DNA of 64,000 nucleotides from a virus. The translations under genes and the position numbers were made by a program. Positions 1-64,000 of this stretch are shown here, in pieces; the stretch's first letter is position 1; each line of letters starts with the position of its first letter. The stretch is taken from positions 1 to 64,000 of IMG/VR virus record IMGVR_UViG_3300009182_000043. One strand, written 5' to 3'. Under the pieces are notes generated by a model. The model had not been told where the DNA came from. It worked only from the letters and a program-made list of their open reading frames with translations, and made no database searches.

Positions 1-667
1 TACCAACACCACCGCCACCTGAACCACCTGATGGGAAATTACCGTTAGCGTTAGTATCACCATACGCAACACCACCACCACCGCCGCCGCCGCCGTTACC
101 TGCACCGGCTGCCGGGCCTGAACTTGCACCAACATAAGCATCCGCGCCGGCGCCGCCATCACCTGAATAACCACCTGCACCACCACCTGCACCAGAACCA
201 TTACTACTTACTTGTTTGCCGCCGGTGCCGCCATTCCCGCCACCGTCACCTACATATGTACCGCCCAATGCATTTGCTGTACCGTTTAAGCCACCACCTT
301 GACCACCACCACCTTTAACTGTAGCTGCGGTTATAAAATAGCTATCACCACCCGTAACACCATTGCCTGCAAGATTTCCAGGAGTGTTACCTTGACCTAC
401 TACAACTGTGTATTGTAGTCCAGCAACAACAGGAATACTATTTTTATAACCTAATCCTCCTCCACCGCCTGCCCGAGCATTTGAACCGCCCGAACCGCCT
501 GCACCAATGCATACTACTGACACTTGTCTTACTCCTGTAGGACATGTCCATTGATATGTTCCGGGAGTGGTATAGTCTTGTTGACCATAAGGTTCATAAT
601 ACGTGGCTCTGAATTTTAATTTTGCACTTATTAAGCCAGAACCACTAAATGAATTAAGTCTTAACAT
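1..667 (-). CDS. Glycine-rich tail-fibre adhesin (partial, C-terminus beyond window)
   Basis: The frame is open from an ATG at 667 to the left edge, so about 222 N-terminal residues are visible and the C-terminus is missing. After about 35 ordinary residues comes a stretch reading TYQWTCPTGVRQVSVVCIGA, then a very Gly-rich region with runs such as GGGGQGGG and GNGGGGGGGG. This layout (a W-x-CPxGVxxVSVVCIGAGGSGG entry strand followed by poly-Gly) is the Gly-rich domain found at the tips of many phage fibres, including polyglycine-sandwich adhesins of T-even relatives. It starts 2 nt after the stop of the upstream 400-aa fibre gene, so the two are probably translationally coupled. A role in receptor binding is inferred from domain type and position; the receptor is unknown. 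Confidence 0.75.
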   Translation of the reverse strand, partial: MLRLNSFSGSGLISAKLKFRATYYEPYGQQDYTTPGTYQWTCPTGVRQVSVVCIGAGGSGGSNARAGGGGGLGYKNSIPVVAGLQYTVVVGQGNTPGNLAGNGVTGGDSYFITAATVKGGGGQGGGLNGTANALGGTYVGDGGGNGGTGGKQVSSNGSGAGGGAGGYSGDGGAGADAYVGASSGPAAGAGNGGGGGGGGVAYGDTNANGNFPSGGSGGGGVG

Positions 668-669
668 AA

Positions 670-1872
670 TTATCCATAGTATGCAGATTGTCCTAAAACA
701 ATCCAAGCAGAACTAGTTCTTACTAAGCTAAAGGTAATTACGTCAATTTTAGATGCATTACCAGTTCCAGTAATAGTTGCAATCCATTTGATAGTTTGTG
801 CTACACCGTCAATCTGTACGGCTGTGGGTATATAGGGTGTTGCACCCTGATTAACTAATATAGTAACCATCAACACTCTACTATCGGTAGTTGGGACATT
901 AGTAAAATTGGCAGTAAAATTAGCTGATGGGGTAGTATGATAAAATACTGCGCCAGTACTTAAATCATGCACAACTACTCCAGTTGCGCCGGTCTTAGTT
1001 AATAAAATATCTGCTGATAAACCATAAGAAACAGTACCTGAAACAGTTAAACTTGTAAGTGTACCTAAACTTGTGATATTGGGTTGTGAACTACTATAAA
1101 CTGTGTTAGCAACAATTGCATTTGGTACTTGACTACTTGTATTACTGATATTGATATTTGTAATATTTGCTACGCTTGCAACTAATGTACCAGTAACTGA
1201 TGCATTAGTTGATACAACTTTACTATTTGCAATATCTAATGTAAGAAGACTTGTTCCGGCTAATGTTCCATTATTATTAAATTGAAATTGAGTATTGCTA
1301 CCACCGGCTTGTGCTGTATTGATTGCAGGACCAAACGTCATTACTTCAATTGGCGCAGCATTTGTGGGTGCGGAAGTAAATGTTAATGTTGTCCCGCTAA
1401 TGCTATATGCAGTTTTTTGTTGAGTTACACCACTAACAGTTACTAATGTATAGTTTTTGTTTGTTGGAGTTGTGCTTAATGTATATGTTGTTCCTGAACC
1501 ATTACCAGTAAAACTATCAAATGTTAATCCAGTCAATACACCAACACTGGCTGCATTCCATGATTTAATTTCAATGACAGCGCCAACATCGGGTATACCA
1601 GTAAATGTTACTATGTTTGTTGATAGTGTATATGCTGATTTTAATTGACTTACACCATCAATGTTAATATTGATAAAGTCTGCACCACTTGGGGTAAGAC
1701 TTAGTGTGAATGCTGTGGTAACACCATCACCGGTAAATGTATCAATGTATACACTTAATGAAGGTAATGTAGCAGGATTACGTGTCCAAGAACTATAAGT
1801 ACTGTTGTAGGTATATGTGATACCATTTTGTACCGCTACTTGATTATTTGTTGGACTACTTGGAAATGCCAT
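670..1872 (-). CDS. Tail-fibre protein, 400 aa, with two beta-sandwich modules and a fibre-tip C-terminus
   Basis: The N-terminus (MAFPSSPTNNQVAVQNGITY) is followed by two copies of a module reading roughly [FTGxGxxxxFTLSxTPxxxxxxxVxxxGVxQxKxxYxxSxxxxTFxxxP], at about residues 43-105 and 117-180. The same module ends the 328-aa fibre protein and lies near the end of the 910-aa one. The middle has the GSNTQFQFNNNG and ITSLGTLTSLTVSG repeats of this island. The last 120 residues (TGVVVHDLSTGAVFYHTTPS through AWIVLGQSAYYG) form a compact C-terminal domain of the kind found at phage fibre tips. A TATAAATA late-promoter box lies 16 nt upstream of the ATG, inside the gap to the next fibre gene. Function as a virion adhesin is inferred from composition and neighbours. 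Confidence 0.8.
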   Translation of the reverse strand: MAFPSSPTNNQVAVQNGITYTYNSTYSSWTRNPATLPSLSVYIDTFTGDGVTTAFTLSLTPSGADFININIDGVSQLKSAYTLSTNIVTFTGIPDVGAVIEIKSWNAASVGVLTGLTFDSFTGNGSGTTYTLSTTPTNKNYTLVTVSGVTQQKTAYSISGTTLTFTSAPTNAAPIEVMTFGPAINTAQAGGSNTQFQFNNNGTLAGTSLLTLDIANSKVVSTNASVTGTLVASVANITNINISNTSSQVPNAIVANTVYSSSQPNITSLGTLTSLTVSGTVSYGLSADILLTKTGATGVVVHDLSTGAVFYHTTPSANFTANFTNVPTTDSRVLMVTILVNQGATPYIPTAVQIDGVAQTIKWIATITGTGNASKIDVITFSLVRTSSAWIVLGQSAYYG

Positions 1873-1888
1873 TTTTTACCTTATTCTA

Positions 1889-1896
1889 TATTTATA
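1889..1896 (-). promoter_or_regulatory. T4-type late promoter box TATAAATA
   Basis: The minus strand reads TATAAATA exactly, 16 nt upstream of the 400-aa fibre gene. This is the T4 late-promoter core recognised by gp55-loaded RNA polymerase, and a gp55 gene lies at 45129-46034. It would allow late transcription of the two leftmost fibre genes separately from the long upstream transcript. Confidence 0.6.
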
Positions 1897-1897
1897 A

Positions 1898-4800
1898 TCA
1901 CCAACTTGTTGTTCCGCTAAATTTAGCCCAAGTATTAGTGGCTACACACACATACAAATTACCACTACTATATGCCATTTGTCCGGGTGTTCCTGTTGCA
2001 GTATTACTTATGGGTGCGGTAATATTTAAGAATATATTTGCAAAACTTAATCCACCTGCACCGTTACTTACTATTGCTTGACCATTACTACCGCCTGCTA
2101 TAGATACGTTTGCTAAATTTAATGTTGTTGGGACTGTTGTAGTTGTAGTAGGGCTTGATATATCTACCCAGTAACTAGCACTACCGTCATTTATGTATTC
2201 ATATAAAACATTAGCTGTTGTGTTAAACCATTGGTCAGCAATATTTGCAGTACCCGGTGGTGTTGTAGCCGCAGTATAAGTTAATGAAGTTCCGCCTCCA
2301 CCACCACCTGAAGGTGTGCCCCAACTTAAATTACCTGCACCGTCAGTTGCTAGATATTGACCTGCACTACCGCCAGTAATACGTACATTACTTACGCTAC
2401 CTAAATTAGTAATACCCGATACTGTTAAGCTTGTTAGTGTGCCAACACTAGTAATATTAGATTGAGTTGCATTTATTACTGTGTTTGCTGAGTTAGCATT
2501 ACCATATAGATTACCAATAAAGTAATTAGCAACAGCCGCATTACCTAAATTAGCATTTCCACTAGTGACATTTCCTACAACTTCAAGATTTCCTGTTACG
2601 TTTGCATAACCACCAATGTTTGCACCAGTAGTTGTTACAGTCATTATATTCGTAAACCCACCAACAGTAAAACTTACATTGCCATTTGCAGTTGCAATGA
2701 ATACGTTACTACTACCATTAAAGATATATCCAGCACCACCCAATCCAGTTAAGTTACTGCCATCACCATAAATATATTGACCTTTAACTATACCGCTGTT
2801 AGCATATACGTTGCCAGATGTAATGTTAGTAGTGACTGCTAAATTGCCTAATGTACCTACGTTATTGACGTTATATTGATTTGCTGTACTTAATGTACCG
2901 GTCAATGCACTTGCGCCAATTGTCCCTGCGTTTGCAAATACATTACCAGCAGTTATATTACCGGTTCCTAATAATACAAATCCAGAACTCGTTAAGTTAG
3001 CCGCTGTTGTACCATTGACAGTGAATGTAATATTAGCGTTAGCTGTTGGAATTCTAATATTACTAGTACCATTAGCAATTTGTCCGGCTGCATCTAACCC
3101 TGTTAAATAGAATCCATTACCTACAAAGTAGTTACTACCTACATCTATATTACCAGTACTAGTTATTTTTCCTGCTACGTTTACACCAATACTTGTAACC
3201 GTTACTACGTTTGCTGTGCTTGTGACCGATATGGTTACATTACTATTAGGGGCAACAACTACGTTACTATTACCATTAATTAAAGAAACTGCTGTTGAGG
3301 CTGCTATACCAGTAATATTAGCGCCATCACCAACTAAAATAGTTGATGCATTACCAACTTTTGTAGCTAAGATGTTACCGGTTGTTGTTAAATTACCACT
3401 ACCCAAGTTAGCATAACCAGCAATATTAACACCAGTACTTGTAACCGTTACTACACCGGCAGTGCCACCAACACCCATTGTGATATTACCACCGCTTGCG
3501 GTTATGTTTACATTACTTGTTCCATTTGCTAAAGATGCTACCGCAACAGAACCAGCACTAGCAAATACACCATTACCATATAATACATTACTTGAATTAC
3601 CATCTTTATTAATAGATGATATATTTCCTATATTAGTAGCAACAATATTACCAACAGTAAGATTACCAGTTGCCGCATTAAATGATAAGTTTGCATTACT
3701 TGCGTATGCATAGTTTGCAGTAGTATTGCCACTAACAAACACTGGATAGAAAGTGCCAGTTGTTTGTGTAGTTACTACACCATAATCACTTACGTTAGCA
3801 TAAGCAACGTTTAGATTAGCCACACGTGTTGTGCTTGTTATCGTTAATGGAGCCGTGCCTGTTGCTATATTACTTGTTAATGTACTTGCTATAACTGCGG
3901 TTGTTGCATTTAAATTACCAACGTTAGCATTTCCCGTAGTACTAATTGTGTTAGAACCAAAACTAGCTAGATAAGTAGATACACTACTATTATTATAGGT
4001 AACTGCGGTGGCTGCAAATACACCATTACCATATAATACATTACTTGAATTACCATCTTTATTAATAGTAGCAATATTACCAATACCTGACACGTTAGCC
4101 ACTGCTACTGCATTAGCAGTTGTTGCATAACTTACTGCACCAGTTACATTTGCACCTTGGATATTGCTTAAATTATTACCAGAACCACTAAAATAACTAG
4201 CTATTACATAATATGCACCAGATATATTACCACCGCTACCCGCAGTAGTAATATTACCAGCAACATTCATGCCAGTACTTGTAATCGTTACTACGTTTGC
4301 TGTGCTTGTAACCGATATTGTTACGTTACTATTAGGTGCAACAACTACATTACTATTACCATTAACTAAAGAAACTGCGGTTACCGCTGAGACTCCTGAT
4401 AATCCACTACCGTTACCTAAGAAAAATCCGGCTCTTACATTTCCAAAACTATTGAATGTTGTTACTTCACTTGAAACTGTTACGTTGCTACCAAATGCAA
4501 ATTCACTGTTTGAACTATCCCAACCCATGAATGCGTCTACTGCTTGGGTAGTGTAGTAATGTAAAAGTTGACCACGATCTTTGCTATCATTACTTGTTAA
4601 GGCTGCGCCGTTTGCGCCACCACCTAATTCTATTATTGGGTCAACTACACGTGTAGTTGTAGAGTTAACCGTAGTGGTCGTGCCTGAAACTATTAAATTA
4701 CCGCTTAGTGTTAAGTTAGCACCAGAAATATCACCCGTTGCTGTTATTGTTCCGTTGCCAAATACAGTATTCGCTGTTGCATTACCTACAGTCAATCCAG

Positions 4801-5716
4801 TTAATGTACCAACTGATGTGATATTACCTTGTGCGGCTGTTGTTACTGTACCTGCAGTAGTTGCACTACTTACGGTACCACTTACATTAGCACCTGCTAC
4901 TGAGTTGGCTGTTGTTGCGTATGCGACTTCACCGCTGACATTTGCTCCTGCTACTGCATTAGCAGTTGTTGCATAAGTTGCTAAACCAACAGCACCTGAA
5001 ACATTTCCACCTGCTACTGCATTAGCAGTTGTCGCATAACTTACTGCACCCATTACATTACTGCCGGATACAGCATTTGCGGTTCCGGCATATGTAACTG
5101 CTCCGGATACGTTAGCACCGGCTACTGCATTAGCAGTTGTCGCATAACTTACTGCACCGGTAACGTTAGCACCTTGAATATTGCTTAAGTTATTACCACT
5201 TCCACTATAGTAATTTGCTATTACTAGATTACCAAGATCAGCATTTCCAGATGATATATTACCAGTAACTAATAGACTACTTAGTGTACCTAAACTTGTG
5301 ATATTACCTTGAGCGGCTACAGTGATGTTACCCGCATAGGCTGCAAAATTTGCGTTTCCTACAGTTCCCGAAACATTAGCACCAGTTATATTGGTTAGTG
5401 CGGCACCGTTAGCAGTAATATTATCAACTGTTAATCTATTTGTGCTTTTATCAAATACAAAGTTTGCGCTTGAACCTAAGGATCCAGCATTATTGAATTG
5501 AACTTGGGTGTTAGAACCAGATGCGGTAACAGCACCACCTATAGGCCAAGCCACACCGTTAGCATATTGTAGATTATCTGTTTTTACATAATTAGCTGTT
5601 GCTATATTTCCAAGATTGGCGTTTAATGCGACAAGGTTTCCGGTAGCTGTTACATCGTTGAATGTATAGTTACCGGTTACATCTATTACTCTGGGTCTAA
5701 TCTTTTCTATTGACAT
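1898..5716 (-). CDS. Large repetitive tail-fibre protein, 1272 aa
   Basis: The N-terminus [MSIEKIRPRVIDVTGNYTFNDVTATGN] matches that of the next upstream gene [MSLLKIRQFSIDQTDTFTFANANVTAN], so both probably share a virion-anchoring segment. The body is a long array of short beta repeats (SGNADLGNLVIANYYSGSG, ITSVGTLTGLTVGN, ANVSGAVTYATTANAVAG), with one [DPIIELGGG...DRGQLLHYY...AFMGWDSSN] module at about residues 355-440. Near the C-terminus a Gly tract (SGGGGGGTS) precedes a [PGTANIADQWFNTTANVLYEY] module and a short tip ending AKFSGTTSW. No enzymatic motif is seen. Extended fibre architecture and a role in adsorption are inferred from repeats and context. Confidence 0.8.
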   Translation of the reverse strand: MSIEKIRPRVIDVTGNYTFNDVTATGNLVALNANLGNIATANYVKTDNLQYANGVAWPIGGAVTASGSNTQVQFNNAGSLGSSANFVFDKSTNRLTVDNITANGAALTNITGANVSGTVGNANFAAYAGNITVAAQGNITSLGTLSSLLVTGNISSGNADLGNLVIANYYSGSGNNLSNIQGANVTGAVSYATTANAVAGANVSGAVTYAGTANAVSGSNVMGAVSYATTANAVAGGNVSGAVGLATYATTANAVAGANVSGEVAYATTANSVAGANVSGTVSSATTAGTVTTAAQGNITSVGTLTGLTVGNATANTVFGNGTITATGDISGANLTLSGNLIVSGTTTTVNSTTTRVVDPIIELGGGANGAALTSNDSKDRGQLLHYYTTQAVDAFMGWDSSNSEFAFGSNVTVSSEVTTFNSFGNVRAGFFLGNGSGLSGVSAVTAVSLVNGNSNVVVAPNSNVTISVTSTANVVTITSTGMNVAGNITTAGSGGNISGAYYVIASYFSGSGNNLSNIQGANVTGAVSYATTANAVAVANVSGIGNIATINKDGNSSNVLYGNGVFAATAVTYNNSSVSTYLASFGSNTISTTGNANVGNLNATTAVIASTLTSNIATGTAPLTITSTTRVANLNVAYANVSDYGVVTTQTTGTFYPVFVSGNTTANYAYASNANLSFNAATGNLTVGNIVATNIGNISSINKDGNSSNVLYGNGVFASAGSVAVASLANGTSNVNITASGGNITMGVGGTAGVVTVTSTGVNIAGYANLGSGNLTTTGNILATKVGNASTILVGDGANITGIAASTAVSLINGNSNVVVAPNSNVTISVTSTANVVTVTSIGVNVAGKITSTGNIDVGSNYFVGNGFYLTGLDAAGQIANGTSNIRIPTANANITFTVNGTTAANLTSSGFVLLGTGNITAGNVFANAGTIGASALTGTLSTANQYNVNNVGTLGNLAVTTNITSGNVYANSGIVKGQYIYGDGSNLTGLGGAGYIFNGSSNVFIATANGNVSFTVGGFTNIMTVTTTGANIGGYANVTGNLEVVGNVTSGNANLGNAAVANYFIGNLYGNANSANTVINATQSNITSVGTLTSLTVSGITNLGSVSNVRITGGSAGQYLATDGAGNLSWGTPSGGGGGGTSLTYTAATTPPGTANIADQWFNTTANVLYEYINDGSASYWVDISSPTTTTTVPTTLNLANVSIAGGSNGQAIVSNGAGGLSFANIFLNITAPISNTATGTPGQMAYSSGNLYVCVATNTWAKFSGTTSW
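4516..4591. repeat. Near-identical DNA segment shared with 9135-9210
   Basis: These 76 nt match 9135-9210 in a different fibre gene with only two mismatches by eye. They encode the DRGQLLHYYTTQAVDAFMGW part of the shared module. Such DNA-level identity inside otherwise diverged genes is what recent recombination or gene conversion between paralogues would leave. Confidence 0.75.
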
Positions 5717-5742
5717 ATTATATTTAGTCTAAAGAAACCCAA

Positions 5743-8475
5743 TTATTTCTGCGTTTTAATCCAACCCTGTGTGCTATTATAGTAAACTAATGTAAAAGCT
5801 GAACGATTTGTACTAACTGTTAAGTCTGCACTTGCACCTTCAATCTTGCCACCATTTCTTGCAACAATAATATTCTTTGTTCCTGCATTTCCGGTAGCAT
5901 CAATAACACCAACTTCATCTCCCAAGCTTGCACTTGATGGTAACGTTAATGTTACATTTGCAGTTGTGTCAATCAAATAACGCACGCCTGCAATTGCAGT
6001 TGTACTTGAGTTAATACCTTGATATACATACCCTGCAGAACCAGCAGTTCCGCCGTTAATGATTGTAATTTCAACGATAGCACCATTTGGTGGAGGATCA
6101 CTAAATGTAATAACTGCACCAGTTAAACTATAAGAAGACCTTGGTTGAAATACACCGCCAATTGCTACTAAAGTATAGTTGATATTTAACGGAGTTGAAC
6201 TCAATGTTTTCATCGTCCAGCTACCGTCACCTGTGTACGTATCAACACTTAGTGTTGTTGATGGTAATGAACTCCAACTTAGTACACCTGCTCCGTCTGT
6301 TTTTAAGAAGTAATTTGCACTACCACCAGTAATTGTTACATTTCCTATAGCACCTAAGTTAGTTGTGCCTGATACTGCTAAACTTGTTAATGTACCAACT
6401 GAAGTGATATTTGGTTGTGACGCAGTTGTTACTGTACCTGCAGTAGTTGCACTACCAGCAGATACTGCATATGTTGCATTTGCAACAGTACCACTAACAT
6501 TGGCGCCTGCTACTGAATTTGCAGTTGTTGCAAATGATACTGCCCCTGATACATTAGCGCCAGCTACTGCATATGCATTTAATGCATTACCAACGTTACC
6601 GGTAACATTAGCACCTGTAATTGAGCTTAAACTTGAACCATTAGCAATTACATATCCGGCTGTTACATTACCAGTAGTTAATAAATTACCGCTACCTAAG
6701 TTTGCGTAACCAGCAATATTAACACCAGTAGTTGTAATAGTTACCACTCCTGCAGTACCTCCAACTGCCATAGTGATGTTACCATCAGCCGTTGCAATGT
6801 CTACATTACTTGTTCCGTTTGCTGTTTTCTGAGCAGTTGATGCTTGTACACCGGTTAATTGACTACCATTACCAAAGTATACATTAGCACGTACATTACC
6901 ATAACTATTCCATGTAACTACTTCACTGGTAACTGATACATTACTACCAAATCCAAATTCTGCGTTTGAGTTGTCCCAACCCATAAACGCATCTATTGCT
7001 GATCCTGAATAATAATGTAGTAATTGACCTCTATCGTATCCGTCATTGCTACCTAATGCACCACCAGCAGTATTACCACCTTGTTCAATAATTGGATCTT
7101 TTACTCTGAATGATGTTACGTTTGCATATTCAAAAGCACCAGAAACTGTCAAGTTACCAGTGATTGTAGAATCACCAGACACTGTTAAACTTGTTAGTGT
7201 ACCTACACTAGTAATATTTGGCTGAGCCGCAGTATATACAGTACCTGCAATCAATGCATTAGATACTTGACCGCTTACATTAGCACCGGCTACTGAGTTA
7301 GCTGTTGTTGCATAAGAGACAGCACCTGTAACATTAGCACCGGCTACTGAATATGCGTTTAGTGCATTACCAACGTTACCGGTTACGTTTGCACCGGCTA
7401 CTGAATATGCGTTTAGTGCATTACCAACGTTACCGGTTACGTTTGCACCGGCTACTGAATTCGCAGTTGTTGCATAAGTTGCTAGTCCAACAGCGCCTGA
7501 TACGTTAGCACCGGCTACTGCATTGGCTGTTGCCGCAAAACTTACTTCACCTGATACATTAGCACCTGCTACTGCATTAGCAGTTGTTGCAAATGATACT
7601 GCACCAGTAACATTTGCACCGGCTACTGAGTATGCATTTAATGCATTACCAACATTACCTGATACATTAGCACCTGCTACTGCATTAGCAGTTGTTGCGT
7701 ATGCGACTGCTCCGGTAACGTTTGCTCCAGCTACTGAATATGCATTTAATGCATTACCAACATTACCTGATACATTAGCACCTGCTACTGAGTTAGCGGT
7801 TGTTGCGTATGCGACTGCCCCGGTAACGTTAGCACCTGCTACTGAATATGCATTTAATGCATTACCTACGTTACCGGTTACGTTTGCACCAGCAATATTT
7901 GATAATTTATAACCATCAGCAGAAATTAAATCTACTGTTAATGTCTTAGTAGTTGAGTCAAATGTTAAGTTAGCACTTGTTCCCAATGTTGCACTATTGG
8001 CATTATTAAAGAAAAGTTGAGTATTACTACCGGCAATATTAGCATTACCAGTACCAGTTGTCATTGAGTACCAACTTAGAGTACCAGAACCATCAGTTCT
8101 TAGAACTTGACCGTTTGTACCACCTGATATGTGTAAGTTTGCTACTGCACCTAACGTTACATTTGCAGTTGTAGTAAAATCAACTATACCAGTAGCATTA
8201 CTAACTGTTAATCCAGTTAAGCTACCAACGCTTGTAATATTACCTTGTGCGCTTGCAGTTACATTAACAGCAAGCGTAGCGTTGGCTACTGTTCCTACAA
8301 CGTTTGCACCCTGAATGTTGTACAGTGCATTACCGTTGCCACTAAAGAAATTAGCAGTAGCTAAATTACCTAAGTTAGCATTTCCGGTGAATAAATTTGC
8401 TGTAACATTAGCATTTGCAAACGTGAATGTGTCAGTTTGGTCTATGCTAAACTGTCTAATCTTTAATAGTGACAT
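5743..8475 (-). CDS. Large repetitive tail-fibre protein, 910 aa, with 18-residue repeats
   Basis: It has the MSLLKIRQFSIDQT N-terminal anchor, shared with the 1272-aa neighbour. The middle is dominated by repeats of the type VAGANVTGNVGNALNAYS alternating with VAGANVTGAVAYATTANS. Two copies are identical at DNA level (54-bp units at 7337-7444). One DRGQLLHYY/AFMGWDNSN module follows at about residues 455-535. The C-terminal 200 residues contain a [YTGDGSWTMKTLSSTP...PPPNGAIVEIT] module and a tip reading [YLIDTTANVTLTLPSSASLGDEVGVID], ending WIKTQK, a layout typical of phage receptor-binding tips. A GATAAATAC box lies 23 nt upstream of the ATG. Adhesion is inferred; no catalytic motif was recognised. 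Confidence 0.8.
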   Translation of the reverse strand: MSLLKIRQFSIDQTDTFTFANANVTANLFTGNANLGNLATANFFSGNGNALYNIQGANVVGTVANATLAVNVTASAQGNITSVGSLTGLTVSNATGIVDFTTTANVTLGAVANLHISGGTNGQVLRTDGSGTLSWYSMTTGTGNANIAGSNTQLFFNNANSATLGTSANLTFDSTTKTLTVDLISADGYKLSNIAGANVTGNVGNALNAYSVAGANVTGAVAYATTANSVAGANVSGNVGNALNAYSVAGANVTGAVAYATTANAVAGANVSGNVGNALNAYSVAGANVTGAVSFATTANAVAGANVSGEVSFAATANAVAGANVSGAVGLATYATTANSVAGANVTGNVGNALNAYSVAGANVTGNVGNALNAYSVAGANVTGAVSYATTANSVAGANVSGQVSNALIAGTVYTAAQPNITSVGTLTSLTVSGDSTITGNLTVSGAFEYANVTSFRVKDPIIEQGGNTAGGALGSNDGYDRGQLLHYYSGSAIDAFMGWDNSNAEFGFGSNVSVTSEVVTWNSYGNVRANVYFGNGSQLTGVQASTAQKTANGTSNVDIATADGNITMAVGGTAGVVTITTTGVNIAGYANLGSGNLLTTGNVTAGYVIANGSSLSSITGANVTGNVGNALNAYAVAGANVSGAVSFATTANSVAGANVSGTVANATYAVSAGSATTAGTVTTASQPNITSVGTLTSLAVSGTTNLGAIGNVTITGGSANYFLKTDGAGVLSWSSLPSTTLSVDTYTGDGSWTMKTLSSTPLNINYTLVAIGGVFQPRSSYSLTGAVITFSDPPPNGAIVEITIINGGTAGSAGYVYQGINSSTTAIAGVRYLIDTTANVTLTLPSSASLGDEVGVIDATGNAGTKNIIVARNGGKIEGASADLTVSTNRSAFTLVYYNSTQGWIKTQK
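7337..7444. repeat. Perfect 54-bp tandem repeat (two units) inside the 910-aa fibre gene
   Basis: Units 7337-7390 and 7391-7444 are identical, and a third copy begins at 7445 before diverging. Fifty-four bases equal 18 codons, so copy-number change keeps the reading frame. Degenerate versions of the same unit extend through about 6480-7900. Confidence 0.9.
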
Positions 8476-8498
8476 GGTTATCCCTTTTCTTTATATTT

Positions 8499-8507
8499 GT
8501 ATTTATC
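8499..8507 (-). promoter_or_regulatory. Late-promoter-like box GATAAATAC
   Basis: The minus strand reads GATAAATAC, 23 nt upstream of the 910-aa fibre ATG. The same 9-mer occurs upstream of the 226-aa fibre gene (28546-28554), and GATAAATA precedes two baseplate genes. It is a one-base variant of the T4 late box. Confidence 0.5.
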
Positions 8508-8520
8508 TTAGTTATAGTAA

Positions 8521-8577
8521 TTATGTGGTGATTTCTACCCAATTTGTACTATTCTCATCCCAAAAATACATATCATT
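8521..8577 (-). other. In-frame 18-codon continuation after the stop of the 328-aa fibre gene
   Basis: Directly after the TAA at 8578-8580 the same frame continues for 18 sense codons, NDMYFWDENSTNWVEITT, and then a second TAA at 8521-8523. The aromatic [MYFWDxxxxxWVEI] pattern looks like the very C-terminus of phage fibre tips rather than random intergenic translation. Either the fibre gene was shortened by a nonsense change, or the stop is read through at some rate. Confidence 0.6.
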
Positions 8578-9564
8578 TTAACTCAACCCTAAAGTTGTGA
8601 CTTCAACTAGTGCTCCGTTAGGGGGTGCAGAACTAAATGTAAGTATTGCCCCGCTTACACTATATGAACTCTTTGGCTGCATAACACCTTGCACTACTGC
8701 AAATGTATAATTTTTGCTAGTAGGTGTAGCTGATAAGGTAAATGCAACAGTAGTACCGTCACCTGTATACTCATCTACTGCGCTATCTAAATGTGAAGTA
8801 TCTGCGGACCAACTTAGATTACCAGCTCCGTCTGTTTTTAATAGATAACCAGCACTACCACCAGTAATATGTAGATTACTAATATTTCCTAAACTTACAT
8901 TAGCACCACTAAATGCTGTGTTACCGGATACGCTTAGATTAACTAATGTACCTGTACTTGTAATATTTGGTTGTGCCGCAGTTGTTACTGTTGCGGCAGT
9001 ACTAGCAGATACACTAGTTAACTGACTACCATTACCAAAATATACGTTAGCACGTACATTACCGTATGAGTTGAATGTTACTATTTCACTTGTAACACTT
9101 ACATTACTACCAAATGCAAACTCAGCATTTGAGTTATCCCAACCCATGAATGCGTCTACTGCTTGGGTAGTATAGTAATGTAAAAGTTGACCACGGTCTT
9201 TGCTATCATTTGAACTTAATGCGGCTGCATTTGCTCCGCCACCTTGTTCAATTATTGGATCTTTTACGTATATATTTGTTACGTTAGTGTATTCAGTTGC
9301 ACCATTAACCGTTATATTACCGGTAATAACTGCATCACCGGTTAATGTTAATAAATTAGTTGCACTGTTGAATGTAAAATTAGCACTTGCACTTAATACA
9401 TTGGCAGTATTAAATTGCACTTGTGTGTTGCTACCGGCAGCCCCAACACTTCCACCACTGGAAATTTGACTATCAACATAGTTTTTTGTAGCCGCATCGG
9501 AAGCAATTGAAGGGTCAGAAATATTCTTCAGTTGCGTTGGGGATGGGAATGATAATGATGCCAT
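8578..9564 (-). CDS. Tail-fibre protein, 328 aa, possibly C-terminally truncated
   Basis: The N-terminus contains ISDPSIASDAATKNYVDSQI, a segment common at the base of phage fibres, followed by GSNTQVQFNTANV. One [DPIIEQGGG...DRGQLLHYY...AFMGWDNSN...FGSNVSVTSE] module sits at about residues 98-183. Then come ITSTGTLVNLSVSG and [GYLLKTDGAGNLSW] units and a terminal [YTGDGTTVAFTLSATPTSKN...APPNGALVEVTTLG] beta module. Its ATG is 1 nt from the stop of the 806-aa gene, indicating coupling. It stops at TAA 8578-8580, but the frame continues with 18 plausible tip residues, so the original C-terminus may have been longer. Function is inferred from modules and neighbours. Confidence 0.8.
   Translation of the reverse strand: MASLSFPSPTQLKNISDPSIASDAATKNYVDSQISSGGSVGAAGSNTQVQFNTANVLSASANFTFNSATNLLTLTGDAVITGNITVNGATEYTNVTNIYVKDPIIEQGGGANAAALSSNDSKDRGQLLHYYTTQAVDAFMGWDNSNAEFAFGSNVSVTSEIVTFNSYGNVRANVYFGNGSQLTSVSASTAATVTTAAQPNITSTGTLVNLSVSGNTAFSGANVSLGNISNLHITGGSAGYLLKTDGAGNLSWSADTSHLDSAVDEYTGDGTTVAFTLSATPTSKNYTFAVVQGVMQPKSSYSVSGAILTFSSAPPNGALVEVTTLGLS
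9135..9210. repeat. Near-identical DNA segment shared with 4516-4591
   Basis: This is the partner copy of the 76-nt segment in the 1272-aa fibre gene. The two differences seen by eye are a G/A in the GTAGT(G/A)TAG stretch and an A/G in CCACG(A/G)TCT. Confidence 0.75.
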
Positions 9565-9565
9565 T

Positions 9566-11986
9566 TTATGATGTAATTATAATAGATGCTACTTGACTAA
9601 AAGTAGTAAATCCCCAGACTTTATAAGCCTGACCAGAAATAGTAACATCACCAGTTGCGTTTGGTGTATCTACAATATCTGACCCCAAGAATATGTGTTT
9701 AAATGTATGTGATGCCGTAGTTGGTGTTGCCATCCAAAGATAATCTGATGATGTAGTATTGGTATTAGCATAAGAAGTACCAATTACAATGTTTGCAGTA
9801 CCATGACTGTCGCTTGTAGTAAATGTTGGTACAGTACTATTAGATGTTATCTTCCAAAACAACGGGTAATATTTAGTTGCCGCAGTTACTGTACCGTTAA
9901 CAGTAGCGGTCATTGACCTACTACCAGCACCATATTGACCAGCACCATAATAATCACTACTTGTGATAGTATAATTCATTGTACTATCTAATGAAGTACT
10001 AGTTCCGCTTGTTTCACCAGAACTTGTTAATGTACCAGAAATACTATTTGCAGTATTAGCATAAGATACGTTACCACTTGCTACTGTTGCACCACTTGTT
10101 GTAGTTGCATTCCAGTTAAATGTCTGATTCAAGCTCCAATATGGAACTGATGAGCTTGGGAAAGTACCACTTAATGCTGTTATATTGAATGGTACAGGTT
10201 GATTGTTTGTTAATGTTGTTCCAGTAGATGTGTAAACACCTCTATTTGTAGTTAAACTTACACTTACTGCATCTGATGTATTAGTCTGCGTTCCTGCGCC
10301 AGTTAAGTATGAACTTGGAATCGTGTATGTTCCGTTAGCTGTGATGTTCAGTGCTAATAGATTTGCTCCAGTTACATTACTGCTACCAATATTAATATAA
10401 TCACTACTTTGTACATTGAAAGTTGCATTTGCTAGACTGAATGTAACGTTAACATTTTGTGTATTAACAGTTCCTGCAATGTAGTTTGCATAAGCATTCT
10501 TACTAGAACCACCGCCATACCAAACGTCTGTTGTACTCAGTGTTACAGGACCTAACTGAGCAATTGTATATGTACCACCTGGGTAAGCTGGATCAGTATA
10601 ACTTACACTTACATCAATTGTAGAACCTGCAACAATATTAGAGATGGTAGATACAATTGCTATTCCACCTGATGATTGTAATGCGGCGCCTGCACTTACC
10701 CAAGTTAGGTTACCAGTACCATCAGTTTGCAATACATAATTTGGTGTTCCACCTGTGATATGTAAATTACTTACATTTCCCAAACTTACATTAGGTCCAG
10801 TGAAGTTAACGTTACCAGAAACAGATAAACTTGTTAATGTTCCAACTGATGTAATGTTAGGTTGATTACTTGCTGTTACTGTACTAGCAGTAGTAGCACT
10901 TGATGCCGCTACGTTTGTTAATAATCCACCATCAGCAACAATTTTATCTACTGTTAATGTTTTAGTTGTTGAATTGAATGTTAAATTTGCACTGCCTGCT
11001 AAATTAGTACCATCATTATATTGAATCTGCGTGTTACTACCGCCAACGTTAGCATTACCAGTACCACTATAACTAGTTACCCAACTTAAATTACCATTAC
11101 CGTCTGTAGATAATACATAACCAGAACTACCACCTGTGATTCGTACATTTGCGGGTGGACCCAAATTAGAAGAACCTAAAACATTTAATCCAGACAATGT
11201 TCCAAGACTTGTAATGTTTGGTTGTGCATTTGTTGTTATTGTACCTGACAAGTAAGTAGCACTTACTAAATTACCACCAGACAATGAGTTTGCACCGCCC
11301 ATTGTAGTGTTAAGTAGTGTACCAACTGATGTTATATTTGGTTGAGATGATGATGTGACTGTACTAGCAGAACCACTTAGATTACCTAAGAAATTATTAG
11401 CACGTACATTACCTAATGTATTAAATGTTACAATCTCACTTGTTACTGATACATTGCTACCAAACGCAAACTCTGCATTTGAATTATCCCAACCCATGAA
11501 TGCGTCAATGGGTGCAGTTGTATAGTAATGTAATAATGTTCCGCGATCCTTTAAATCATTAGTTCCAAGTGCAGTTCCATCAACACCTCCACCTTGTTCA
11601 ATTATTGGATCTTTAATGTTTACTGTAGAAACGTTAGCATACACTAAGCTTCCATTTACAATTAAATTACCAGAAAGTGTAGCATTATTACCGGTTAAAT
11701 CACCGGTGATTGTTAATGATGTTAGTTGCCCAACTGATGTAATATTGGGCTGTGCGTTTGTTGTTAACGTGCCTTGATAGTAATTAGCAATTACTAGATT
11801 GCCTAAACTAGCATTTAATGCAGTTACATTTCCAGTACTGAATACGTTACCCTTAACGCCAATACCACCGGCTACTTTTAATGCGCCGGTAGCATTGCTG
11901 GTAGCGGCATCTTGACCACTGATGTCCAAAACAGTGTCAATTGTAGCGTTACCATATATTCTTGTCCCTGATCGTAAGAGTGCCAT
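9566..11986 (-). CDS. Tail-fibre protein, 806 aa, with a large unique receptor-binding-like C-terminus
   Basis: The N-terminus [MALLRSGTRIYGNATIDTVL] matches that of the 1442-aa fibre [MAKLKDGTRIYGDAQVDQTL], marking a second anchor class. Residues about 120-200 carry the [DPIIEQGGG...DRGTLLHYY...AFMGWDNSN] module, followed by repeat units and two [GNLSWV]-type segments. From about residue 430 on, the sequence leaves the repeat style. It becomes Ser/Thr/Asn-rich with many short beta-like stretches and ends with YYPLFWKITSNSTVPTF, YLWMATPTTASHTFKHIF and a final KVWGFTTFSQVASIIITS. That last domain resembles compact receptor-binding tips of other phage fibres. Its role in host recognition is inferred. 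Confidence 0.8.
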   Translation of the reverse strand: MALLRSGTRIYGNATIDTVLDISGQDAATSNATGALKVAGGIGVKGNVFSTGNVTALNASLGNLVIANYYQGTLTTNAQPNITSVGQLTSLTITGDLTGNNATLSGNLIVNGSLVYANVSTVNIKDPIIEQGGGVDGTALGTNDLKDRGTLLHYYTTAPIDAFMGWDNSNAEFAFGSNVSVTSEIVTFNTLGNVRANNFLGNLSGSASTVTSSSQPNITSVGTLLNTTMGGANSLSGGNLVSATYLSGTITTNAQPNITSLGTLSGLNVLGSSNLGPPANVRITGGSSGYVLSTDGNGNLSWVTSYSGTGNANVGGSNTQIQYNDGTNLAGSANLTFNSTTKTLTVDKIVADGGLLTNVAASSATTASTVTASNQPNITSVGTLTSLSVSGNVNFTGPNVSLGNVSNLHITGGTPNYVLQTDGTGNLTWVSAGAALQSSGGIAIVSTISNIVAGSTIDVSVSYTDPAYPGGTYTIAQLGPVTLSTTDVWYGGGSSKNAYANYIAGTVNTQNVNVTFSLANATFNVQSSDYINIGSSNVTGANLLALNITANGTYTIPSSYLTGAGTQTNTSDAVSVSLTTNRGVYTSTGTTLTNNQPVPFNITALSGTFPSSSVPYWSLNQTFNWNATTTSGATVASGNVSYANTANSISGTLTSSGETSGTSTSLDSTMNYTITSSDYYGAGQYGAGSRSMTATVNGTVTAATKYYPLFWKITSNSTVPTFTTSDSHGTANIVIGTSYANTNTTSSDYLWMATPTTASHTFKHIFLGSDIVDTPNATGDVTISGQAYKVWGFTTFSQVASIIITS

Positions 11987-12012
11987 GCTGTTTTTATACC
12001 TTACTTATATAC

Positions 12013-12246
12013 TTATGTTATTCCAGATACTTCGTCAAAAACTCCGGAAATTTTTAGTACACCCGTATTTAGCTGTTGCATGGCCTTACTATTTTCGGTG
12101 CCTGTGTATTCATCCAACGTATAAGCAAACACCCCATTAGGGGTGATGCTTATATTTGCTTGGCTGATTTCGCTGAACCCTATACTGTTGTTTTTATCAC
12201 AATATAGGTTTCCTGTGTTACCCAATCTTGCCGCAATTGTAGCCAT
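12013..12246 (-). CDS. Small virion-associated protein, 77 aa; LamG-less paralogue of the 315-aa protein
   Basis: This small protein aligns end to end with the two flanks of the 315-aa LamG protein at 16625-17572. TIAARLGNTGNLY matches TIGARLKNDGTLY. The next stretch pairs [IGFSEIS...GVFAYTLDE] with [TGFDEVT...NIFAGELDE]. The C-terminus pairs AMQQLNTGVLKISGVFDE with AMKQFKNGKLLVQNEFDE. What is missing is the roughly 230-residue lectin-like domain. It has a good GGAGA ribosome site and lies between two fibre genes with 10-26 nt gaps, so it is a real gene. Its role is unknown; a minimal scaffold into which an adhesive domain has been inserted in the paralogue is the simplest reading. Confidence 0.75.
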   Translation of the reverse strand: MATIAARLGNTGNLYCDKNNSIGFSEISQANISITPNGVFAYTLDEYTGTENSKAMQQLNTGVLKISGVFDEVSGIT

Positions 12247-12257
12247 AACATCTCCAA

Positions 12258-15200
12258 TTAATTGAAGATGAAGTCTAAACTACCTGATGTTGAGTTGTAT
12301 TGAATATATGCCGCACTTGCTGTGTTACCACTACCAACTGCAAAACCAACTGCCTTACCAGCATAAACATTACCTTCAGCAGAGATACCGCCCTTAGTGT
12401 GAATAGCACTACCAACAGCCGCACTAGTTGCATCAGTTGTACTGTTTGCAGTAATATAGTTGTTAGAAGTAATATTGTTTGCAGTGATATTACCTGATGC
12501 TTCAACAACACCTACTACGTTAGCCCCTGTTCCAGAAACTGTAAGAATTGTAGAACCTGCAATTGTTGTTACAGCATCACCGCCAGAAGTTGCAATGCTT
12601 ACATTACTTGTACCATTAACAATTCTAGTTGTATCGTTAGATACGAAACTTAAATTACCTGCGCCATCTGTCTGAATAATTTGACCAGCAGTACCACCAG
12701 AGATATAAACATTACCAATTGCATTTAAGTTTGATGTTCCACTAACTGCCAATGATGTCAATGTACCAACGCTTGTTACGTTTGGTTGAGATGCTGTTGT
12801 CAATGTACCTGTTAAGTAAGTAGCCTTAACTGTACCTGAATTAGCATAAACATTACCGGCTATTACACTACCAGTAACGTTAGCATTAGTACTTGCATTG
12901 ATTGTAATTACGTTAGCATAATCAGTTGTCAATGTATTTGTACCTGCGTTAAATGCTAAGTTAGCACTATCAGTTAATCGGTCAGTAGAAACTTCAGCAA
13001 ACGTGATGCGTCCACCTGTCAAATCAGTAACAATAACGTTGGCTGCTGTAAGTGTGCTAGTAACGTTTGCAGTACCTGTAACTTTCAATTCGTTACTTGC
13101 AAATGTCAAATTAGCATCATCTTTCAATGACTTATCACTATCAACAAACGGAACACGTGTAGCTGTTAATCTTGTAACAATAACATTGGCTGCGTTTGCA
13201 GTGCCAGAAAGTTCAACATTACCAACAGTTAATTTTCCTGATCCAAATGTGAATGCAGAGTCATCAACTAATTTACCACTTGTACTTGCATATGTAACAC
13301 GACCAGAAGTCAGTGTAGAAACAAATACGTTAGAAGTTTCAACTTTACCAGTAATGTTTGCATTACCATCAACTGTAAAGACATTACCTGTTGGGTTAAA
13401 TGTAAACTTAGCACTTGATGCAAAATTATTATCAGTGTTGAACTGGATATAATTATTTGAGCCAGATGCTTGTTGCAAGTCCCAAGCTTGACCGTTTGCA
13501 TAGAACAAATTATCTGTTAAGATACCATTACCTGCGCCAAAGCCAGAAATATTTCCTGAAACAGACAAGCTTGTCAATGTTCCAACACTTGTTATGTTTG
13601 GTTGTGATGCTGTTGTTAATGTACCTGTTAAATAGTCAGTCTTAACATATCCACCTGTACCAACATTTACACTTAAGTTTCCACCAGTATATAGTAAATT
13701 AGAGCCGTCATTAGCTAAGTCACCGTATGTACTATACGATTTAACTGTACCTGTACCTGTACCAACACCTGAAGCAGTAAATCGTGTACCCACAGTATTA
13801 TTGGCTGCTCCTATTAATGTATAGTCAGTAGTACCAGCTGATACGATTTCGTAAGTTCTGCCTGCCATAATAGCAGTAGCATTTATAGTAGAACCATAAT
13901 GAATTGTTACATTAGTAGCAAATTGAACGGAACCATTTGAACCAGCTACTTTAATGTTACCGGAAATATTACCAGTAACGTTACCTGTTAAGTCACCGAC
14001 GAATGAGCTTCCAGCTCCTAGTGTAACGTTACCGTTACTGAATACAACACCACCAAAGTTAGCATTGTATGCAAAGATATTGCTTAATGTTAAGTCAGCA
14101 AGGTTTGCGGCTACTTGGGCAGCATTTGAACCATAATCAACTACATTATTAACTACTGATACGTTTTGTGCTAAAACGAATGTTGAGTTAGAATTATCCC
14201 AACCCATGAACAAGTCTTTATTCACACCACTAGTACGTGTATGCATGAATAAACCACGATCATAAGCATCATTGCTTGCTAGTGCCGCTCCGTTTGCGCC
14301 GCCACCTAATTCAAATAACGGGTCAGTTAGCTGAGAAACTGTAGTGTTAACGCTTGTTGTTGTACCTGTAACTGTTAAGTTACCAGTAATAACTGTATTA
14401 CCTGCATTCAAGTTACCAGTTACATTTGCATAACCAGTAAGAGTAAGATTACCCGTAGCATTTACATCTACTACGTTAGCAATGTTGGCAAATAGATAAT
14501 TAACACCGCTAATGTTACCACCAGAACCGCCACCAGTAACAATGTTACCGTTAACTGTTAGGTTACCAGAACCGTATGTTAAGTCTGAACTGTCTACTAA
14601 TTTGTGATTTGAATCAGAGAATACAAGGCGTGTATCAGTTAAATTTCGTACAACAGCATTACCTACGTTTGCATTAGCATTTAACTGTAAGCTGTCAGTA
14701 GTTAAAACATTACCTGTTGTGTTGAATGATAGATTTGCACTTGCATCAAAGTTATTATTTGTGTTAAACTGAATTGCTCCGTTACTACCTTGAGCTTGTT
14801 GTAAGTCCCAAGCTGATCCATTAGCATATAACAAATTATCTGTTTTGATATTAGTTGCGGCTACGTTACCTGTAACAGTTAATACGTTACCATCAAATGT
14901 TAGATTTGCGCTATCTTGTAATTTACCAGATAAACCTGCAAGTGTAACACGACCAGATGTTAGATTATTTGAAGTTACATTGGCTGCAACTAGTGCACCA
15001 GTTAAATCAACATTACCAACTTCTAGTTTAGAACCAGCTGTTGTAAATTTGAATGTGCTATCATCAGTTAATGACTTGTCTGTATCAACAAACGGAACAC
15101 GTGTTGATGTCAAGCTTGTAACAATAACTTCGGCTGCATTTGCAGTACCACCCAATGTAGCGTTGAAAACTGACAATGTATTGCTTGTTGAATTGAATGT

Positions 15201-16586
15201 TAAGTTAGCACTGTCAATCAATGCTTTTGTTGCGTTAGCAAAAGGAATGCGTGTATCACCCAAGCTAGTAACAATAACATTGGCTGCATTCGCTGTACCA
15301 GATAATGTAGCATTAGCAACTGTTAATGTACTTGTACCTGTAGTATATTTGAATGTTGATTCACCAACTAATCTACTATCACCATTTAAGAATGGAATTT
15401 GATCCTGAGACAAATCTCTAACAATAGCACTACCAACGTTTGCTGTACCAACGTTACCAGATCCAGTTGCAATCATTGATTTTACGTTTGCAGTACCATC
15501 AGAAAAGATAGCTGCATTTGAATTGACTTTTAATGCGCCAGTACCAACAGTCAAATTACCATTATTATTAAGTGTAACATTACCACCGGAAGTTTCTAAA
15601 ACTACACTAGATGAAGTTAGATTAGCGTATGAAGTTCCACCGTTTAATATAGCAGTAGTGGTAGCTAAAATTGAAAGATTTCCACCTTTAATGTTACCAA
15701 TAGCGGCAGTCATGTTGATGTTGCCTTCAATGTTTGCCGCGCCACCTAATACTAAAGCAGTTGTGCTTACTGTATTGCTTGATTTGTCAAACGTGAAACC
15801 TGCTGTTGCGTTTGTAGTACCACCATCGTTAAATCCTACTTGTGTATTCGCACCAGGAGCACTTGTAGTACCGCTAACAGTTCCGTGAATTGTTCCGCCA
15901 ACCCATAAATCACCAGCAATACCTGTACCACCACCAACAATCAATGCACCTGTTGTTGTGCTTGTACTTGATGCTGTATTAGCCGCATTAATTTGACCTG
16001 TAGCTGTAATTGTACCATTTGTTGTAATAACTACATTACCTGTAGTACTAGCATTACCAATTTGTAAACCAGTTAAATTACCAAGACTTGTTATGTTACC
16101 CTGTGATGCACCAGTAACTATACCTGCATATGCTGAATTGTTTGCATTTGATACTGTACCAGTAACATTAGCACCAGTAATATTTGCTAGTGTGTCACCT
16201 TCACCTATAAAGTGAGATGCTTTTACGTTACCATATGTTGCTACAGTGATGTTACCATCTTTTCCAGCACCTTCGGTAGCAGATGCACCAAATTCAAATT
16301 GCCCATTAGTTGTGTGCCAACCCATGAATGCTTTAGTATCCGCACTACCATTCCAGTAGTGCATTAAAATACCACGTTCTTTTCCATCATCAGTTGTTAG
16401 TGCCGCTCCGTTTGCGCCTGTGCCCAATTCAAAGATTGGATCTTGTAATTGAGTAACTGTACTGTTAACTGACGTTGTAGTACCAGTAACTACTAAGTTA
16501 CCGCTAATTGTAATATTGCCTACGGTTAGTGTTTGGTCGACTTGTGCATCACCATAAATTCTAGTACCGTCTTTTAATTTTGCCAT
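12258..16586 (-). CDS. Very large tail-fibre protein, 1442 aa
   Basis: It has the N-terminal anchor MAKLKDGTRIYGDAQVD and two divergent [DP(I/L)FELGxGANGAAL] modules at about residues 45-127 and 752-825. Between and after them are about eight copies of a 24-residue motif reading roughly RxPFxDxxKSLxDDSxFxF, each behind an ANVIVTxLT-type strand. Around residues 890-950 there is an inserted unit [AIMAGRTYEIVSAGTTDYTLIGA...GTGTGTV], a motif I recognise from other phage structural proteins. The C-terminus (NSTTDATSAAVGSAIHTKGG through SGSLDFIFN) is paralogous to the end of the 175-aa gene. A clear AAAGGA ribosome site precedes the ATG. No catalytic motif is visible. It is most likely a long fibre or fibre-shaft protein. 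Confidence 0.8.
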   Translation of the reverse strand: MAKLKDGTRIYGDAQVDQTLTVGNITISGNLVVTGTTTSVNSTVTQLQDPIFELGTGANGAALTTDDGKERGILMHYWNGSADTKAFMGWHTTNGQFEFGASATEGAGKDGNITVATYGNVKASHFIGEGDTLANITGANVTGTVSNANNSAYAGIVTGASQGNITSLGNLTGLQIGNASTTGNVVITTNGTITATGQINAANTASSTSTTTGALIVGGGTGIAGDLWVGGTIHGTVSGTTSAPGANTQVGFNDGGTTNATAGFTFDKSSNTVSTTALVLGGAANIEGNINMTAAIGNIKGGNLSILATTTAILNGGTSYANLTSSSVVLETSGGNVTLNNNGNLTVGTGALKVNSNAAIFSDGTANVKSMIATGSGNVGTANVGSAIVRDLSQDQIPFLNGDSRLVGESTFKYTTGTSTLTVANATLSGTANAANVIVTSLGDTRIPFANATKALIDSANLTFNSTSNTLSVFNATLGGTANAAEVIVTSLTSTRVPFVDTDKSLTDDSTFKFTTAGSKLEVGNVDLTGALVAANVTSNNLTSGRVTLAGLSGKLQDSANLTFDGNVLTVTGNVAATNIKTDNLLYANGSAWDLQQAQGSNGAIQFNTNNNFDASANLSFNTTGNVLTTDSLQLNANANVGNAVVRNLTDTRLVFSDSNHKLVDSSDLTYGSGNLTVNGNIVTGGGSGGNISGVNYLFANIANVVDVNATGNLTLTGYANVTGNLNAGNTVITGNLTVTGTTTSVNTTVSQLTDPLFELGGGANGAALASNDAYDRGLFMHTRTSGVNKDLFMGWDNSNSTFVLAQNVSVVNNVVDYGSNAAQVAANLADLTLSNIFAYNANFGGVVFSNGNVTLGAGSSFVGDLTGNVTGNISGNIKVAGSNGSVQFATNVTIHYGSTINATAIMAGRTYEIVSAGTTDYTLIGAANNTVGTRFTASGVGTGTGTVKSYSTYGDLANDGSNLLYTGGNLSVNVGTGGYVKTDYLTGTLTTASQPNITSVGTLTSLSVSGNISGFGAGNGILTDNLFYANGQAWDLQQASGSNNYIQFNTDNNFASSAKFTFNPTGNVFTVDGNANITGKVETSNVFVSTLTSGRVTYASTSGKLVDDSAFTFGSGKLTVGNVELSGTANAANVIVTRLTATRVPFVDSDKSLKDDANLTFASNELKVTGTANVTSTLTAANVIVTDLTGGRITFAEVSTDRLTDSANLAFNAGTNTLTTDYANVITINASTNANVTGSVIAGNVYANSGTVKATYLTGTLTTASQPNVTSVGTLTSLAVSGTSNLNAIGNVYISGGTAGQIIQTDGAGNLSFVSNDTTRIVNGTSNVSIATSGGDAVTTIAGSTILTVSGTGANVVGVVEASGNITANNITSNNYITANSTTDATSAAVGSAIHTKGGISAEGNVYAGKAVGFAVGSGNTASAAYIQYNSTSGSLDFIFN

Positions 16587-16624
16587 TTTATTTTTCCTTT
16601 GTTTCTAAAAGTTAGTTTAGTGAT

Positions 16625-17572
16625 TTACACTATACCCGTATGTTCGTCAAACTCATTTTGAACTAGCAACTTACCATTTTTAAATTGTTTCATTGCTCCG
16701 TTGAATGTTGTTGATGATGGTGAACCCGCATCAAATGTTGCACTACCGTTATTTGTAACTGATTGTGTACTATCTGAACTATCAGTTACTAAACTACCTG
16801 AATCTATTACTTTTAATAATAGCTTCGTACTTGATCCAGAAATAGCACTGATGTTTACTCCTGAATTTTGTATTTTTTGTAATGGGTTGATTGGTGTGCT
16901 GAAAGTATTAGTATACACTGCTAGACCTTTTACAATTCTAAATTGTGTAATCTTGCCTACAAAATAACCATCCTTAACACCTGCTGTTGCATTTTGACCA
17001 ACATCGCTTAAATCTATTTCGCCGCCAATTGCTAATGCACGTGATGAAGTTGAATCATATGGTGTGTTATCTACTATTCTTGCTAAACCATTGATATAAA
17101 CTTTAGCTACACCACTGCTTTTAACTAAAGCAATATGTGTCCACGCATTAGCATGAAAAGAATTTGATCCGCTACCAATTGGTGAACCAGAACCTTTCCA
17201 ATAGTATACTTGAGTTCCCATTATTTCAACGTTATCTCCGTCTGGGAAACACCATAGACGTTGATATGCAGATGAGGTAGAATAAAACCATCCTTCGATT
17301 GTAAAATCGCTTGTACCAAACTGAAAATCTCCGGTACCTGCCAATGAAAGATACTGAGTTGTACCATCAAATAAAACAGATCCGCCGGAAGGTTGTCCTG
17401 AAGGCAATGTAATTTCGTCTAATTCACCAGCAAAGATATTTGTCTTTGTAACTTTGTGATTAGAATCAGTAACTTCATCAAATCCGGTACTTAAATCACC
17501 AGGTGTAATACCAGCAGTGTATAGTGTACCATCATTTTTTAATCTTGCTCCAATTGTTGTCGGTGCGCTCAT
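16625..17572 (-). CDS. LamG/concanavalin-A-like lectin-domain fibre protein, 315 aa
   Basis: Residues about 62-235 form a LamG/Con A-like fold: SVLFDGTTQYLSLAGTGDFQ, FTIEGWFYSTS, AWTHIALVKSSGVAKVYING and GKITQFRIVKGLAVYTN are the usual strand motifs. The flanks are not LamG. The first 57 and last 25 residues match the complete 77-aa protein at 12013-12246, so the lectin domain looks inserted into a small pre-existing scaffold. LamG domains on phage virions commonly bind glycans, so a carbohydrate-binding adhesin is a fair inference. It sits between two fibre genes with short gaps and a GGGA ribosome site. Confidence 0.85.
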   Translation of the reverse strand: MSAPTTIGARLKNDGTLYTAGITPGDLSTGFDEVTDSNHKVTKTNIFAGELDEITLPSGQPSGGSVLFDGTTQYLSLAGTGDFQFGTSDFTIEGWFYSTSSAYQRLWCFPDGDNVEIMGTQVYYWKGSGSPIGSGSNSFHANAWTHIALVKSSGVAKVYINGLARIVDNTPYDSTSSRALAIGGEIDLSDVGQNATAGVKDGYFVGKITQFRIVKGLAVYTNTFSTPINPLQKIQNSGVNISAISGSSTKLLLKVIDSGSLVTDSSDSTQSVTNNGSATFDAGSPSSTTFNGAMKQFKNGKLLVQNEFDEHTGIV

Positions 17573-17584
17573 GTTTTTCCCTAA

Positions 17585-18112
17585 TTATTTAAACTGAAAT
17601 TCAAAGCTATCAACTCCTGAGTTGTAACCTAAACTTCCTTTTGGTGTTGTTCCGCCGCCAGTTAAGTTAATGTTACCACCTACAGTTAAATCTTTAGCTA
17701 TCCCTACACCCCCTGAAGTGACTATTGAGCCAGTTATTGTGGACGTAGAGTCTGTAGTACTATTTATCGTAAGTGTATTATTTATCGATATAGCGTTGAA
17801 ATTTGCCCCATCTGCAACAATATTTCCCAAAAAAGTAGCGGTTGTTGCGTTTGCATTTATCAAATACCCATTAATATCAATATTTCCCGAAAGTGAAATA
17901 TTTTGAAATCTATTGGCTGCATTACCAATAGAATAAGTAGCATTTGCGTTTGGAATTAAATTACTAGCAACATAGTCTTTGACTTTAAGAACAGAAATAT
18001 TAGCTAGGTTAGTAACCGTAATACTAGCTACATTAGCGTTGCCTGAGGCTGCGTCTAAGCTTATATTACCAGTTTTAATCCCAGTCTTAACGTTAAAATT
18101 CTTATATGTCAT
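17585..18112 (-). CDS. Short tail-fibre protein, 175 aa
   Basis: It starts MTYKNFNVKTGIKTGNISLD and contains the island's beta-repeat style (ANVASITVTNLANISVL, YSIGNAANRFQNISLSGN). The segment ASNLIPNANATYSIGNAANRF is close to SNLIPITNSTYDLGSDNFKW in the 756-aa fibre. The C-terminus, with NSTTDSTSTITGSIVTSGGV and a final SFEFQFK, parallels the end of the 1442-aa fibre. It is about one eighth the length of that paralogue and may be a reduced fibre or a fibre-foot subunit. No other domain is seen. Confidence 0.7.
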   Translation of the reverse strand: MTYKNFNVKTGIKTGNISLDAASGNANVASITVTNLANISVLKVKDYVASNLIPNANATYSIGNAANRFQNISLSGNIDINGYLINANATTATFLGNIVADGANFNAISINNTLTINSTTDSTSTITGSIVTSGGVGIAKDLTVGGNINLTGGGTTPKGSLGYNSGVDSFEFQFK

Positions 18113-18125
18113 TTTCTTATTCTTA

Positions 18126-19568
18126 TCAATCTTTAATGTAAGTAGCCAAATAATTCAACACTGTGGTAGTTGCACCAATTCTAGAAGCATATAAATTCAC
18201 ATTTCCACCAGCTATACTTGTACTCACGCTTACTATATCAGTGTCGTCGGAACTAATATATCCATAAACAGTAATATAACTATCTGTACCATCATGTATA
18301 ACTAACGCTTCTAGTGCTTCATAAGTCGTGCTATTTGACACTTTTATTATATATTTAGCAGTTCTATAAGTTGTTATTGGGAACGTATCAATTAAAGTTT
18401 CGGTTGTAATTGTGATGTTTGCGCTGTTACCAACAATGCTTCCCATTGCTAGTGTACCAGGAACTTTTACAGTTGTATTTGATGTTCCAATTGTAATATT
18501 GCTTATTGCGGAAGAACCAATTCCTGTAAATATTCCGGCTGCTCCGCTTGTTGTGTTTGCGGCAATTGTTGCATTACCAAGACTTATTGCACCGTAACTA
18601 GCATCTCCGCTTGAATTAATATTAACTGCATTTAGATTAGCAGTACCACTAAGTTTAGTAGCGTCTAATCCACTTAGATAGTATCCGTTACCTAAATAAT
18701 AATTAGTGCTGATGTCTATATTTCCACCAACTGCTAATACGTTTGAGGTATCATTAAATGTGAATTTAGAACTATGTGTAGCTGTATTTGAACTAGAGAT
18801 ATAAATTACATGAGTATTACCACTACTAAAATGTAGATTACCGTATAAATCATCTGCTACTAGATTTCCGCTAATAGTAACATTACCAGTACCATTTGGA
18901 TCAATAACGATACTATCATTTGTGTTTACACTACTGATAGTATTACCAACAATGTTCAAATTACCTAAATTAGCATTTGAAATAGTAGAACTAGATGTAG
19001 TACCAAGACCAATATCTCCGGTGTATCTTGCACCAGTGATATAAACGCTCTTACCAGTGACACCGGTACCAATTCCTGTTGGAATGTTTGTACCAATAAA
19101 GTGTAGTACACCTGACTGATAATCAAAGTACCATTGGTCATCAAGAGCAGTTGGACTTGTTACACCTGCAGCCGTAATCTTGTTTGCAGAAATTGTTACT
19201 TGAGTTGTTTTATTAGAACCAGTTATTCCTGAGTTAGCAATATAAACACTAACAATATAGTCAGCACCAAACTCAGGACTTATCCAGTCAGTTAAATTTG
19301 TTTTCCAAGTTCTGTTATCTGCGGCACTATTATCTTCTGTACATTCAACTGTAGTTGCACCTGAATAAACAGTAACAACCGTACTTGATGTAGCAATACT
19401 AGCTGAGATTAAATCTGAACGTTGCCAAATTCTATCGCCGCGAATTAATAATGGGCTAGAAATGCTTTCTTCAAAACCCTGCTTGGTTGTTCCCAAGTCA
19501 GTCTTAGTTTTACCGTAGGCTATTTTCTTCCAAAGATAATCAACTTTTTGTGAGTCTGAAATAGCCAT
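18126..19568 (-). CDS. Virion structural/fibre protein, 480 aa
   Basis: The N-terminus (KVDYLWKKIAYGKTKTD, then ESISSPLLIRGDRIWQRSDL) is a recurring start in T4-like aquatic phage structural proteins and differs from the other anchors in this island. About 170 residues of non-repetitive sequence with a [WYFDYQSGVLHFIGTNIP] segment follow, then fibre repeats. The last 90 residues (TYRTAKYIIKVSNSTTYEAL through ATTVLNYLATYIKD) resemble the C-termini of the 756-aa and 226-aa genes. Its ATG overlaps the stop of the 1990-aa gene by one base (TAATG), so translation is coupled. A connector-like role between tail and fibre is possible but not shown. Confidence 0.7.
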   Translation of the reverse strand: MAISDSQKVDYLWKKIAYGKTKTDLGTTKQGFEESISSPLLIRGDRIWQRSDLISASIATSSTVVTVYSGATTVECTEDNSAADNRTWKTNLTDWISPEFGADYIVSVYIANSGITGSNKTTQVTISANKITAAGVTSPTALDDQWYFDYQSGVLHFIGTNIPTGIGTGVTGKSVYITGARYTGDIGLGTTSSSTISNANLGNLNIVGNTISSVNTNDSIVIDPNGTGNVTISGNLVADDLYGNLHFSSGNTHVIYISSSNTATHSSKFTFNDTSNVLAVGGNIDISTNYYLGNGYYLSGLDATKLSGTANLNAVNINSSGDASYGAISLGNATIAANTTSGAAGIFTGIGSSAISNITIGTSNTTVKVPGTLAMGSIVGNSANITITTETLIDTFPITTYRTAKYIIKVSNSTTYEALEALVIHDGTDSYITVYGYISSDDTDIVSVSTSIAGGNVNLYASRIGATTTVLNYLATYIKD

Positions 19569-22500
19569 TAACTAAAGCTCCATGATGTAATATAATCACC
19601 TGATGCTAGTGCAATACTAAACAGTACTTGATTACCTGAATTCCCTGGTGAGCTTGTACTACCTTCACCAAACGTTATTTTATACGTTGCCCCTGATATT
19701 ACTGAACCTGTTGGTACTACTGAACCGTCAGCACATCCGCTATCGTTTGCACCCGCTACCCCTGCACCAAAATATGCAACGTGTGCATCTAACCATCCGT
19801 TAGTTGCATATGGTAGTGAATCTGTTACACCCGGTACTGCAAAGCGCAAGCCAGAAATCTTACCTGTAATTGTCACACTGAAGCTACTCTTACTCGCTCT
19901 TACAAATGCACCTCTGAAATACTGTGTACCACTACGTCCAGTAGACAAATTAGGTCCTACTGGTAAGTAACCAGTTGACAAGTCAGTTACAAAATTCTTT
20001 AATTGATTGAAACGAACAATTGCTTCATCAGTACCTGCTACTGTTTGAGCGCCAGACCATAGACCACTTGTGTAATAGTTTGTTGCTGTTACATAAGCCG
20101 GTGTAGCGCCTGATGCACTAGCAATTACAATACGTTTGGCAGCGTTGCTATTTGGTACAGCACCTACAGGGATAGTACAACTGATATTATCCTCTACAAA
20201 TCCGCTAGGAGTAGCATTGAATACTTGAATCTTTTTAGTATGTGTAGCATAAGCACTTGAACCATTAACATTAGTTGCCAAAAACTTGATGGTTTGAACT
20301 GCGGCTACTCCAGCGACACCACCAATGTTAATTGTCTGACTACCAATTGTATATTGATTGCTACTTGTATTACCTGTATTAGCGTTTGGTATTCCACCTG
20401 ACAAGAATGTACTAGCGCCATCTAAACTACTATAAGTCTTAGTCTGTGATGCAATTACGTTTCCTGTAGTGCTTTCATCATTTGTGCCGGCTTCAATTTG
20501 GAATGGTGTAGTTGTATTTTGATATGTTTGACCAATCCAGTTATAGATATTAGCACCAGTTAAAGTAATTGTTGGGCTACCTGTATTGTAGTATGGAATA
20601 CCTGAGACATAACGATAAGTTCCGTTTGTAGCATTGCTGATTGTGGCAACTGATACATCAACTGTTGGCACACTTGTTACATCATCTTTTACAAATTCAA
20701 CAATGTTTGTGTTACCAGTTGCTGTATGACTTATTTTGAAATTGTTTACCCCTACTGACAGTACAGAGTTTGTTTTAGATATTTTTGCTTTGAAGCCTTT
20801 ATATAAACTAGGGCTATAAATTGATGCTCCAAATGTAGTTGTTGCACCTGTAGCATCCAATAAATTATAGTCACTTTCTGATGATAACACCAATGACTGA
20901 TTGGTTCCAGAATTATCACTAGAAGTTAATGTAATGTTACCATCTTCTGAGCCATTAATAAATGCACGTAAGTATCCACTGTCAGCATTGTATGCAAATG
21001 TTGACATTACTACAGTTTCTACCGGAGTGCCTGTAGTCACACGACTAATGCTTGATCCTGCTGTTGTAGATACTGTTCCACCTGTGTTATTTGCAAAATT
21101 GACTGCAAGATATGGGCTTGTTCCAACACTAGACTGGAAAGCAATAGTCTTACTGCTTAGTCCGTTTGGTGCAGAAATACTTGGGTTATAGATTTTAATT
21201 GATGAGGTGCTGTTTGGACCTGTTGCAATATAAGAAGGTGTCGCTGTACTATGACTTGTTAATGTCAATGTAATTGTTTTAGTTCCTGTACCAGAATTTT
21301 GTCCAGTAGCATAAACATGGCTCTTACGTCCGCCACCTACACCACCGGCTACACTATCACTACTGATTGTGTCAGTATTTCCATCGCCCCAATTAATTGT
21401 ATACGTTACAGTTGCACCTGAAGTATTTGTAGTTGTGTTCTCCAAATAGAATGTATCACCCTCGCTAACATACAGTGTGCTACCAGTTAATGCACTACCA
21501 CCTATACTACCTCTATACAAACTGAATCCAACGATTGGATTAGCGGTATATATGATAATGTAGCCGGTGCGAGTAAAGCTTGCTTCACTACCCTTACCAG
21601 AACCACCATTATTGTATGCTCTAACTGTTACAGTGAATGGACTACCTGAATTAGTAGAATAAGTATGAGTTGGTGTAGTAGATGTAGCACCTGTAGTTTG
21701 ACTGCCATCACCCCAATCAATATCATAGCGATTTGGATTACCTACGCTTGTAATTGTCAGTGTAACTAGTGTTCCTGCACCACCTGCTGTTGGGCTAGCA
21801 GTAAAGCTAACACTCTTTACATAAGTATTGTTTCGCACATTTTCAAGTGCTTCGTTTAAATCGTCAATTGCGTCAGTCACTTTAGTCTCTGTTGTCCATG
21901 ATGTTATTGAACCCGGTGATACTAAGTCGGTATCTATAGGACCTCCTAAAGGTATTGTATTACCTACACTACCCGAAATTCCACCAGTAACACTAATAGT
22001 ACCATTAATTATAATATTCCCAGTAATATTTGCATCTTGTTGTACTTCTAAATTTCCTACTCTTAAATTACCATACTCATTGAATGTTACTACGTTGTCA
22101 GTTACTGATACGTTACTGCCCAATGCAAATTCTGCATTACTAGTATCCCAACCTATAAATGCATCAACTGGTGTTGTGGTATAATTATGAATTAGTGTAC
22201 CACGATCCATATTATTGTTTGATACTAATGGATTACCGTTTTGTCCGCCACCTATTTCAGTTATTGGGTCTGTTACGTAAGTTACAGTAGTTTGAATATA
22301 AGTTACTGCACCCTTAACATCTAAATTACCTTGAATTGTTGCATCTCCGGATACTGATATGTTATTTGCAGAAATATTACCCTGAGCATCACGCAATACA
22401 AGTGTATCACCGGTAGCTGAGGTGTTTGAATTAATAAAGCCGGTACTAACATCAACCCATGCATACCCAAGATTTTGCGGATCTTTAAAATATTGATAAA

Positions 22501-25500
22501 CTTTAGAAGTATCTGTGTCTAACCACATATCCCCTAATTTAGCATTGGTTGGTGCAGTTGCTTGTGTTGCAAAGGTAGTAACTACTTTTCCGTCACGTGT
22601 AAGATTATTACCTACACTTAAATTACTTGTAATTTCAACTGAATTTGATGTCTTGTCAAACAATACTGTAGATGTTTTTAATGTTCCGCCATCGTTATAC
22701 AATATTGCTTTGTTAGCACCAGCAACTAATATATCTCCAGAAAAACTACCAGACATATGTGTAGCAATGAAACTTGATGCTGTTACACTTCCAGTAACCA
22801 CCAAGTTTCCACCAATTGACTCATCTCCAAGTACATCTAAACTAACTAGTGATCCAACACTAGTAATATTTGGCTGTGCATTGGTTGAGACTGTGTTAGC
22901 AACAGTAGCCTGTGTTGCTAAATCAGAAGTGTCTGAATGACCAGCATTATCAGCATATACGGCATTTGCTACTTTACCTAAAACATTTCCGCCTGTAATA
23001 TTTGATATATTACTACCGTCACCCGCTAGATAATCGGCTGATAGTAATTCACCAACAGTTAAATTCACTGCAATTGAAGCAGAATCATTTACTATCAAAC
23101 TTACTAAAGTGCCTACACTAGTAATATTTGGTTGACTACTTGCAGTTACATGCAATGCATAATTAGCAACGTTAGCTTGCGCCGTATTGTCAGCAAACAC
23201 AGCATTTGCTACTTTATCTGTAACGTTTGGACCATAAATATTATATAAACCTGATGCTTCACCTGCAACATTACCTACAGTTAACATATTGTTAACTATA
23301 CCGCTATTAGCAGTGAACGTATCTAGCGTAGTAGGTCCATTAACGTTTAAGAAGTTTAATATACCAATTTCGTTAATGTTTGGTTGAATGTTATCGTGAA
23401 CCACATTAGCAATATAAGCACTGTCTGCTGTTAAACTTGATCCTGCAAAATTTGCATAATTTGCATTTGCTACATCACCTTGTATGTTAGCACCGGAGAT
23501 GTTTCCAATTTGATAACCGTCACCAACTAAGTAAATACCGGTGATTGTGTCACTAGCAGAAATATTAGAAACGCTTATGTTTCCTGATACTGTTAAATCA
23601 GTTAATGTGCCGACACTAGTAATATTTGGTTGATAATTGGTAGTAACTGTTCCGGCACGTAATGCAGTGTTTGAAATGTTTGCAAAGTTTGCAGTATTTG
23701 CTTGTTTGGCTAAATTAACGTTACCAACAACATTAGCACCTTGAATGTTTGCGAGATATGTAGCATTACCTGAAAAGAAATTAGCAATTGCTATATTACC
23801 TAATACGGCATTTCCAGCAGTTAAATTACCTGAAACATTTAATAAGGTAAGCAACCCAACAGCAGTAATGTTTGGTTGATCTCCAATTACGACATTACCA
23901 GCATAGTTGGCATAGTTGGCATTTTCAGCACTATCAGAGAAAATTGCATTAGCTACTTTTCCAGTAATATTTGAACCAGTAACACTAGTTAAATTGCTTC
24001 CATCACCAATAAAATAATTACCACGGATTTCGTCCCCAAGGTTTGCGCTACCAGAAGTTATTACTCCAGAAATTGTTAAACTTGTTAGTGTACCAACACT
24101 AGTGATATTTGATTGAGCACCTTGAGTTACATAGCCTGCTAAACCTGCATTGTCAGAAAAGATTGCATTTGCGACTTTACCAGTAACATTTGCTCCGGTT
24201 ATATTACTTAAATTGCCACCCTCACCAATAATATGAGTGGCAATAATATGGTCACCTAGACTTGCGTTTTGTGATGTAATTGGTCCATCAACTGTTAAAC
24301 TGGTCAATGTACCCAAACTAGTAATGTTTGATTGATCGGCTGCTGTTACATGTCCTGCTAATAAACTTGTTCCTGCACTAACAGAATAAGTAGCATTTGA
24401 TACTTCACCTATTACGTTTCCACCAGTAATTCCAAATAATCTGTAACCATTACCAACAAAGAAATTAGCGGTTACTACATTACCAAGACTTGGGTTAACT
24501 GTAGGACTTACTGCTAAACTAGTTAGTGTTCCAAAGCTTCTAATATTTGGCTGTGCTGAATCATTAACTGTATTTGCAACTCCTGCGATACCTGCACTAT
24601 TTGCATAAACTGCATTCGATACAAAGCCAGTAACATTTGCACCAGTAACATTTGATAGTCTACTACCGTCACCAATAAAATAACTAGCATGTAAATTGCC
24701 GTATTCATGTATAATTAAATTGTTTGCAACTAAACTTACATTACTTGCAACAGAAAATTCTTGATTTGTATCATCCCAACCAACAAACGCATCAACTGCA
24801 TTATTTGTGAAATAATGCATTACTGTACCGCGAGCATTATAATCATCTGCTTGAGTTAGTACACCACCTGTTGGGTTTGCACCTAATTGAAGAATTGGAT
24901 CTTCAATACGTATTGTTTGAACATCTGCATAAATTGCATTACCTTCAACAATAAGATTACCAACAATAGTAGCATCACCTCCAACAATTAGTGATGAGTT
25001 AGCAATTAATGCACCGGTAACTGTTAGATTTGCTAAATTACCAACTTGATTAATGTTTGGTTGATAATTACCAATAACAGTAGTTGACGTATTAGATTGG
25101 GTACTGTTTAATGTAACCAGTGCATAGTGTGCATAGTTAGCATTTGCGACTTCGCCAAATACATTTGCCCCTGCAATATAAGATATTCCTGCACCGTTAC
25201 CAGCAAATGATGTTGCATTAAGTTGACCAGTAACATTGTTATATGTTAGTGTAGCATCACCACTAAATGCACCATTATTATTAAACTGAATGGATTGATT
25301 GCTGCCGCCGGGTGTTGTTAGTGCCGCATCTTTAAAGAATAGTGTTCCAAACCCATCAGTAGCAACTACTTGGTCAGGATTTCCACCTTGAATACTAATG
25401 TTACTAATACTACCAAGATTTGCAAAGTTACTAACTTCTAGGGAGTTGGCTATTATATTACCATTGCTGTCAACAACTGCTATTGTGGGTTCTAGTCCTA

Positions 25501-25540
25501 CTGAGAACCCTGATTGCGAATTAAACTTTTTTAATGCCAT
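19568..25540 (-). CDS. Giant tail-fibre protein, 1990 aa, with PKD-like domains and receptor-binding tip
   Basis: The N-terminus [FNSQSGFSVGLEPTIAVVDSNGNI] matches the 756- and 226-aa genes, a third anchor class. Residues about 30-1200 are tandem units with ITSVGTLTSLTV and GDGSNLTSVTGSNITGKV, including two [DPI...RGTxxHxYTTxxVDAFxGWDxxN] modules (about 210-290 and 1090-1160). After a [TKVTDAIDDLNEALENVRNN] hinge, residues about 1240-1445 hold PKD-like Ig domains (DIDWGDGS, TINWGDGN, HTYST). The C-terminal 200 residues, with YFRGAFVRASKSSFSVTITG and GWLDAHVAYFGAGVAG, resemble large receptor-binding tips of aquatic T4-like fibres. At 1990 residues it is the longest complete gene in the window. 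A role as major long fibre is inferred. Confidence 0.85.
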   Translation of the reverse strand: MALKKFNSQSGFSVGLEPTIAVVDSNGNIIANSLEVSNFANLGSISNISIQGGNPDQVVATDGFGTLFFKDAALTTPGGSNQSIQFNNNGAFSGDATLTYNNVTGQLNATSFAGNGAGISYIAGANVFGEVANANYAHYALVTLNSTQSNTSTTVIGNYQPNINQVGNLANLTVTGALIANSSLIVGGDATIVGNLIVEGNAIYADVQTIRIEDPILQLGANPTGGVLTQADDYNARGTVMHYFTNNAVDAFVGWDDTNQEFSVASNVSLVANNLIIHEYGNLHASYFIGDGSRLSNVTGANVTGFVSNAVYANSAGIAGVANTVNDSAQPNIRSFGTLTSLAVSPTVNPSLGNVVTANFFVGNGYRLFGITGGNVIGEVSNATYSVSAGTSLLAGHVTAADQSNITSLGTLTSLTVDGPITSQNASLGDHIIATHIIGEGGNLSNITGANVTGKVANAIFSDNAGLAGYVTQGAQSNITSVGTLTSLTISGVITSGSANLGDEIRGNYFIGDGSNLTSVTGSNITGKVANAIFSDSAENANYANYAGNVVIGDQPNITAVGLLTLLNVSGNLTAGNAVLGNIAIANFFSGNATYLANIQGANVVGNVNLAKQANTANFANISNTALRAGTVTTNYQPNITSVGTLTDLTVSGNISVSNISASDTITGIYLVGDGYQIGNISGANIQGDVANANYANFAGSSLTADSAYIANVVHDNIQPNINEIGILNFLNVNGPTTLDTFTANSGIVNNMLTVGNVAGEASGLYNIYGPNVTDKVANAVFADNTAQANVANYALHVTASSQPNITSVGTLVSLIVNDSASIAVNLTVGELLSADYLAGDGSNISNITGGNVLGKVANAVYADNAGHSDTSDLATQATVANTVSTNAQPNITSVGSLVSLDVLGDESIGGNLVVTGSVTASSFIATHMSGSFSGDILVAGANKAILYNDGGTLKTSTVLFDKTSNSVEITSNLSVGNNLTRDGKVVTTFATQATAPTNAKLGDMWLDTDTSKVYQYFKDPQNLGYAWVDVSTGFINSNTSATGDTLVLRDAQGNISANNISVSGDATIQGNLDVKGAVTYIQTTVTYVTDPITEIGGGQNGNPLVSNNNMDRGTLIHNYTTTPVDAFIGWDTSNAEFALGSNVSVTDNVVTFNEYGNLRVGNLEVQQDANITGNIIINGTISVTGGISGSVGNTIPLGGPIDTDLVSPGSITSWTTETKVTDAIDDLNEALENVRNNTYVKSVSFTASPTAGGAGTLVTLTITSVGNPNRYDIDWGDGSQTTGATSTTPTHTYSTNSGSPFTVTVRAYNNGGSGKGSEASFTRTGYIIIYTANPIVGFSLYRGSIGGSALTGSTLYVSEGDTFYLENTTTNTSGATVTYTINWGDGNTDTISSDSVAGGVGGGRKSHVYATGQNSGTGTKTITLTLTSHSTATPSYIATGPNSTSSIKIYNPSISAPNGLSSKTIAFQSSVGTSPYLAVNFANNTGGTVSTTAGSSISRVTTGTPVETVVMSTFAYNADSGYLRAFINGSEDGNITLTSSDNSGTNQSLVLSSESDYNLLDATGATTTFGASIYSPSLYKGFKAKISKTNSVLSVGVNNFKISHTATGNTNIVEFVKDDVTSVPTVDVSVATISNATNGTYRYVSGIPYYNTGSPTITLTGANIYNWIGQTYQNTTTPFQIEAGTNDESTTGNVIASQTKTYSSLDGASTFLSGGIPNANTGNTSSNQYTIGSQTINIGGVAGVAAVQTIKFLATNVNGSSAYATHTKKIQVFNATPSGFVEDNISCTIPVGAVPNSNAAKRIVIASASGATPAYVTATNYYTSGLWSGAQTVAGTDEAIVRFNQLKNFVTDLSTGYLPVGPNLSTGRSGTQYFRGAFVRASKSSFSVTITGKISGLRFAVPGVTDSLPYATNGWLDAHVAYFGAGVAGANDSGCADGSVVPTGSVISGATYKITFGEGSTSSPGNSGNQVLFSIALASGDYITSWSFS

Positions 25541-25559
25541 AAATTTTTATCTGGCTCTC

Positions 25560-27830
25560 TTAAATTGTACTAAACTGTGTAGTCCACACAGTTGAATTAC
25601 TACTAGAAGGACTAACTGTTAATCTTATATTGCCACCTGCAAACGATACAGCTAACACACCAGTTAAACCTCCCATATTAACACTCCCATATACAGAATA
25701 GTCTACAGCAGTACCATTATGCACAGCAGAAACTGACTCAACACTATATTTAGCACCCATAGATTCTTCACCTTTTACAGTAAAAATTACTCCTCGGATA
25801 CCAGTTGCGCTTACACTTGCTATAACTTGATTTGGTACTGTGCTAGTTGTAGTCACAGTAGACCATAAAATTTTTGTTTGACCTAACGAAATACTATTAT
25901 TTGACGTTAAATTATTTGACGTTAAGTTACCAGTAACTGTTACATTACCCTTAATACTAGTTACTGCGGTAGATATGTCAACTACATTAGCAGTACCAGT
26001 TGTGCTGATAGTTACATTGCTATTAGGATAAACAGATATACTGCTGTTACCACTAGCAAGTCTATTACTTACTGGAGTGGTAAATGCAATTCCACCAAAT
26101 CCATTGGTAGTTAATACTTGTCCGGCAGTCCCATCATGCGATGGATAAATTAATCCACCTGCAACTAATTGATTGATGTTTGCTGTACCACTTATATCTA
26201 CATTAGCAAGTGTACCAACACTAGTAATTTGTGGTTGTGCTGATGTTTGAATTGTTCCTTCTAAGTTACCAATAAAAGTGTCTGCTTTGATGTTTGCGTA
26301 CTGTGTAGATTGCACTGATTCGTTTGGATATCCAGTAACATCTTCTCTTGCTTCAAATTGCCCAGCAGATGTTTTCCATCCAAAGAATGTATTATACGGG
26401 CCTGATCCATCAAACTTATAATTTTGTAATATTAAGCCGCGGTCTTTACCATCATATGCTTCAGCATCAGCTCCGTTACCAGAACCACCTAGTAATATCA
26501 ACGGATCTTTTACAGCTAAATTAGTTACATTAATATATTGTGTGCTACCGCTTACAGTTAAATTACCACTAATAGTTGCATCACCCTGAGCAAAGATGTT
26601 TCCGGTGCGTACTGTGTTACTAGTCATATTGCCAACAAAATTAGCATTGCCAGTAGTCAATACACCATTTACATCAGTCAATATTGTAGTACCTAAACTA
26701 ATACCATTTGCTGATACGTACAACTGATTCCATTTAAAATTATCACTACCTAAATCATACGTAGAATTAGTAATTGGAATTAAATTTGATTTAACGTTAT
26801 TCACAACTGTTAAGTTACCTGAACTTAAATTACCTAAATATGTAGGTAAATAACTCGAAACGTTGCTATTACTATATGTTGAAAAGGGATCACCATTACT
26901 ATAATAAAATTGATTGGCAGAAATAGCTCCGATTATATTAGCACCTATACTAGAAACAGTGAGTATATTAGCTGTACCAGCAATACTTACATTAAAGTTA
27001 CCGTTTAAATCAACACTTGCATTACTTGAACCATTGCTGATATTAGCCGTGTTTAGTGATATGAACCCTAAATTACCAGAACCATCTGTTACGATTACTT
27101 GTCCAGGTAATCCGTCAACTGAGGGGTATTTAATTCCACTTGCAGTTAATCTATACGTATTTGTTCTTCCACTAACATTCATTGATTGAGCATTAGCATC
27201 AGTACTAATATTCAACGAATAAACATTTGCGGCTCCACTAACAGTTAATGAATTTAATACACCTACACTAGTAATACTTGGTTGAGTTGGTGTAGTTAAT
27301 TGTCCGCCAACAAATGTACTTGTAATTTGAGATGCATTTATTGTTGATACTTGAAAGGATCCGTCTAATGTTAATACATTAGCCAAATAGTCAAATTTGA
27401 GTGCGTCACTTGCACCGGCGTTACCTACATTGTTGTAAAGAATTGCAGTATTAGTTCCGGGTACAACAATATTACCAGATATATTTCCAACAACGTTACC
27501 TAAAAAGTACGCGGCTGTGATATTACCAGAAGCGGTAATTTTACCTTGAACATCAAGTGTATTTGTTATTGGATTGAATTTAAGATTATCGCTTGCACCA
27601 AATCTTGGGGGTACTGCACCACTATTGATTTGAATTGCGTAAGGTGAGCCTGCAGGCTCAGAGAAGTTATAAGGTACTCCGTTAGCATAGAAAAGATAAT
27701 CAGTATAAACACCGCTGGTTGCCGAGACATTAGACGTTGTAATGTCGCCATTTGGTAATACAACAACATTAGCGATTTCTCCTACAGAGAAACCGCCCAT
27801 TGAGTTAAACGCGGTAATTATTGCTGACAT
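25560..27830 (-). CDS. Tail-fibre protein, 756 aa
   Basis: The N-terminus FNSMGGFSVGEIANVVVLPN belongs to the FNSxxGFSVG anchor class. The repeats include two SxxGLPGQVIVTDGSGNLGF-like segments with IKYPSVDG and IYPSHDG. A divergent module [DPLILLGGSGNG...DGKDRGLILQNYKFDGSGPYNTFFGWKTS] lies at about residues 440-525. The C-terminal 110 residues (VTTTSTVPNQVIASVSATGI through STVWTTQFSTI) form a non-repetitive domain related to the tips of the 226- and 480-aa genes. It has an AAGG ribosome site and a 19-nt gap to the 1990-aa gene. Adhesion function is inferred. Confidence 0.8.
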   Translation of the reverse strand: MSAIITAFNSMGGFSVGEIANVVVLPNGDITTSNVSATSGVYTDYLFYANGVPYNFSEPAGSPYAIQINSGAVPPRFGASDNLKFNPITNTLDVQGKITASGNITAAYFLGNVVGNISGNIVVPGTNTAILYNNVGNAGASDALKFDYLANVLTLDGSFQVSTINASQITSTFVGGQLTTPTQPSITSVGVLNSLTVSGAANVYSLNISTDANAQSMNVSGRTNTYRLTASGIKYPSVDGLPGQVIVTDGSGNLGFISLNTANISNGSSNASVDLNGNFNVSIAGTANILTVSSIGANIIGAISANQFYYSNGDPFSTYSNSNVSSYLPTYLGNLSSGNLTVVNNVKSNLIPITNSTYDLGSDNFKWNQLYVSANGISLGTTILTDVNGVLTTGNANFVGNMTSNTVRTGNIFAQGDATISGNLTVSGSTQYINVTNLAVKDPLILLGGSGNGADAEAYDGKDRGLILQNYKFDGSGPYNTFFGWKTSAGQFEAREDVTGYPNESVQSTQYANIKADTFIGNLEGTIQTSAQPQITSVGTLANVDISGTANINQLVAGGLIYPSHDGTAGQVLTTNGFGGIAFTTPVSNRLASGNSSISVYPNSNVTISTTGTANVVDISTAVTSIKGNVTVTGNLTSNNLTSNNSISLGQTKILWSTVTTTSTVPNQVIASVSATGIRGVIFTVKGEESMGAKYSVESVSAVHNGTAVDYSVYGSVNMGGLTGVLAVSFAGGNIRLTVSPSSSNSTVWTTQFSTI

Positions 27831-27843
27831 TTTTTATGCCTTA

Positions 27844-28524
27844 CTATTTGTATGTAGTAACCATTATTTTATAACTAGCTGGGTTAGATAATAATGGTGA
27901 AACTGTTAATTCTATATTTCCAGTGTTATATCGGACTTTGAAATCCCCTACACCCCCGTTAATATCAATGGTTCCGAATTCTGAATAAGCAATTTGAGTA
28001 CCTAAAATGCTTGCGAGTAATTTTGTTGTTTGTCTAGAATTAGCAGTAACATCGTCTGCTATAATCATGTATTCTACTGCTGAATTATTTAATCCGCTGA
28101 CTGATTGTAATACTTGGTCGGCTCCTGCACTATTTGTACTTGCAAATAACATTCTTGTTGAGCTAAATTCATAAACTCCTGCGCCCATTGTAAGAGAGTT
28201 AGCTATTAAATTTCCGTTTATAGTTACTAGATTGCTAACTTCATTGAATGTAAAATTTGTATTACCGGCTGCTATTCCGTTTTTTACAAAAGCGATAGTT
28301 GTATCAGGGGCGTCAATTTTAACATCAGCAACAATATTTCCTACTAAATTTCCATAAAAATTAGTTGCAGTTACATTTCCAACAGCAACAATATTTCTAC
28401 CAACATTAATATTGCCGCTAATGTTTGCATAAGGTGCTGTTATATTTCCACTGTCATTGATAATTGATACAGGGGGGATACCAACTGTATATCCGCCTGC
28501 TGAGTTGAAGGGTTCTGCTGCCAT
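27844..28524 (-). CDS. Minimal tail-fibre protein, 226 aa
   Basis: It has the FNSAGGYTVGIPPVSIINDS anchor, a very short repeat section (YANISGNINVGRNIVAVGNV, NFYGNLVGNIVADVKI), and a C-terminal domain of about 110 residues ending in LLASILGTQIAYSEFGTIDI and KIMVTTYK. That end matches the tips of the 756- and 480-aa proteins in outline. It is therefore the shortest anchor-plus-tip version in the island, with almost no shaft. It is the first fibre gene after the gp23 terminator and has its own GATAAATAC box 22 nt upstream. Confidence 0.75.
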   Translation of the reverse strand: MAAEPFNSAGGYTVGIPPVSIINDSGNITAPYANISGNINVGRNIVAVGNVTATNFYGNLVGNIVADVKIDAPDTTIAFVKNGIAAGNTNFTFNEVSNLVTINGNLIANSLTMGAGVYEFSSTRMLFASTNSAGADQVLQSVSGLNNSAVEYMIIADDVTANSRQTTKLLASILGTQIAYSEFGTIDINGGVGDFKVRYNTGNIELTVSPLLSNPASYKIMVTTYK

Positions 28525-28545
28525 GTATTATCCTAGATTTATTAT

Positions 28546-28554
28546 GTATTTATC
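28546..28554 (-). promoter_or_regulatory. Late-promoter-like box GATAAATAC driving the fibre island
   Basis: The minus strand reads GATAAATAC, 22 nt upstream of the first fibre ATG and just after the terminator of the capsid cassette. The position between a terminator and a new gene is where a promoter is expected, which strengthens the call. Confidence 0.6.
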
Positions 28555-28578
28555 ATTATTAGCAAACAGATGCCCAAC

Positions 28579-28602
28579 AAAAAAGGCTCCTAAGAGCCCT
28601 TT
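28579..28602 (-). terminator. Rho-independent terminator after gp23
   Basis: On the minus strand the sequence AAAGGGCTC TTAG GAGCCTTTTTT forms a 9-bp stem (one G-T pair) with a 4-nt loop and ends in a T run. It lies 42 nt past the gp23 stop and separates the capsid cassette from the fibre island. Confidence 0.85.
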
Positions 28603-28643
28603 AAGTAACTTCCCATCCCGAGGGTAAAAAGTTTCAATTCCGA

Positions 28644-29840
28644 TTATTGGAATGTTAGGTTGCTTACAGCAATCTCACCAACGTAGTCAGCCGCATTACC
28701 AAAAGATGATGCAGTATTTGTCAATTCGATGTAACCATAACGTGTCATGAATGATACGACTGGTTCGAATGTTGATGGATCTAGAACAACACCACTGCTC
28801 ATCAACGGAATGTATGGGCAATAGAATGCTGCCGCGTCTGTCTCGCTAGAACCTTTATAACCAACCAATACTGGTGTAGTGTCAGGTGCATAAGAGTCAA
28901 CGAATACACGCATAGCGCCATTCAATGTACCAACAAACTTAGTATTTGTAGGAGCTTCGAATGTACCTTCTGTTGTACGTGCAAATGCAGATGTTGTAGC
29001 AGATTGTAGAACTGTTAAACTAGCAGATGAAACAACTGCCCAATTACCAGCACCACGGCGAGTGCGTTGTGCAATCAAGTTAGCAACACGATTGATTAGA
29101 ACAGCTAAAGCAGCATGTTCGTCACCAACGTAAGTAGCTGTACCACTTACTGTAGCTTGGTTGAATGTGTACTCTGTTGTTGCTAAAGTACGTAGAGATA
29201 AAAGAATCTCTTGGTCGATTTCAGCAGTGATTTCTTGTGCAAGTGCGGCCATGATTTCTGCTTCAACGTCAATACCATGTTGAGACTGTGCATCTTGTGC
29301 TGCCTCAAATGTCCAACGTGCTTGCAATTTACGTGACTTAGCTTCAACAGCTTGACGTAGAATCTGTACGGAAATTTGCTTACCGCCATTACCTTCTAAA
29401 GTCGCTGTGTTGTTACCAGTATAGCCTGTAGATGGGCTACCATCTTTAGTCATTGTAGAATATGCTTGAGCAATTTTGAATGGGCTCAATGCTTCTTCAC
29501 CAGCTTGAATGCTTGTGTTGGCTGCACTGTTGTCTGTTAAGCTAGAAGCATAACGTACACGCAATGTATGAATTTGACCAACTGGACCTGTCATTGGCTG
29601 AACGCCTACCAACTCGTTAGCAATAACTGTTGGCATTACACGACGGATAACTGGAAGAATAACACGATTAAGTGTTGCAATATTGCCTGCTGTGGTTGTA
29701 CCAGCAACAGATTCTTTCAATAGTGACTTGCGAGTGTTTTCTAAGATTACACCCATTGTTGAGCGGCGAGTACCCTTAAGACCTTCAAGTAGGGCTTCTT
29801 TGGTCTCGTCCCAACGGCTTTCTAATAGAACTTGTGACAT
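28644..29840 (-). CDS. gp23: Major capsid protein gp23
   Basis: This protein forms the hexameric lattice of the head. The diagnostic core ILPVIRRVMPTVIANELVGV followed by QPMTGPVGQIHTLRVRYA is the T4-family gp23 signature. Other conserved pieces are ALAQEITAEIDQEIL and the C-terminal SFMTRYGYIEL. At 398 residues it is shorter than T4 gp23 (521), as in many aquatic relatives. The N-terminal 50-60 residues (WDETKEALLEGLKGTRRSTM) would be the part removed by the gp21 protease. A strong AGGAGA ribosome site precedes the ATG, fitting the highest-expressed virion protein, and a strong terminator follows. gp22, gp21 and gp20 lie directly upstream in T4 order. Confidence 0.95.
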   Translation of the reverse strand: MSQVLLESRWDETKEALLEGLKGTRRSTMGVILENTRKSLLKESVAGTTTAGNIATLNRVILPVIRRVMPTVIANELVGVQPMTGPVGQIHTLRVRYASSLTDNSAANTSIQAGEEALSPFKIAQAYSTMTKDGSPSTGYTGNNTATLEGNGGKQISVQILRQAVEAKSRKLQARWTFEAAQDAQSQHGIDVEAEIMAALAQEITAEIDQEILLSLRTLATTEYTFNQATVSGTATYVGDEHAALAVLINRVANLIAQRTRRGAGNWAVVSSASLTVLQSATTSAFARTTEGTFEAPTNTKFVGTLNGAMRVFVDSYAPDTTPVLVGYKGSSETDAAAFYCPYIPLMSSGVVLDPSTFEPVVSFMTRYGYIELTNTASSFGNAADYVGEIAVSNLTFQ

Positions 29841-29869
29841 GTTAATATTCTCCTAATAATGTCTTTTGT

Positions 29870-30970
29870 TTAGAGCCCTGCCAAACGTCTAAGGTCGATT
29901 ACGTTATCACGGTCTTCAACTTCAACTTGTTTTGCGGCAGATTTATCACCTGTAACTGCTCTAACACTTTCTGAAAGCATAGGCTTTTTAGGCTCTTTCT
30001 TTTCAGTAATGTTATTAAGCACTGCGGGTAGACACTTATCAAAGGCGGTCTTCAGACGAGGTGTTTGAGTGCCTTCTAGTAAGTTCTTCATCAATGAAGC
30101 TTTTTCTTCGTTTAATGTGGCTAATAACTCGCCCATTATTTTTTCACGTTGATTAGATTCTTTGATAACACGAACTTCACGTTCTTTACTTTCAACCAAT
30201 GCTTTTGCTTTCTTCATTGATTGATAGGATTCAGCTAATTTCTGATCCTTTTCTTGAATTTGCATCATTAGATTACGTGTGTCAGCTTTCTCATTTAAAT
30301 GAGTAGCACTGAACTCGCTTGCATATGATTCAAATATACGGCGACCAAAATCATTCTCACGTGCGATTTTGATATCTTCTTTCAATTGGCCAATTTCACC
30401 TTTAAGATGTGTGCTAACAACTGTATTCATTCTTTTAGCTGATTCTGATACAAATTTTGCTTTAAGAGATTCTAGTTGTTTGCGACCTTCAGCAACTAAC
30501 TTAACCTTAGCTTCAACAACTGCTTGCTTGTCTTGTGCGAATTCTTTAATTTCGCGGGCAAGAGCATGAACGATAAATTGTTCTAATTTTTGTTGACTTT
30601 CTTTTTGAATCTGACGGTCAGAACGCAATTCTTTAATTTCTTCGGCTAATTTCTCAACCATAAAATTATTGAATTTTCCTGCGCTTTCACGTAGCTTCAT
30701 TTGTGCTTTAACACGGTCTTCATTCATTGCTTGTCTTTCATGTTGAAATTCTTGAATTTCTTCTGAAAGACCATTGGTAACCATCTTGTCAAGGGCTTCG
30801 ACCATTACATCTTTGTCGTGTTCATAACGTTGTGCGAATTCTTCACGTAATTCAGCACGTACTTGTTCCTTAGCTTCATTCAATTTAGTTTCCCAAGCTT
30901 CGTTTATAGCGATGCTTGTTTCTTCATTGATGATTCCAGATTCAAGTAATGGTTTGATAGCGTCTAGCAT
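29870..30970 (-). CDS. gp22: Prohead core scaffold protein gp22
   Basis: This is a highly charged, Ala/Glu/Lys/Gln-rich protein of 366 aa with almost continuous heptad-like helix (residues about 20-310), the expected form of the T4 internal scaffold that templates the prohead and is later degraded by gp21. Segments such as RAELREEFAQRYEHDKDVMV and EAKVKLVAEGRKQLESLKAK are typical coiled coil. It lies between the protease gp21 and capsid gp23 as in T4, with a 12-nt gap to gp21 and an AAGGGA ribosome site. It is longer than T4 gp22 (269 aa). Identification rests on composition, coiled coil and gene order. Confidence 0.88.
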   Translation of the reverse strand: MLDAIKPLLESGIINEETSIAINEAWETKLNEAKEQVRAELREEFAQRYEHDKDVMVEALDKMVTNGLSEEIQEFQHERQAMNEDRVKAQMKLRESAGKFNNFMVEKLAEEIKELRSDRQIQKESQQKLEQFIVHALAREIKEFAQDKQAVVEAKVKLVAEGRKQLESLKAKFVSESAKRMNTVVSTHLKGEIGQLKEDIKIARENDFGRRIFESYASEFSATHLNEKADTRNLMMQIQEKDQKLAESYQSMKKAKALVESKEREVRVIKESNQREKIMGELLATLNEEKASLMKNLLEGTQTPRLKTAFDKCLPAVLNNITEKKEPKKPMLSESVRAVTGDKSAAKQVEVEDRDNVIDLRRLAGL

Positions 30971-30982
30971 ATCTTTTTCCCT

Positions 30983-31618
30983 TTATTTAATTTTGAGGTC
31001 TCTAATGAGGCGAGTTACTTCCTCTTTTAGATATCTCTGAACCTTACTATTACTCTGTGCGTCTTTTGCTACATCTAACATTCTATGACCATTTCTCATA
31101 TTCATAAGACCTTCATAGATTGCTTTAGGATAAGCATTAGGTGCGCTCGGTTGAGCAACAATATCCACAGTGACTATTTCAAAGTCACTAACACGGCCAC
31201 TACCATCGTCTACGTTACCGCTTCCTCTGCTAGATACGCCTAGTTTGACACCACTCTCCAACATGGTAGACACTAATTGTCCCATTGGAGTTGGTAAAAT
31301 TTTTAATTTGCCGAAACCATTTGGTCCGTCCATCCACATATTAGTAATCATATGTGACACGCGGTCTAAATTAATTTTCAAATCATCTGGGTGATCCACT
31401 TCACCTAGAACTGAATGACCTTCTTTGATTTGTTCATTTAGAGTATCTACAGCAGATTCAATCTCAGAAACAGGATACACACGCTCATTAGCGTTGCGTA
31501 CCCCACCCTGGATAAAGATGCCTTTCATGTAAAGGCTCTTTAAACTACCTTCACCCGTACTTTCAACCACCATACTAGCACGGTCGAAAGTGAGGTTTTC
31601 TCTAAGATACAAAGCCAT
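30983..31618 (-). CDS. gp21: Prohead maturation protease gp21
   Basis: This serine protease, embedded in the prohead core, cleaves scaffold and capsid proteins during head maturation. The 211-residue length fits T4 gp21 (212). Visible family motifs are GGVRNANERVYPVSEIE near residues 38-55, the histidine segment LGEVDHPDDLKINLDRVSHM (His76 is the likely catalytic His), and LGVSSRGSGNV (Ser129/Ser130 as nucleophile candidates), followed by [FEIVTVDIVAQPSAPNA]. It is flanked by the acidic core protein and by gp22 with 12-nt gaps, as expected for a co-translated prohead cassette. Confidence 0.93.
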   Translation of the reverse strand: MALYLRENLTFDRASMVVESTGEGSLKSLYMKGIFIQGGVRNANERVYPVSEIESAVDTLNEQIKEGHSVLGEVDHPDDLKINLDRVSHMITNMWMDGPNGFGKLKILPTPMGQLVSTMLESGVKLGVSSRGSGNVDDGSGRVSDFEIVTVDIVAQPSAPNAYPKAIYEGLMNMRNGHRMLDVAKDAQSNSKVQRYLKEEVTRLIRDLKIK

Positions 31619-31630
31619 TGCTCTCAGTCC

Positions 31631-32527
31631 TTATCTTCTTTTGATAACTTGTTTTGTAGACTTTTTAGATTCGCCTACAATAGATTTATTGTTCTGACCT
31701 TCTTTGCCCTTGCCATTTGCTGGCTTAGCTACAGATTCGCCTTTTTCGCTGAAGTTCTTGCCACCTGGAGCATTTTTATATGTACCAGGAATAGTTTTAG
31801 ATGTTGGCTTTAGTAAACCACCGTGTGTACCACCTTTACCGGCTTCTTGGCTACCCATTGAAATTGGCTTAGCACCAGTTTGAATAATCTTTGGTTTTGT
31901 CAATGCGATACTTCTTACGTTGTCACCGTCATCACCGCCGATGTTACTGCCATATAAGCCAGGAACTTTCTTCAACTGAACAGATTCTTCTAAAGGATCT
32001 TCACCTTCGTCATCAGATTCTTCAGCTTCCATCATTTCATCATCGCCGGAATCTTCTTCACCTTCTTCATCGCCCATATCTTCTTCGCCTTCTTCGTGAC
32101 CCATTAGTTCTTCGAATTCAGCCATTAATTCGTCTAGTTTATCTTCTAAATCAACTACACGGTCTTCTAAATCTTCTTCGCCGCCCATTTCCATGTCATC
32201 ATCGCCGCCGAATTCTTCGTGATCCATATCATCTTCTTCGTCATCCATGTCAATGTCAGCAAACTCATCATCTTCTTCGGACATAGCTTGACCGGTCATA
32301 TCACCTTCAACTTCGTCCATCATGTCGCCAACTTGGTCAGATTCTTCCATATCGTCATTTGTTTCCTGAACGCTTACGGTATAACCTTCTTCTAATTCTT
32401 CATCCATCATTGATTCATAGATTTCGCGGCTTTTTTCAACTACGATATCATGAAACAATGCTTTAGCTTGTTCTTCATTCTCATTGATAATTAAATCAAT
32501 AAGTTGTTCAAATTTTCTATTATCCAT
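31631..32527 (-). CDS. Acidic prohead core protein (gp68-like)
   Basis: Residues 1-45 [FEQLIDLIINENEEQAKALFHDIVVEKSREIYESMM] match the conserved head of T4-like prohead core proteins of the gp68 type. Residues about 55-180 are extremely acidic (DMDDEEDDMDHEEFGGDDD and further Asp/Glu runs) around a [LEDRVVDLEDKLDELMAEFEELM] coiled coil. The last 100 residues switch to basic and Gly/Lys-rich. Such a protein would sit in the prohead core with gp22 and be digested by gp21. It lies between the gp67-like gene and gp21, as the small core genes do in T4. It is far longer than T4 gp68 (about 140 aa), mainly through the acidic tract and the basic tail. Confidence 0.7.
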   Translation of the reverse strand: MDNRKFEQLIDLIINENEEQAKALFHDIVVEKSREIYESMMDEELEEGYTVSVQETNDDMEESDQVGDMMDEVEGDMTGQAMSEEDDEFADIDMDDEEDDMDHEEFGGDDDMEMGGEEDLEDRVVDLEDKLDELMAEFEELMGHEEGEEDMGDEEGEEDSGDDEMMEAEESDDEGEDPLEESVQLKKVPGLYGSNIGGDDGDNVRSIALTKPKIIQTGAKPISMGSQEAGKGGTHGGLLKPTSKTIPGTYKNAPGGKNFSEKGESVAKPANGKGKEGQNNKSIVGESKKSTKQVIKRR

Positions 32528-32624
32528 TGTTTGTTCTCCTATAAGAATGGCTTTGTAAGATTATTTAGTACGTGGGTACTAAAACGACTGATTAACTGCT
32601 ATTTTTTTACGTTTTTATCTAAGA

Positions 32625-32651
32625 TAATAGATTTTTATGACAAATCTATTA
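32625..32651 (-). terminator. 10-bp hairpin overlapping the gp67-like stop codon
   Basis: TAATAGATTT (32625-32634) and AAATCTATTA (32642-32651) pair perfectly around a 7-nt loop, and the stem covers the stop codon. The A/T-rich stem lacks a clear T run on the minus strand, so it could be a weak terminator, an RNA-processing site or an mRNA 3'-end stabiliser. A second 8-bp hairpin (32564-32583, loop 32572-32575) lies further along the same 121-nt gap. Confidence 0.4.
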
Positions 32652-32876
32652 CATTGCTGGCGCCGCAGGCTCTGCTACGGGCTTATATTGTTTGCGTACT
32701 TTTTTAAGATTTTGCGTTCTTTCATAGTCACGTACTTCACGCATTTTACGTAACTTTCTTATTTGACGTAATGTAAGTTTAGTCTTACGGCTTTCTTTCC
32801 ATTTAGGTTTGCTGTTATCATCTTTTTCGTCTTGATAACCCTGTATAGCTGGATCGAACATTTCAAATAATTTCAT
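32649..32876 (-). CDS. Prohead core protein, gp67-like, 75 aa
   Basis: The open frame extends upstream into gp20, but the conserved protein starts at the ATG at 32876: MKLFEMFDPAIQGYQDEKDD, then KESRKTKLTLRQIRKLRKMR and EVRDYERTQNLKKVRKQYKP. This small, strongly basic protein with an LTLRQIRKLRKM helix is a regular neighbour between gp20 and gp21 in T4-like phages, in the place of T4 gp67. The start is 13 nt after the gp20 stop. A GATAAATA string lies in that gap but is too close to the ATG to be a confident promoter. The preceding 55 codons of the frame overlap gp20 and have no family character, so I excluded them. Confidence 0.75.
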   Translation of the reverse strand: MKLFEMFDPAIQGYQDEKDDNSKPKWKESRKTKLTLRQIRKLRKMREVRDYERTQNLKKVRKQYKPVAEPAAPAM

Positions 32877-32889
32877 ACAATTATTTATC

Positions 32890-34668
32890 TTACATTGACG
32901 GTGCGCCTGCCGGGGCGCCAGCGGCTCCTGCAGGCATTGCATTAGGGCCTGCAACACCCGGAGCCACATCTGGTGGCATTCCCTCTGGGTTTTCTTCGGA
33001 AGTAGAAGCTTCTTCTTCATCAGTATCCAAATCGCTTGCACTTATACCAATACTACGTAAGTCACTGCCCTTAACTTCGGTTTCTGCTGGCTCCTCACGC
33101 TCCTCTTCCCACATTTCTTCGTTTTCTTTGATTTCTTCTTCGCTCATACCCAGGAAACGCTTCATAGCAAAACGCTTACTGATATACGGGAACGCTTCCA
33201 TAGCTTGGAACGTAGCGACACGGTCTTTATCTAATTCGCTTTGACGATAAGCCGCAAAGTTTTGTGGTTCATTAAATTTAATATCAAATAAGCTTGATTC
33301 AATGTTGAATCCTCTCCAACGTAGGAACAACTTAAATTCTTCGTCTAGCTTTTTGCTGATATAATTCTGTAAACGTTTGCAATATTCGTTAAATCTAAAT
33401 TCTTGAATCATTGCTGTGCCAACACGTCCGTCATTCAATACGTTTTGACTATCATCAGGACCTGTTGGTAAATAACTACTTGGAACACGTAATCCACGTG
33501 CTAATCTATTATTAAAGTACTTTAAGTCATCGATTTCACCAAGATTTTGTCCACCTTGTAGCATAGTGACATCGCTACCACGCCCGTCTGCTGTTACTGG
33601 AAAGAAGTAATCTTCGTTGATGCTTAATGGATTATAACTAGCATCCATAATGCTAGTACCACCTTGTACTGAAGGTATACGTCTTTGATGAATTTCATTC
33701 TTAATACGGTCAACGAAAGCCATAGCCATATGACTTGGCATGTTACCAACGTCAATCTTAAACACTCTGCGCTCTGGTGCACGACTTATGCGATAGATAA
33801 GAATAGCATCTTCAAGCAATTCTTTTTGCTTGTAGACTTTAAAAATGTTTTCAAGTATTGACTGACCAAACGGCCAAAAGCGGTCTAGACCTTCAGTTAA
33901 ACTTAAATGCACAATATGTTCAGCATCAATGGCTGCTTCGTTCAAACCCAATGCAAAACGACTACCTGCAGTACCTGTTGGCATACTTGGAACCGTATAA
34001 CCCTGAGCACTACCACCGCCACCTGTACCACCAAAGCCTGTACTTGGATTGGCTGCAAAATCGGTTGAAACTTTCTGTGCTACAGTTAAATTTTGTAGGT
34101 TTAAATTGATATCTTTAAGAACATATTGTTCCGGAAGTTTGCCTTCACTTTCGTTAACAATGACTTTTGTTACTTTGGTCATGTCAACCCAATATAGTTT
34201 GAAGTTTTCAGGGTCACGTAGGAAAACCTGATCCCCGTATTTGATAGCATTTCTAAAGACTTTAAACACTCTAGTGTCAAACTCGTTTAGTTTACACCAT
34301 TGTTGTAGTTGTTTTGTGATGATTTCAACTTCATGGGGAGTTGGATCTTCTTTGTATTCTACATTAAATGGAGTATTATTATGTTCGTTGCGCTGTGTAC
34401 TGAATTCAGCAATAATATCTAAACATGCATTAACTTCTGCGTCCACATCCATCATTTCATATTGATTATAACGCTCAATACGATTTGGGTGACCAGTATA
34501 AACTTCTGGTAAGCGACTTTGATAATTTTTATACCCAAAGTCATTATTATTGTAGCCACCATCGGATGTGCTACCACCATTCCAACTACCCTTATTGCTG
34601 TTGCTTCCAGAAATAGGGCTAAGAATGCCGTTTGGATTTGGATCGGAAAAACGCTTTTTATATGCCAT
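32890..34668 (-). CDS. gp20: Portal protein gp20
   Basis: This protein forms the dodecameric portal vertex through which DNA is packaged and ejected. The T4-family signature is clear: EMMDVDAEVNACLDIIAEFS, IKYGDQVFLRDP, FKIDVGNMPSHMAMAFVDRI, INEDYFFPVTADGRGSDVTM, GGQNLGEIDDLKYFNNRLAR and LRVPSSYLPTGPDD. The length of 592 residues is near T4 gp20 (524), with an added Gly/Ser/Asn-rich N-terminus and an acidic, Pro/Ala-rich C-terminal tail after residue 535. A CTAAATAC string is 3 nt upstream of the ATG, but no good ribosome site is visible. It lies directly after the tape-measure-like genes on the same strand. Confidence 0.96.
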   Translation of the reverse strand: MAYKKRFSDPNPNGILSPISGSNSNKGSWNGGSTSDGGYNNNDFGYKNYQSRLPEVYTGHPNRIERYNQYEMMDVDAEVNACLDIIAEFSTQRNEHNNTPFNVEYKEDPTPHEVEIITKQLQQWCKLNEFDTRVFKVFRNAIKYGDQVFLRDPENFKLYWVDMTKVTKVIVNESEGKLPEQYVLKDINLNLQNLTVAQKVSTDFAANPSTGFGGTGGGGSAQGYTVPSMPTGTAGSRFALGLNEAAIDAEHIVHLSLTEGLDRFWPFGQSILENIFKVYKQKELLEDAILIYRISRAPERRVFKIDVGNMPSHMAMAFVDRIKNEIHQRRIPSVQGGTSIMDASYNPLSINEDYFFPVTADGRGSDVTMLQGGQNLGEIDDLKYFNNRLARGLRVPSSYLPTGPDDSQNVLNDGRVGTAMIQEFRFNEYCKRLQNYISKKLDEEFKLFLRWRGFNIESSLFDIKFNEPQNFAAYRQSELDKDRVATFQAMEAFPYISKRFAMKRFLGMSEEEIKENEEMWEEEREEPAETEVKGSDLRSIGISASDLDTDEEEASTSEENPEGMPPDVAPGVAGPNAMPAGAAGAPAGAPSM

Positions 34669-34682
34669 GAAGTATTTAGCTT

Positions 34683-37199
34683 TTAAGCCGCCATGTATGT
34701 TTTTATATCGTTATGAATAATATTGCTTCGTTCAACATTTAATATCAACTCATCAAATTGATTGTTTATAAACGATAATAAACTTAAATCAATACCATCA
34801 TCTTGTTGTTGTATTGGAGTTGTCATAGGTGCAGGTGGTGGTGTTTCGCTACCCTGCATCATAGAGTCTATATCTATGGGAATTCCCCCGTCACGCAATG
34901 CTATTAATGCTTCACGTCCATGCATCTCAATCATATTTGACCCGTTAACTAATCCACCTTGTTTAAGTTGTTGTAGATGCTCTGGGTCATGTATAGGTCT
35001 TTTTAGTCCAAATTTCTTTAAAAATCCATTTTTATCTAAGTATTCTGCTTGAGTTTTATTAACATCAACTGCTCGACCGGTATTATGCGGGCCTAATCCC
35101 TTTTTAGGATCCATAGGAGTTGTAATTTTACCAAATTTACTATCGTATACAGTAGGATTATTTGGTCCACCGTTGTTTCTTACCCAAGCATCGTATAATT
35201 CTTGTTGTTCTTCAACTGTACGAAAAGACGAATTTAATTCTAATTTTTCTTTTGTAGCGTTGTAATACTCTTGTGCCATTAAAGTTATGCGTTGTGACAA
35301 TTCTTTATTTTTACTTGCTAACATGTTAAAATGGTCAAGATCACCGGATCTGCTAGTAAATTTAATGTATTTTGATGCTTCGCTGATATCTACAGTAGAG
35401 GTACGATTTCTAATTTCAAGATTAAGCTGTTGCTGTTCTGCCTTTTTTTCTCTATATTCTTGACCCTCTAATCCAGTACCTTGTTTTCTTACCCTAGCTT
35501 CTTTATTCATTAATTGCTGTCTTTTTTCAACAAGATCCGAATAAGAATCTTTACCTAATAATGTTTGTTTTACATTTTTTTCTTCTTGTAATCTGGTTTT
35601 GGCAGCCTTTATTGTTGCTTGTACTACAGGATCATTTGGTGTAGTTTTGTTTACCTTTTCAAGTATTTCAATGTCTTTTTCTTGTTTTGTAATTCTTTCT
35701 TGAATTCTTTCTACTGTTCTAATTTTTAATCCTACTTGTTTTAATTCAAGAGAAATATCATCGTGTTTTTTCTTTAACTGATTTTTGTCACCCAACATTA
35801 TTTGAACTTCTTCAAATGCATTTTTAAGTTCACCGCCGGATATCCAAGCACCAGATGCTGCCGCATAGTAAGCAACAGACCTCACTACACCTATTAAGAA
35901 TTTAAATACGGTTGATGCTATTCCAGCAAAACTTTCTACAAGTTTATTTTTCAATTGCCCAGCAGTTCTTTCAGTATCTAGTCTAGTATCTTCTGTTTTC
36001 TTAAGGTCATCATCTTTTGCAGCCATATTTTTAATTAATTCTTCGACTTCCTTTTCACTCTTTGCAGATAGTATTTGATCCGTTCTTTCTAATACTTTGC
36101 CACTAATACCAGTTTGTTTTGCATATTCATCACTAATTATCAAATTCTTTTTTTGATTTTGCATAAACTCTTGATAATATTTTAAAATCATTTTCGTACC
36201 TTCAGCTCCAGAAATTCTGCCGGTTTTTACACCTTCTGCAATTTCACGTGCTTTACCACGGGTAACGTACATCATTGCATTACCTTCATCAGTAGTAGCC
36301 TGACCATTTGCTAAGAAGTCACTAAATCCTTTTGCAATGTCAGCACTAACAGTACCCAACGTTACCATTGCTTTATCCATTTCTTTAGCTTCTTTTTCAT
36401 TACCGTTTCTTATCATCAATGTTTTTTGCATTTGATAAGTTGCATCAAGTCTTAAATCTGCTAGTCTTTTGGCAGTTTGGTCTCTTGTTTCCCCAGTCAT
36501 AGATGTTAATACTGTCAATGATTTTGCATATTCTAATGTAGCTTTTTTAATTTTTATATCATCGTTTTCCATTGGTGCAGTATAACCAGTCAAATACTTT
36601 ATTGCTTCACTTTGTATTTCTAGCATTCTATCTGGATTAACACCTAAACGTAAAAATTCAAGTTGAGTATCATGTGTTGAAAAGATTTTACCTAAACGTT
36701 TTGCCGCAGTTGATGTATCAGGACCTAAATTTCTTAATGCCGGTCCAATATTAACAATAGAATCACCTAATTTACCGATATTTTCAATGTATCTACCGGC
36801 TTCTGTTCCTATGTTTTCAAAATCAACAGTGGTTAATTTAGCAGTTGCCCCGATAGATTCTAATCCATCATATGCATTATTAAGAGCATCAACTTGTTTT
36901 AAATAAGCATTGGTTGCACTTTCTACACCCTTAATAAAAAGAGTAATTGCCATTCCTGTTTTTGAACTAGTACCAGAAACATGTGTAAGTGCATTTGATG
37001 TTGATGTAATTAACCCTGCCCATTTACTAGTATCAGTACTAGTATCTCTTATAGCCGAAAAGGCAGACTTTGATATATTTGCTATATCTTTGAATGCTGT
37101 TACTAATTTTTTTAGTGAGCTAGCGGATGTTTTGGTACTACTAGTTATATCACCGGCAGCAGTACCTAATTGACTAATTTCTCTATCAATATTAGACAT
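34683..37199 (-). CDS. Tape-measure-like virion protein with embedded M15-type peptidase, 838 aa
   Basis: The long helical N-terminus and the C-terminal [GGLVNGSNMIEMHGREALIALRDGGIPI] motif are typical of tape-measure proteins. A hydrophobic stretch lies near residues 425-455 (FAGIASTVFKFLIGVVRSVA). Residues about 640-745 look like an M15/VanY D-Ala-D-Ala-type peptidase: LNSSFRTVEEQQELYDAW, then GPHNTGRAVDVN (His705 and Asp712 as metal ligands) and HDPEHLQQ (His741). The usual general-base Glu of the ExxH motif is Asp738 here, so activity needs testing. It is paralogous to the next upstream gene over the regions around [LESIGATAKLTT...] and [LTSMTGETRDQTAKRLADL]. Likely role: tail length determination plus local peptidoglycan cutting at DNA entry. 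Confidence 0.75.
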   Translation of the reverse strand: MSNIDREISQLGTAAGDITSSTKTSASSLKKLVTAFKDIANISKSAFSAIRDTSTDTSKWAGLITSTSNALTHVSGTSSKTGMAITLFIKGVESATNAYLKQVDALNNAYDGLESIGATAKLTTVDFENIGTEAGRYIENIGKLGDSIVNIGPALRNLGPDTSTAAKRLGKIFSTHDTQLEFLRLGVNPDRMLEIQSEAIKYLTGYTAPMENDDIKIKKATLEYAKSLTVLTSMTGETRDQTAKRLADLRLDATYQMQKTLMIRNGNEKEAKEMDKAMVTLGTVSADIAKGFSDFLANGQATTDEGNAMMYVTRGKAREIAEGVKTGRISGAEGTKMILKYYQEFMQNQKKNLIISDEYAKQTGISGKVLERTDQILSAKSEKEVEELIKNMAAKDDDLKKTEDTRLDTERTAGQLKNKLVESFAGIASTVFKFLIGVVRSVAYYAAASGAWISGGELKNAFEEVQIMLGDKNQLKKKHDDISLELKQVGLKIRTVERIQERITKQEKDIEILEKVNKTTPNDPVVQATIKAAKTRLQEEKNVKQTLLGKDSYSDLVEKRQQLMNKEARVRKQGTGLEGQEYREKKAEQQQLNLEIRNRTSTVDISEASKYIKFTSRSGDLDHFNMLASKNKELSQRITLMAQEYYNATKEKLELNSSFRTVEEQQELYDAWVRNNGGPNNPTVYDSKFGKITTPMDPKKGLGPHNTGRAVDVNKTQAEYLDKNGFLKKFGLKRPIHDPEHLQQLKQGGLVNGSNMIEMHGREALIALRDGGIPIDIDSMMQGSETPPPAPMTTPIQQQDDGIDLSLLSFINNQFDELILNVERSNIIHNDIKTYMAA

Positions 37200-37201
37200 T
37201 G

Positions 37202-39535
37202 TTATCCCTTAACACTTTGTAACATATCTTTTTGCAATCCATTGTTTTCTTTCATCACACTTAATAAAATATTAAGTTTATTTGAAATTGATTCAAGTGC
37301 AATACCAGCCATCTTACTGTTAGATGTACCTGGTGCTGAAGTGCTAGTAGGATCAACGTTTGTTTTTTTCAAGTTCTGTATATATGAATCCATTAATGAA
37401 TTAACACCTGATGAATTAGATAATAAACTATTTCTGTTATTAGACATGAAAGAAACTGGAATAGAATCGCCATTTGGTAACGGAACCACTGCATAATCTT
37501 TATTACCAGGCATAACAGTTTTATATCCAGAATCTGGTCCTTGTAAAACCCCACCGGAAGAAAACGTTTTATTAATTTTACCACCTTGACGCATTTTCAT
37601 AACAGGTTTAGTATCTGCTGTTGGAAGTTGCGGATTAGGAACACTACTATCTGAAGGAGTTGCATCTACTTGAGGTGTATTTGCATTTGTTTGTGCAGAT
37701 TTATTGTCACTGACAGTTGCTGTAGTAGTTGTAGCTTTAGTTTTAGAATTTTCTTCTTTTTGTTCTTGTTGTTTTTTAAGACTTTCGTCAACTTTTTTAT
37801 AATTTTCACCATCACGTATTCTTCTAGCTTTATCAATTGCCATTAACTGTTTGTTAACTTCATTTAATTCTTTTTCTGCATATCCTTCCATAGAACCAGT
37901 ATCACCTGATGTTGGGTCTTTAATTGCATTTGCATCTTCTTCTCTAGCTTTAGCAACTGCTTGTTGTTTTTTTTCTAGCTCTGTGGTTAATTCTTTTTGT
38001 TGTTTAATTAAATCTTCGGTTGAATCAAACAAATAAGGTAATTCAGGTGGCATGTCTACCCAATCACCAAATTTCTTCATAAACCCTTTCATCAATACTT
38101 GCAAACCTTTCATTAAAGCTTGGAATCCAGTTGTCACTGGTCCTTGTATCAATTCAATGAAAGAATCAAATGCTGTTGAAAGTGCGGCGCTTGCATTATT
38201 GCTTGTATTTTGAATGTCTTTATTGGAATCAACACGATTTTTTGCTTCCTCAAGTTCTTTTTGTTTAGCTTCAAGCGATCCTTCAGCTACATTTTTATTA
38301 AGATTAGCCACTCGTTCTGCTGACATGTTCATTCTTGCCGCTAATTCAGGATTAGCTTTAAGAGAAGTAGCCATTTGCATTAATGTTTTATTACCACTTT
38401 CATTTAATTTGTTTATTAAACCTTCACCAGTTAATTTACCACTCTTAAAATCTTGCATCCAATTAGTAAATTGACCTTGAGTTTCACCCAACATTGATAC
38501 GACTGACTGAGACATTTTTTGAGGACTTGACAATGCGTCCATAAATGCTTGAGCCGCAGTACCACTGACATTACTACGCATCATCTGCGCCATTGATAGG
38601 TACATATCTGCTTGTTTTTTACCTGCTTCAGTTGTACTCAATTCACGTAATGTTATATTAAACGCAAAATTTTCTAAATCTTTTTTTCTATTTTGTGAAA
38701 TAGTTTCTGTTGTCTCACCCGTCAATGCGGCAAGTGATGCCAACGTAGTAACATACTTCAATGATTCGTCACTTAATTGCTTAGGTTCTTTAGCTCGGGA
38801 TTGATTTAACATCCCTTGTTGTTTTACATAATCAGCTTGATACTTTGTTAATTTTTCTTGACTTATACCAATCGTATTAAATTGATTACGTATAAGATTT
38901 TGTTCTTCTTTGGATTTAGTTGCAAAACTTGCTATTTCGGCAAATTTTTTCATACCCTCGCCAGACGTATTACCCAATGACATTAAACTTGGTCCAAGGT
39001 CACTAATAATCTTTACAAGTTTTAATGATTCTCCGTTAACTGGTAAATAATTAGCATCCTTTGCTAAATCACCAAGTGTCTTAGTAGTAAATTGTGCGGC
39101 TCCACCTAGTTCTGCTAGTTGGTCAAATCCTTTATTAAGATTGTCTACTCTACCAAATACACTGTCAACAGTACTAGTAAAGAGTTTTGTAAATGCTCCT
39201 AATACTGCGCCCACTGGGCCCAATGACATCAACAATGTACCTAAACCATTTCCAGCAGTGTTAAGCGCATTGCCGTATTTGGATAATCCATCTTGTCCAG
39301 ATGTTAATGCTCTTGAAAATTGAATAGCCCCGGAACCTAATTCATTTAGACCCCTAGCAGCCATGTCTAATGTTTGACCTGCTTCTCTAGTACTAAGTGA
39401 TAAATCTGAAGTAGCTGAACCTAAACGACCTGCTTCACGTGACCAAGCATCATTTAACGAACCGGCAACGGATGCCATTCGTGCATTTTGCTCGTCAATA
39501 AGCCTTTGTGTTTCTTGGGCAGAATTATTATCCAT
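37202..39535 (-). CDS. Tape-measure-like virion protein, 777 aa, paralogue of the adjacent gene
   Basis: The N-terminus is helical and Ala/Gly/Ser-rich, with a hydrophobic segment near residues 92-118 (GNGLGTLLMSLGPVGAVLGA). [FDQLAELGGAAQFTTKTLGD] and [LASLAALTGETTETISQNRK] correspond to [YDGLESIGATAKLTTVDFEN] and [LTVLTSMTGETRDQTAKRLA] in the 838-aa neighbour. The C-terminus has GGVLQGPDSGYKTVMPGNKD and AVVPLPNGDSIPV, a hallmark end of many tape-measure proteins. Residues about 520-640 are charged and Lys/Glu-rich. No peptidase domain is present. The stop is 2 nt before the ATG of the paralogue, so both are made together. Which of the two measures the tail cannot be told; T4 itself uses gp29, which is not recognisable here. 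Confidence 0.7.
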   Translation of the reverse strand: MDNNSAQETQRLIDEQNARMASVAGSLNDAWSREAGRLGSATSDLSLSTREAGQTLDMAARGLNELGSGAIQFSRALTSGQDGLSKYGNALNTAGNGLGTLLMSLGPVGAVLGAFTKLFTSTVDSVFGRVDNLNKGFDQLAELGGAAQFTTKTLGDLAKDANYLPVNGESLKLVKIISDLGPSLMSLGNTSGEGMKKFAEIASFATKSKEEQNLIRNQFNTIGISQEKLTKYQADYVKQQGMLNQSRAKEPKQLSDESLKYVTTLASLAALTGETTETISQNRKKDLENFAFNITLRELSTTEAGKKQADMYLSMAQMMRSNVSGTAAQAFMDALSSPQKMSQSVVSMLGETQGQFTNWMQDFKSGKLTGEGLINKLNESGNKTLMQMATSLKANPELAARMNMSAERVANLNKNVAEGSLEAKQKELEEAKNRVDSNKDIQNTSNNASAALSTAFDSFIELIQGPVTTGFQALMKGLQVLMKGFMKKFGDWVDMPPELPYLFDSTEDLIKQQKELTTELEKKQQAVAKAREEDANAIKDPTSGDTGSMEGYAEKELNEVNKQLMAIDKARRIRDGENYKKVDESLKKQQEQKEENSKTKATTTTATVSDNKSAQTNANTPQVDATPSDSSVPNPQLPTADTKPVMKMRQGGKINKTFSSGGVLQGPDSGYKTVMPGNKDYAVVPLPNGDSIPVSFMSNNRNSLLSNSSGVNSLMDSYIQNLKKTNVDPTSTSAPGTSNSKMAGIALESISNKLNILLSVMKENNGLQKDMLQSVKG

Positions 39536-39547
39536 GTATTTTTAGCC

Positions 39548-39555
39548 AATAAATA
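39548..39555 (+). promoter_or_regulatory. Late-promoter-like box AATAAATA in a divergent promoter region
   Basis: The 67-nt gap between the divergent tape-measure-like gene and gp26 holds AATAAATA on the plus strand, 48 nt upstream of gp26. On the minus strand it holds CTAAATAC (39565-39572), 29 nt upstream of the 777-aa gene. Both are NATAAATA-like variants, and the divergent arrangement requires promoters here, but the exact boxes are uncertain. Confidence 0.4.
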
Positions 39556-39602
39556 TGTATAAGTGTATTTAGTGTATAAAAACTACCATTTTAGGAGAAA
39601 TA

Positions 39603-40433
39603 ATGAGTATTGAAAACAACCCGTTAAAGCAGTATTTCCGCCGCCCAAGTATCTATTTAAAGTTACCTAGCGGGGGATTAGGGTATGAGTTTGGTGTTAT
39701 TGACATGCCCGAAACAAAAGAATTACCAGTGTATCCAATGACAGCAATTGATGAGATTACTAGCAAAACCCCAGACGCATTGTATAACGGATCCGCTGTT
39801 ACAGATATTATTAAAAGCTGTGTACCCGCGATAAAAGAGCCATGGAAAATAACCACAGTTGACTTAGATGCTATTTTAGTTGCAATACGTATTGCAACCA
39901 ATGGTAGCGAAATGGATATGGAAACTACATGCCCTAGTTGCAGTGAGGAAAGCAAATATGGAGTTAATCTAAGTATTGTATTGAATAGTTTCAAAGCAGG
40001 GGACTACGAATCAGGATTGACTCTCAATGATTTAAAAATTAAATTTAAACCATTAAATTATAAATCATTGTCTCAAAGTAGTGTGAGACAATTTGAAATT
40101 CAAAAAGCTATTATGTCAATTGACAGAATGGAAGATGGTCCTGATCGTGAAGCTAAATCAATGGATCTGTTAAAAGTTATAACCGATTCTACGTTAGATG
40201 TATTAGTCAACACGATTGATTATATTGCTACACCCGACGCAATTGTAAATGACCGTATTTTCATCGTTGAGTTTTTGCAAAACACAGACAAAAAGACATT
40301 TGAAACTATTAAAGACTATAGTGTCAATTTACGTGAAAGCACACAAACTAAACCCCTACAAATCAAATGCATACATTGTTCACATGAGTATGAACAATTA
40401 TTTACATTGAACGTAAGCGATTTTTTCGCTTAA
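39603..40433 (+). CDS. gp26: Baseplate hub subunit gp26 (T4 baseplate family)
   Basis: The protein (276 aa) belongs to the T4 gp26-type baseplate family: [IYLKLPSGGLGYEFGVIDMP] near the N-terminus, then DAILVAIRIATNGSEMDMET and CPSC (Cys110, Cys113). A second pair CIHC (Cys256, Cys259) near the C-terminus suggests a zinc-binding cluster. T4 gp26 is 208 aa and takes part in hub assembly. A good AGGAGA ribosome site precedes the ATG. It is followed at 26 nt by the gp51-like gene, as in related phages. The divergent upstream gap contains late-promoter-like boxes. Confidence 0.88.
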   Translation: MSIENNPLKQYFRRPSIYLKLPSGGLGYEFGVIDMPETKELPVYPMTAIDEITSKTPDALYNGSAVTDIIKSCVPAIKEPWKITTVDLDAILVAIRIATNGSEMDMETTCPSCSEESKYGVNLSIVLNSFKAGDYESGLTLNDLKIKFKPLNYKSLSQSSVRQFEIQKAIMSIDRMEDGPDREAKSMDLLKVITDSTLDVLVNTIDYIATPDAIVNDRIFIVEFLQNTDKKTFETIKDYSVNLRESTQTKPLQIKCIHCSHEYEQLFTLNVSDFFA

Positions 40434-40443
40434 GGCTTCTATA

Positions 40444-40457
40444 CCTCGATCCCGAGG
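40444..40457 (+). promoter_or_regulatory. Hairpin directly before the gp51-like start
   Basis: CCTCG (40444-40448) and CGAGG (40453-40457) pair perfectly around a 4-nt loop, ending 2 nt before the ATG at 40460. The 3' arm contains GAGG, the only Shine-Dalgarno-like string there, so the hairpin could hide the ribosome site until translation of gp26 opens it. Confidence 0.4.
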
Positions 40458-40459
40458 GT

Positions 40460-40657
40460 ATGGGTAAGCTGTTTGATGGAATGGAACGGGAGACTAAAGC
40501 TATTAAAAAGAACTCCGCAAGAATAGCTTGGTATATGCGTGGGGCGTTGACCTATGAGGATGTACTAAATCTTAGTCCAGACGAATTAAAATCAGTTAAT
40601 GAAATCATTGAAGAAAACTTAGAGACTACTAAGAAAACACAGATGCCGTTCTTCTAA
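40460..40657 (+). CDS. Small baseplate-hub assembly protein (gp51-like), 65 aa
   Basis: The 65 residues MGKLFDGMERETKAI... ARIAWYMRGALTYEDVLNLS, then VNEIIEENLETTKKTQMPFF, follow a pattern (xWYMRGxxTYxxVxxLS, IIEENLETTKKTxxPFF) I know from small proteins that follow gp26 in aquatic T4-like phages, usually treated as gp51-like hub assembly factors. T4 gp51 is 249 aa, so equivalence is by position and not by full-length homology. The ATG is 26 nt after the gp26 stop; a 5-bp hairpin occupies the ribosome-site region. It is the last plus-strand gene before a 523-bp convergent gap. Confidence 0.65.
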   Translation: MGKLFDGMERETKAIKKNSARIAWYMRGALTYEDVLNLSPDELKSVNEIIEENLETTKKTQMPFF

Positions 40658-41180
40658 TCCATGGAATGTCATTTGATAATCTTAGGGTTAGTATTGTGTT
40701 CATTCATTGGGAGATGAACTGCGTTCATCTAAGTACTCGCTATCGCTCGTCCTTATTTGTTTTACGGTCTTTTAGTTTAATTAATTGTAATTTGTTTATT
40801 TGTATTAAGGACTATATTGCCGCTTAGAAAGCCATGGTAGTGCTATTCAGCACTACCAATGGTAAAGGTATGTTTGCCATGCCCGTCGTCCATAGTCATC
40901 TATTCCCCGAATAATCGACTCTTTTTTGTCACTATTCGCCACCGGTTGCTCTGTAGGGTTTACTGGGTCTGTAGTTGAAGCTATTAGGTTCTGCCTAATT
41001 CTTCAGCAACGCATGTTACATATTCGCAAGATAAAGTAAAATATGTACTCATTGAAGGTTCGCTTTGACGAGAGCCTTCTCGGTGTTCCATGTTATTGCT
41101 AACATGCATACTCCAGAATCCAACGGCACAGCACAATCTGTACAGTCTCAAGGAGGACTTGCAACCAAGCCTACGAATTT
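40658..41180. other. Hairpin-rich convergent intergenic region, no convincing gene
   Basis: This 523-bp interval lies between convergent genes and contains no frame of 60 codons or more. It looks more GC-rich than its surroundings. Hairpins seen by eye: 40712-40730 (8 bp, 3-nt loop), 40832-40862 (10 bp plus 3 bp beyond a bulged A, loop ATTC), 40983-40999 (6 bp), 41054-41079 (8 bp), 41089-41106 (7 bp, loop TTGC). Several short frames on both strands look protein-like, for example minus 40853-41002 without a start codon and plus 41104-41184 (26 aa), but they are in different frames and overlap each other. It may be a structured RNA, a decayed gene, or stacked terminators. Confidence 0.6.
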
Positions 41181-41747
41181 TTAAATATTAATAGTAAGTG
41201 TGGACTTTGTGTCTGTATTTTCAATTGACTTTGTGTCTGCTGAATATGTTTGTACTAATTTGGTATTGTGTTTAAAGAATAAATCGAATTCCATGAGGTA
41301 CCAATCACCAAACTTTTCGCTTCCGTAAAAGAAAAAATTATCGGTGATCCATGTTAGCTTGCATTGCACAGCAACATAACGACCCTTACGATTAAACTTC
41401 ATAAACAGAATGTTTAAATCGTCTGGATCGGCTACATCAAGTAGTTGTTCTAACCAAGAATCCAATATTTTGTGTTCACCTGATAATAACAAGTGAAAAG
41501 GAAAATCAGCGTAAAACTTGCATTCTACGTTCATCTTCGGAAAGCTTTGTCCGGGCACAATATCACCCTTAAAGCTACGAATCTGACCTTCATGTAGAAT
41601 CTGTGTTCTAGATTGATTCTTGCCACCAACGTAAGCACCGGAACCAGGGGCACGAATAAAGCTTTCACTATATTTTTCGCTTAGATATTTTGCGATTTCT
41701 CGCTCAAACCCTGATCCTTTGTTCTTACTCGGTGATGGCATAGACAT
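41181..41747 (-). CDS. Holliday-junction-resolvase-like PD-(D/E)xK nuclease
   Basis: I chose the ATG at 41747 over the upstream TTG at 41768 because an AAGAG ribosome site precedes it (188 aa). The fold signature is that of Hjc-type resolvases: GSGFEREIAKYL with Glu15, FKGDIVP with Asp62, and NVECKFYADF with the E-x-K pair Glu75/Lys77. The context [FIRAPGSGAYVGGKNQSR] and [HLLLSGEHKILDSWLEQLLD] is shared with nucleases annotated in aquatic T4-like phages. It would cut branched DNA made during recombination-dependent replication before packaging, the job of gp49 in T4. It lies 30 nt downstream of gp46 in the same minus-strand block. Confidence 0.8.
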   Translation of the reverse strand: MSMPSPSKNKGSGFEREIAKYLSEKYSESFIRAPGSGAYVGGKNQSRTQILHEGQIRSFKGDIVPGQSFPKMNVECKFYADFPFHLLLSGEHKILDSWLEQLLDVADPDDLNILFMKFNRKGRYVAVQCKLTWITDNFFFYGSEKFGDWYLMEFDLFFKHNTKLVQTYSADTKSIENTDTKSTLTINI

Positions 41748-41777
41748 ATACTTATCTCTTGTGTGCAACTTTCAAAA

Positions 41778-43850
41778 TTATTCTACGTCTACTGCTGTAC
41801 TATATGTGGTAAAGCCATTTTCTTTCACGACTTTCAATACGCTAGGAACTCGTCCGGCTAATTCTTCACGATGACTAACAAGCCAAATAGACTTATGTCG
41901 TCTACGTGACATGTCCTTAAGAATAGCAATAGCGTTTTCAACACCCATTGTGTCTAGCCCACTGTCAATCAATTCGTCAATAAACAATGTATTGATTGGT
42001 GCATATAAGTTCTCCCAAACATCACGAAAAGCAAAACTCAAGCCTAGAATCAACCGATTACGTTCACCACGACTTAAATTGTCAAAGTCAAGTTCACGGC
42101 CCAACTCAGTAATTTCAACTGTTAAATCATTTTGAAATACTACTTGATGTGGTAAGCCAATCTTATCTAAGTAATGTGTTAAGCGACTATTCAAATATGA
42201 CAGATTTTGGTCAATGATTTTCTTACGTACAAAACTATCTTTGCTAGTTAAAATATCTAACAAAAACTTTTGATGTTCCATAGTCTTAGTTAGTTTATTG
42301 ATTGCTTCAAAATCAATTGCTTGCAACGCATTACTTTCCATCTCTGTAACCTGTTCAGCATATGGATCAGACTCAGCAGCCTTAGTTTCAATTTGCTGTA
42401 ACAACCCTGATACTTTGCTACGATGTTCAATCGCTTGTGCTTCTGTATCATAATGCGTAACTGGCATAGGACCCACTTCAACCGAGGTAAGTTCTGCTAA
42501 TTGTTCAGCATATGGATCAACTTCTTTTTCTTTTTCAAGAATCTTTGTACGAATGTTTTCTGCATCACTACCATGACGAATTGCTTCTGCTTCTGTCTTG
42601 TAATGTGTCTTAGGCTTATCTCCCAATACAATGTCTTTATCGTTTAATTCTTTTAATTGATTCAACAGTGTAGTAACATGAAATTGTGCATCTTCTAGCA
42701 TCTTTTCTTTATCTGCTAGAACCTTAGCGTGTTGTTCGTCATGGAAATCTTGACCGCAAGCATAACATTGATGTGCTAACAACTTTATAATTTCAACATT
42801 TAATTTCTCAATTAACTTGTTTTCTTTATCAATGTCCTTATTGATTCGTGCAACTTCTTTGTCTCTGTCTGCAATTTCTTTTGACTTGTTATTATACTCA
42901 ACCAAGGCACGATGTGCTAAGATTTCTTGTACGATATCTATTCTGGTTAGTTTTTCTGCTTGATTTAATAAGTCAGTAACATCTTTATCTTGCTTTTGCT
43001 TCCAAGCAGTTTGTCTAGCCAATAATGCATTATATGTATCTTGTTGTTTCTTCTTTTGATTCCAGATTACTAACTCTTTATGTGCTAGTAATTCACTATC
43101 AATATCAATTTGTGACAGTTCATCATATTGTGCAACTAAGTATGCTAAGTCATTTTCATGTTTCTTTTGCCAAAGCCCTTGTCTGCGCTTTAAACTTTCA
43201 ATTTGTTCTTTTACTCGCTTGTTGGCTTCTTCAATAGCTTTGACTTTAAATTCTTCACCTTGAATACTATCTTTAGTATCTTTCAACAGTACCTTAATTG
43301 TTTCTGCTTTTTCAGAAAGTAAAGTAATACCTAACAACTGTTCAATGATTTCACGTTGTTCGTTATTTTTTAATGCTAAAAATGGTTCTGAATATGTATT
43401 CAATGCTACGATATGACGAAACATGCTACTAGACATACACAATACTTTTTCAATTGCTACTTGTGTTTCTTTGTTCTCACCCTGTGCATCGTCCGTACCT
43501 TTTTGTAAATCATTATTTACATAAAATCGTAATAGATTTGGCTTACGACCACGCTCAATCTTATAGTCAATGCCACCAACACTGAATTCAAGTGTAACTA
43601 GCATACCCTTTCCATTTGTACGATTAACTAAATTATCTTTTCTGATACTGTTAATGGGTACACCAAACAATGCATATGATAGACCTTGAATAAGACTGGT
43701 CTTACCTGTACCATTACGAGCACCGTCACCACCTAAGTCTAAGTTCTCACCTAGAATAAGTGTTAAGTCTTGTCGGTTAAAATCAACTGCTTGTGTGACT
43801 TGACCAATTGATAGAAAGTTTCGTAATGTAATGTTCTTTAATAATATCAT
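41778..43850 (-). CDS. gp46: Recombination exonuclease subunit gp46 (SbcC/Rad50-like ATPase)
   Basis: This is the large subunit of the gp46/gp47 complex that resects DNA ends for recombination-dependent replication. Visible motifs in order are Walker A GARNGTGKTS (residues 43-52), long coiled coil, a zinc-hook CYAC near residue 360 (HQCYACGQDFHD), a second coiled coil, the ABC signature LSRGERNRLILGLSF near 593, Walker B TLFIDELIDSGLD near 621 and the H-loop LVSHREEL near 657. The length of 690 fits the family (T4 560). Its start overlaps the small 73-aa gene by 4 nt (ATGA), and gp47 lies just upstream, so the complex is co-translated. Confidence 0.96.
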   Translation of the reverse strand: MILLKNITLRNFLSIGQVTQAVDFNRQDLTLILGENLDLGGDGARNGTGKTSLIQGLSYALFGVPINSIRKDNLVNRTNGKGMLVTLEFSVGGIDYKIERGRKPNLLRFYVNNDLQKGTDDAQGENKETQVAIEKVLCMSSSMFRHIVALNTYSEPFLALKNNEQREIIEQLLGITLLSEKAETIKVLLKDTKDSIQGEEFKVKAIEEANKRVKEQIESLKRRQGLWQKKHENDLAYLVAQYDELSQIDIDSELLAHKELVIWNQKKKQQDTYNALLARQTAWKQKQDKDVTDLLNQAEKLTRIDIVQEILAHRALVEYNNKSKEIADRDKEVARINKDIDKENKLIEKLNVEIIKLLAHQCYACGQDFHDEQHAKVLADKEKMLEDAQFHVTTLLNQLKELNDKDIVLGDKPKTHYKTEAEAIRHGSDAENIRTKILEKEKEVDPYAEQLAELTSVEVGPMPVTHYDTEAQAIEHRSKVSGLLQQIETKAAESDPYAEQVTEMESNALQAIDFEAINKLTKTMEHQKFLLDILTSKDSFVRKKIIDQNLSYLNSRLTHYLDKIGLPHQVVFQNDLTVEITELGRELDFDNLSRGERNRLILGLSFAFRDVWENLYAPINTLFIDELIDSGLDTMGVENAIAILKDMSRRRHKSIWLVSHREELAGRVPSVLKVVKENGFTTYSTAVDVE

Positions 43851-44068
43851 TTTAATTTTCTAAAAAAACTGTCTTTGGATGATTTCTCAGCCTGCAACGT
43901 TCGTTCTATTATGCCTTCTAATTTCAGTTTAACTGAAATCAACGTCTTTTGTTCTCTTAAGCTACCTAAGTAAGAATGAGTATTAGTCAACTCAGATAAA
44001 GCAATACCTAAATGCTTGTTTACTTTAATCAACGATTCTAATTCTCTAACTTCTCTGGGTATCTTCAT
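43847..44068 (-). CDS. Small helical protein between gp47 and gp46, 73 aa
   Basis: The function is unknown. It starts MKIPREVRELESLIKVNKHL and is predicted largely helical, with Leu/Ile/Glu/Lys content and a basic end (SFFRKLK). It overlaps gp47 by 4 nt at its start (44065-44068) and gp46 by 4 nt at its end (43847-43850). This tight ATGA coupling on both sides makes it a genuine gene and suggests it works with, or is dosed like, the gp46/gp47 nuclease. T4 also has small uncharacterised genes in this interval. Confidence 0.8.
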   Translation of the reverse strand: MKIPREVRELESLIKVNKHLGIALSELTNTHSYLGSLREQKTLISVKLKLEGIIERTLQAEKSSKDSFFRKLK

Positions 44069-45078
44069 AGGTTATTGTAAATCTCTAACAAAATTCGTTT
44101 ATCAAATGTGTTTGATTCAATGCTGTTAATCTGGTCGATGACAATCTGGTCTACACTTTCAAACTTAAGACCATCAAATCCTTGATTCTCTCTTTGTTCA
44201 ACCTTCATAGGTATCAATGTCATCTCACGTAGTTTGTGTTCTGGTATCATAGTTTCACGTATGAAGTTTGCTTCTTCATAGCTAATATCAATATCAAGAT
44301 GTACTCTAACATGACTGTCAATTAATAGCAACCCTTCAGGGTTTTCTAAGATATCACTAAGTTTATGTACTCTAAATATGGGCTGTCTTGGCCAACTATG
44401 AAAGACTGGTTCAACTCCCCATTCCAATATCATCATGCCACGTGCATCATCACCTGCATCAGCATAGTTATGTGGGAAAGCATTACCGATATACCAAATG
44501 TTTTTCTTTGCTTGTCGTTTATGAAAATGCCCACTGAATACTTTATCAAAGCCAGTAAAATGTTCACTACTAATTTCACCATGATCGGGCATCTCTACCA
44601 TAGCATTCATGTAGAAACTTGGTAATTCAAAATGACCAAACATATATTTGCCAGATAATTTTTGAACTTTCTTATAGTCATCTTGTACAAGCCAAGGTGC
44701 AATAACAACATCACCTTGACTAAACCAATCATTAACGATTGTCACGTTAGGTAAATGTCTAGCCCATTCAACTGAATGAATGTCTCGCTTGTCTCTATAA
44801 TAAAGGTCATGATTGCCGGGTATAAAGAATACTTGGTCAAATGAAGCACTTAATTTCTCAAGTGCTTGTAGACCAAAGGTCAATGTGTGAATATTAATAC
44901 TAGCACGGTGATGATTGTAATCACCTAAAAAGAAACAGGTTTCACAACCCTCTTCTTTTGCTTTTTTAATAAACCAGTCTACAAAATTAGCACAGTCTTG
45001 ATTGTGCTGTAAACTGTTGCTCTTAAGTCCAAAATGAATGTCAGTAAAAACTGCGGCTTTTTTGAAAAGGTTAGTCAT
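44065..45078 (-). CDS. gp47: Recombination nuclease subunit gp47 (SbcD/Mre11-like)
   Basis: This metallophosphoesterase is the partner of gp46. I start it at the ATG at 45078 (337 aa); the longer frame would need a TTG at 45114 and adds 12 residues with no family character. Metal-binding motifs are in order: FTDIHFG (Asp13, His15), LGDYNHHR (Gly52, Asp53), PGNHD (Asn89, His90, Asp91), GHFE (His149) and SGHFHKR (His184, His186). The length agrees with T4 gp47 (339). A sigma70-like promoter lies so close that the transcript may start near the ATG itself. The stop overlaps the start of the 73-aa gene. Confidence 0.95.
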   Translation of the reverse strand: MTNLFKKAAVFTDIHFGLKSNSLQHNQDCANFVDWFIKKAKEEGCETCFFLGDYNHHRASINIHTLTFGLQALEKLSASFDQVFFIPGNHDLYYRDKRDIHSVEWARHLPNVTIVNDWFSQGDVVIAPWLVQDDYKKVQKLSGKYMFGHFELPSFYMNAMVEMPDHGEISSEHFTGFDKVFSGHFHKRQAKKNIWYIGNAFPHNYADAGDDARGMMILEWGVEPVFHSWPRQPIFRVHKLSDILENPEGLLLIDSHVRVHLDIDISYEEANFIRETMIPEHKLREMTLIPMKVEQRENQGFDGLKFESVDQIVIDQINSIESNTFDKRILLEIYNNL

Positions 45079-45084
45079 TCGTAT

Positions 45085-45114
45085 ATTATATAGGAAACGG
45101 AGGTGCAAAAGCAA
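45085..45114 (-). promoter_or_regulatory. Sigma70-like promoter before gp47
   Basis: On the minus strand TTGCTT (45109-45114) and TATAAT (45085-45090) are separated by 18 nt. The -10 ends 6 nt before the ATG at 45078, so the transcript would have almost no leader, and no ribosome site is visible. The same -35 hexamer is used before gp55. Confidence 0.55.
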
Positions 45115-45128
45115 CTCCGTTGGTTAAA

Positions 45129-46034
45129 TTATTCTTCGTAGACGGTAGAACTAGTTCCAACACCTTGGCGTGACCAGCTTGGATTAAGCCCGTTCATTTC
45201 TAAAATATCATCACGGATATTTTGATTGCGCTTTTCGGTGTTCAATACACGACAGAAACTATTAGTAATAGCCGCTGTATAATATGCAAATGGGTTTGCC
45301 GATTTAGCTTCATTGAAACGTAAGCCAACATATGTAAGTTGTAGAATGGCTGAATTACGCATCTCATCATTGTATGTGTACCCGCGCCAATTAAACTTCA
45401 TTGCGTATTTTTCACATAACATAATGTACATACGGGCAAGCTTGTTGGTGATATTTCCATGATCCTTACCAAACTCACCGTTTTCTAAATCACCTTTCCA
45501 ATGACTTTTTCCGATAACTCTGAAAGTGTTTGTGCTATCTAAGCGGAAGTGCTGAAACGGCGGGAAGTTGACTTTAACATGTACCATGTCGTCAACTTCT
45601 TTAGCAGTAGTAGGATCTTCTAAGTCAGCAAAAATCTCATCAGCATCGCCCTCGTATTCAAAGATATCTTTAGCAGTTTTCTTTTTGTCTACCTTACGTG
45701 GTTGTTTGGGTGCGACCGGAATATGATCCCAAGTCATTACTCTAAACACTAAGTCTGTTGTAGGAATAGATATTGGATCAGTCGTGCCTTTAGCAATACC
45801 CTGCTCAACATCCAATCTTTCAGCACGATTTTCACGTGCTAACTGAATGTTTTCTGGCTTGTATGCGTATTCTAAGCTTTGGGGAATGCTAGCTTGGGGC
45901 ATATCCACGATAAAATCATATCTATGGTCTGTGTCTGCTAGAAAAGTGCAATATGAGTTTTTGCTACTGTGAATCTCTTTTAAAATGTCTTTATTATTTA
46001 AATAATTTACTGGTTTTTTAGTTATGATAGTCAT
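45129..46034 (-). CDS. gp55: Late-transcription sigma factor gp55
   Basis: gp55 binds host core RNA polymerase and directs it to TATAAATA-type late promoters, with activation by the sliding clamp. The conserved region is in the C-terminal half: FNWRGYTYNDEMRNSAILQL, YVGLRFNEAKSANPFAYYTA and ITNSFCRVLNTEKRNQNIRD, corresponding to a sigma region-2-like helical domain. The protein is 301 aa against 185 in T4; the extra length is an N-terminal region of about 150 residues with acidic and PKQPRKVDKKKT segments. It has its own sigma70-like promoter, overlapped by a perfect palindrome. Late boxes before several structural genes in this window fit its role. Confidence 0.9.
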   Translation of the reverse strand: MTIITKKPVNYLNNKDILKEIHSSKNSYCTFLADTDHRYDFIVDMPQASIPQSLEYAYKPENIQLARENRAERLDVEQGIAKGTTDPISIPTTDLVFRVMTWDHIPVAPKQPRKVDKKKTAKDIFEYEGDADEIFADLEDPTTAKEVDDMVHVKVNFPPFQHFRLDSTNTFRVIGKSHWKGDLENGEFGKDHGNITNKLARMYIMLCEKYAMKFNWRGYTYNDEMRNSAILQLTYVGLRFNEAKSANPFAYYTAAITNSFCRVLNTEKRNQNIRDDILEMNGLNPSWSRQGVGTSSTVYEE

Positions 46035-46052
46035 AAGTGGTTAATGTTTCCT

Positions 46053-46068
46053 TGTTACAATTGTAACA
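46053..46068. promoter_or_regulatory. Perfect 16-bp palindrome, candidate operator of gp55
   Basis: TGTTACAATTGTAACA is a perfect inverted repeat with no spacer, starting 19 nt upstream of the gp55 ATG. It contains the whole -10 hexamer (46060-46065) of the proposed gp55 promoter, so a dimeric repressor bound there would block polymerase. Confidence 0.6.
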
Positions 46069-46088
46069 GAATTGTAGACAAAAAGCAA
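46060..46088 (-). promoter_or_regulatory. Sigma70-like promoter of gp55
   Basis: The minus strand has TTGCTT (46083-46088) and TACAAT (46060-46065) at the ideal 17-nt spacing. An AAGGA string lies between promoter and ATG. This would make gp55 early or middle transcribed by host polymerase, as needed before late genes. Confidence 0.6.
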
Positions 46089-46131
46089 CTATTTTTATTA
46101 GGAAAAGGTAAAAATAGCACTTTTTAGTAGC

Positions 46132-46139
46132 GATAAATA
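46132..46139 (+). promoter_or_regulatory. Late-promoter-like box GATAAATA before the baseplate operon
   Basis: GATAAATA followed by TATT lies 20 nt upstream of the gp48-like ATG. The 12-mer CGATAAATATAT recurs before gp6 (53705-53716). One base differs from the T4 consensus. Confidence 0.6.
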
Positions 46140-46159
46140 TATTTAGTAAAGGTTTAAAT

Positions 46160-47236
46160 ATGGCAACGAATTATGGATTAACAGCACCTTCAGTAGCACC
46201 CGGCGAAGAGCCACTGGCTCAAACACAAAATAGTATACTGACTGCAATAAACACTGCTCCTGTGTCAAGCCCTGCACCGGTATCATATTCAATTTATTCT
46301 GAGGGTACCCCCAATTTGAATGCGATGTCTCTCAATCAAACTTCTAATACTCTCCCTGAAAATCCAAGTAATACTAATGCCGCACAAGAGACCCCAAATT
46401 TTAAAGTACCTGTATCGGGACTTCCTAGCAACGACTGGAGATTAACTCTAAAACTTGCACCCAATTCAACGTATTTGTATAACGCACCAGACCCCGGCAT
46501 TTTAGCTCCTTTAAAAGGTAAAGGAGTAATATTTCCATATACTCCTTCTATTAACATGAACTATACATCAAATTATGAACCAACTGATTTGACTCATAGC
46601 AATTATAAAATATATCAATACAAAAATAGCAGTGTAGGTGAAATAACTATACAAGGAGATTTTACTGCACAAGACACAAGTGAAGCAAATTATTTACTAG
46701 CAGTAATTCATTTCTTTAGATCCGCTACAAAAATGTTCTATGGTCAAGATAAAAATCCACCAAACGGAACTCCTCCCCCACTATGTTATCTAAGTGGGTT
46801 TGGACAGTATCAGTTTGATAAACATCCGGTAGCAATATCAAGTTTTAGCTATCATTTACCTGCTGACGTAGACTATATTAAGGCAGGGGTGTTGACAGGT
46901 CCTGGTTCCACTCCTAGCCAAGATGTAAAAACTTCCGAACCAAAAACTAAGGTTCCTCCTAGCACCAAGGTAGCAAATTTTGTATCAAATTTTGTCAGTA
47001 GTAAATTATTAAGATTAGAATCGTCTAAGTTAAAACCAAACGCAAAAATAGCAGATCCTGTATTTAAGGCAAATCAAATTGAATCACCTACTTATGTTCC
47101 AACTAAAATAAGCATTAATTTAACTTTATTACCAATCGTCAATCGTTACGATACAAGTCAGCGTTTCAGTTTAGAAAAATATGCAGAGGGAACATTATAT
47201 AGTGGTAGTTTATCTAACGACAAAGGTATTTGGTAA
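46160..47236 (+). CDS. Baseplate tail-tube cap protein, gp48-like
   Basis: The N-terminal 95 residues are low-complexity and Pro/Ser/Asn-rich. The core (PYTPSINMNYTSNYEPTDLT, GEITIQGDFTAQD, NYLLAVIHFFRSATKMFYGQ, PPPLCYLSGFGQYQFDKHPV, ISSFSYHLPADVDYI) is conserved in aquatic T4-like phages in the first gene of the baseplate operon. The C-terminus (TKISINLTLLPIVNRYDTSQ, GTLYSG) recalls the end of T4 gp48, the protein that caps the baseplate and starts tube growth; length also fits (358 against 364). gp54 is the alternative. It has a late box and AAAGG ribosome site, and its stop overlaps the gp53 start by one base. Confidence 0.6.
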   Translation: MATNYGLTAPSVAPGEEPLAQTQNSILTAINTAPVSSPAPVSYSIYSEGTPNLNAMSLNQTSNTLPENPSNTNAAQETPNFKVPVSGLPSNDWRLTLKLAPNSTYLYNAPDPGILAPLKGKGVIFPYTPSINMNYTSNYEPTDLTHSNYKIYQYKNSSVGEITIQGDFTAQDTSEANYLLAVIHFFRSATKMFYGQDKNPPNGTPPPLCYLSGFGQYQFDKHPVAISSFSYHLPADVDYIKAGVLTGPGSTPSQDVKTSEPKTKVPPSTKVANFVSNFVSSKLLRLESSKLKPNAKIADPVFKANQIESPTYVPTKISINLTLLPIVNRYDTSQRFSLEKYAEGTLYSGSLSNDKGIW

Positions 47237-47538
47237 TGGCATTATATAACGCATCTAGTCCATATCACGATTCAAGCATAGTGAATAATCAATTTTTGGA
47301 TATTATGGTCAACAGACCTATACCCAAAGACCCTATAGATATGTATTGGGAAATAACTCAAACATATCATTTACGTCCTGATTTATTGGCATACGACTTA
47401 TATGACAATGCTGGTTTGTGGTGGGTTTTTGCACAACGAAATCCAAATCGTTTAAAAGACCCACTGTTTGATTTTGTTGCAGGAACATCAATTTACTTAC
47501 CTCAAATGGCTAACATAAAACCCGCCCTAGGATTATAA
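47236..47538 (+). CDS. gp53: Baseplate wedge protein gp53-like (LysM-like), 100 aa
   Basis: I start it at the ATG at 47236, which overlaps the preceding stop (TAATG); a TTG two codons earlier is less likely. The core LLAYDLYDNAGLWWVFAQRN, then DPLFDFVAGTSIYLPQMA, corresponds to the gp53 signature (LYDNPxYHWVxxxxNxxxxPFxDxxxG) and has LysM-like character. T4 gp53 is 196 aa; this is a minimal version. gp53 joins wedges to one another during baseplate assembly. Its position in a baseplate operon with gp25, gp6 and gp5 supports the call. Confidence 0.8.
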   Translation: MALYNASSPYHDSSIVNNQFLDIMVNRPIPKDPIDMYWEITQTYHLRPDLLAYDLYDNAGLWWVFAQRNPNRLKDPLFDFVAGTSIYLPQMANIKPALGL

Positions 47539-47539
47539 G

Positions 47540-50005
47540 ATGGCATTTGAATTTACCGACGAACAACTAAAATGGTTGGGTAACGCAGACAAGCAAGACC
47601 CGTATGTTTTAGCACGTATGCCGGGACCAAAACCCCCGCCTAGTTATTTTACAAACCCCAAGGATCAAGCACTTGCAAAACAACGTTTTGCATCGGTGTT
47701 TGTTGAAACTGCGGAAATACCCGAACAACCTTCGGTGACTCCGGATCTTCCTGCTACAAATAACGAATTGACAGATGATGATTCAACCGACTCAACTTCT
47801 ACTGCTACTATACCGGTTGCAACAGAACCGGTTGTAGCAACGGAAGAAGAATACACTCCTGGTATGCCCGGAGCCAGAACATATAATCCATTGAGTAGAT
47901 TTAGTAGCTACAATTATCATATAACATTGTATATGATAACTCCAATGGCATATAGTAATTTTGTAGAAAATGGCAGTATTAATCCTTCAGGAATGTATAT
48001 TGTCGCTGAATCCGGTGGTACAAATGCAGACGGAAAGAATCAGCGTTTATTCAACTTAGATTTTTATATAGATGATTTAACATTTCAAACTTTTTTAAAC
48101 ACCAAAGACACTGGTGGACCTAGTGTTGATTCTATTGATTTTAATTTTAAAATATACGAACCTTTTGGTTTTAATTTTCTAACATACTTAAAAGATGCGG
48201 CATTAAAAGTTGCTCGCTTAAGTACGCTTCCTGGAGCAGAAAAAGCTACACACCACATGCAACAATTATATATGATAGGAATTAAGTTTTATGGCTACGA
48301 CCAAAACGGTGATTTAGTAACCAATGATTCACTTAATAAATTAATACCTAATTCAAAAAACGGTTCAAATCTTCAAGCTAACCCAGACAGTGGTATTTTT
48401 ACAAGGTATTTACCAATAACTATCATTGATTTTCAATTTAAATTAGATGGAAAACTAACTGCATATGCAATTAAGGCTGCTAACGTGTCCGTTGCAAAAG
48501 GCAATGGCGTAGCCAGAAATCAAATTAAAAATCCTCAACAAGTGGTAGGGAAAAATGTCGAAGAAACATTGATGAATTTAGAAAAAGTTATAAACAAAGA
48601 ACAAACCGATCAATTAGATAAAGAAGAAATTAAAGTTGCAAATAAATTTATAATAAAATTTGCTAATCCTAATTCTAGAAGTATTAAAGATGCTACAATA
48701 ATTACTTCAGCCGAAGCACAGCGAATAAAATCAAACATTACTGGATTAAAAGAAATTAACGATGTTAGCCAAGTGAATGATAAAAATGCAAGTCAGGCAC
48801 AACCAGATAACAATACCCGCAGTGTAAGTTTTGCTAAAGGTACTGCTATTACACAAGCAATTGAAAGAATTATTGCACAAAGTACTTTTATAACTAATGG
48901 GTTAAGTAGAAATTTAACAGAAGATGAAGAAAACGCTGATGATAACAGTAAATCAGGATCTGGTAAAAAGATGAAATGGTTTGTTATAAGCCCGATTGCA
49001 AAAATTATAGCTTATGATACTACTGTCAATGATTTTGCATATGAAATAACTTACTTGATTAATGAGTATAAAATACCTTTTGTAAGGTCTGCTTTTGTAA
49101 AAAATGTTGAAGGATATTATGGACCTCATAAACGATATCAATATTGGTTTACTGGAAAAAACACAGAGGTCATTAGTTACGAACAGAAATATAATGGTTT
49201 ATATTATATGGATACACCGGTAAATCCTGAACCCGGAAAAGAAATGCCCAACACCGGTGGGTATGCCGCCCCATATAATACAAACACCCCGTCAAACGCA
49301 GATACTTCTACTATGTTTGAAAAGGGAGGTGAAGCTATTGGAAGTTTAAGAACTAACCTATACAATCCGGCAGATCAAATAACATCATCTATTACTATAA
49401 TAGGTGATCCTGATTTTATCGTAACTACTGTTGGAGTAGACTATACTGCATATGAATCTTTTTACGGTGCTGACTACTCAATTGACCCTCACGCAGGGCA
49501 AGTGTTTATTGAAATTGACTTTAAACAAGTAATTGATTACAACAATGATACTGGTGTAATGGCTGCAAATGATAAATTGAGTGCATATAATTATCCAAAG
49601 TCTTTAAAAAATGTTCAAGGTATAACTTACATGGCAAAGGATGTTGTGTCAACATTCTCAAGAGGTAAATTTACACAAGAACTACACACTGTGCTTTGGA
49701 GCCCGCCCACAGACGATAATTCATCAACTTCTAACTCTGAATCAAATAGAGAAAATCAAAAAAATGCAGAGACAAAAAATAAAGATAATGCAAAAGGAAA
49801 ATTGGTTGGTTTTTCTTCAGAAGAATCTACTGGTGGTGATTCTTCAGTTTTAGCTTCTAGTGATACTTCAACTGGTCGTGAATTTGGTAATTTGCCAGAT
49901 AACTTAGAAAGTACGAACACTCCAACAACAGCAGGCGCAAAAATTATGAGTGTAAATTATCCATACAATCAAAGACCAGATGATGATAATTCAAGTTATG
50001 CATAA
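47540..50005 (+). CDS. Putative baseplate hub/structural protein, 821 aa
   Basis: It follows gp53 by 1 nt and precedes the gp5 spike. A flexible acidic Ser/Thr/Asp-rich region occupies residues about 50-110. Conserved-looking blocks are [YNPLSRFSSYNYHITLYMIT], [FNLDFYIDDLTFQTFLNTKD], [FNFKIYEPFGFNFLTYLKDA], then YEITYLINEYKIPFVRSAF and QVFIEIDFKQVIDYNNDTG. The C-terminal 100 residues are again low complexity. Large proteins of this type occupy the slot before gp5 in aquatic T4-like baseplate operons. By position it could do the job of T4 gp27, the hub ring that carries gp5, but I cannot show homology by eye. Confidence 0.6.
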   Translation: MAFEFTDEQLKWLGNADKQDPYVLARMPGPKPPPSYFTNPKDQALAKQRFASVFVETAEIPEQPSVTPDLPATNNELTDDDSTDSTSTATIPVATEPVVATEEEYTPGMPGARTYNPLSRFSSYNYHITLYMITPMAYSNFVENGSINPSGMYIVAESGGTNADGKNQRLFNLDFYIDDLTFQTFLNTKDTGGPSVDSIDFNFKIYEPFGFNFLTYLKDAALKVARLSTLPGAEKATHHMQQLYMIGIKFYGYDQNGDLVTNDSLNKLIPNSKNGSNLQANPDSGIFTRYLPITIIDFQFKLDGKLTAYAIKAANVSVAKGNGVARNQIKNPQQVVGKNVEETLMNLEKVINKEQTDQLDKEEIKVANKFIIKFANPNSRSIKDATIITSAEAQRIKSNITGLKEINDVSQVNDKNASQAQPDNNTRSVSFAKGTAITQAIERIIAQSTFITNGLSRNLTEDEENADDNSKSGSGKKMKWFVISPIAKIIAYDTTVNDFAYEITYLINEYKIPFVRSAFVKNVEGYYGPHKRYQYWFTGKNTEVISYEQKYNGLYYMDTPVNPEPGKEMPNTGGYAAPYNTNTPSNADTSTMFEKGGEAIGSLRTNLYNPADQITSSITIIGDPDFIVTTVGVDYTAYESFYGADYSIDPHAGQVFIEIDFKQVIDYNNDTGVMAANDKLSAYNYPKSLKNVQGITYMAKDVVSTFSRGKFTQELHTVLWSPPTDDNSSTSNSESNRENQKNAETKNKDNAKGKLVGFSSEESTGGDSSVLASSDTSTGREFGNLPDNLESTNTPTTAGAKIMSVNYPYNQRPDDDNSSYA

Positions 50006-50028
50006 TATTGTAATGATGGAAGATAAAA

Positions 50029-53000
50029 ATGACTAATAACGTAGTAAAAATCAAAGGAACCACTTCTGCTAATAAACAGGGTAAGGGTGGTAGTATCAGT
50101 ATAAACTATGCAGTAAAAGGTATAGTAAAGAACGTTATAGATGCAAACAGATCAGGAAGAATTCAAGTGTTCATTTCTGATTTTGGTGCAAAAGACGAGA
50201 ACGCAGTAACAAGCTGGACTACAGTAAGTTATATGAGTCCTTTCTTTGGTATTACTCAGGGAGACAACGGCAACGGAAGTAGTGGTGAAGGCTCATTTAA
50301 AAACAACCATCACAGCTATGGTTTTTGGGCTGTACCGCCTGATATAGGAACTGAAGTCATATGTATATTTTTAAATGGTAAACAAGATTTTGGATATTAT
50401 ATCGGCTGTATTCCAAAAGTAGGATTGCATCACATGGTTCCTGGCATAGGTGCTTCAAGTCACATAAGTTCAAATAGTAGTGAAGCTGATAGTTACGGCG
50501 GTGCAACAGCATTGCCTGTTGTAGAATGGAATGACGTTGGTAATGACGAATTAAGTAATTTTCTTGATGTTAATCGTCCAGTACATAGTGCAGTTGCAGG
50601 ACAATTGCAACAACAAGGTTTATTACGTGATCCAATTAGAGGTGCAATTTCAAGTTCTAGTATGCGTGAAACACCATCACGTGTGTTTGGTATATCTACA
50701 CCCGGTAGACCTATATATAAAGGTGGATTGGGTGACGGAGTTAATGATACTGCTATTGCAGAAGGTATACCGAAACAAACAGACAGTAATCTTAAAGTAA
50801 CTTCTCGCCGAGGTGGACATAGTTTTGTGATGGATGACGGTAGTGTAGAAGGACAAAATCAATTAATAAGATTGCGTACAAGTTCTGGTCATCAAATTAC
50901 TATGAGTGATGATGGTCAAACTTTATTTGTGATACATGCCAATGGTCAGAGTTATGTAGAGTTGGGCAAAGAAGGCACTGTAGATATCTATTCAATGAAC
51001 AGTTTTAATGTTCGCTCACAAGGAGATATTAATTTTCACGCAGACAACAATGTCAACATACATGCTGAAAAAAAACTTAACATATATGCTGAACAAATTA
51101 ATATTCAAAGTGACAAAGAAACTAATATACGAATCGGAAGCGAATTTACACAACATACAGTTGGAGACCATACACTTAAAGTTGATAAGGGGTTGAGCAT
51201 GAACTCAACATCAGATGCTTCTTTGGCATCAAGTGCAACAACATATATAAACGGTAGTGTTATTAACTTGAATACCGGTGCAACTTCATTAAACCCCGAA
51301 GCAGTAAAATCATTTACTAAAACATCGCATGTTGATACATTATCTGATAGTTCTAAGGGTTGGGTGGTAACCCCAGGAAAACTTAACAGTATAACCAGTC
51401 GTGCCCCTGCACATACACCTTGGGCAAATGCTAATTTAGGAGTTGATGTTCAAGTAAAAGCTTCTGCTAGCGATTCATTACCTAGCCCACCGTCAGCTCA
51501 AGTTGATGCAGTAAATAGTTCAGTTCCAACTAATCCAAAGAATCCTACTTATCCTGCAGTTGCCGCAACCGTACCATCAGCAGATTCAACAGGGGAATTA
51601 GATAAAGGTACAACTCAAGCAATTATTTCTCAACAAGCAGTGACCGTAGCAAACGGCCCGGCTAAAGATGCAGTTTCCGCAGGTTCTGGTGTAGTGGACA
51701 TTAATGGTACAAAACAAGCAATATTAGGAAAATTAGGACAAACACCAACTCAACTAGAACAAGCTGGGATTATTAAACCGGGTAGTGCAGCCTTGGCCAA
51801 TTCATTGGTAGCAAAAGGCAAAACAGTTGAAGAAGCATTACCACCAAGCTTGTTTACTGGGAAAGACGGAGTCAATAGTGTTTCAGATTATGTACAAAAT
51901 CCTAAGGCGCAAGTGTCCGGTGCAACCACTATAATGGAAAACGGATATAGCTCTCTCAAATCTTCTGGAATAATTACTGGTAAAGAAAGTCAATCTAGTG
52001 TTGGTGGGTTGTTATCTAGTTCATTAACACATGGGTCAGACGCAACTATTGGGTTTGTTAAAGGATTAGGCACTACAACACAATCAACTAGTACCGGCGC
52101 TAAGATAAGTTCAAGTATTACTGATGGAAATTATGCAGCCAATTTAAATGAAAAATCTATGAGTTCAACAGGTACAATAGGAGATTCAATTAAGAAAACA
52201 ACAACCTCAATAATTGATAACGCAAAAAATGCAGCCTCAAAAGGATTTGATGCGGTTAAGTCAGTTTTCAAAGGTTTTTCTGCTAATAAGCCCGTAAACT
52301 TAACAGTCGCTACAGCAGAAAATGATCCTAATTATAAACCGGCGTTTGTTAAAGACCCGGCAACAGGCAGAGATGTTAGAAATTTTAGCGATGCAGAGTT
52401 AGCACAAATGAAGTCTAATAACAGTGAATTAAACAAAACACTAACTGCAAGCATGGGACTTCAACCCGGCGGATCATTGTCTACTTCTTTATCTAACGAA
52501 GGATCTGCTCTTAAAAACTCAATATCAACTTCAAGCACCTCGGAAAGTTCTATGAGTGCATTGACCTCTCCAGCAAATAATTTAGGACTTACTAACGGAA
52601 GCGGGTTAAAAAGTTTAACTAATGGAGCGCCCGATTTGTCAGCATTAGCAGGTGCACCTAGTACAGAAAATTTACCGGTCAAATTGCCACAGAACGCACA
52701 AACTATAGCAAAATCTTCATCACCAACTGGTACTACATTAAGCAGTGTAACTTCTCCTGGATTAGGTTTAGGAGCATTTGAAGATGGATTAGCGTCATTG
52801 GGTTCTTTTGTTAACAAGGCTGATCCTGCTAGTTCAAAACCTAATTTAGGGGCTATACCCAAAGGTGGTGAAAATAGCACTGTTCTTCCTACTTTCGCCG
52901 TAGATACAGTAGACCGAACAGAACTTAATTCATTGTCAAAATCTTTACTGGGACCGGGGGTCGCACTACCAATCACTTCGGGCGGTGCATTGAACGTAAA

Positions 53001-53226
53001 ACCATTAAGTGCGGAATCATCTGCCAAATATGATACTTTGAAAAAAGAATTAGACGATTTAGATAAAAACAAAAAATGGGACCTACAAACCGCAAAAAAT
53101 AAAGCTGAAAAGAAATACGGAGCTGACAGTGCAGAATATGCGAGCGCCAATCAGGATTATAAGGATTGCATCAAACGCATTGAGGATATTAGAAAAGAAA
53201 TGTACAGTTTGACTACAGGACAATAA
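50029..53226 (+). CDS. gp5: Baseplate central spike protein gp5 without visible lysozyme domain, 1065 aa
   Basis: Residues about 25-135 form an OB-fold region (VKGIVKNVIDANRSGRIQVF, YGFWAVPPDIGTEVICIFLN, YYIGCIP). Residues about 255-400 show the VgrG-like spike signature: GGHSFVMDDGS, LIRLRTSSGHQITMSDDGQT, YVELGKEGTVDIYSMNSFNV and NFHADNNVNIHAEKKLNIYA, strands of a triple beta-helix. T4 gp5 has a lysozyme domain between OB fold and helix; here the connecting 120 residues show no lysozyme motif. Residues about 430-1065 are a long Ser/Ala/Thr-rich low-complexity extension with a charged helical end, not present in T4 (575 aa). Role: membrane-piercing spike. Confidence 0.85.
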   Translation: MTNNVVKIKGTTSANKQGKGGSISINYAVKGIVKNVIDANRSGRIQVFISDFGAKDENAVTSWTTVSYMSPFFGITQGDNGNGSSGEGSFKNNHHSYGFWAVPPDIGTEVICIFLNGKQDFGYYIGCIPKVGLHHMVPGIGASSHISSNSSEADSYGGATALPVVEWNDVGNDELSNFLDVNRPVHSAVAGQLQQQGLLRDPIRGAISSSSMRETPSRVFGISTPGRPIYKGGLGDGVNDTAIAEGIPKQTDSNLKVTSRRGGHSFVMDDGSVEGQNQLIRLRTSSGHQITMSDDGQTLFVIHANGQSYVELGKEGTVDIYSMNSFNVRSQGDINFHADNNVNIHAEKKLNIYAEQINIQSDKETNIRIGSEFTQHTVGDHTLKVDKGLSMNSTSDASLASSATTYINGSVINLNTGATSLNPEAVKSFTKTSHVDTLSDSSKGWVVTPGKLNSITSRAPAHTPWANANLGVDVQVKASASDSLPSPPSAQVDAVNSSVPTNPKNPTYPAVAATVPSADSTGELDKGTTQAIISQQAVTVANGPAKDAVSAGSGVVDINGTKQAILGKLGQTPTQLEQAGIIKPGSAALANSLVAKGKTVEEALPPSLFTGKDGVNSVSDYVQNPKAQVSGATTIMENGYSSLKSSGIITGKESQSSVGGLLSSSLTHGSDATIGFVKGLGTTTQSTSTGAKISSSITDGNYAANLNEKSMSSTGTIGDSIKKTTTSIIDNAKNAASKGFDAVKSVFKGFSANKPVNLTVATAENDPNYKPAFVKDPATGRDVRNFSDAELAQMKSNNSELNKTLTASMGLQPGGSLSTSLSNEGSALKNSISTSSTSESSMSALTSPANNLGLTNGSGLKSLTNGAPDLSALAGAPSTENLPVKLPQNAQTIAKSSSPTGTTLSSVTSPGLGLGAFEDGLASLGSFVNKADPASSKPNLGAIPKGGENSTVLPTFAVDTVDRTELNSLSKSLLGPGVALPITSGGALNVKPLSAESSAKYDTLKKELDDLDKNKKWDLQTAKNKAEKKYGADSAEYASANQDYKDCIKRIEDIRKEMYSLTTGQ

Positions 53227-53236
53227 AGGAAAAAAC

Positions 53237-53686
53237 ATGGCAATATATTATGGATTCTCAACACAACATATTAATTCAATTAGGTCTAACGATATACCTA
53301 CAGGATTATCTAATTACAATAAGAAAATAGGTACTTCTTCAGTCGGGGCAAAAAAGTATAAAGTCACGGATGATGAATTAGTAATATTAGATTTCCTCAA
53401 TGCGCTGAATATTCCGCAAGGATCAAAACCGGGAAAAGCTTCTTATGGTACAAATATTTGGAATTTTATATATGAGCCAAATACTCCTGATACCGTTGCA
53501 TTACTTAAAGAAGAATTGTTAAGAATTTCTAGAATGGACCCAAGATTGATTATTAATTCAATTGATGTTTACTCTCAAGAAAATACAATTGTTGCACAGA
53601 TTGAGTTGGCAATAAATCCAACAAATCAAGCACAAACATTGAGTATTATGTTTGACCAACAAACAAATACTGCTACGCTAGCTTAA
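53237..53686 (+). CDS. gp25: Baseplate wedge protein gp25
   Basis: This is a small (149 aa) wedge subunit of the GPW/gp25 family, structurally related to the sheath-initiating protein of contractile tails and type VI secretion. Family features are VTDDELVILDFLNALNIPQG, KASYGTNIWNFIYEPNTPD (the YGTxLWxxxFEPN motif) and RMDPRLIINSIDVYSQEN. T4 gp25 is 132 aa. It starts 10 nt after gp5 with an AAAGGA ribosome site. Order gp5-gp25-gp6 matches the T4 baseplate cluster. Confidence 0.92.
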   Translation: MAIYYGFSTQHINSIRSNDIPTGLSNYNKKIGTSSVGAKKYKVTDDELVILDFLNALNIPQGSKPGKASYGTNIWNFIYEPNTPDTVALLKEELLRISRMDPRLIINSIDVYSQENTIVAQIELAINPTNQAQTLSIMFDQQTNTATLA

Positions 53687-53705
53687 AAACCGGTATTTTT
53701 ATAAC

Positions 53706-53713
53706 GATAAATA
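53706..53713 (+). promoter_or_regulatory. Late-promoter-like box GATAAATA before gp6
   Basis: The sequence CGATAAATATAT at 53705-53716 is identical over 12 nt to that before the gp48-like gene. It lies 21 nt upstream of the gp6 ATG, giving gp6 and the giant downstream gene their own late promoter inside the operon. Confidence 0.6.
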
Positions 53714-53734
53714 TATTAGAGAGATACTACATTT

Positions 53735-56700
53735 ATGGCCACAAGTTCTAGACAATCAACAATATTTGGTACCAATGATTGGAAAACCATCTATAAAACT
53801 TTCAGTCAAGCTGATTTCCAAAGCTACGACTATGAAACTCTGCGTAAAACTTTTGTAGATTATCTAAGAACTCACTATCCAGAGACTTTTAATGACTATA
53901 CCGAGAGTTCAGAGTATATAGCATTGTTGGATATTATTGCGTTCATGGGGCAAAGCTTAAGTTTCCGTGACGATTTAAATACACGTGAAAATTTTATTGA
54001 CACAGCAGAACGCCGTGATAGTGTTATTAAACTAGCAAATTTAATTGGGTATAGCCCAAAAAGAAATTTGTCCTCTGAGGGCTTTTTAAAAATAGTAGGA
54101 ATTAGAACTACTGAAAATATAAGTGATATTAATGGGGCTAATTTGGGTGGTAGGACAATCACCTGGAATGATCCGTCAAATGGTAATTGGCAAGAGCAAT
54201 TCAATACTGTTTTAAATGCGGCTTTAATTAATTCGCAAAGAATTGGTCGTCCCGGAAATACAACTACGGTGTTGGGAATTAAAACTAGCGAATATAGTAT
54301 TCAAATACCAGCAGATGCACTACCTGTAGTACCCTTCAATGCTACAGTTAGCGGAACTACAATGAACTTTGAATTAGTTAGTTCCAGCACTGTTGGAAAA
54401 GATTATATCTATGAATTGCCACCAAAAGCAAACGGAATATTTAATATATTGTACAGAAATGATAACTTAGGTTACGGAGGATCAAATACCGGATTCTTTA
54501 TGTATTTTAAACAAGGCACATTAAAGACTCAAAATTTTTCTTTGTCACAAAAATTATCAAATCAGATAGTCAGCGTAAACATTGAAAATATTAATGATAA
54601 TGATGTTTGGTTATTTAAAATTGATCCTGTAACAGGGGAACTAACCGAGTGGAAAAAAGTTGATAATATTTTTAACAACACATATTCATTATCTAACAAG
54701 AATAATAACCAAGTATTCTCTGTTGGCTCAAGATTTAACGACCAGATAAATTATATATTTGGTGATGGTGTGTTTGGTGAAATACCAATTGGAAACTTTA
54801 GAGGATATGTAAGAGCAGGTAACTCACTTCAATATAATATTGATCCAAGTGAAATTCAAGGAACCGCTGTTTCTTTTAGTTATGTTAGTAAAACTAATAG
54901 AGTTGAAACGTTAACAATAACTCTACAGCTAACACAACCTGTAACCAATGCACAAACACGTGAACCAATATCAGATATTAAATTACGTGCTCCCACAAGA
55001 TACTATACACAAAATCGTATGGTAAATGGTGAAGATTATAACGTATTCCCAAAAACATTGTACAGTAGTGTATTAAAAAGTAAAGCATTGAATCGTAGCA
55101 GTATTGGAACTTCACGCAACTATGATTTATTAGACCCAACTGCAAAATATTCAAGTGTTAGTGCATTTGCTGAAGATGGTGCATTGTATCAGAAAACTGA
55201 CAATGAGTTTAGAACATTTACACTAGAAAGAGGAACAACAAGTGTGATAAGTTTTTTAACTAATAACTTGTTGTCTATATTATCTAACCATAAAATGTCA
55301 CAGTTTTACATTTCTAACGCAAACAGATTTTCACCAACTACAAGAGATTCAATAACTGGTCAACCAATTTATAATGTATGGAAACAAACTTCATACAACT
55401 ATACAAATATTACAGGTTATTTCAATATTAGTGATACTGCCGTACCTGTAGGAATATATACTACTGGAAATATGAAATATTGTACTACAGGAGCATACAT
55501 TAAATTTATTGCACCTAGTGGATATGTTTTTCAAAACAATAAATTAATTCCAAAATTATCACAACCCGGAGACGTTACATATCTTTGGGCTACTGTTGTT
55601 GATGTTGTGAATGACGGATACAACGGAGGTTTGGGTAATTTAGCTTCTGGATTGGGTCCAATTACACTTAGCCATAATATACCATCAGGTTCAATAGTAG
55701 ACACAATCATTCCGGTGTTTGATAATATTGTTCCTGCTATCTTAATTCAAAATGCAATAGCACGTTGTAACATAAATCAAAGTTTTTCTTTAATGTATAA
55801 CAATTCATTATCATTGAATGATCCAAATAGATGGACAATTTTTGATTATTCAGAAACTAATTTCTTAGTTAACTTTAAAAGTTTAGGTAATGGTTTGTAC
55901 TCAGTAACCAATAAAGCACTATCATTTTACTTTGGTAGTGTTAATGATACAAGATTTTCTTTTGATAAAACAAAGATTATATACGATCCACTTAGTGGAA
56001 AATCAACTTATGATACTATAAGAATTTTAAAAACAAACTCACTTCCAAGTTCAAATTCATCTTTCTCGTCTGATATATATTTGGCTGTAGTAGGACAACC
56101 AGTAGAATCTGATGGTTATGTGGATGATTATTCTGTAGAAGTTAGCATTTTAGACCCAGAAAATAATCAAATTATTGGTAATCCTGATTTTTTTGATGAC
56201 GTTACTGCATACAAGAGTGTACCAAACGCTTTTGTGTTTGTTGAAAAAATAATTGATTACAATTTATTAAACAAATTCAAAATCATCCCTAGTACAAATA
56301 TTGAAACCAGCTACGGTACATTGAATCAAATTCAAAATGTAAAATACTTATACGAAATAGGTCAGCGTTTTTATGCATTTTTAGATAAAAAATATTATCA
56401 AACTGCAATTGATTCTACTTCTGCTAATTTTATATTAGTAAATGAAATAAGTGGTATTTATAATTATTCAGGAAGACAAGGACTGTATTTTCAATACAAA
56501 CATAACAGCAGTAGTACTTCTAGAATTAATCCTGCAACCACAAATATTATAGATATGTACCTTGTGACTCAATCATATTATATACAATATAATCAATGGA
56601 TCACTGATACTACCGGTAAAGTTGTTGAACCAACTGCACCTACAATAAATGAGTTAGCACAAAGCTATGGTAAAATAGAAAATTATAAAATGTTAAGTGA

Positions 56701-57088
56701 TAGTGTAATTCTAAACAGTGTCAAATTTAAACCTTTGTTTGGGTCTAAAGCAGATTCTGAATTACAAGCGGTAATTAAAGTAATTAAAAATTCAACTACT
56801 ACCGCAAGTGACAGTGAAATAAGTATCTCTGTTATCAACAGTATCAATACTTATTTCAATATTAATAATTGGGATTTTGGGGACACGTTTTACTTTAGTG
56901 AATTAAGTGCGTATTTACATAGTGAACTGGGAGACTTTATAGGGTCTGCTATTTTAGTTCCAAAGAATCCTAAACTAAAATTTGGCGATTTGTATGAAAT
57001 TCGTAGCGCACCTAATGAAATTTTTATAAGTTGTGCTCAAGTCTCTGATATACAGGTTATCACATCACTAACTGCAAATGAATTTTAA
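53735..57088 (+). CDS. gp6: Baseplate wedge protein gp6, enlarged (1117 aa)
   Basis: gp6 forms the dimeric inner iris of the baseplate. The N-terminal family motif is clear: FQSYDYETLRKTFVDYLRTH, YPETFNDYTESSEYIALLDI and IAFMGQSLSFRDDLNTRENF, then KLANLIGYSPKRNLSS, followed by [YIFGDGVFGEIPIGNFRGYV] and RAPTRYYTQNRMVNGEDYNV. T4 gp6 has 660 residues; here about 450 residues are added, mainly after residue 450 in Asn/Ser/Tyr/Phe-rich beta-like sequence. The far C-terminus (IKNSTTTASDSEISISVINS, INTYFNINNWDFGDTFYFSE) again looks gp6-like. It starts 48 nt after gp25 behind a late box. Confidence 0.92.
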   Translation: MATSSRQSTIFGTNDWKTIYKTFSQADFQSYDYETLRKTFVDYLRTHYPETFNDYTESSEYIALLDIIAFMGQSLSFRDDLNTRENFIDTAERRDSVIKLANLIGYSPKRNLSSEGFLKIVGIRTTENISDINGANLGGRTITWNDPSNGNWQEQFNTVLNAALINSQRIGRPGNTTTVLGIKTSEYSIQIPADALPVVPFNATVSGTTMNFELVSSSTVGKDYIYELPPKANGIFNILYRNDNLGYGGSNTGFFMYFKQGTLKTQNFSLSQKLSNQIVSVNIENINDNDVWLFKIDPVTGELTEWKKVDNIFNNTYSLSNKNNNQVFSVGSRFNDQINYIFGDGVFGEIPIGNFRGYVRAGNSLQYNIDPSEIQGTAVSFSYVSKTNRVETLTITLQLTQPVTNAQTREPISDIKLRAPTRYYTQNRMVNGEDYNVFPKTLYSSVLKSKALNRSSIGTSRNYDLLDPTAKYSSVSAFAEDGALYQKTDNEFRTFTLERGTTSVISFLTNNLLSILSNHKMSQFYISNANRFSPTTRDSITGQPIYNVWKQTSYNYTNITGYFNISDTAVPVGIYTTGNMKYCTTGAYIKFIAPSGYVFQNNKLIPKLSQPGDVTYLWATVVDVVNDGYNGGLGNLASGLGPITLSHNIPSGSIVDTIIPVFDNIVPAILIQNAIARCNINQSFSLMYNNSLSLNDPNRWTIFDYSETNFLVNFKSLGNGLYSVTNKALSFYFGSVNDTRFSFDKTKIIYDPLSGKSTYDTIRILKTNSLPSSNSSFSSDIYLAVVGQPVESDGYVDDYSVEVSILDPENNQIIGNPDFFDDVTAYKSVPNAFVFVEKIIDYNLLNKFKIIPSTNIETSYGTLNQIQNVKYLYEIGQRFYAFLDKKYYQTAIDSTSANFILVNEISGIYNYSGRQGLYFQYKHNSSSTSRINPATTNIIDMYLVTQSYYIQYNQWITDTTGKVVEPTAPTINELAQSYGKIENYKMLSDSVILNSVKFKPLFGSKADSELQAVIKVIKNSTTTASDSEISISVINSINTYFNINNWDFGDTFYFSELSAYLHSELGDFIGSAILVPKNPKLKFGDLYEIRSAPNEIFISCAQVSDIQVITSLTANEF

Positions 57089-57106
57089 ACCAGTGGAAAA
57101 ACAATA

Positions 57107-60100
57107 ATGACATCTCAAGTAAGAACGCTTAATTTTCTTCCTGAAATATTTAGGACATCATCTAACCAACAATTTTTAAGTGCAACACTGGATCAGTTGG
57201 TTACTCCACCTAAATTGGATAAAATAGAAGGGTACATTGGTAGAAAATTTGAATATGGATTAACTGCTAGTGATACCTATATTCCCGAAACAAATAGTAT
57301 TAGACAACATTATCAATTAGAACCAAGTGTTGTCTTTACAAAATCAAATACTAGTACCGCAGTTGACGTATTAACTTATCCGGGACTAATTGATGCATTG
57401 GCAGCGGAAAATGGTTCAGTAGTAAATCATTCTAAATTATTTCAAAATCAATTTTATTCATGGGACAGTTTTGTTGATATGGACAAACTTGTTAATTTTA
57501 GTCAGTATTATTGGTTACCTGATGGGCCGGATAGTGTTGAGATAACCACAGACTTACTACACAATGAACTTCTTTTCATTGTAAAAGATGAGACAATTGA
57601 TTATTCATTCACTGCCAATGACAAAGCTTTGGGTAAAAATCCTGAAATAAAATTATTACGTGGCGGCACATATACCTTTCAAGTAGACCCAGCTTCCAAA
57701 ATGTACATACAAACTAGTCCTGGTATTTCGGGTGTTGATCCTGCTAGAAATAATGTAAGTTCTAGAGAAATATACGGAGTTGATGGCAATGGAAACGGTA
57801 TAATTACTTTTACTGTACCTCATGTAAACGATCAGGATTCTTTTATATACGCAAACAGTATTTTTGTTGATTTGATATCTACAATACCGTTTGATAGCAT
57901 TCATGGAAAAGCATTAAGTACATTTAAAAACTTAGATAATGTAAATATTTTAAATGATAAAATTATAATGTTTTATGGGTTTGCACCTAATCAAACCGCA
58001 CGTATTGTTAATTTTTACGATGATGGTACTTTGGATAATCTTACTTTTGATTCTAGTACTCCCACCGTAGTTAATAACTATTTTTACAAAATTAGTTTAG
58101 TTGCAGATGAGACCGGAGATCCTTTAATCTCATTATCAGAGTACAAGCAAATACCAACCAATCAAAAAATAACTATTACCAATGGAAAACAATTTATTGG
58201 AAAATCTTTTGTACGCAATGAATTTGGAGAGATAATTTTACTACCACCAATCACTGCTAATTTAGACACCTTATATTACCAAGATTCTAAAAATTCTTTA
58301 AAAACAGGAACAATCAAATTAATTGATAATCAAGACAGCCACGCTATAAACATTGAAACTGGTATATTAGGAAAAAGAAATTACACTAGCCCGTTGGGAG
58401 TAAAATTTACTAACGGATTAAAAGTATATTTTACCGGATTGGTTTACCCACAAAATTACAAAAATAAAAATTATTATGTTGAGGGTGTTGGTTCTAGCAT
58501 TTACCTAGTACCCGAATCAGAATTGTTAGTTCCAGAAAAATTTACTGAAAACGTATACAAATATTACGACACCGAAAATTTTGACACTTCAGGTTTTAGT
58601 GAAAGACTAAATGTTCCTGTTAATAAAGACTATATAACCATTAACAGAAAAGCACAAAATAGAAACGCATGGAGTCGAAGCAACAGATGGTTCCATATTG
58701 ACGTATTAAAGAATACTATAAAATATACAAATGGTTCTATTGCTCAGAATGCATTGAATAATCAATTAAATCGTGCAAACAGACCTATCATAGAATTTTA
58801 TCCAAATTTAAAATTATTTAATACTGGCACTGTTCACAAATCATTTGTTGATTTTATTGATACTGTTACTACCAATGTAGATTCTCAGATATTAGGTCAA
58901 ACATCTTATATGATAGATACTAGTATACCGTTATTCGATGGTGCTAGAATTGTTTTTACAAAAGATAATAATATTGAAGTTAAAAATAAAATCTTTATTG
59001 TAAAATTTCAAAAATTATCGGTTAACGCAACTCCTGTTATTACATTAACTAATACACCGGAGGATGTAGTTCTTCCTGACGAACAAGTTGTATCCTTAAA
59101 AAACAATATTAATAAAGTTTATTACTTTAATGGTTCAAATTGGAATAGTTCTCAAGCAAAGACATTAATAAATCAACCTCCTTTGTTTGATGTTTTTGAT
59201 ATTAATGGTATTAGCTTTAGTAATCAATCATATTATAATGGAAGTAATTTTGCCGGTAGCAAGTTATTTTCTTATGCTATAGGTACAGGTGGCAACGACA
59301 GTGTTTTAGGATTTCCTATTAAATATAGCTCGGTTTCTAATGTTGGTGACATAAGCTTTAACGTTAACTTCAATAGTGATTCATTTAATTTTATTAAAAA
59401 TACTATATCAACTACATATAAAATAACTGACGGGTATGTACATAATTATACATCACGAACCAAATACAACAGAAAAATAGGTTGGGAAACAGCAAAAGGA
59501 GAAAGTTTTCAGTATCAAGCATTTGATATTAACTATTTGATTGGTCCAAGTAACCCGTCTTTGATTTTTAATATTTTACCAGTTGATGATACAGCAACTC
59601 CATGGCCAATAACAAAATTATTTATTGATAGTGTAGAACAAACAGCCGATCAATATACTGTCACTAAATCAACTGCAAAAAATCAAACTACTATTAGTTT
59701 ATTGAATCCTCCTAAAAGCAATACATTATTGCAGATATTAATATACAGCAATGACCCGTTAGACCCTAATGCATACTATACAATACCTAGTAATTTAGCT
59801 AACAATCCATTCAACGTAGATATTGAAGAATTAAGTTTAGGTGATTTAAAAGGACAATATCAAAGTATTTTCACAAATAGCAGAAAAATAACCGGTGATG
59901 TTTTTGGTTCAAATAACTTTAGAGATTCCGGTGATTTGATTCCCTATGGAACTAAAATAATTAGAAACAGTGCGTCACTAGTCAATACAGCAGTTTTTTT
60001 AAGAAATAGAGAATATAACTTAATTGATGCATTGACCTTTAATGAATATCAGTATATAAAATTTAAACAATTACTTTTGAATACTGTTGACCAATCAGAT

Positions 60101-63100
60101 TATACACCTTATATGTCAGGTGCAACAATGTTAGACGATGCTTTACAACAAATTGCATCTTACAAGCAAGAATCTGAAAGCTTCTTTTGGTCAGATATGC
60201 TTCCGGCAAGAGCACCCTACATTTCAAAGAATTATGTTTTTAATACATTTATTGACACCAGTTTCTTCCCATTAAGCAGAATATATGATTTTGACAACGC
60301 AAATTATTATTCAGTGTTGGTATATTTAAATTATGTAGAGAATGGAATTACAACCTCAGAACAATTGGTAAGAGGGCGTGATTATATTGTAAGTAAAACA
60401 GAACCTAAATTACAAATTACAAAAGATTTATTGCCTGGACAATCAATAACTGTCAACGAATACAATAATACATATGGTAGTTATGTACCAAACACACCCA
60501 GTAAATTAGGATTGTATCCCGCAGTTGAACCGGGCATTGTGTTAGACAATACTTATTTGATACCTACATATTTTATTAGAGGACATGACGGGTCTCTTAC
60601 TAAGTTATACGGTGACTATCAATATAGTGTACTAAAAGATTTTAAAGATAAGGTTTTATTAGAGTTCGAAACACGCATCTATAATAATATTAAAGTAAGT
60701 GCTAGTATACCTATAAAAGAAGAAGATATTATTCCTGGATACTTTAGAAACACTGGCAATTCATTAGAAGAAATTCAAAAAATATATACAGGTAATTTCT
60801 TGGATTGGGTTGGAAAAAACAACATTGATTACGCTAATCAATTTTATTCACCTAGCGAAAAATTTACTTGGAACTACGCCGGCGGTGTTGATAAATTTGG
60901 TAAAAGAGTTATTCAAGGATTTTGGAGAGGTATATACCTGTGGTATTTTGATACTACTACCCCGCATTCTACACCATGGGAAATGTTAGGATTAGTTAAT
61001 AAACCTACATGGTGGGACGGTAAATATGGTGCGGCACCGTACACAAGCGAAAATAAAGTTCTTTGGACAGATATTGAAGCAGGAAAAATCAACGGAACTG
61101 TAAACCCTGCAAGAGCAAGACCAAGATTATCAAAAATATTACCGGTTGATAGCTATGGTAATTTAAAAAATCCATTTACTTCTGTTGTAAACGAATATAC
61201 TGATGCTGTATTTGATAAAGATTGGCAAGTAGGAGATATGGGTCCGGCTGAGTACAGTTACAGAAAGAGTAGCAATTACCCATTTGATTTAATTAAAATT
61301 CTTGCACTAATGAAGCCTGCTAAGTTTTTTGCTTTAGCACAAGATTTAGATTTATATGCGTTTAGTTCAGAATTCAATCAATATATGCTAGACGGATTTC
61401 AACATGATAATAAAATTCCGTTACTATATGGAAGTGGCACGGCTCAACACAGTTACATGAATTGGATAGTTGATTATGTACAAAATACAGGTCATGTAGG
61501 ATACGATAAAGTTAGTTCATTGTTGAATAATCTAGATGTTAGACTTACATATAGAGTCGCTGGATTTACGGACAAAGAATATTTGAATTTCTATCTTGAA
61601 AAATCAAGTACCAATTCAAATAATGCTTCATTGTTGTTGCCTAACGAAAGTTATAATGTTCTACTGTATCAAAATCAAGTCACTAATATAATTAGATTTA
61701 GCAGTATTATAATACAAAAAACTGCTGCCGGCTATAAAGTTTCTGGTAATAGTCAAACACGTGCATATTTTATAACGTATGTTAGTAAAAACACCGGTAA
61801 TACTAGCTATGAAGAAATAACAGTAAATGGTATAACTGTAAATATACCAATTTTATATGAAAAAACTATAACGTATGTACCTTATGGTATTGAGTTTACT
61901 AGTCCACAAGAATTATCTGAATTTATAGTTAATTATGGTAGATATTTAACAGACCAAGGACTTATTTTTGAAAATCAAGAAAATGGTTTTATTTTAAATT
62001 GGAATCAAATCGTAGCAGAAGTCTTATACTGGGTGAGTGCAGGATGGGAAAACGGCAGTTTAATAAATGTCAACCCATCAGCTAACAGATTAGTAATTGA
62101 TAAAGAAAATTTAATTGTACAACCACTTACATTGCATAATCAAAACTATGCACTAAATCAAAACTTATTTGCAATTAATATAAGTGACTTGGGAATTACT
62201 AGAGATGGTACAAGATTCGAAATCAAACCATTAAATGACGGTGATACTATTGCATACTTCACTGCACAAATGAGTTCGTTAGAACACATCGTTGTATTTG
62301 ATAACAAATCTTTGTTCAATGATACTATCTTTAATTCACAGACTGGCTTACGTCAAAATAGATTGTTCCTTAGAGGTCTAAAGAGCGCAGAATGGAATGG
62401 TACAATGAATGCTCAGGGTTTTATATTAAATCAAGACAACATTGAGGCTTGGACATCAAATATAAAATATACTAAAGGTTCAATTGTTACGTACCAAAAC
62501 AAATATTGGATGGCTAATAAAGTTATACCCCCTTCACTAACATTTAATGTGAATGATTGGATAGAAACTAATTACGCACACATTCAAAAAGGATTATTAC
62601 CTAATGCAAGTACACGTGCAGCCGAAAGTGTTTTGTATTATGATATTAACAATGCTAATTTAAAAAATGACGGAGACGTATTAGGATTTTCGTTAATTGG
62701 ATACAGACCGCGTGATTATCTTGCGGCTAGTGATTTATCAGATATTTCACAAGTAAATTTATTTAAAACAATGATATCTGAAAAAGGAACAAAGAATATC
62801 ATTGATGCTGTTCAAAATATTAAGTTAGATATTGGTCCTATCACATATGATGTTTATGAAAACTGGGCTATAAAAACTTCTGAGTATGGCGGTGTTGCAA
62901 ATAAAAACTTTATAGAAATTGTTTTAGATAAAAAGTTATTGACCGGAAATCCCAATATTATTGGAATTGTCAAAGATGTTCCAGAAACATATTTAATGCA
63001 AACAATACCGTTATCTATGCCCAATGGTAATTTTAGTAATTTTGGTGTTCCGATAACCAGTACTAATATTTTACCAATAAAAACAGGAGATAATTTAGAG

Positions 63101-64000
63101 TTACTGCCAACTGCTGGGTATGTTAATTTTAATGATATTAAAATACATAGTTTCCTTTATGAAACACTAAACAACAACGCAGTAAGTATTAAGGACCTAT
63201 ATCAAGGTGATTATATATGGTTAGCTGACGAACTTAGCACTTGGACAGTACTAACTCCAGTACCAATGGGGACTATTAATAATGTTCTAAGAGTTGTTAA
63301 TGTAATTAATAATTTGAATGGAACTTGTTCTATTGTTTTTGATAATTTTCATAATTTACCAATTTATGCTACATTTATGATTATCAATTATGATGCTAGT
63401 GTTAATGGATTTTATAGAGTTAACAAAGTAATTGATTCAAACACGGTGCAAGTTGATTTGTCATTACCTGCTAGTACTAGTGCCATCACAGCTACTGGTA
63501 TATGTGCAAAATTTCAAAAACAACGAATCGCTAGTACAAAATATATTTCTGATTTAAAATTAATAAATGATGGTGTAGGTAATCAAAAAATTTGGGTTGA
63601 TGGTGACAGTAATTCTAATTGGACAGTTATACAAAAAACAATAAATTATAAGTTTATTGATACGGTAAAATTAGGTTCAACTCAACGTTTTGGAGAGTCT
63701 ATTGCATATGATGATGATGCAGGAGTATTTGTGGGTGATCCGTCTTTAGGAACTGTTTACAGATATGCACCGTTAAATCAATTAAACACCGTTAGTTCAT
63801 ACGAATTAAAAGAAACTATCAACCTTGGTTCAAATTATGGAACTGCAATAGCAAAGAGTAACGATATATTAGTAGTAACTGCACCTAGTGACGCCTCTAG
63901 TAAAATTTACATTTACGCATTGCACAAAAGCAACCATACTGCAATAAAATTGAATCAAACAATTACTATTTCAGGTAAAAAAGTTGGAGAGACAGTAGCT
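57107..64000 (+). CDS. Giant baseplate/virion structural protein in gp7 position (partial, more than 2298 aa)
   Basis: The frame is open from the ATG at 57107 to the right edge (2298 codons) with no stop; the C-terminus is outside. It starts [RTLNFLPEIFRTSSNQQFLS] and contains [FYSWDSFVDMDKLVNFSQYYW] near residue 125, NAWSRSNRWFHIDVLKN near 520, PHSTPWEMLGLVNKPTWWDG near 1285 and FDLIKILALMKPAKFFAL near 1390. From about residue 2185 two FG-GAP-like units appear (RFGESIAYDDDAGVFVGDPS, YGTAIAKSNDILVVTAPSD), suggesting a beta-propeller continuing beyond the window. In T4 the gene after gp6 is gp7 (1032 aa), the wedge arm. Position supports a gp7 role, but size and FG-GAP units are unusual and homology is not shown. 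Confidence 0.75.
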   Translation, partial: MTSQVRTLNFLPEIFRTSSNQQFLSATLDQLVTPPKLDKIEGYIGRKFEYGLTASDTYIPETNSIRQHYQLEPSVVFTKSNTSTAVDVLTYPGLIDALAAENGSVVNHSKLFQNQFYSWDSFVDMDKLVNFSQYYWLPDGPDSVEITTDLLHNELLFIVKDETIDYSFTANDKALGKNPEIKLLRGGTYTFQVDPASKMYIQTSPGISGVDPARNNVSSREIYGVDGNGNGIITFTVPHVNDQDSFIYANSIFVDLISTIPFDSIHGKALSTFKNLDNVNILNDKIIMFYGFAPNQTARIVNFYDDGTLDNLTFDSSTPTVVNNYFYKISLVADETGDPLISLSEYKQIPTNQKITITNGKQFIGKSFVRNEFGEIILLPPITANLDTLYYQDSKNSLKTGTIKLIDNQDSHAINIETGILGKRNYTSPLGVKFTNGLKVYFTGLVYPQNYKNKNYYVEGVGSSIYLVPESELLVPEKFTENVYKYYDTENFDTSGFSERLNVPVNKDYITINRKAQNRNAWSRSNRWFHIDVLKNTIKYTNGSIAQNALNNQLNRANRPIIEFYPNLKLFNTGTVHKSFVDFIDTVTTNVDSQILGQTSYMIDTSIPLFDGARIVFTKDNNIEVKNKIFIVKFQKLSVNATPVITLTNTPEDVVLPDEQVVSLKNNINKVYYFNGSNWNSSQAKTLINQPPLFDVFDINGISFSNQSYYNGSNFAGSKLFSYAIGTGGNDSVLGFPIKYSSVSNVGDISFNVNFNSDSFNFIKNTISTTYKITDGYVHNYTSRTKYNRKIGWETAKGESFQYQAFDINYLIGPSNPSLIFNILPVDDTATPWPITKLFIDSVEQTADQYTVTKSTAKNQTTISLLNPPKSNTLLQILIYSNDPLDPNAYYTIPSNLANNPFNVDIEELSLGDLKGQYQSIFTNSRKITGDVFGSNNFRDSGDLIPYGTKIIRNSASLVNTAVFLRNREYNLIDALTFNEYQYIKFKQLLLNTVDQSDYTPYMSGATMLDDALQQIASYKQESESFFWSDMLPARAPYISKNYVFNTFIDTSFFPLSRIYDFDNANYYSVLVYLNYVENGITTSEQLVRGRDYIVSKTEPKLQITKDLLPGQSITVNEYNNTYGSYVPNTPSKLGLYPAVEPGIVLDNTYLIPTYFIRGHDGSLTKLYGDYQYSVLKDFKDKVLLEFETRIYNNIKVSASIPIKEEDIIPGYFRNTGNSLEEIQKIYTGNFLDWVGKNNIDYANQFYSPSEKFTWNYAGGVDKFGKRVIQGFWRGIYLWYFDTTTPHSTPWEMLGLVNKPTWWDGKYGAAPYTSENKVLWTDIEAGKINGTVNPARARPRLSKILPVDSYGNLKNPFTSVVNEYTDAVFDKDWQVGDMGPAEYSYRKSSNYPFDLIKILALMKPAKFFALAQDLDLYAFSSEFNQYMLDGFQHDNKIPLLYGSGTAQHSYMNWIVDYVQNTGHVGYDKVSSLLNNLDVRLTYRVAGFTDKEYLNFYLEKSSTNSNNASLLLPNESYNVLLYQNQVTNIIRFSSIIIQKTAAGYKVSGNSQTRAYFITYVSKNTGNTSYEEITVNGITVNIPILYEKTITYVPYGIEFTSPQELSEFIVNYGRYLTDQGLIFENQENGFILNWNQIVAEVLYWVSAGWENGSLINVNPSANRLVIDKENLIVQPLTLHNQNYALNQNLFAINISDLGITRDGTRFEIKPLNDGDTIAYFTAQMSSLEHIVVFDNKSLFNDTIFNSQTGLRQNRLFLRGLKSAEWNGTMNAQGFILNQDNIEAWTSNIKYTKGSIVTYQNKYWMANKVIPPSLTFNVNDWIETNYAHIQKGLLPNASTRAAESVLYYDINNANLKNDGDVLGFSLIGYRPRDYLAASDLSDISQVNLFKTMISEKGTKNIIDAVQNIKLDIGPITYDVYENWAIKTSEYGGVANKNFIEIVLDKKLLTGNPNIIGIVKDVPETYLMQTIPLSMPNGNFSNFGVPITSTNILPIKTGDNLELLPTAGYVNFNDIKIHSFLYETLNNNAVSIKDLYQGDYIWLADELSTWTVLTPVPMGTINNVLRVVNVINNLNGTCSIVFDNFHNLPIYATFMIINYDASVNGFYRVNKVIDSNTVQVDLSLPASTSAITATGICAKFQKQRIASTKYISDLKLINDGVGNQKIWVDGDSNSNWTVIQKTINYKFIDTVKLGSTQRFGESIAYDDDAGVFVGDPSLGTVYRYAPLNQLNTVSSYELKETINLGSNYGTAIAKSNDILVVTAPSDASSKIYIYALHKSNHTAIKLNQTITISGKKVGETVA

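Follow-up and report, generated by a model that had tools for sequence, protein, structure and literature searches.

Does a small viral protein serve as a scaffold into which a lectin domain has been inserted, and, if it does, what could such a scaffold contribute to the virion? The question is raised by two genes in the 64,000-nucleotide stretch of DNA analysed here (the window), which is part of an 83-kb record of an uncultured virus. Among its genes are T4-like ones for the head (portal, protease, major head protein) and for the baseplate (wedge and hub); the major head protein is closest to that of Vibrio phage 2.275.O (68%) and to those of the jumbo phages Phosso and PA5oct. The gene pair is found where genes for long fibre-like proteins are clustered, behind those of the head. 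The original prediction, made from the letters of the window, was that the 77-residue product of one gene aligns with both ends of the 315-residue LamG protein encoded by the other, that the pair represents before and after versions of a domain insertion, and that the small scaffold may be a virion attachment unit accepting cargo domains.

A repeat scaffold with and without a LamG domain

The predicted alignment is borne out at both ends. The N-terminal flank of the 315-residue protein shows 42% identity to the 77-residue protein over 50 residues (blastp, E=1.5e-6), with none of 2000 shuffles scoring as high, and for the C-terminal flank a single one of 2000 shuffles did so. The joined flanks align at 40% identity over 80 columns (phmmer, E=2e-10), and a profile built from orthologues of the 77-residue protein matches both flanks at E=3e-18, clearly above the background level that would have spoken against the idea; chance similarity is ruled out by the shuffles, blastp and phmmer. 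The central part of the larger protein is a member of the Laminin_G_3 family (Pfam PF13385; E=2e-12, 47.7 bits against a cut-off of 27.6) by both its profile score and its jelly-roll model. AlphaFold2 places residues 63-285 at a pLDDT of about 90, save for a few loops, and residues 1-62 and 286-315 below 50, which agrees accurately with the insert of about residues 60-290 originally proposed. A Foldseek search with the LamG model recovered pentraxin and LamG structures, PTX3 (9k6n) at E=2.5e-8. Structure prediction of the 77-residue protein, also suggested at the outset, gave a poor AlphaFold2 model (pLDDT 57, pTM 0.25), which shows no fold and therefore ruled out a fold search with this protein.

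Alignment of relatives shows that the scaffold is built of three degenerate repeats, each about 22 residues long and closing with [F/L]DExT/S, the consensus lying near xRLxSTGxLxVSGxFDEVT (FDE repeats; Table 1). Two near-identical copies, LSGVPQRLLSTGTLQVSNYFDEVN, occur in a 295-residue protein of relative L127. This delineation is based on relatives with clearer repeats rather than on the window clade, in which repeats 1 and 2 score weakly by profile, repeat 1 most weakly, and pairwise profile comparison of the three repeats is suggestive only. Because the scaffold is a tandem of repeats, with LamG placed between the second and the third, no single compact fold is interrupted by the domain. 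The repeat profile detects three units in most complete proteins, and their positions can be followed across cargo of hundreds of residues: 22, 239 and 447 in L115; 3, 274 and 533 in the 557-residue protein of L127; 9, 243 and 726 in L164; and 8, 470 and 494 in L141. Exactly three repeats is a strong tendency, seen rather than predicted beforehand, and not a proven rule, because in L050 (2092 residues) and a 1300-residue protein of L127 most units fall below profile significance, one or two being clear by profile and the rest read by eye.

Table 1. Scaffold and fibre genes of the window, with the parts of the two scaffold proteins
Feature	Position	Strand	Basis
77-residue plain scaffold gene, three FDE repeats, without cargo	12013..12246	-	orthologues and HMM catalogue
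Repeat 1 of the 77-residue protein, residues 2-28, ends ...GFSEIS	12163..12243	-	alignments and repeat profiles
Repeat 2 of the 77-residue protein, residues 29-49, ends ...TLDEYTG	12100..12162	-	repeat profiles and alignments
Repeat 3 of the 77-residue protein, residues 54-77, ends ...GVFDEVSGIT	12016..12087	-	repeat profiles and alignments
1442-residue fibre gene directly upstream of the plain scaffold, C-terminus ...YIQYNSTSGSLDFIFN	12258..16586	-	
315-residue scaffold gene, LamG between repeats 2 and 3	16625..17572	-	Pfam, orthologue profile
Repeat 3 of the 315-residue protein, residues 293-315	16628..16696	-	flank alignment and profiles
LamG / pentraxin-like cargo domain of the 315-residue protein, residues 63-285	16718..17386	-	Pfam PF13385, AlphaFold2, Foldseek
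Repeats 1 and 2 of the 315-residue protein, residues 6-56	17405..17557	-	flank alignment and profiles
175-residue short fibre gene directly upstream of the LamG scaffold, C-terminus ...LGYNSGVDSFEFQFK	17585..18112	-	

The two forms have travelled together. In all 13 IMG/VR contigs with an orthologue of the 77-residue protein that were found first, the LamG paralogue lies about 5 kb upstream, and the complete contexts examined in the window clade hold both forms. A tree of cargo-free scaffold sequences, only 77 columns long and with many weak forks, supports the branches at issue: the 19 plain forms of the window clade group together (95/98), as do the 22 LamG forms (96/97), and these groups are sister clades (83/88). 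As these sister clades are co-inherited across the relatives of the window, the duplication and the insertion are old: this lineage went through a single duplication and a single LamG insertion (or a single loss), well before the phages of today separated. A recent local event, in which the LamG gene arose within this genome as a new copy of its direct ancestor, the 77-residue gene, might be read from the proximity of the two genes and their common flanks; but the separate, supported sister clades contradict it, the orthologues of each form are closer to one another than the two window paralogues are, and we reject it as having almost no chance of being right. Thus, the original proposal of a small scaffold that exists both bare and with a lectin inserted stands, and the reading of the two genes as a recent before-and-after pair does not.

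Cargo and insertion slots among relatives

A search for the same scaffold with other inserted domains, another of the initial suggestions, recovered several cargo types in IMG/VR relatives. The three repeats are kept, and cargo is found in linker 1, in linker 2, in both, or after repeat 3 (Table 2). It comprises LamG, a domain related to the head spike fibre of RcGTA, a glycine-rich domain, small unknown domains, or nothing at all. The guess that the scaffold is an attachment unit taking cargo is thereby strengthened for the cargo, found in the same and in other slots; attachment itself we infer.

Table 2. Cargo arrangements of the three-repeat scaffold
Arrangement	Where found
Plain scaffold, no cargo	L106, L111, L113, L116-L118, L172, L190
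LamG in linker 2	window and 21 orthologues
LamG in linker 1	L114, L141
LamG in both linkers	L127 (557 residues), L164, L181
LamG after repeat 3 (C-terminal)	L102/L046, L104, L112, L170
RcGTA-spike-like domain in linker 2	L107
RcGTA-spike-like domain in both linkers	L115, L179
Small unknown domain in linker 2	L184
Other C-terminal cargo, small unknown domain	L103
Glycine-rich PF21722 (Gly_rich_2) domain after repeat 3	L186, L188

Scaffolds that are 76-88% identical hold different cargo or none: those of L112 (LamG) and L123 (no cargo) are 82% identical, and those of L107 and L115 88%. It is such relatives, more than the window pair, that are the real before-and-after comparisons. The cargo of L115 is homologous to the RcGTA head spike fibre Rcc01080 (E=1.4e-25). 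In RcGTA this fibre is anchored by its N-terminal residues 2-10 to the capsid spike base, and the tagged fibre binds better to capsulated cells (PMC10218006); in the scaffold relatives the homologous domain is instead held between FDE repeats, behind a fibre gene. By analogy with this capsule-dependent binding, the cargo classes fit a role in cell attachment. The LamG / pentraxin-like fold is likewise that of many tblastn matches among cyanophage structural proteins (PF13385), though what these match is the LamG region rather than the three-repeat scaffold.

By sequence comparison, the scaffold itself has no counterpart in Pfam, in PHROGs or among the isolated phages that were searched. The three-repeat part has no Pfam match, the best PHROGs match is at E=0.17 (with none at all for the relative L116), and tblastn of several variants against isolated phages returned nothing even at E<=10. 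FDE repeats are also absent from the inspected regions of S-SKS1, S-PM2, Flavobacterium phage immuto and Vibrio phage 2.275.O. A scan of bacterial and archaeal genome contigs for scaffold relatives found none and thus gave no host clue, and in the open-access literature we found no description of this three-repeat scaffold. Weak PDB profile matches to the photosystem I subunit PsaE (E=0.016), the only ones obtained with the scaffold, were taken as chance.

Two relatives have unusual arrangements. In the 1300-residue protein of L127 (L127:6754-10653) a LamG domain apparently lies inside repeat 1, between its first strand and the FDE motif, and is followed by four RcGTA-spike-like stretches and a second LamG. 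A 516-residue protein of L147 (L147:915-2462), with neither Pfam nor PHROGs matches, has three C-terminal FDE repeats preceded by N-terminal repetitive, beta-helix-like sequence.

A fibre C-terminus upstream of the scaffold

The strongest clue to function, missed in the earlier reading, is the link of the scaffold to the fibre gene upstream. The C-termini of the 175- and 1442-residue fibres of the window are homologous (they score 98, the best of 2000 shuffles 65), and hence the fibre tip and the scaffold were duplicated together, the duplicated unit being one of two genes. A related fibre C-terminus, in forms such as ...YIQFNxxANSLDFIFN, ...INYNxxxxSIDFKFNG and ...YQYYNxxTNSLDTVFG, is encoded by the gene immediately upstream of each scaffold whose context is complete. 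A strict tip pattern occurs at the end of the upstream gene in 53 of 60 contexts, which, coming from related contigs, are not independent trials; the seven missed comprise four near-miss endings, L030, whose upstream gene ends in NSIDFIFN, and two truncated at a contig end.

In a search keyed on the fibre C-terminus, the scaffold was the next gene for 19/19 tip-bearing fibre genes and for 0/80 fibre genes that have the generic fibre repeat in common and lack the tip. The Fisher p of 9e-21 for this association overstates independence, because the pattern was chosen post hoc, a scaffold neighbour supplied the query fibre, and the contigs are related to one another. Of the 19 tip-bearing contigs about nine were new, having been missed by the scaffold searches, and the tip-bearing genes outside the search filter (L173, L174, L185, L187, L205) are also followed by a scaffold. 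In L107, L112-L118 and other relatives, the stop codon of the fibre gene and the start codon of the scaffold gene overlap, TTTGGATAATG (gap -1), which suggests translational coupling; in the window clade there are gaps of about 3-18 nt in place of the overlap.

Possible roles at the fibre tip

In T2-type phages such as S16 and PP01, the gp38 gene comes immediately after that of the long tail fibre, and its product occupies the tip of the gp37 trimer and carries the receptor-binding part (PMC12892980). The scaffold gene is likewise directly downstream of a fibre gene, and we consider it probable that the scaffold acts like this gp38 as a fibre-tip adaptor displaying receptor-binding cargo. The window holds such a two-gene unit twice: a fibre whose C-terminal tip is conserved and, after it, the small three-repeat protein proposed as the adaptor. 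The adaptor would dock on the tip through its repeats and display its cargo, here a LamG lectin predicted to bind a cell-surface glycan, and the plain 77-residue form may be a bare cap or may bind by itself. We infer the tip location and the glycan binding from sequence and gene association. In this lineage the unit was duplicated once, long ago, and a single later insertion placed LamG between repeats 2 and 3 of one copy. A point against the adaptor is the frequency of the plain form, in which no receptor-binding domain can be recognised.

Resemblance to gp38 does not extend to the architecture: gp38 has one attachment domain and a glycine-rich sandwich, whereas the scaffold has three FDE repeats, with cargo of several folds set between them. 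The 77- and 315-residue proteins and the scanned relatives have no match to the GP38 Pfam family, and the poly-glycine type II sandwich is absent from the window proteins. A glycine-rich domain is present in the two relatives L186 and L188, and there it has no PDB sequence match.

Fibres of this kind are usually trimers. More speculatively, the three repeats might dock one on each chain of the trimeric fibre, and one repeat per chain would then be why the repeat count stays at three despite hundreds of residues of cargo in between. Such an arrangement would make the scaffold a natural plug-in socket, in which one chain caps the trimer, with a repeat for each fibre chain and defined slots that lectins and other receptor-binding domains enter, and are exchanged in, time and again, an idea that we put forward only tentatively. 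If true, it would be a distinct, undescribed architecture by which receptor binding is changed and the fibre left unaltered, and a match of three repeats to three chains would be a clear case of internal repetition fitted to oligomer symmetry.

The main rival to the adaptor is a fibre assembly chaperone, which is what gp38 is in T4 itself. The scaffold would then fold the fibre C-terminus and leave, the lectin versions being secondary fusions. Gene adjacency fits this role as well, and a small protein encoded directly after the fibre, in many relatives with overlapping start and stop codons, and not folded confidently by AlphaFold2 on its own, is what might be expected of it. However, a protein that departs gains nothing from lectin, RcGTA-spike-like or glycine-rich cargo, and many relatives bear cargo acquired in several independent ways; we therefore regard the chaperone as unlikely. 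Less likely still is a reading of the FDE repeats as a motif used generally in virion proteins for linking or decoration, with operon history as the only reason for their place beside the fibre. Members do sit in virion structural clusters, and gene order can be kept by vertical inheritance, but the association tracks the fibre C-terminal motif rather than fibre genes at large, and it is seen in divergent clades and with each of the two paralogous fibres in the window clade.

How phages can exchange receptor-binding domains and still assemble their fibres is an open question, for which this family offers a small system of near-identical scaffolds with none, one or several unrelated domains in definable slots. 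The conserved fibre C-terminus is a candidate docking sequence for the scaffold, and as a short motif that marks the next gene it could provide a handle on receptor-binding proteins of uncultured T4-like phages.

Some further features of the window may be recorded. A 1990-residue fibre-like protein (19568-25540, minus strand) has, by eye, PKD-like stretches (YDIDWGDGSQTTGATSTTPTHTYS, VTYTINWGDGNTDTI) in its C-terminal half. Two proteins, encoded at 8578-9564 and 670-1872 (minus strand), match phrog_21488, the former also with a sub-threshold DUF4183 match (E=3.5e-4). The coding strand switches at 39603 and 46160; head and fibre genes are on the minus strand and baseplate genes on the plus strand from about 46 kb, and the GC skew changes sign near 48 kb.
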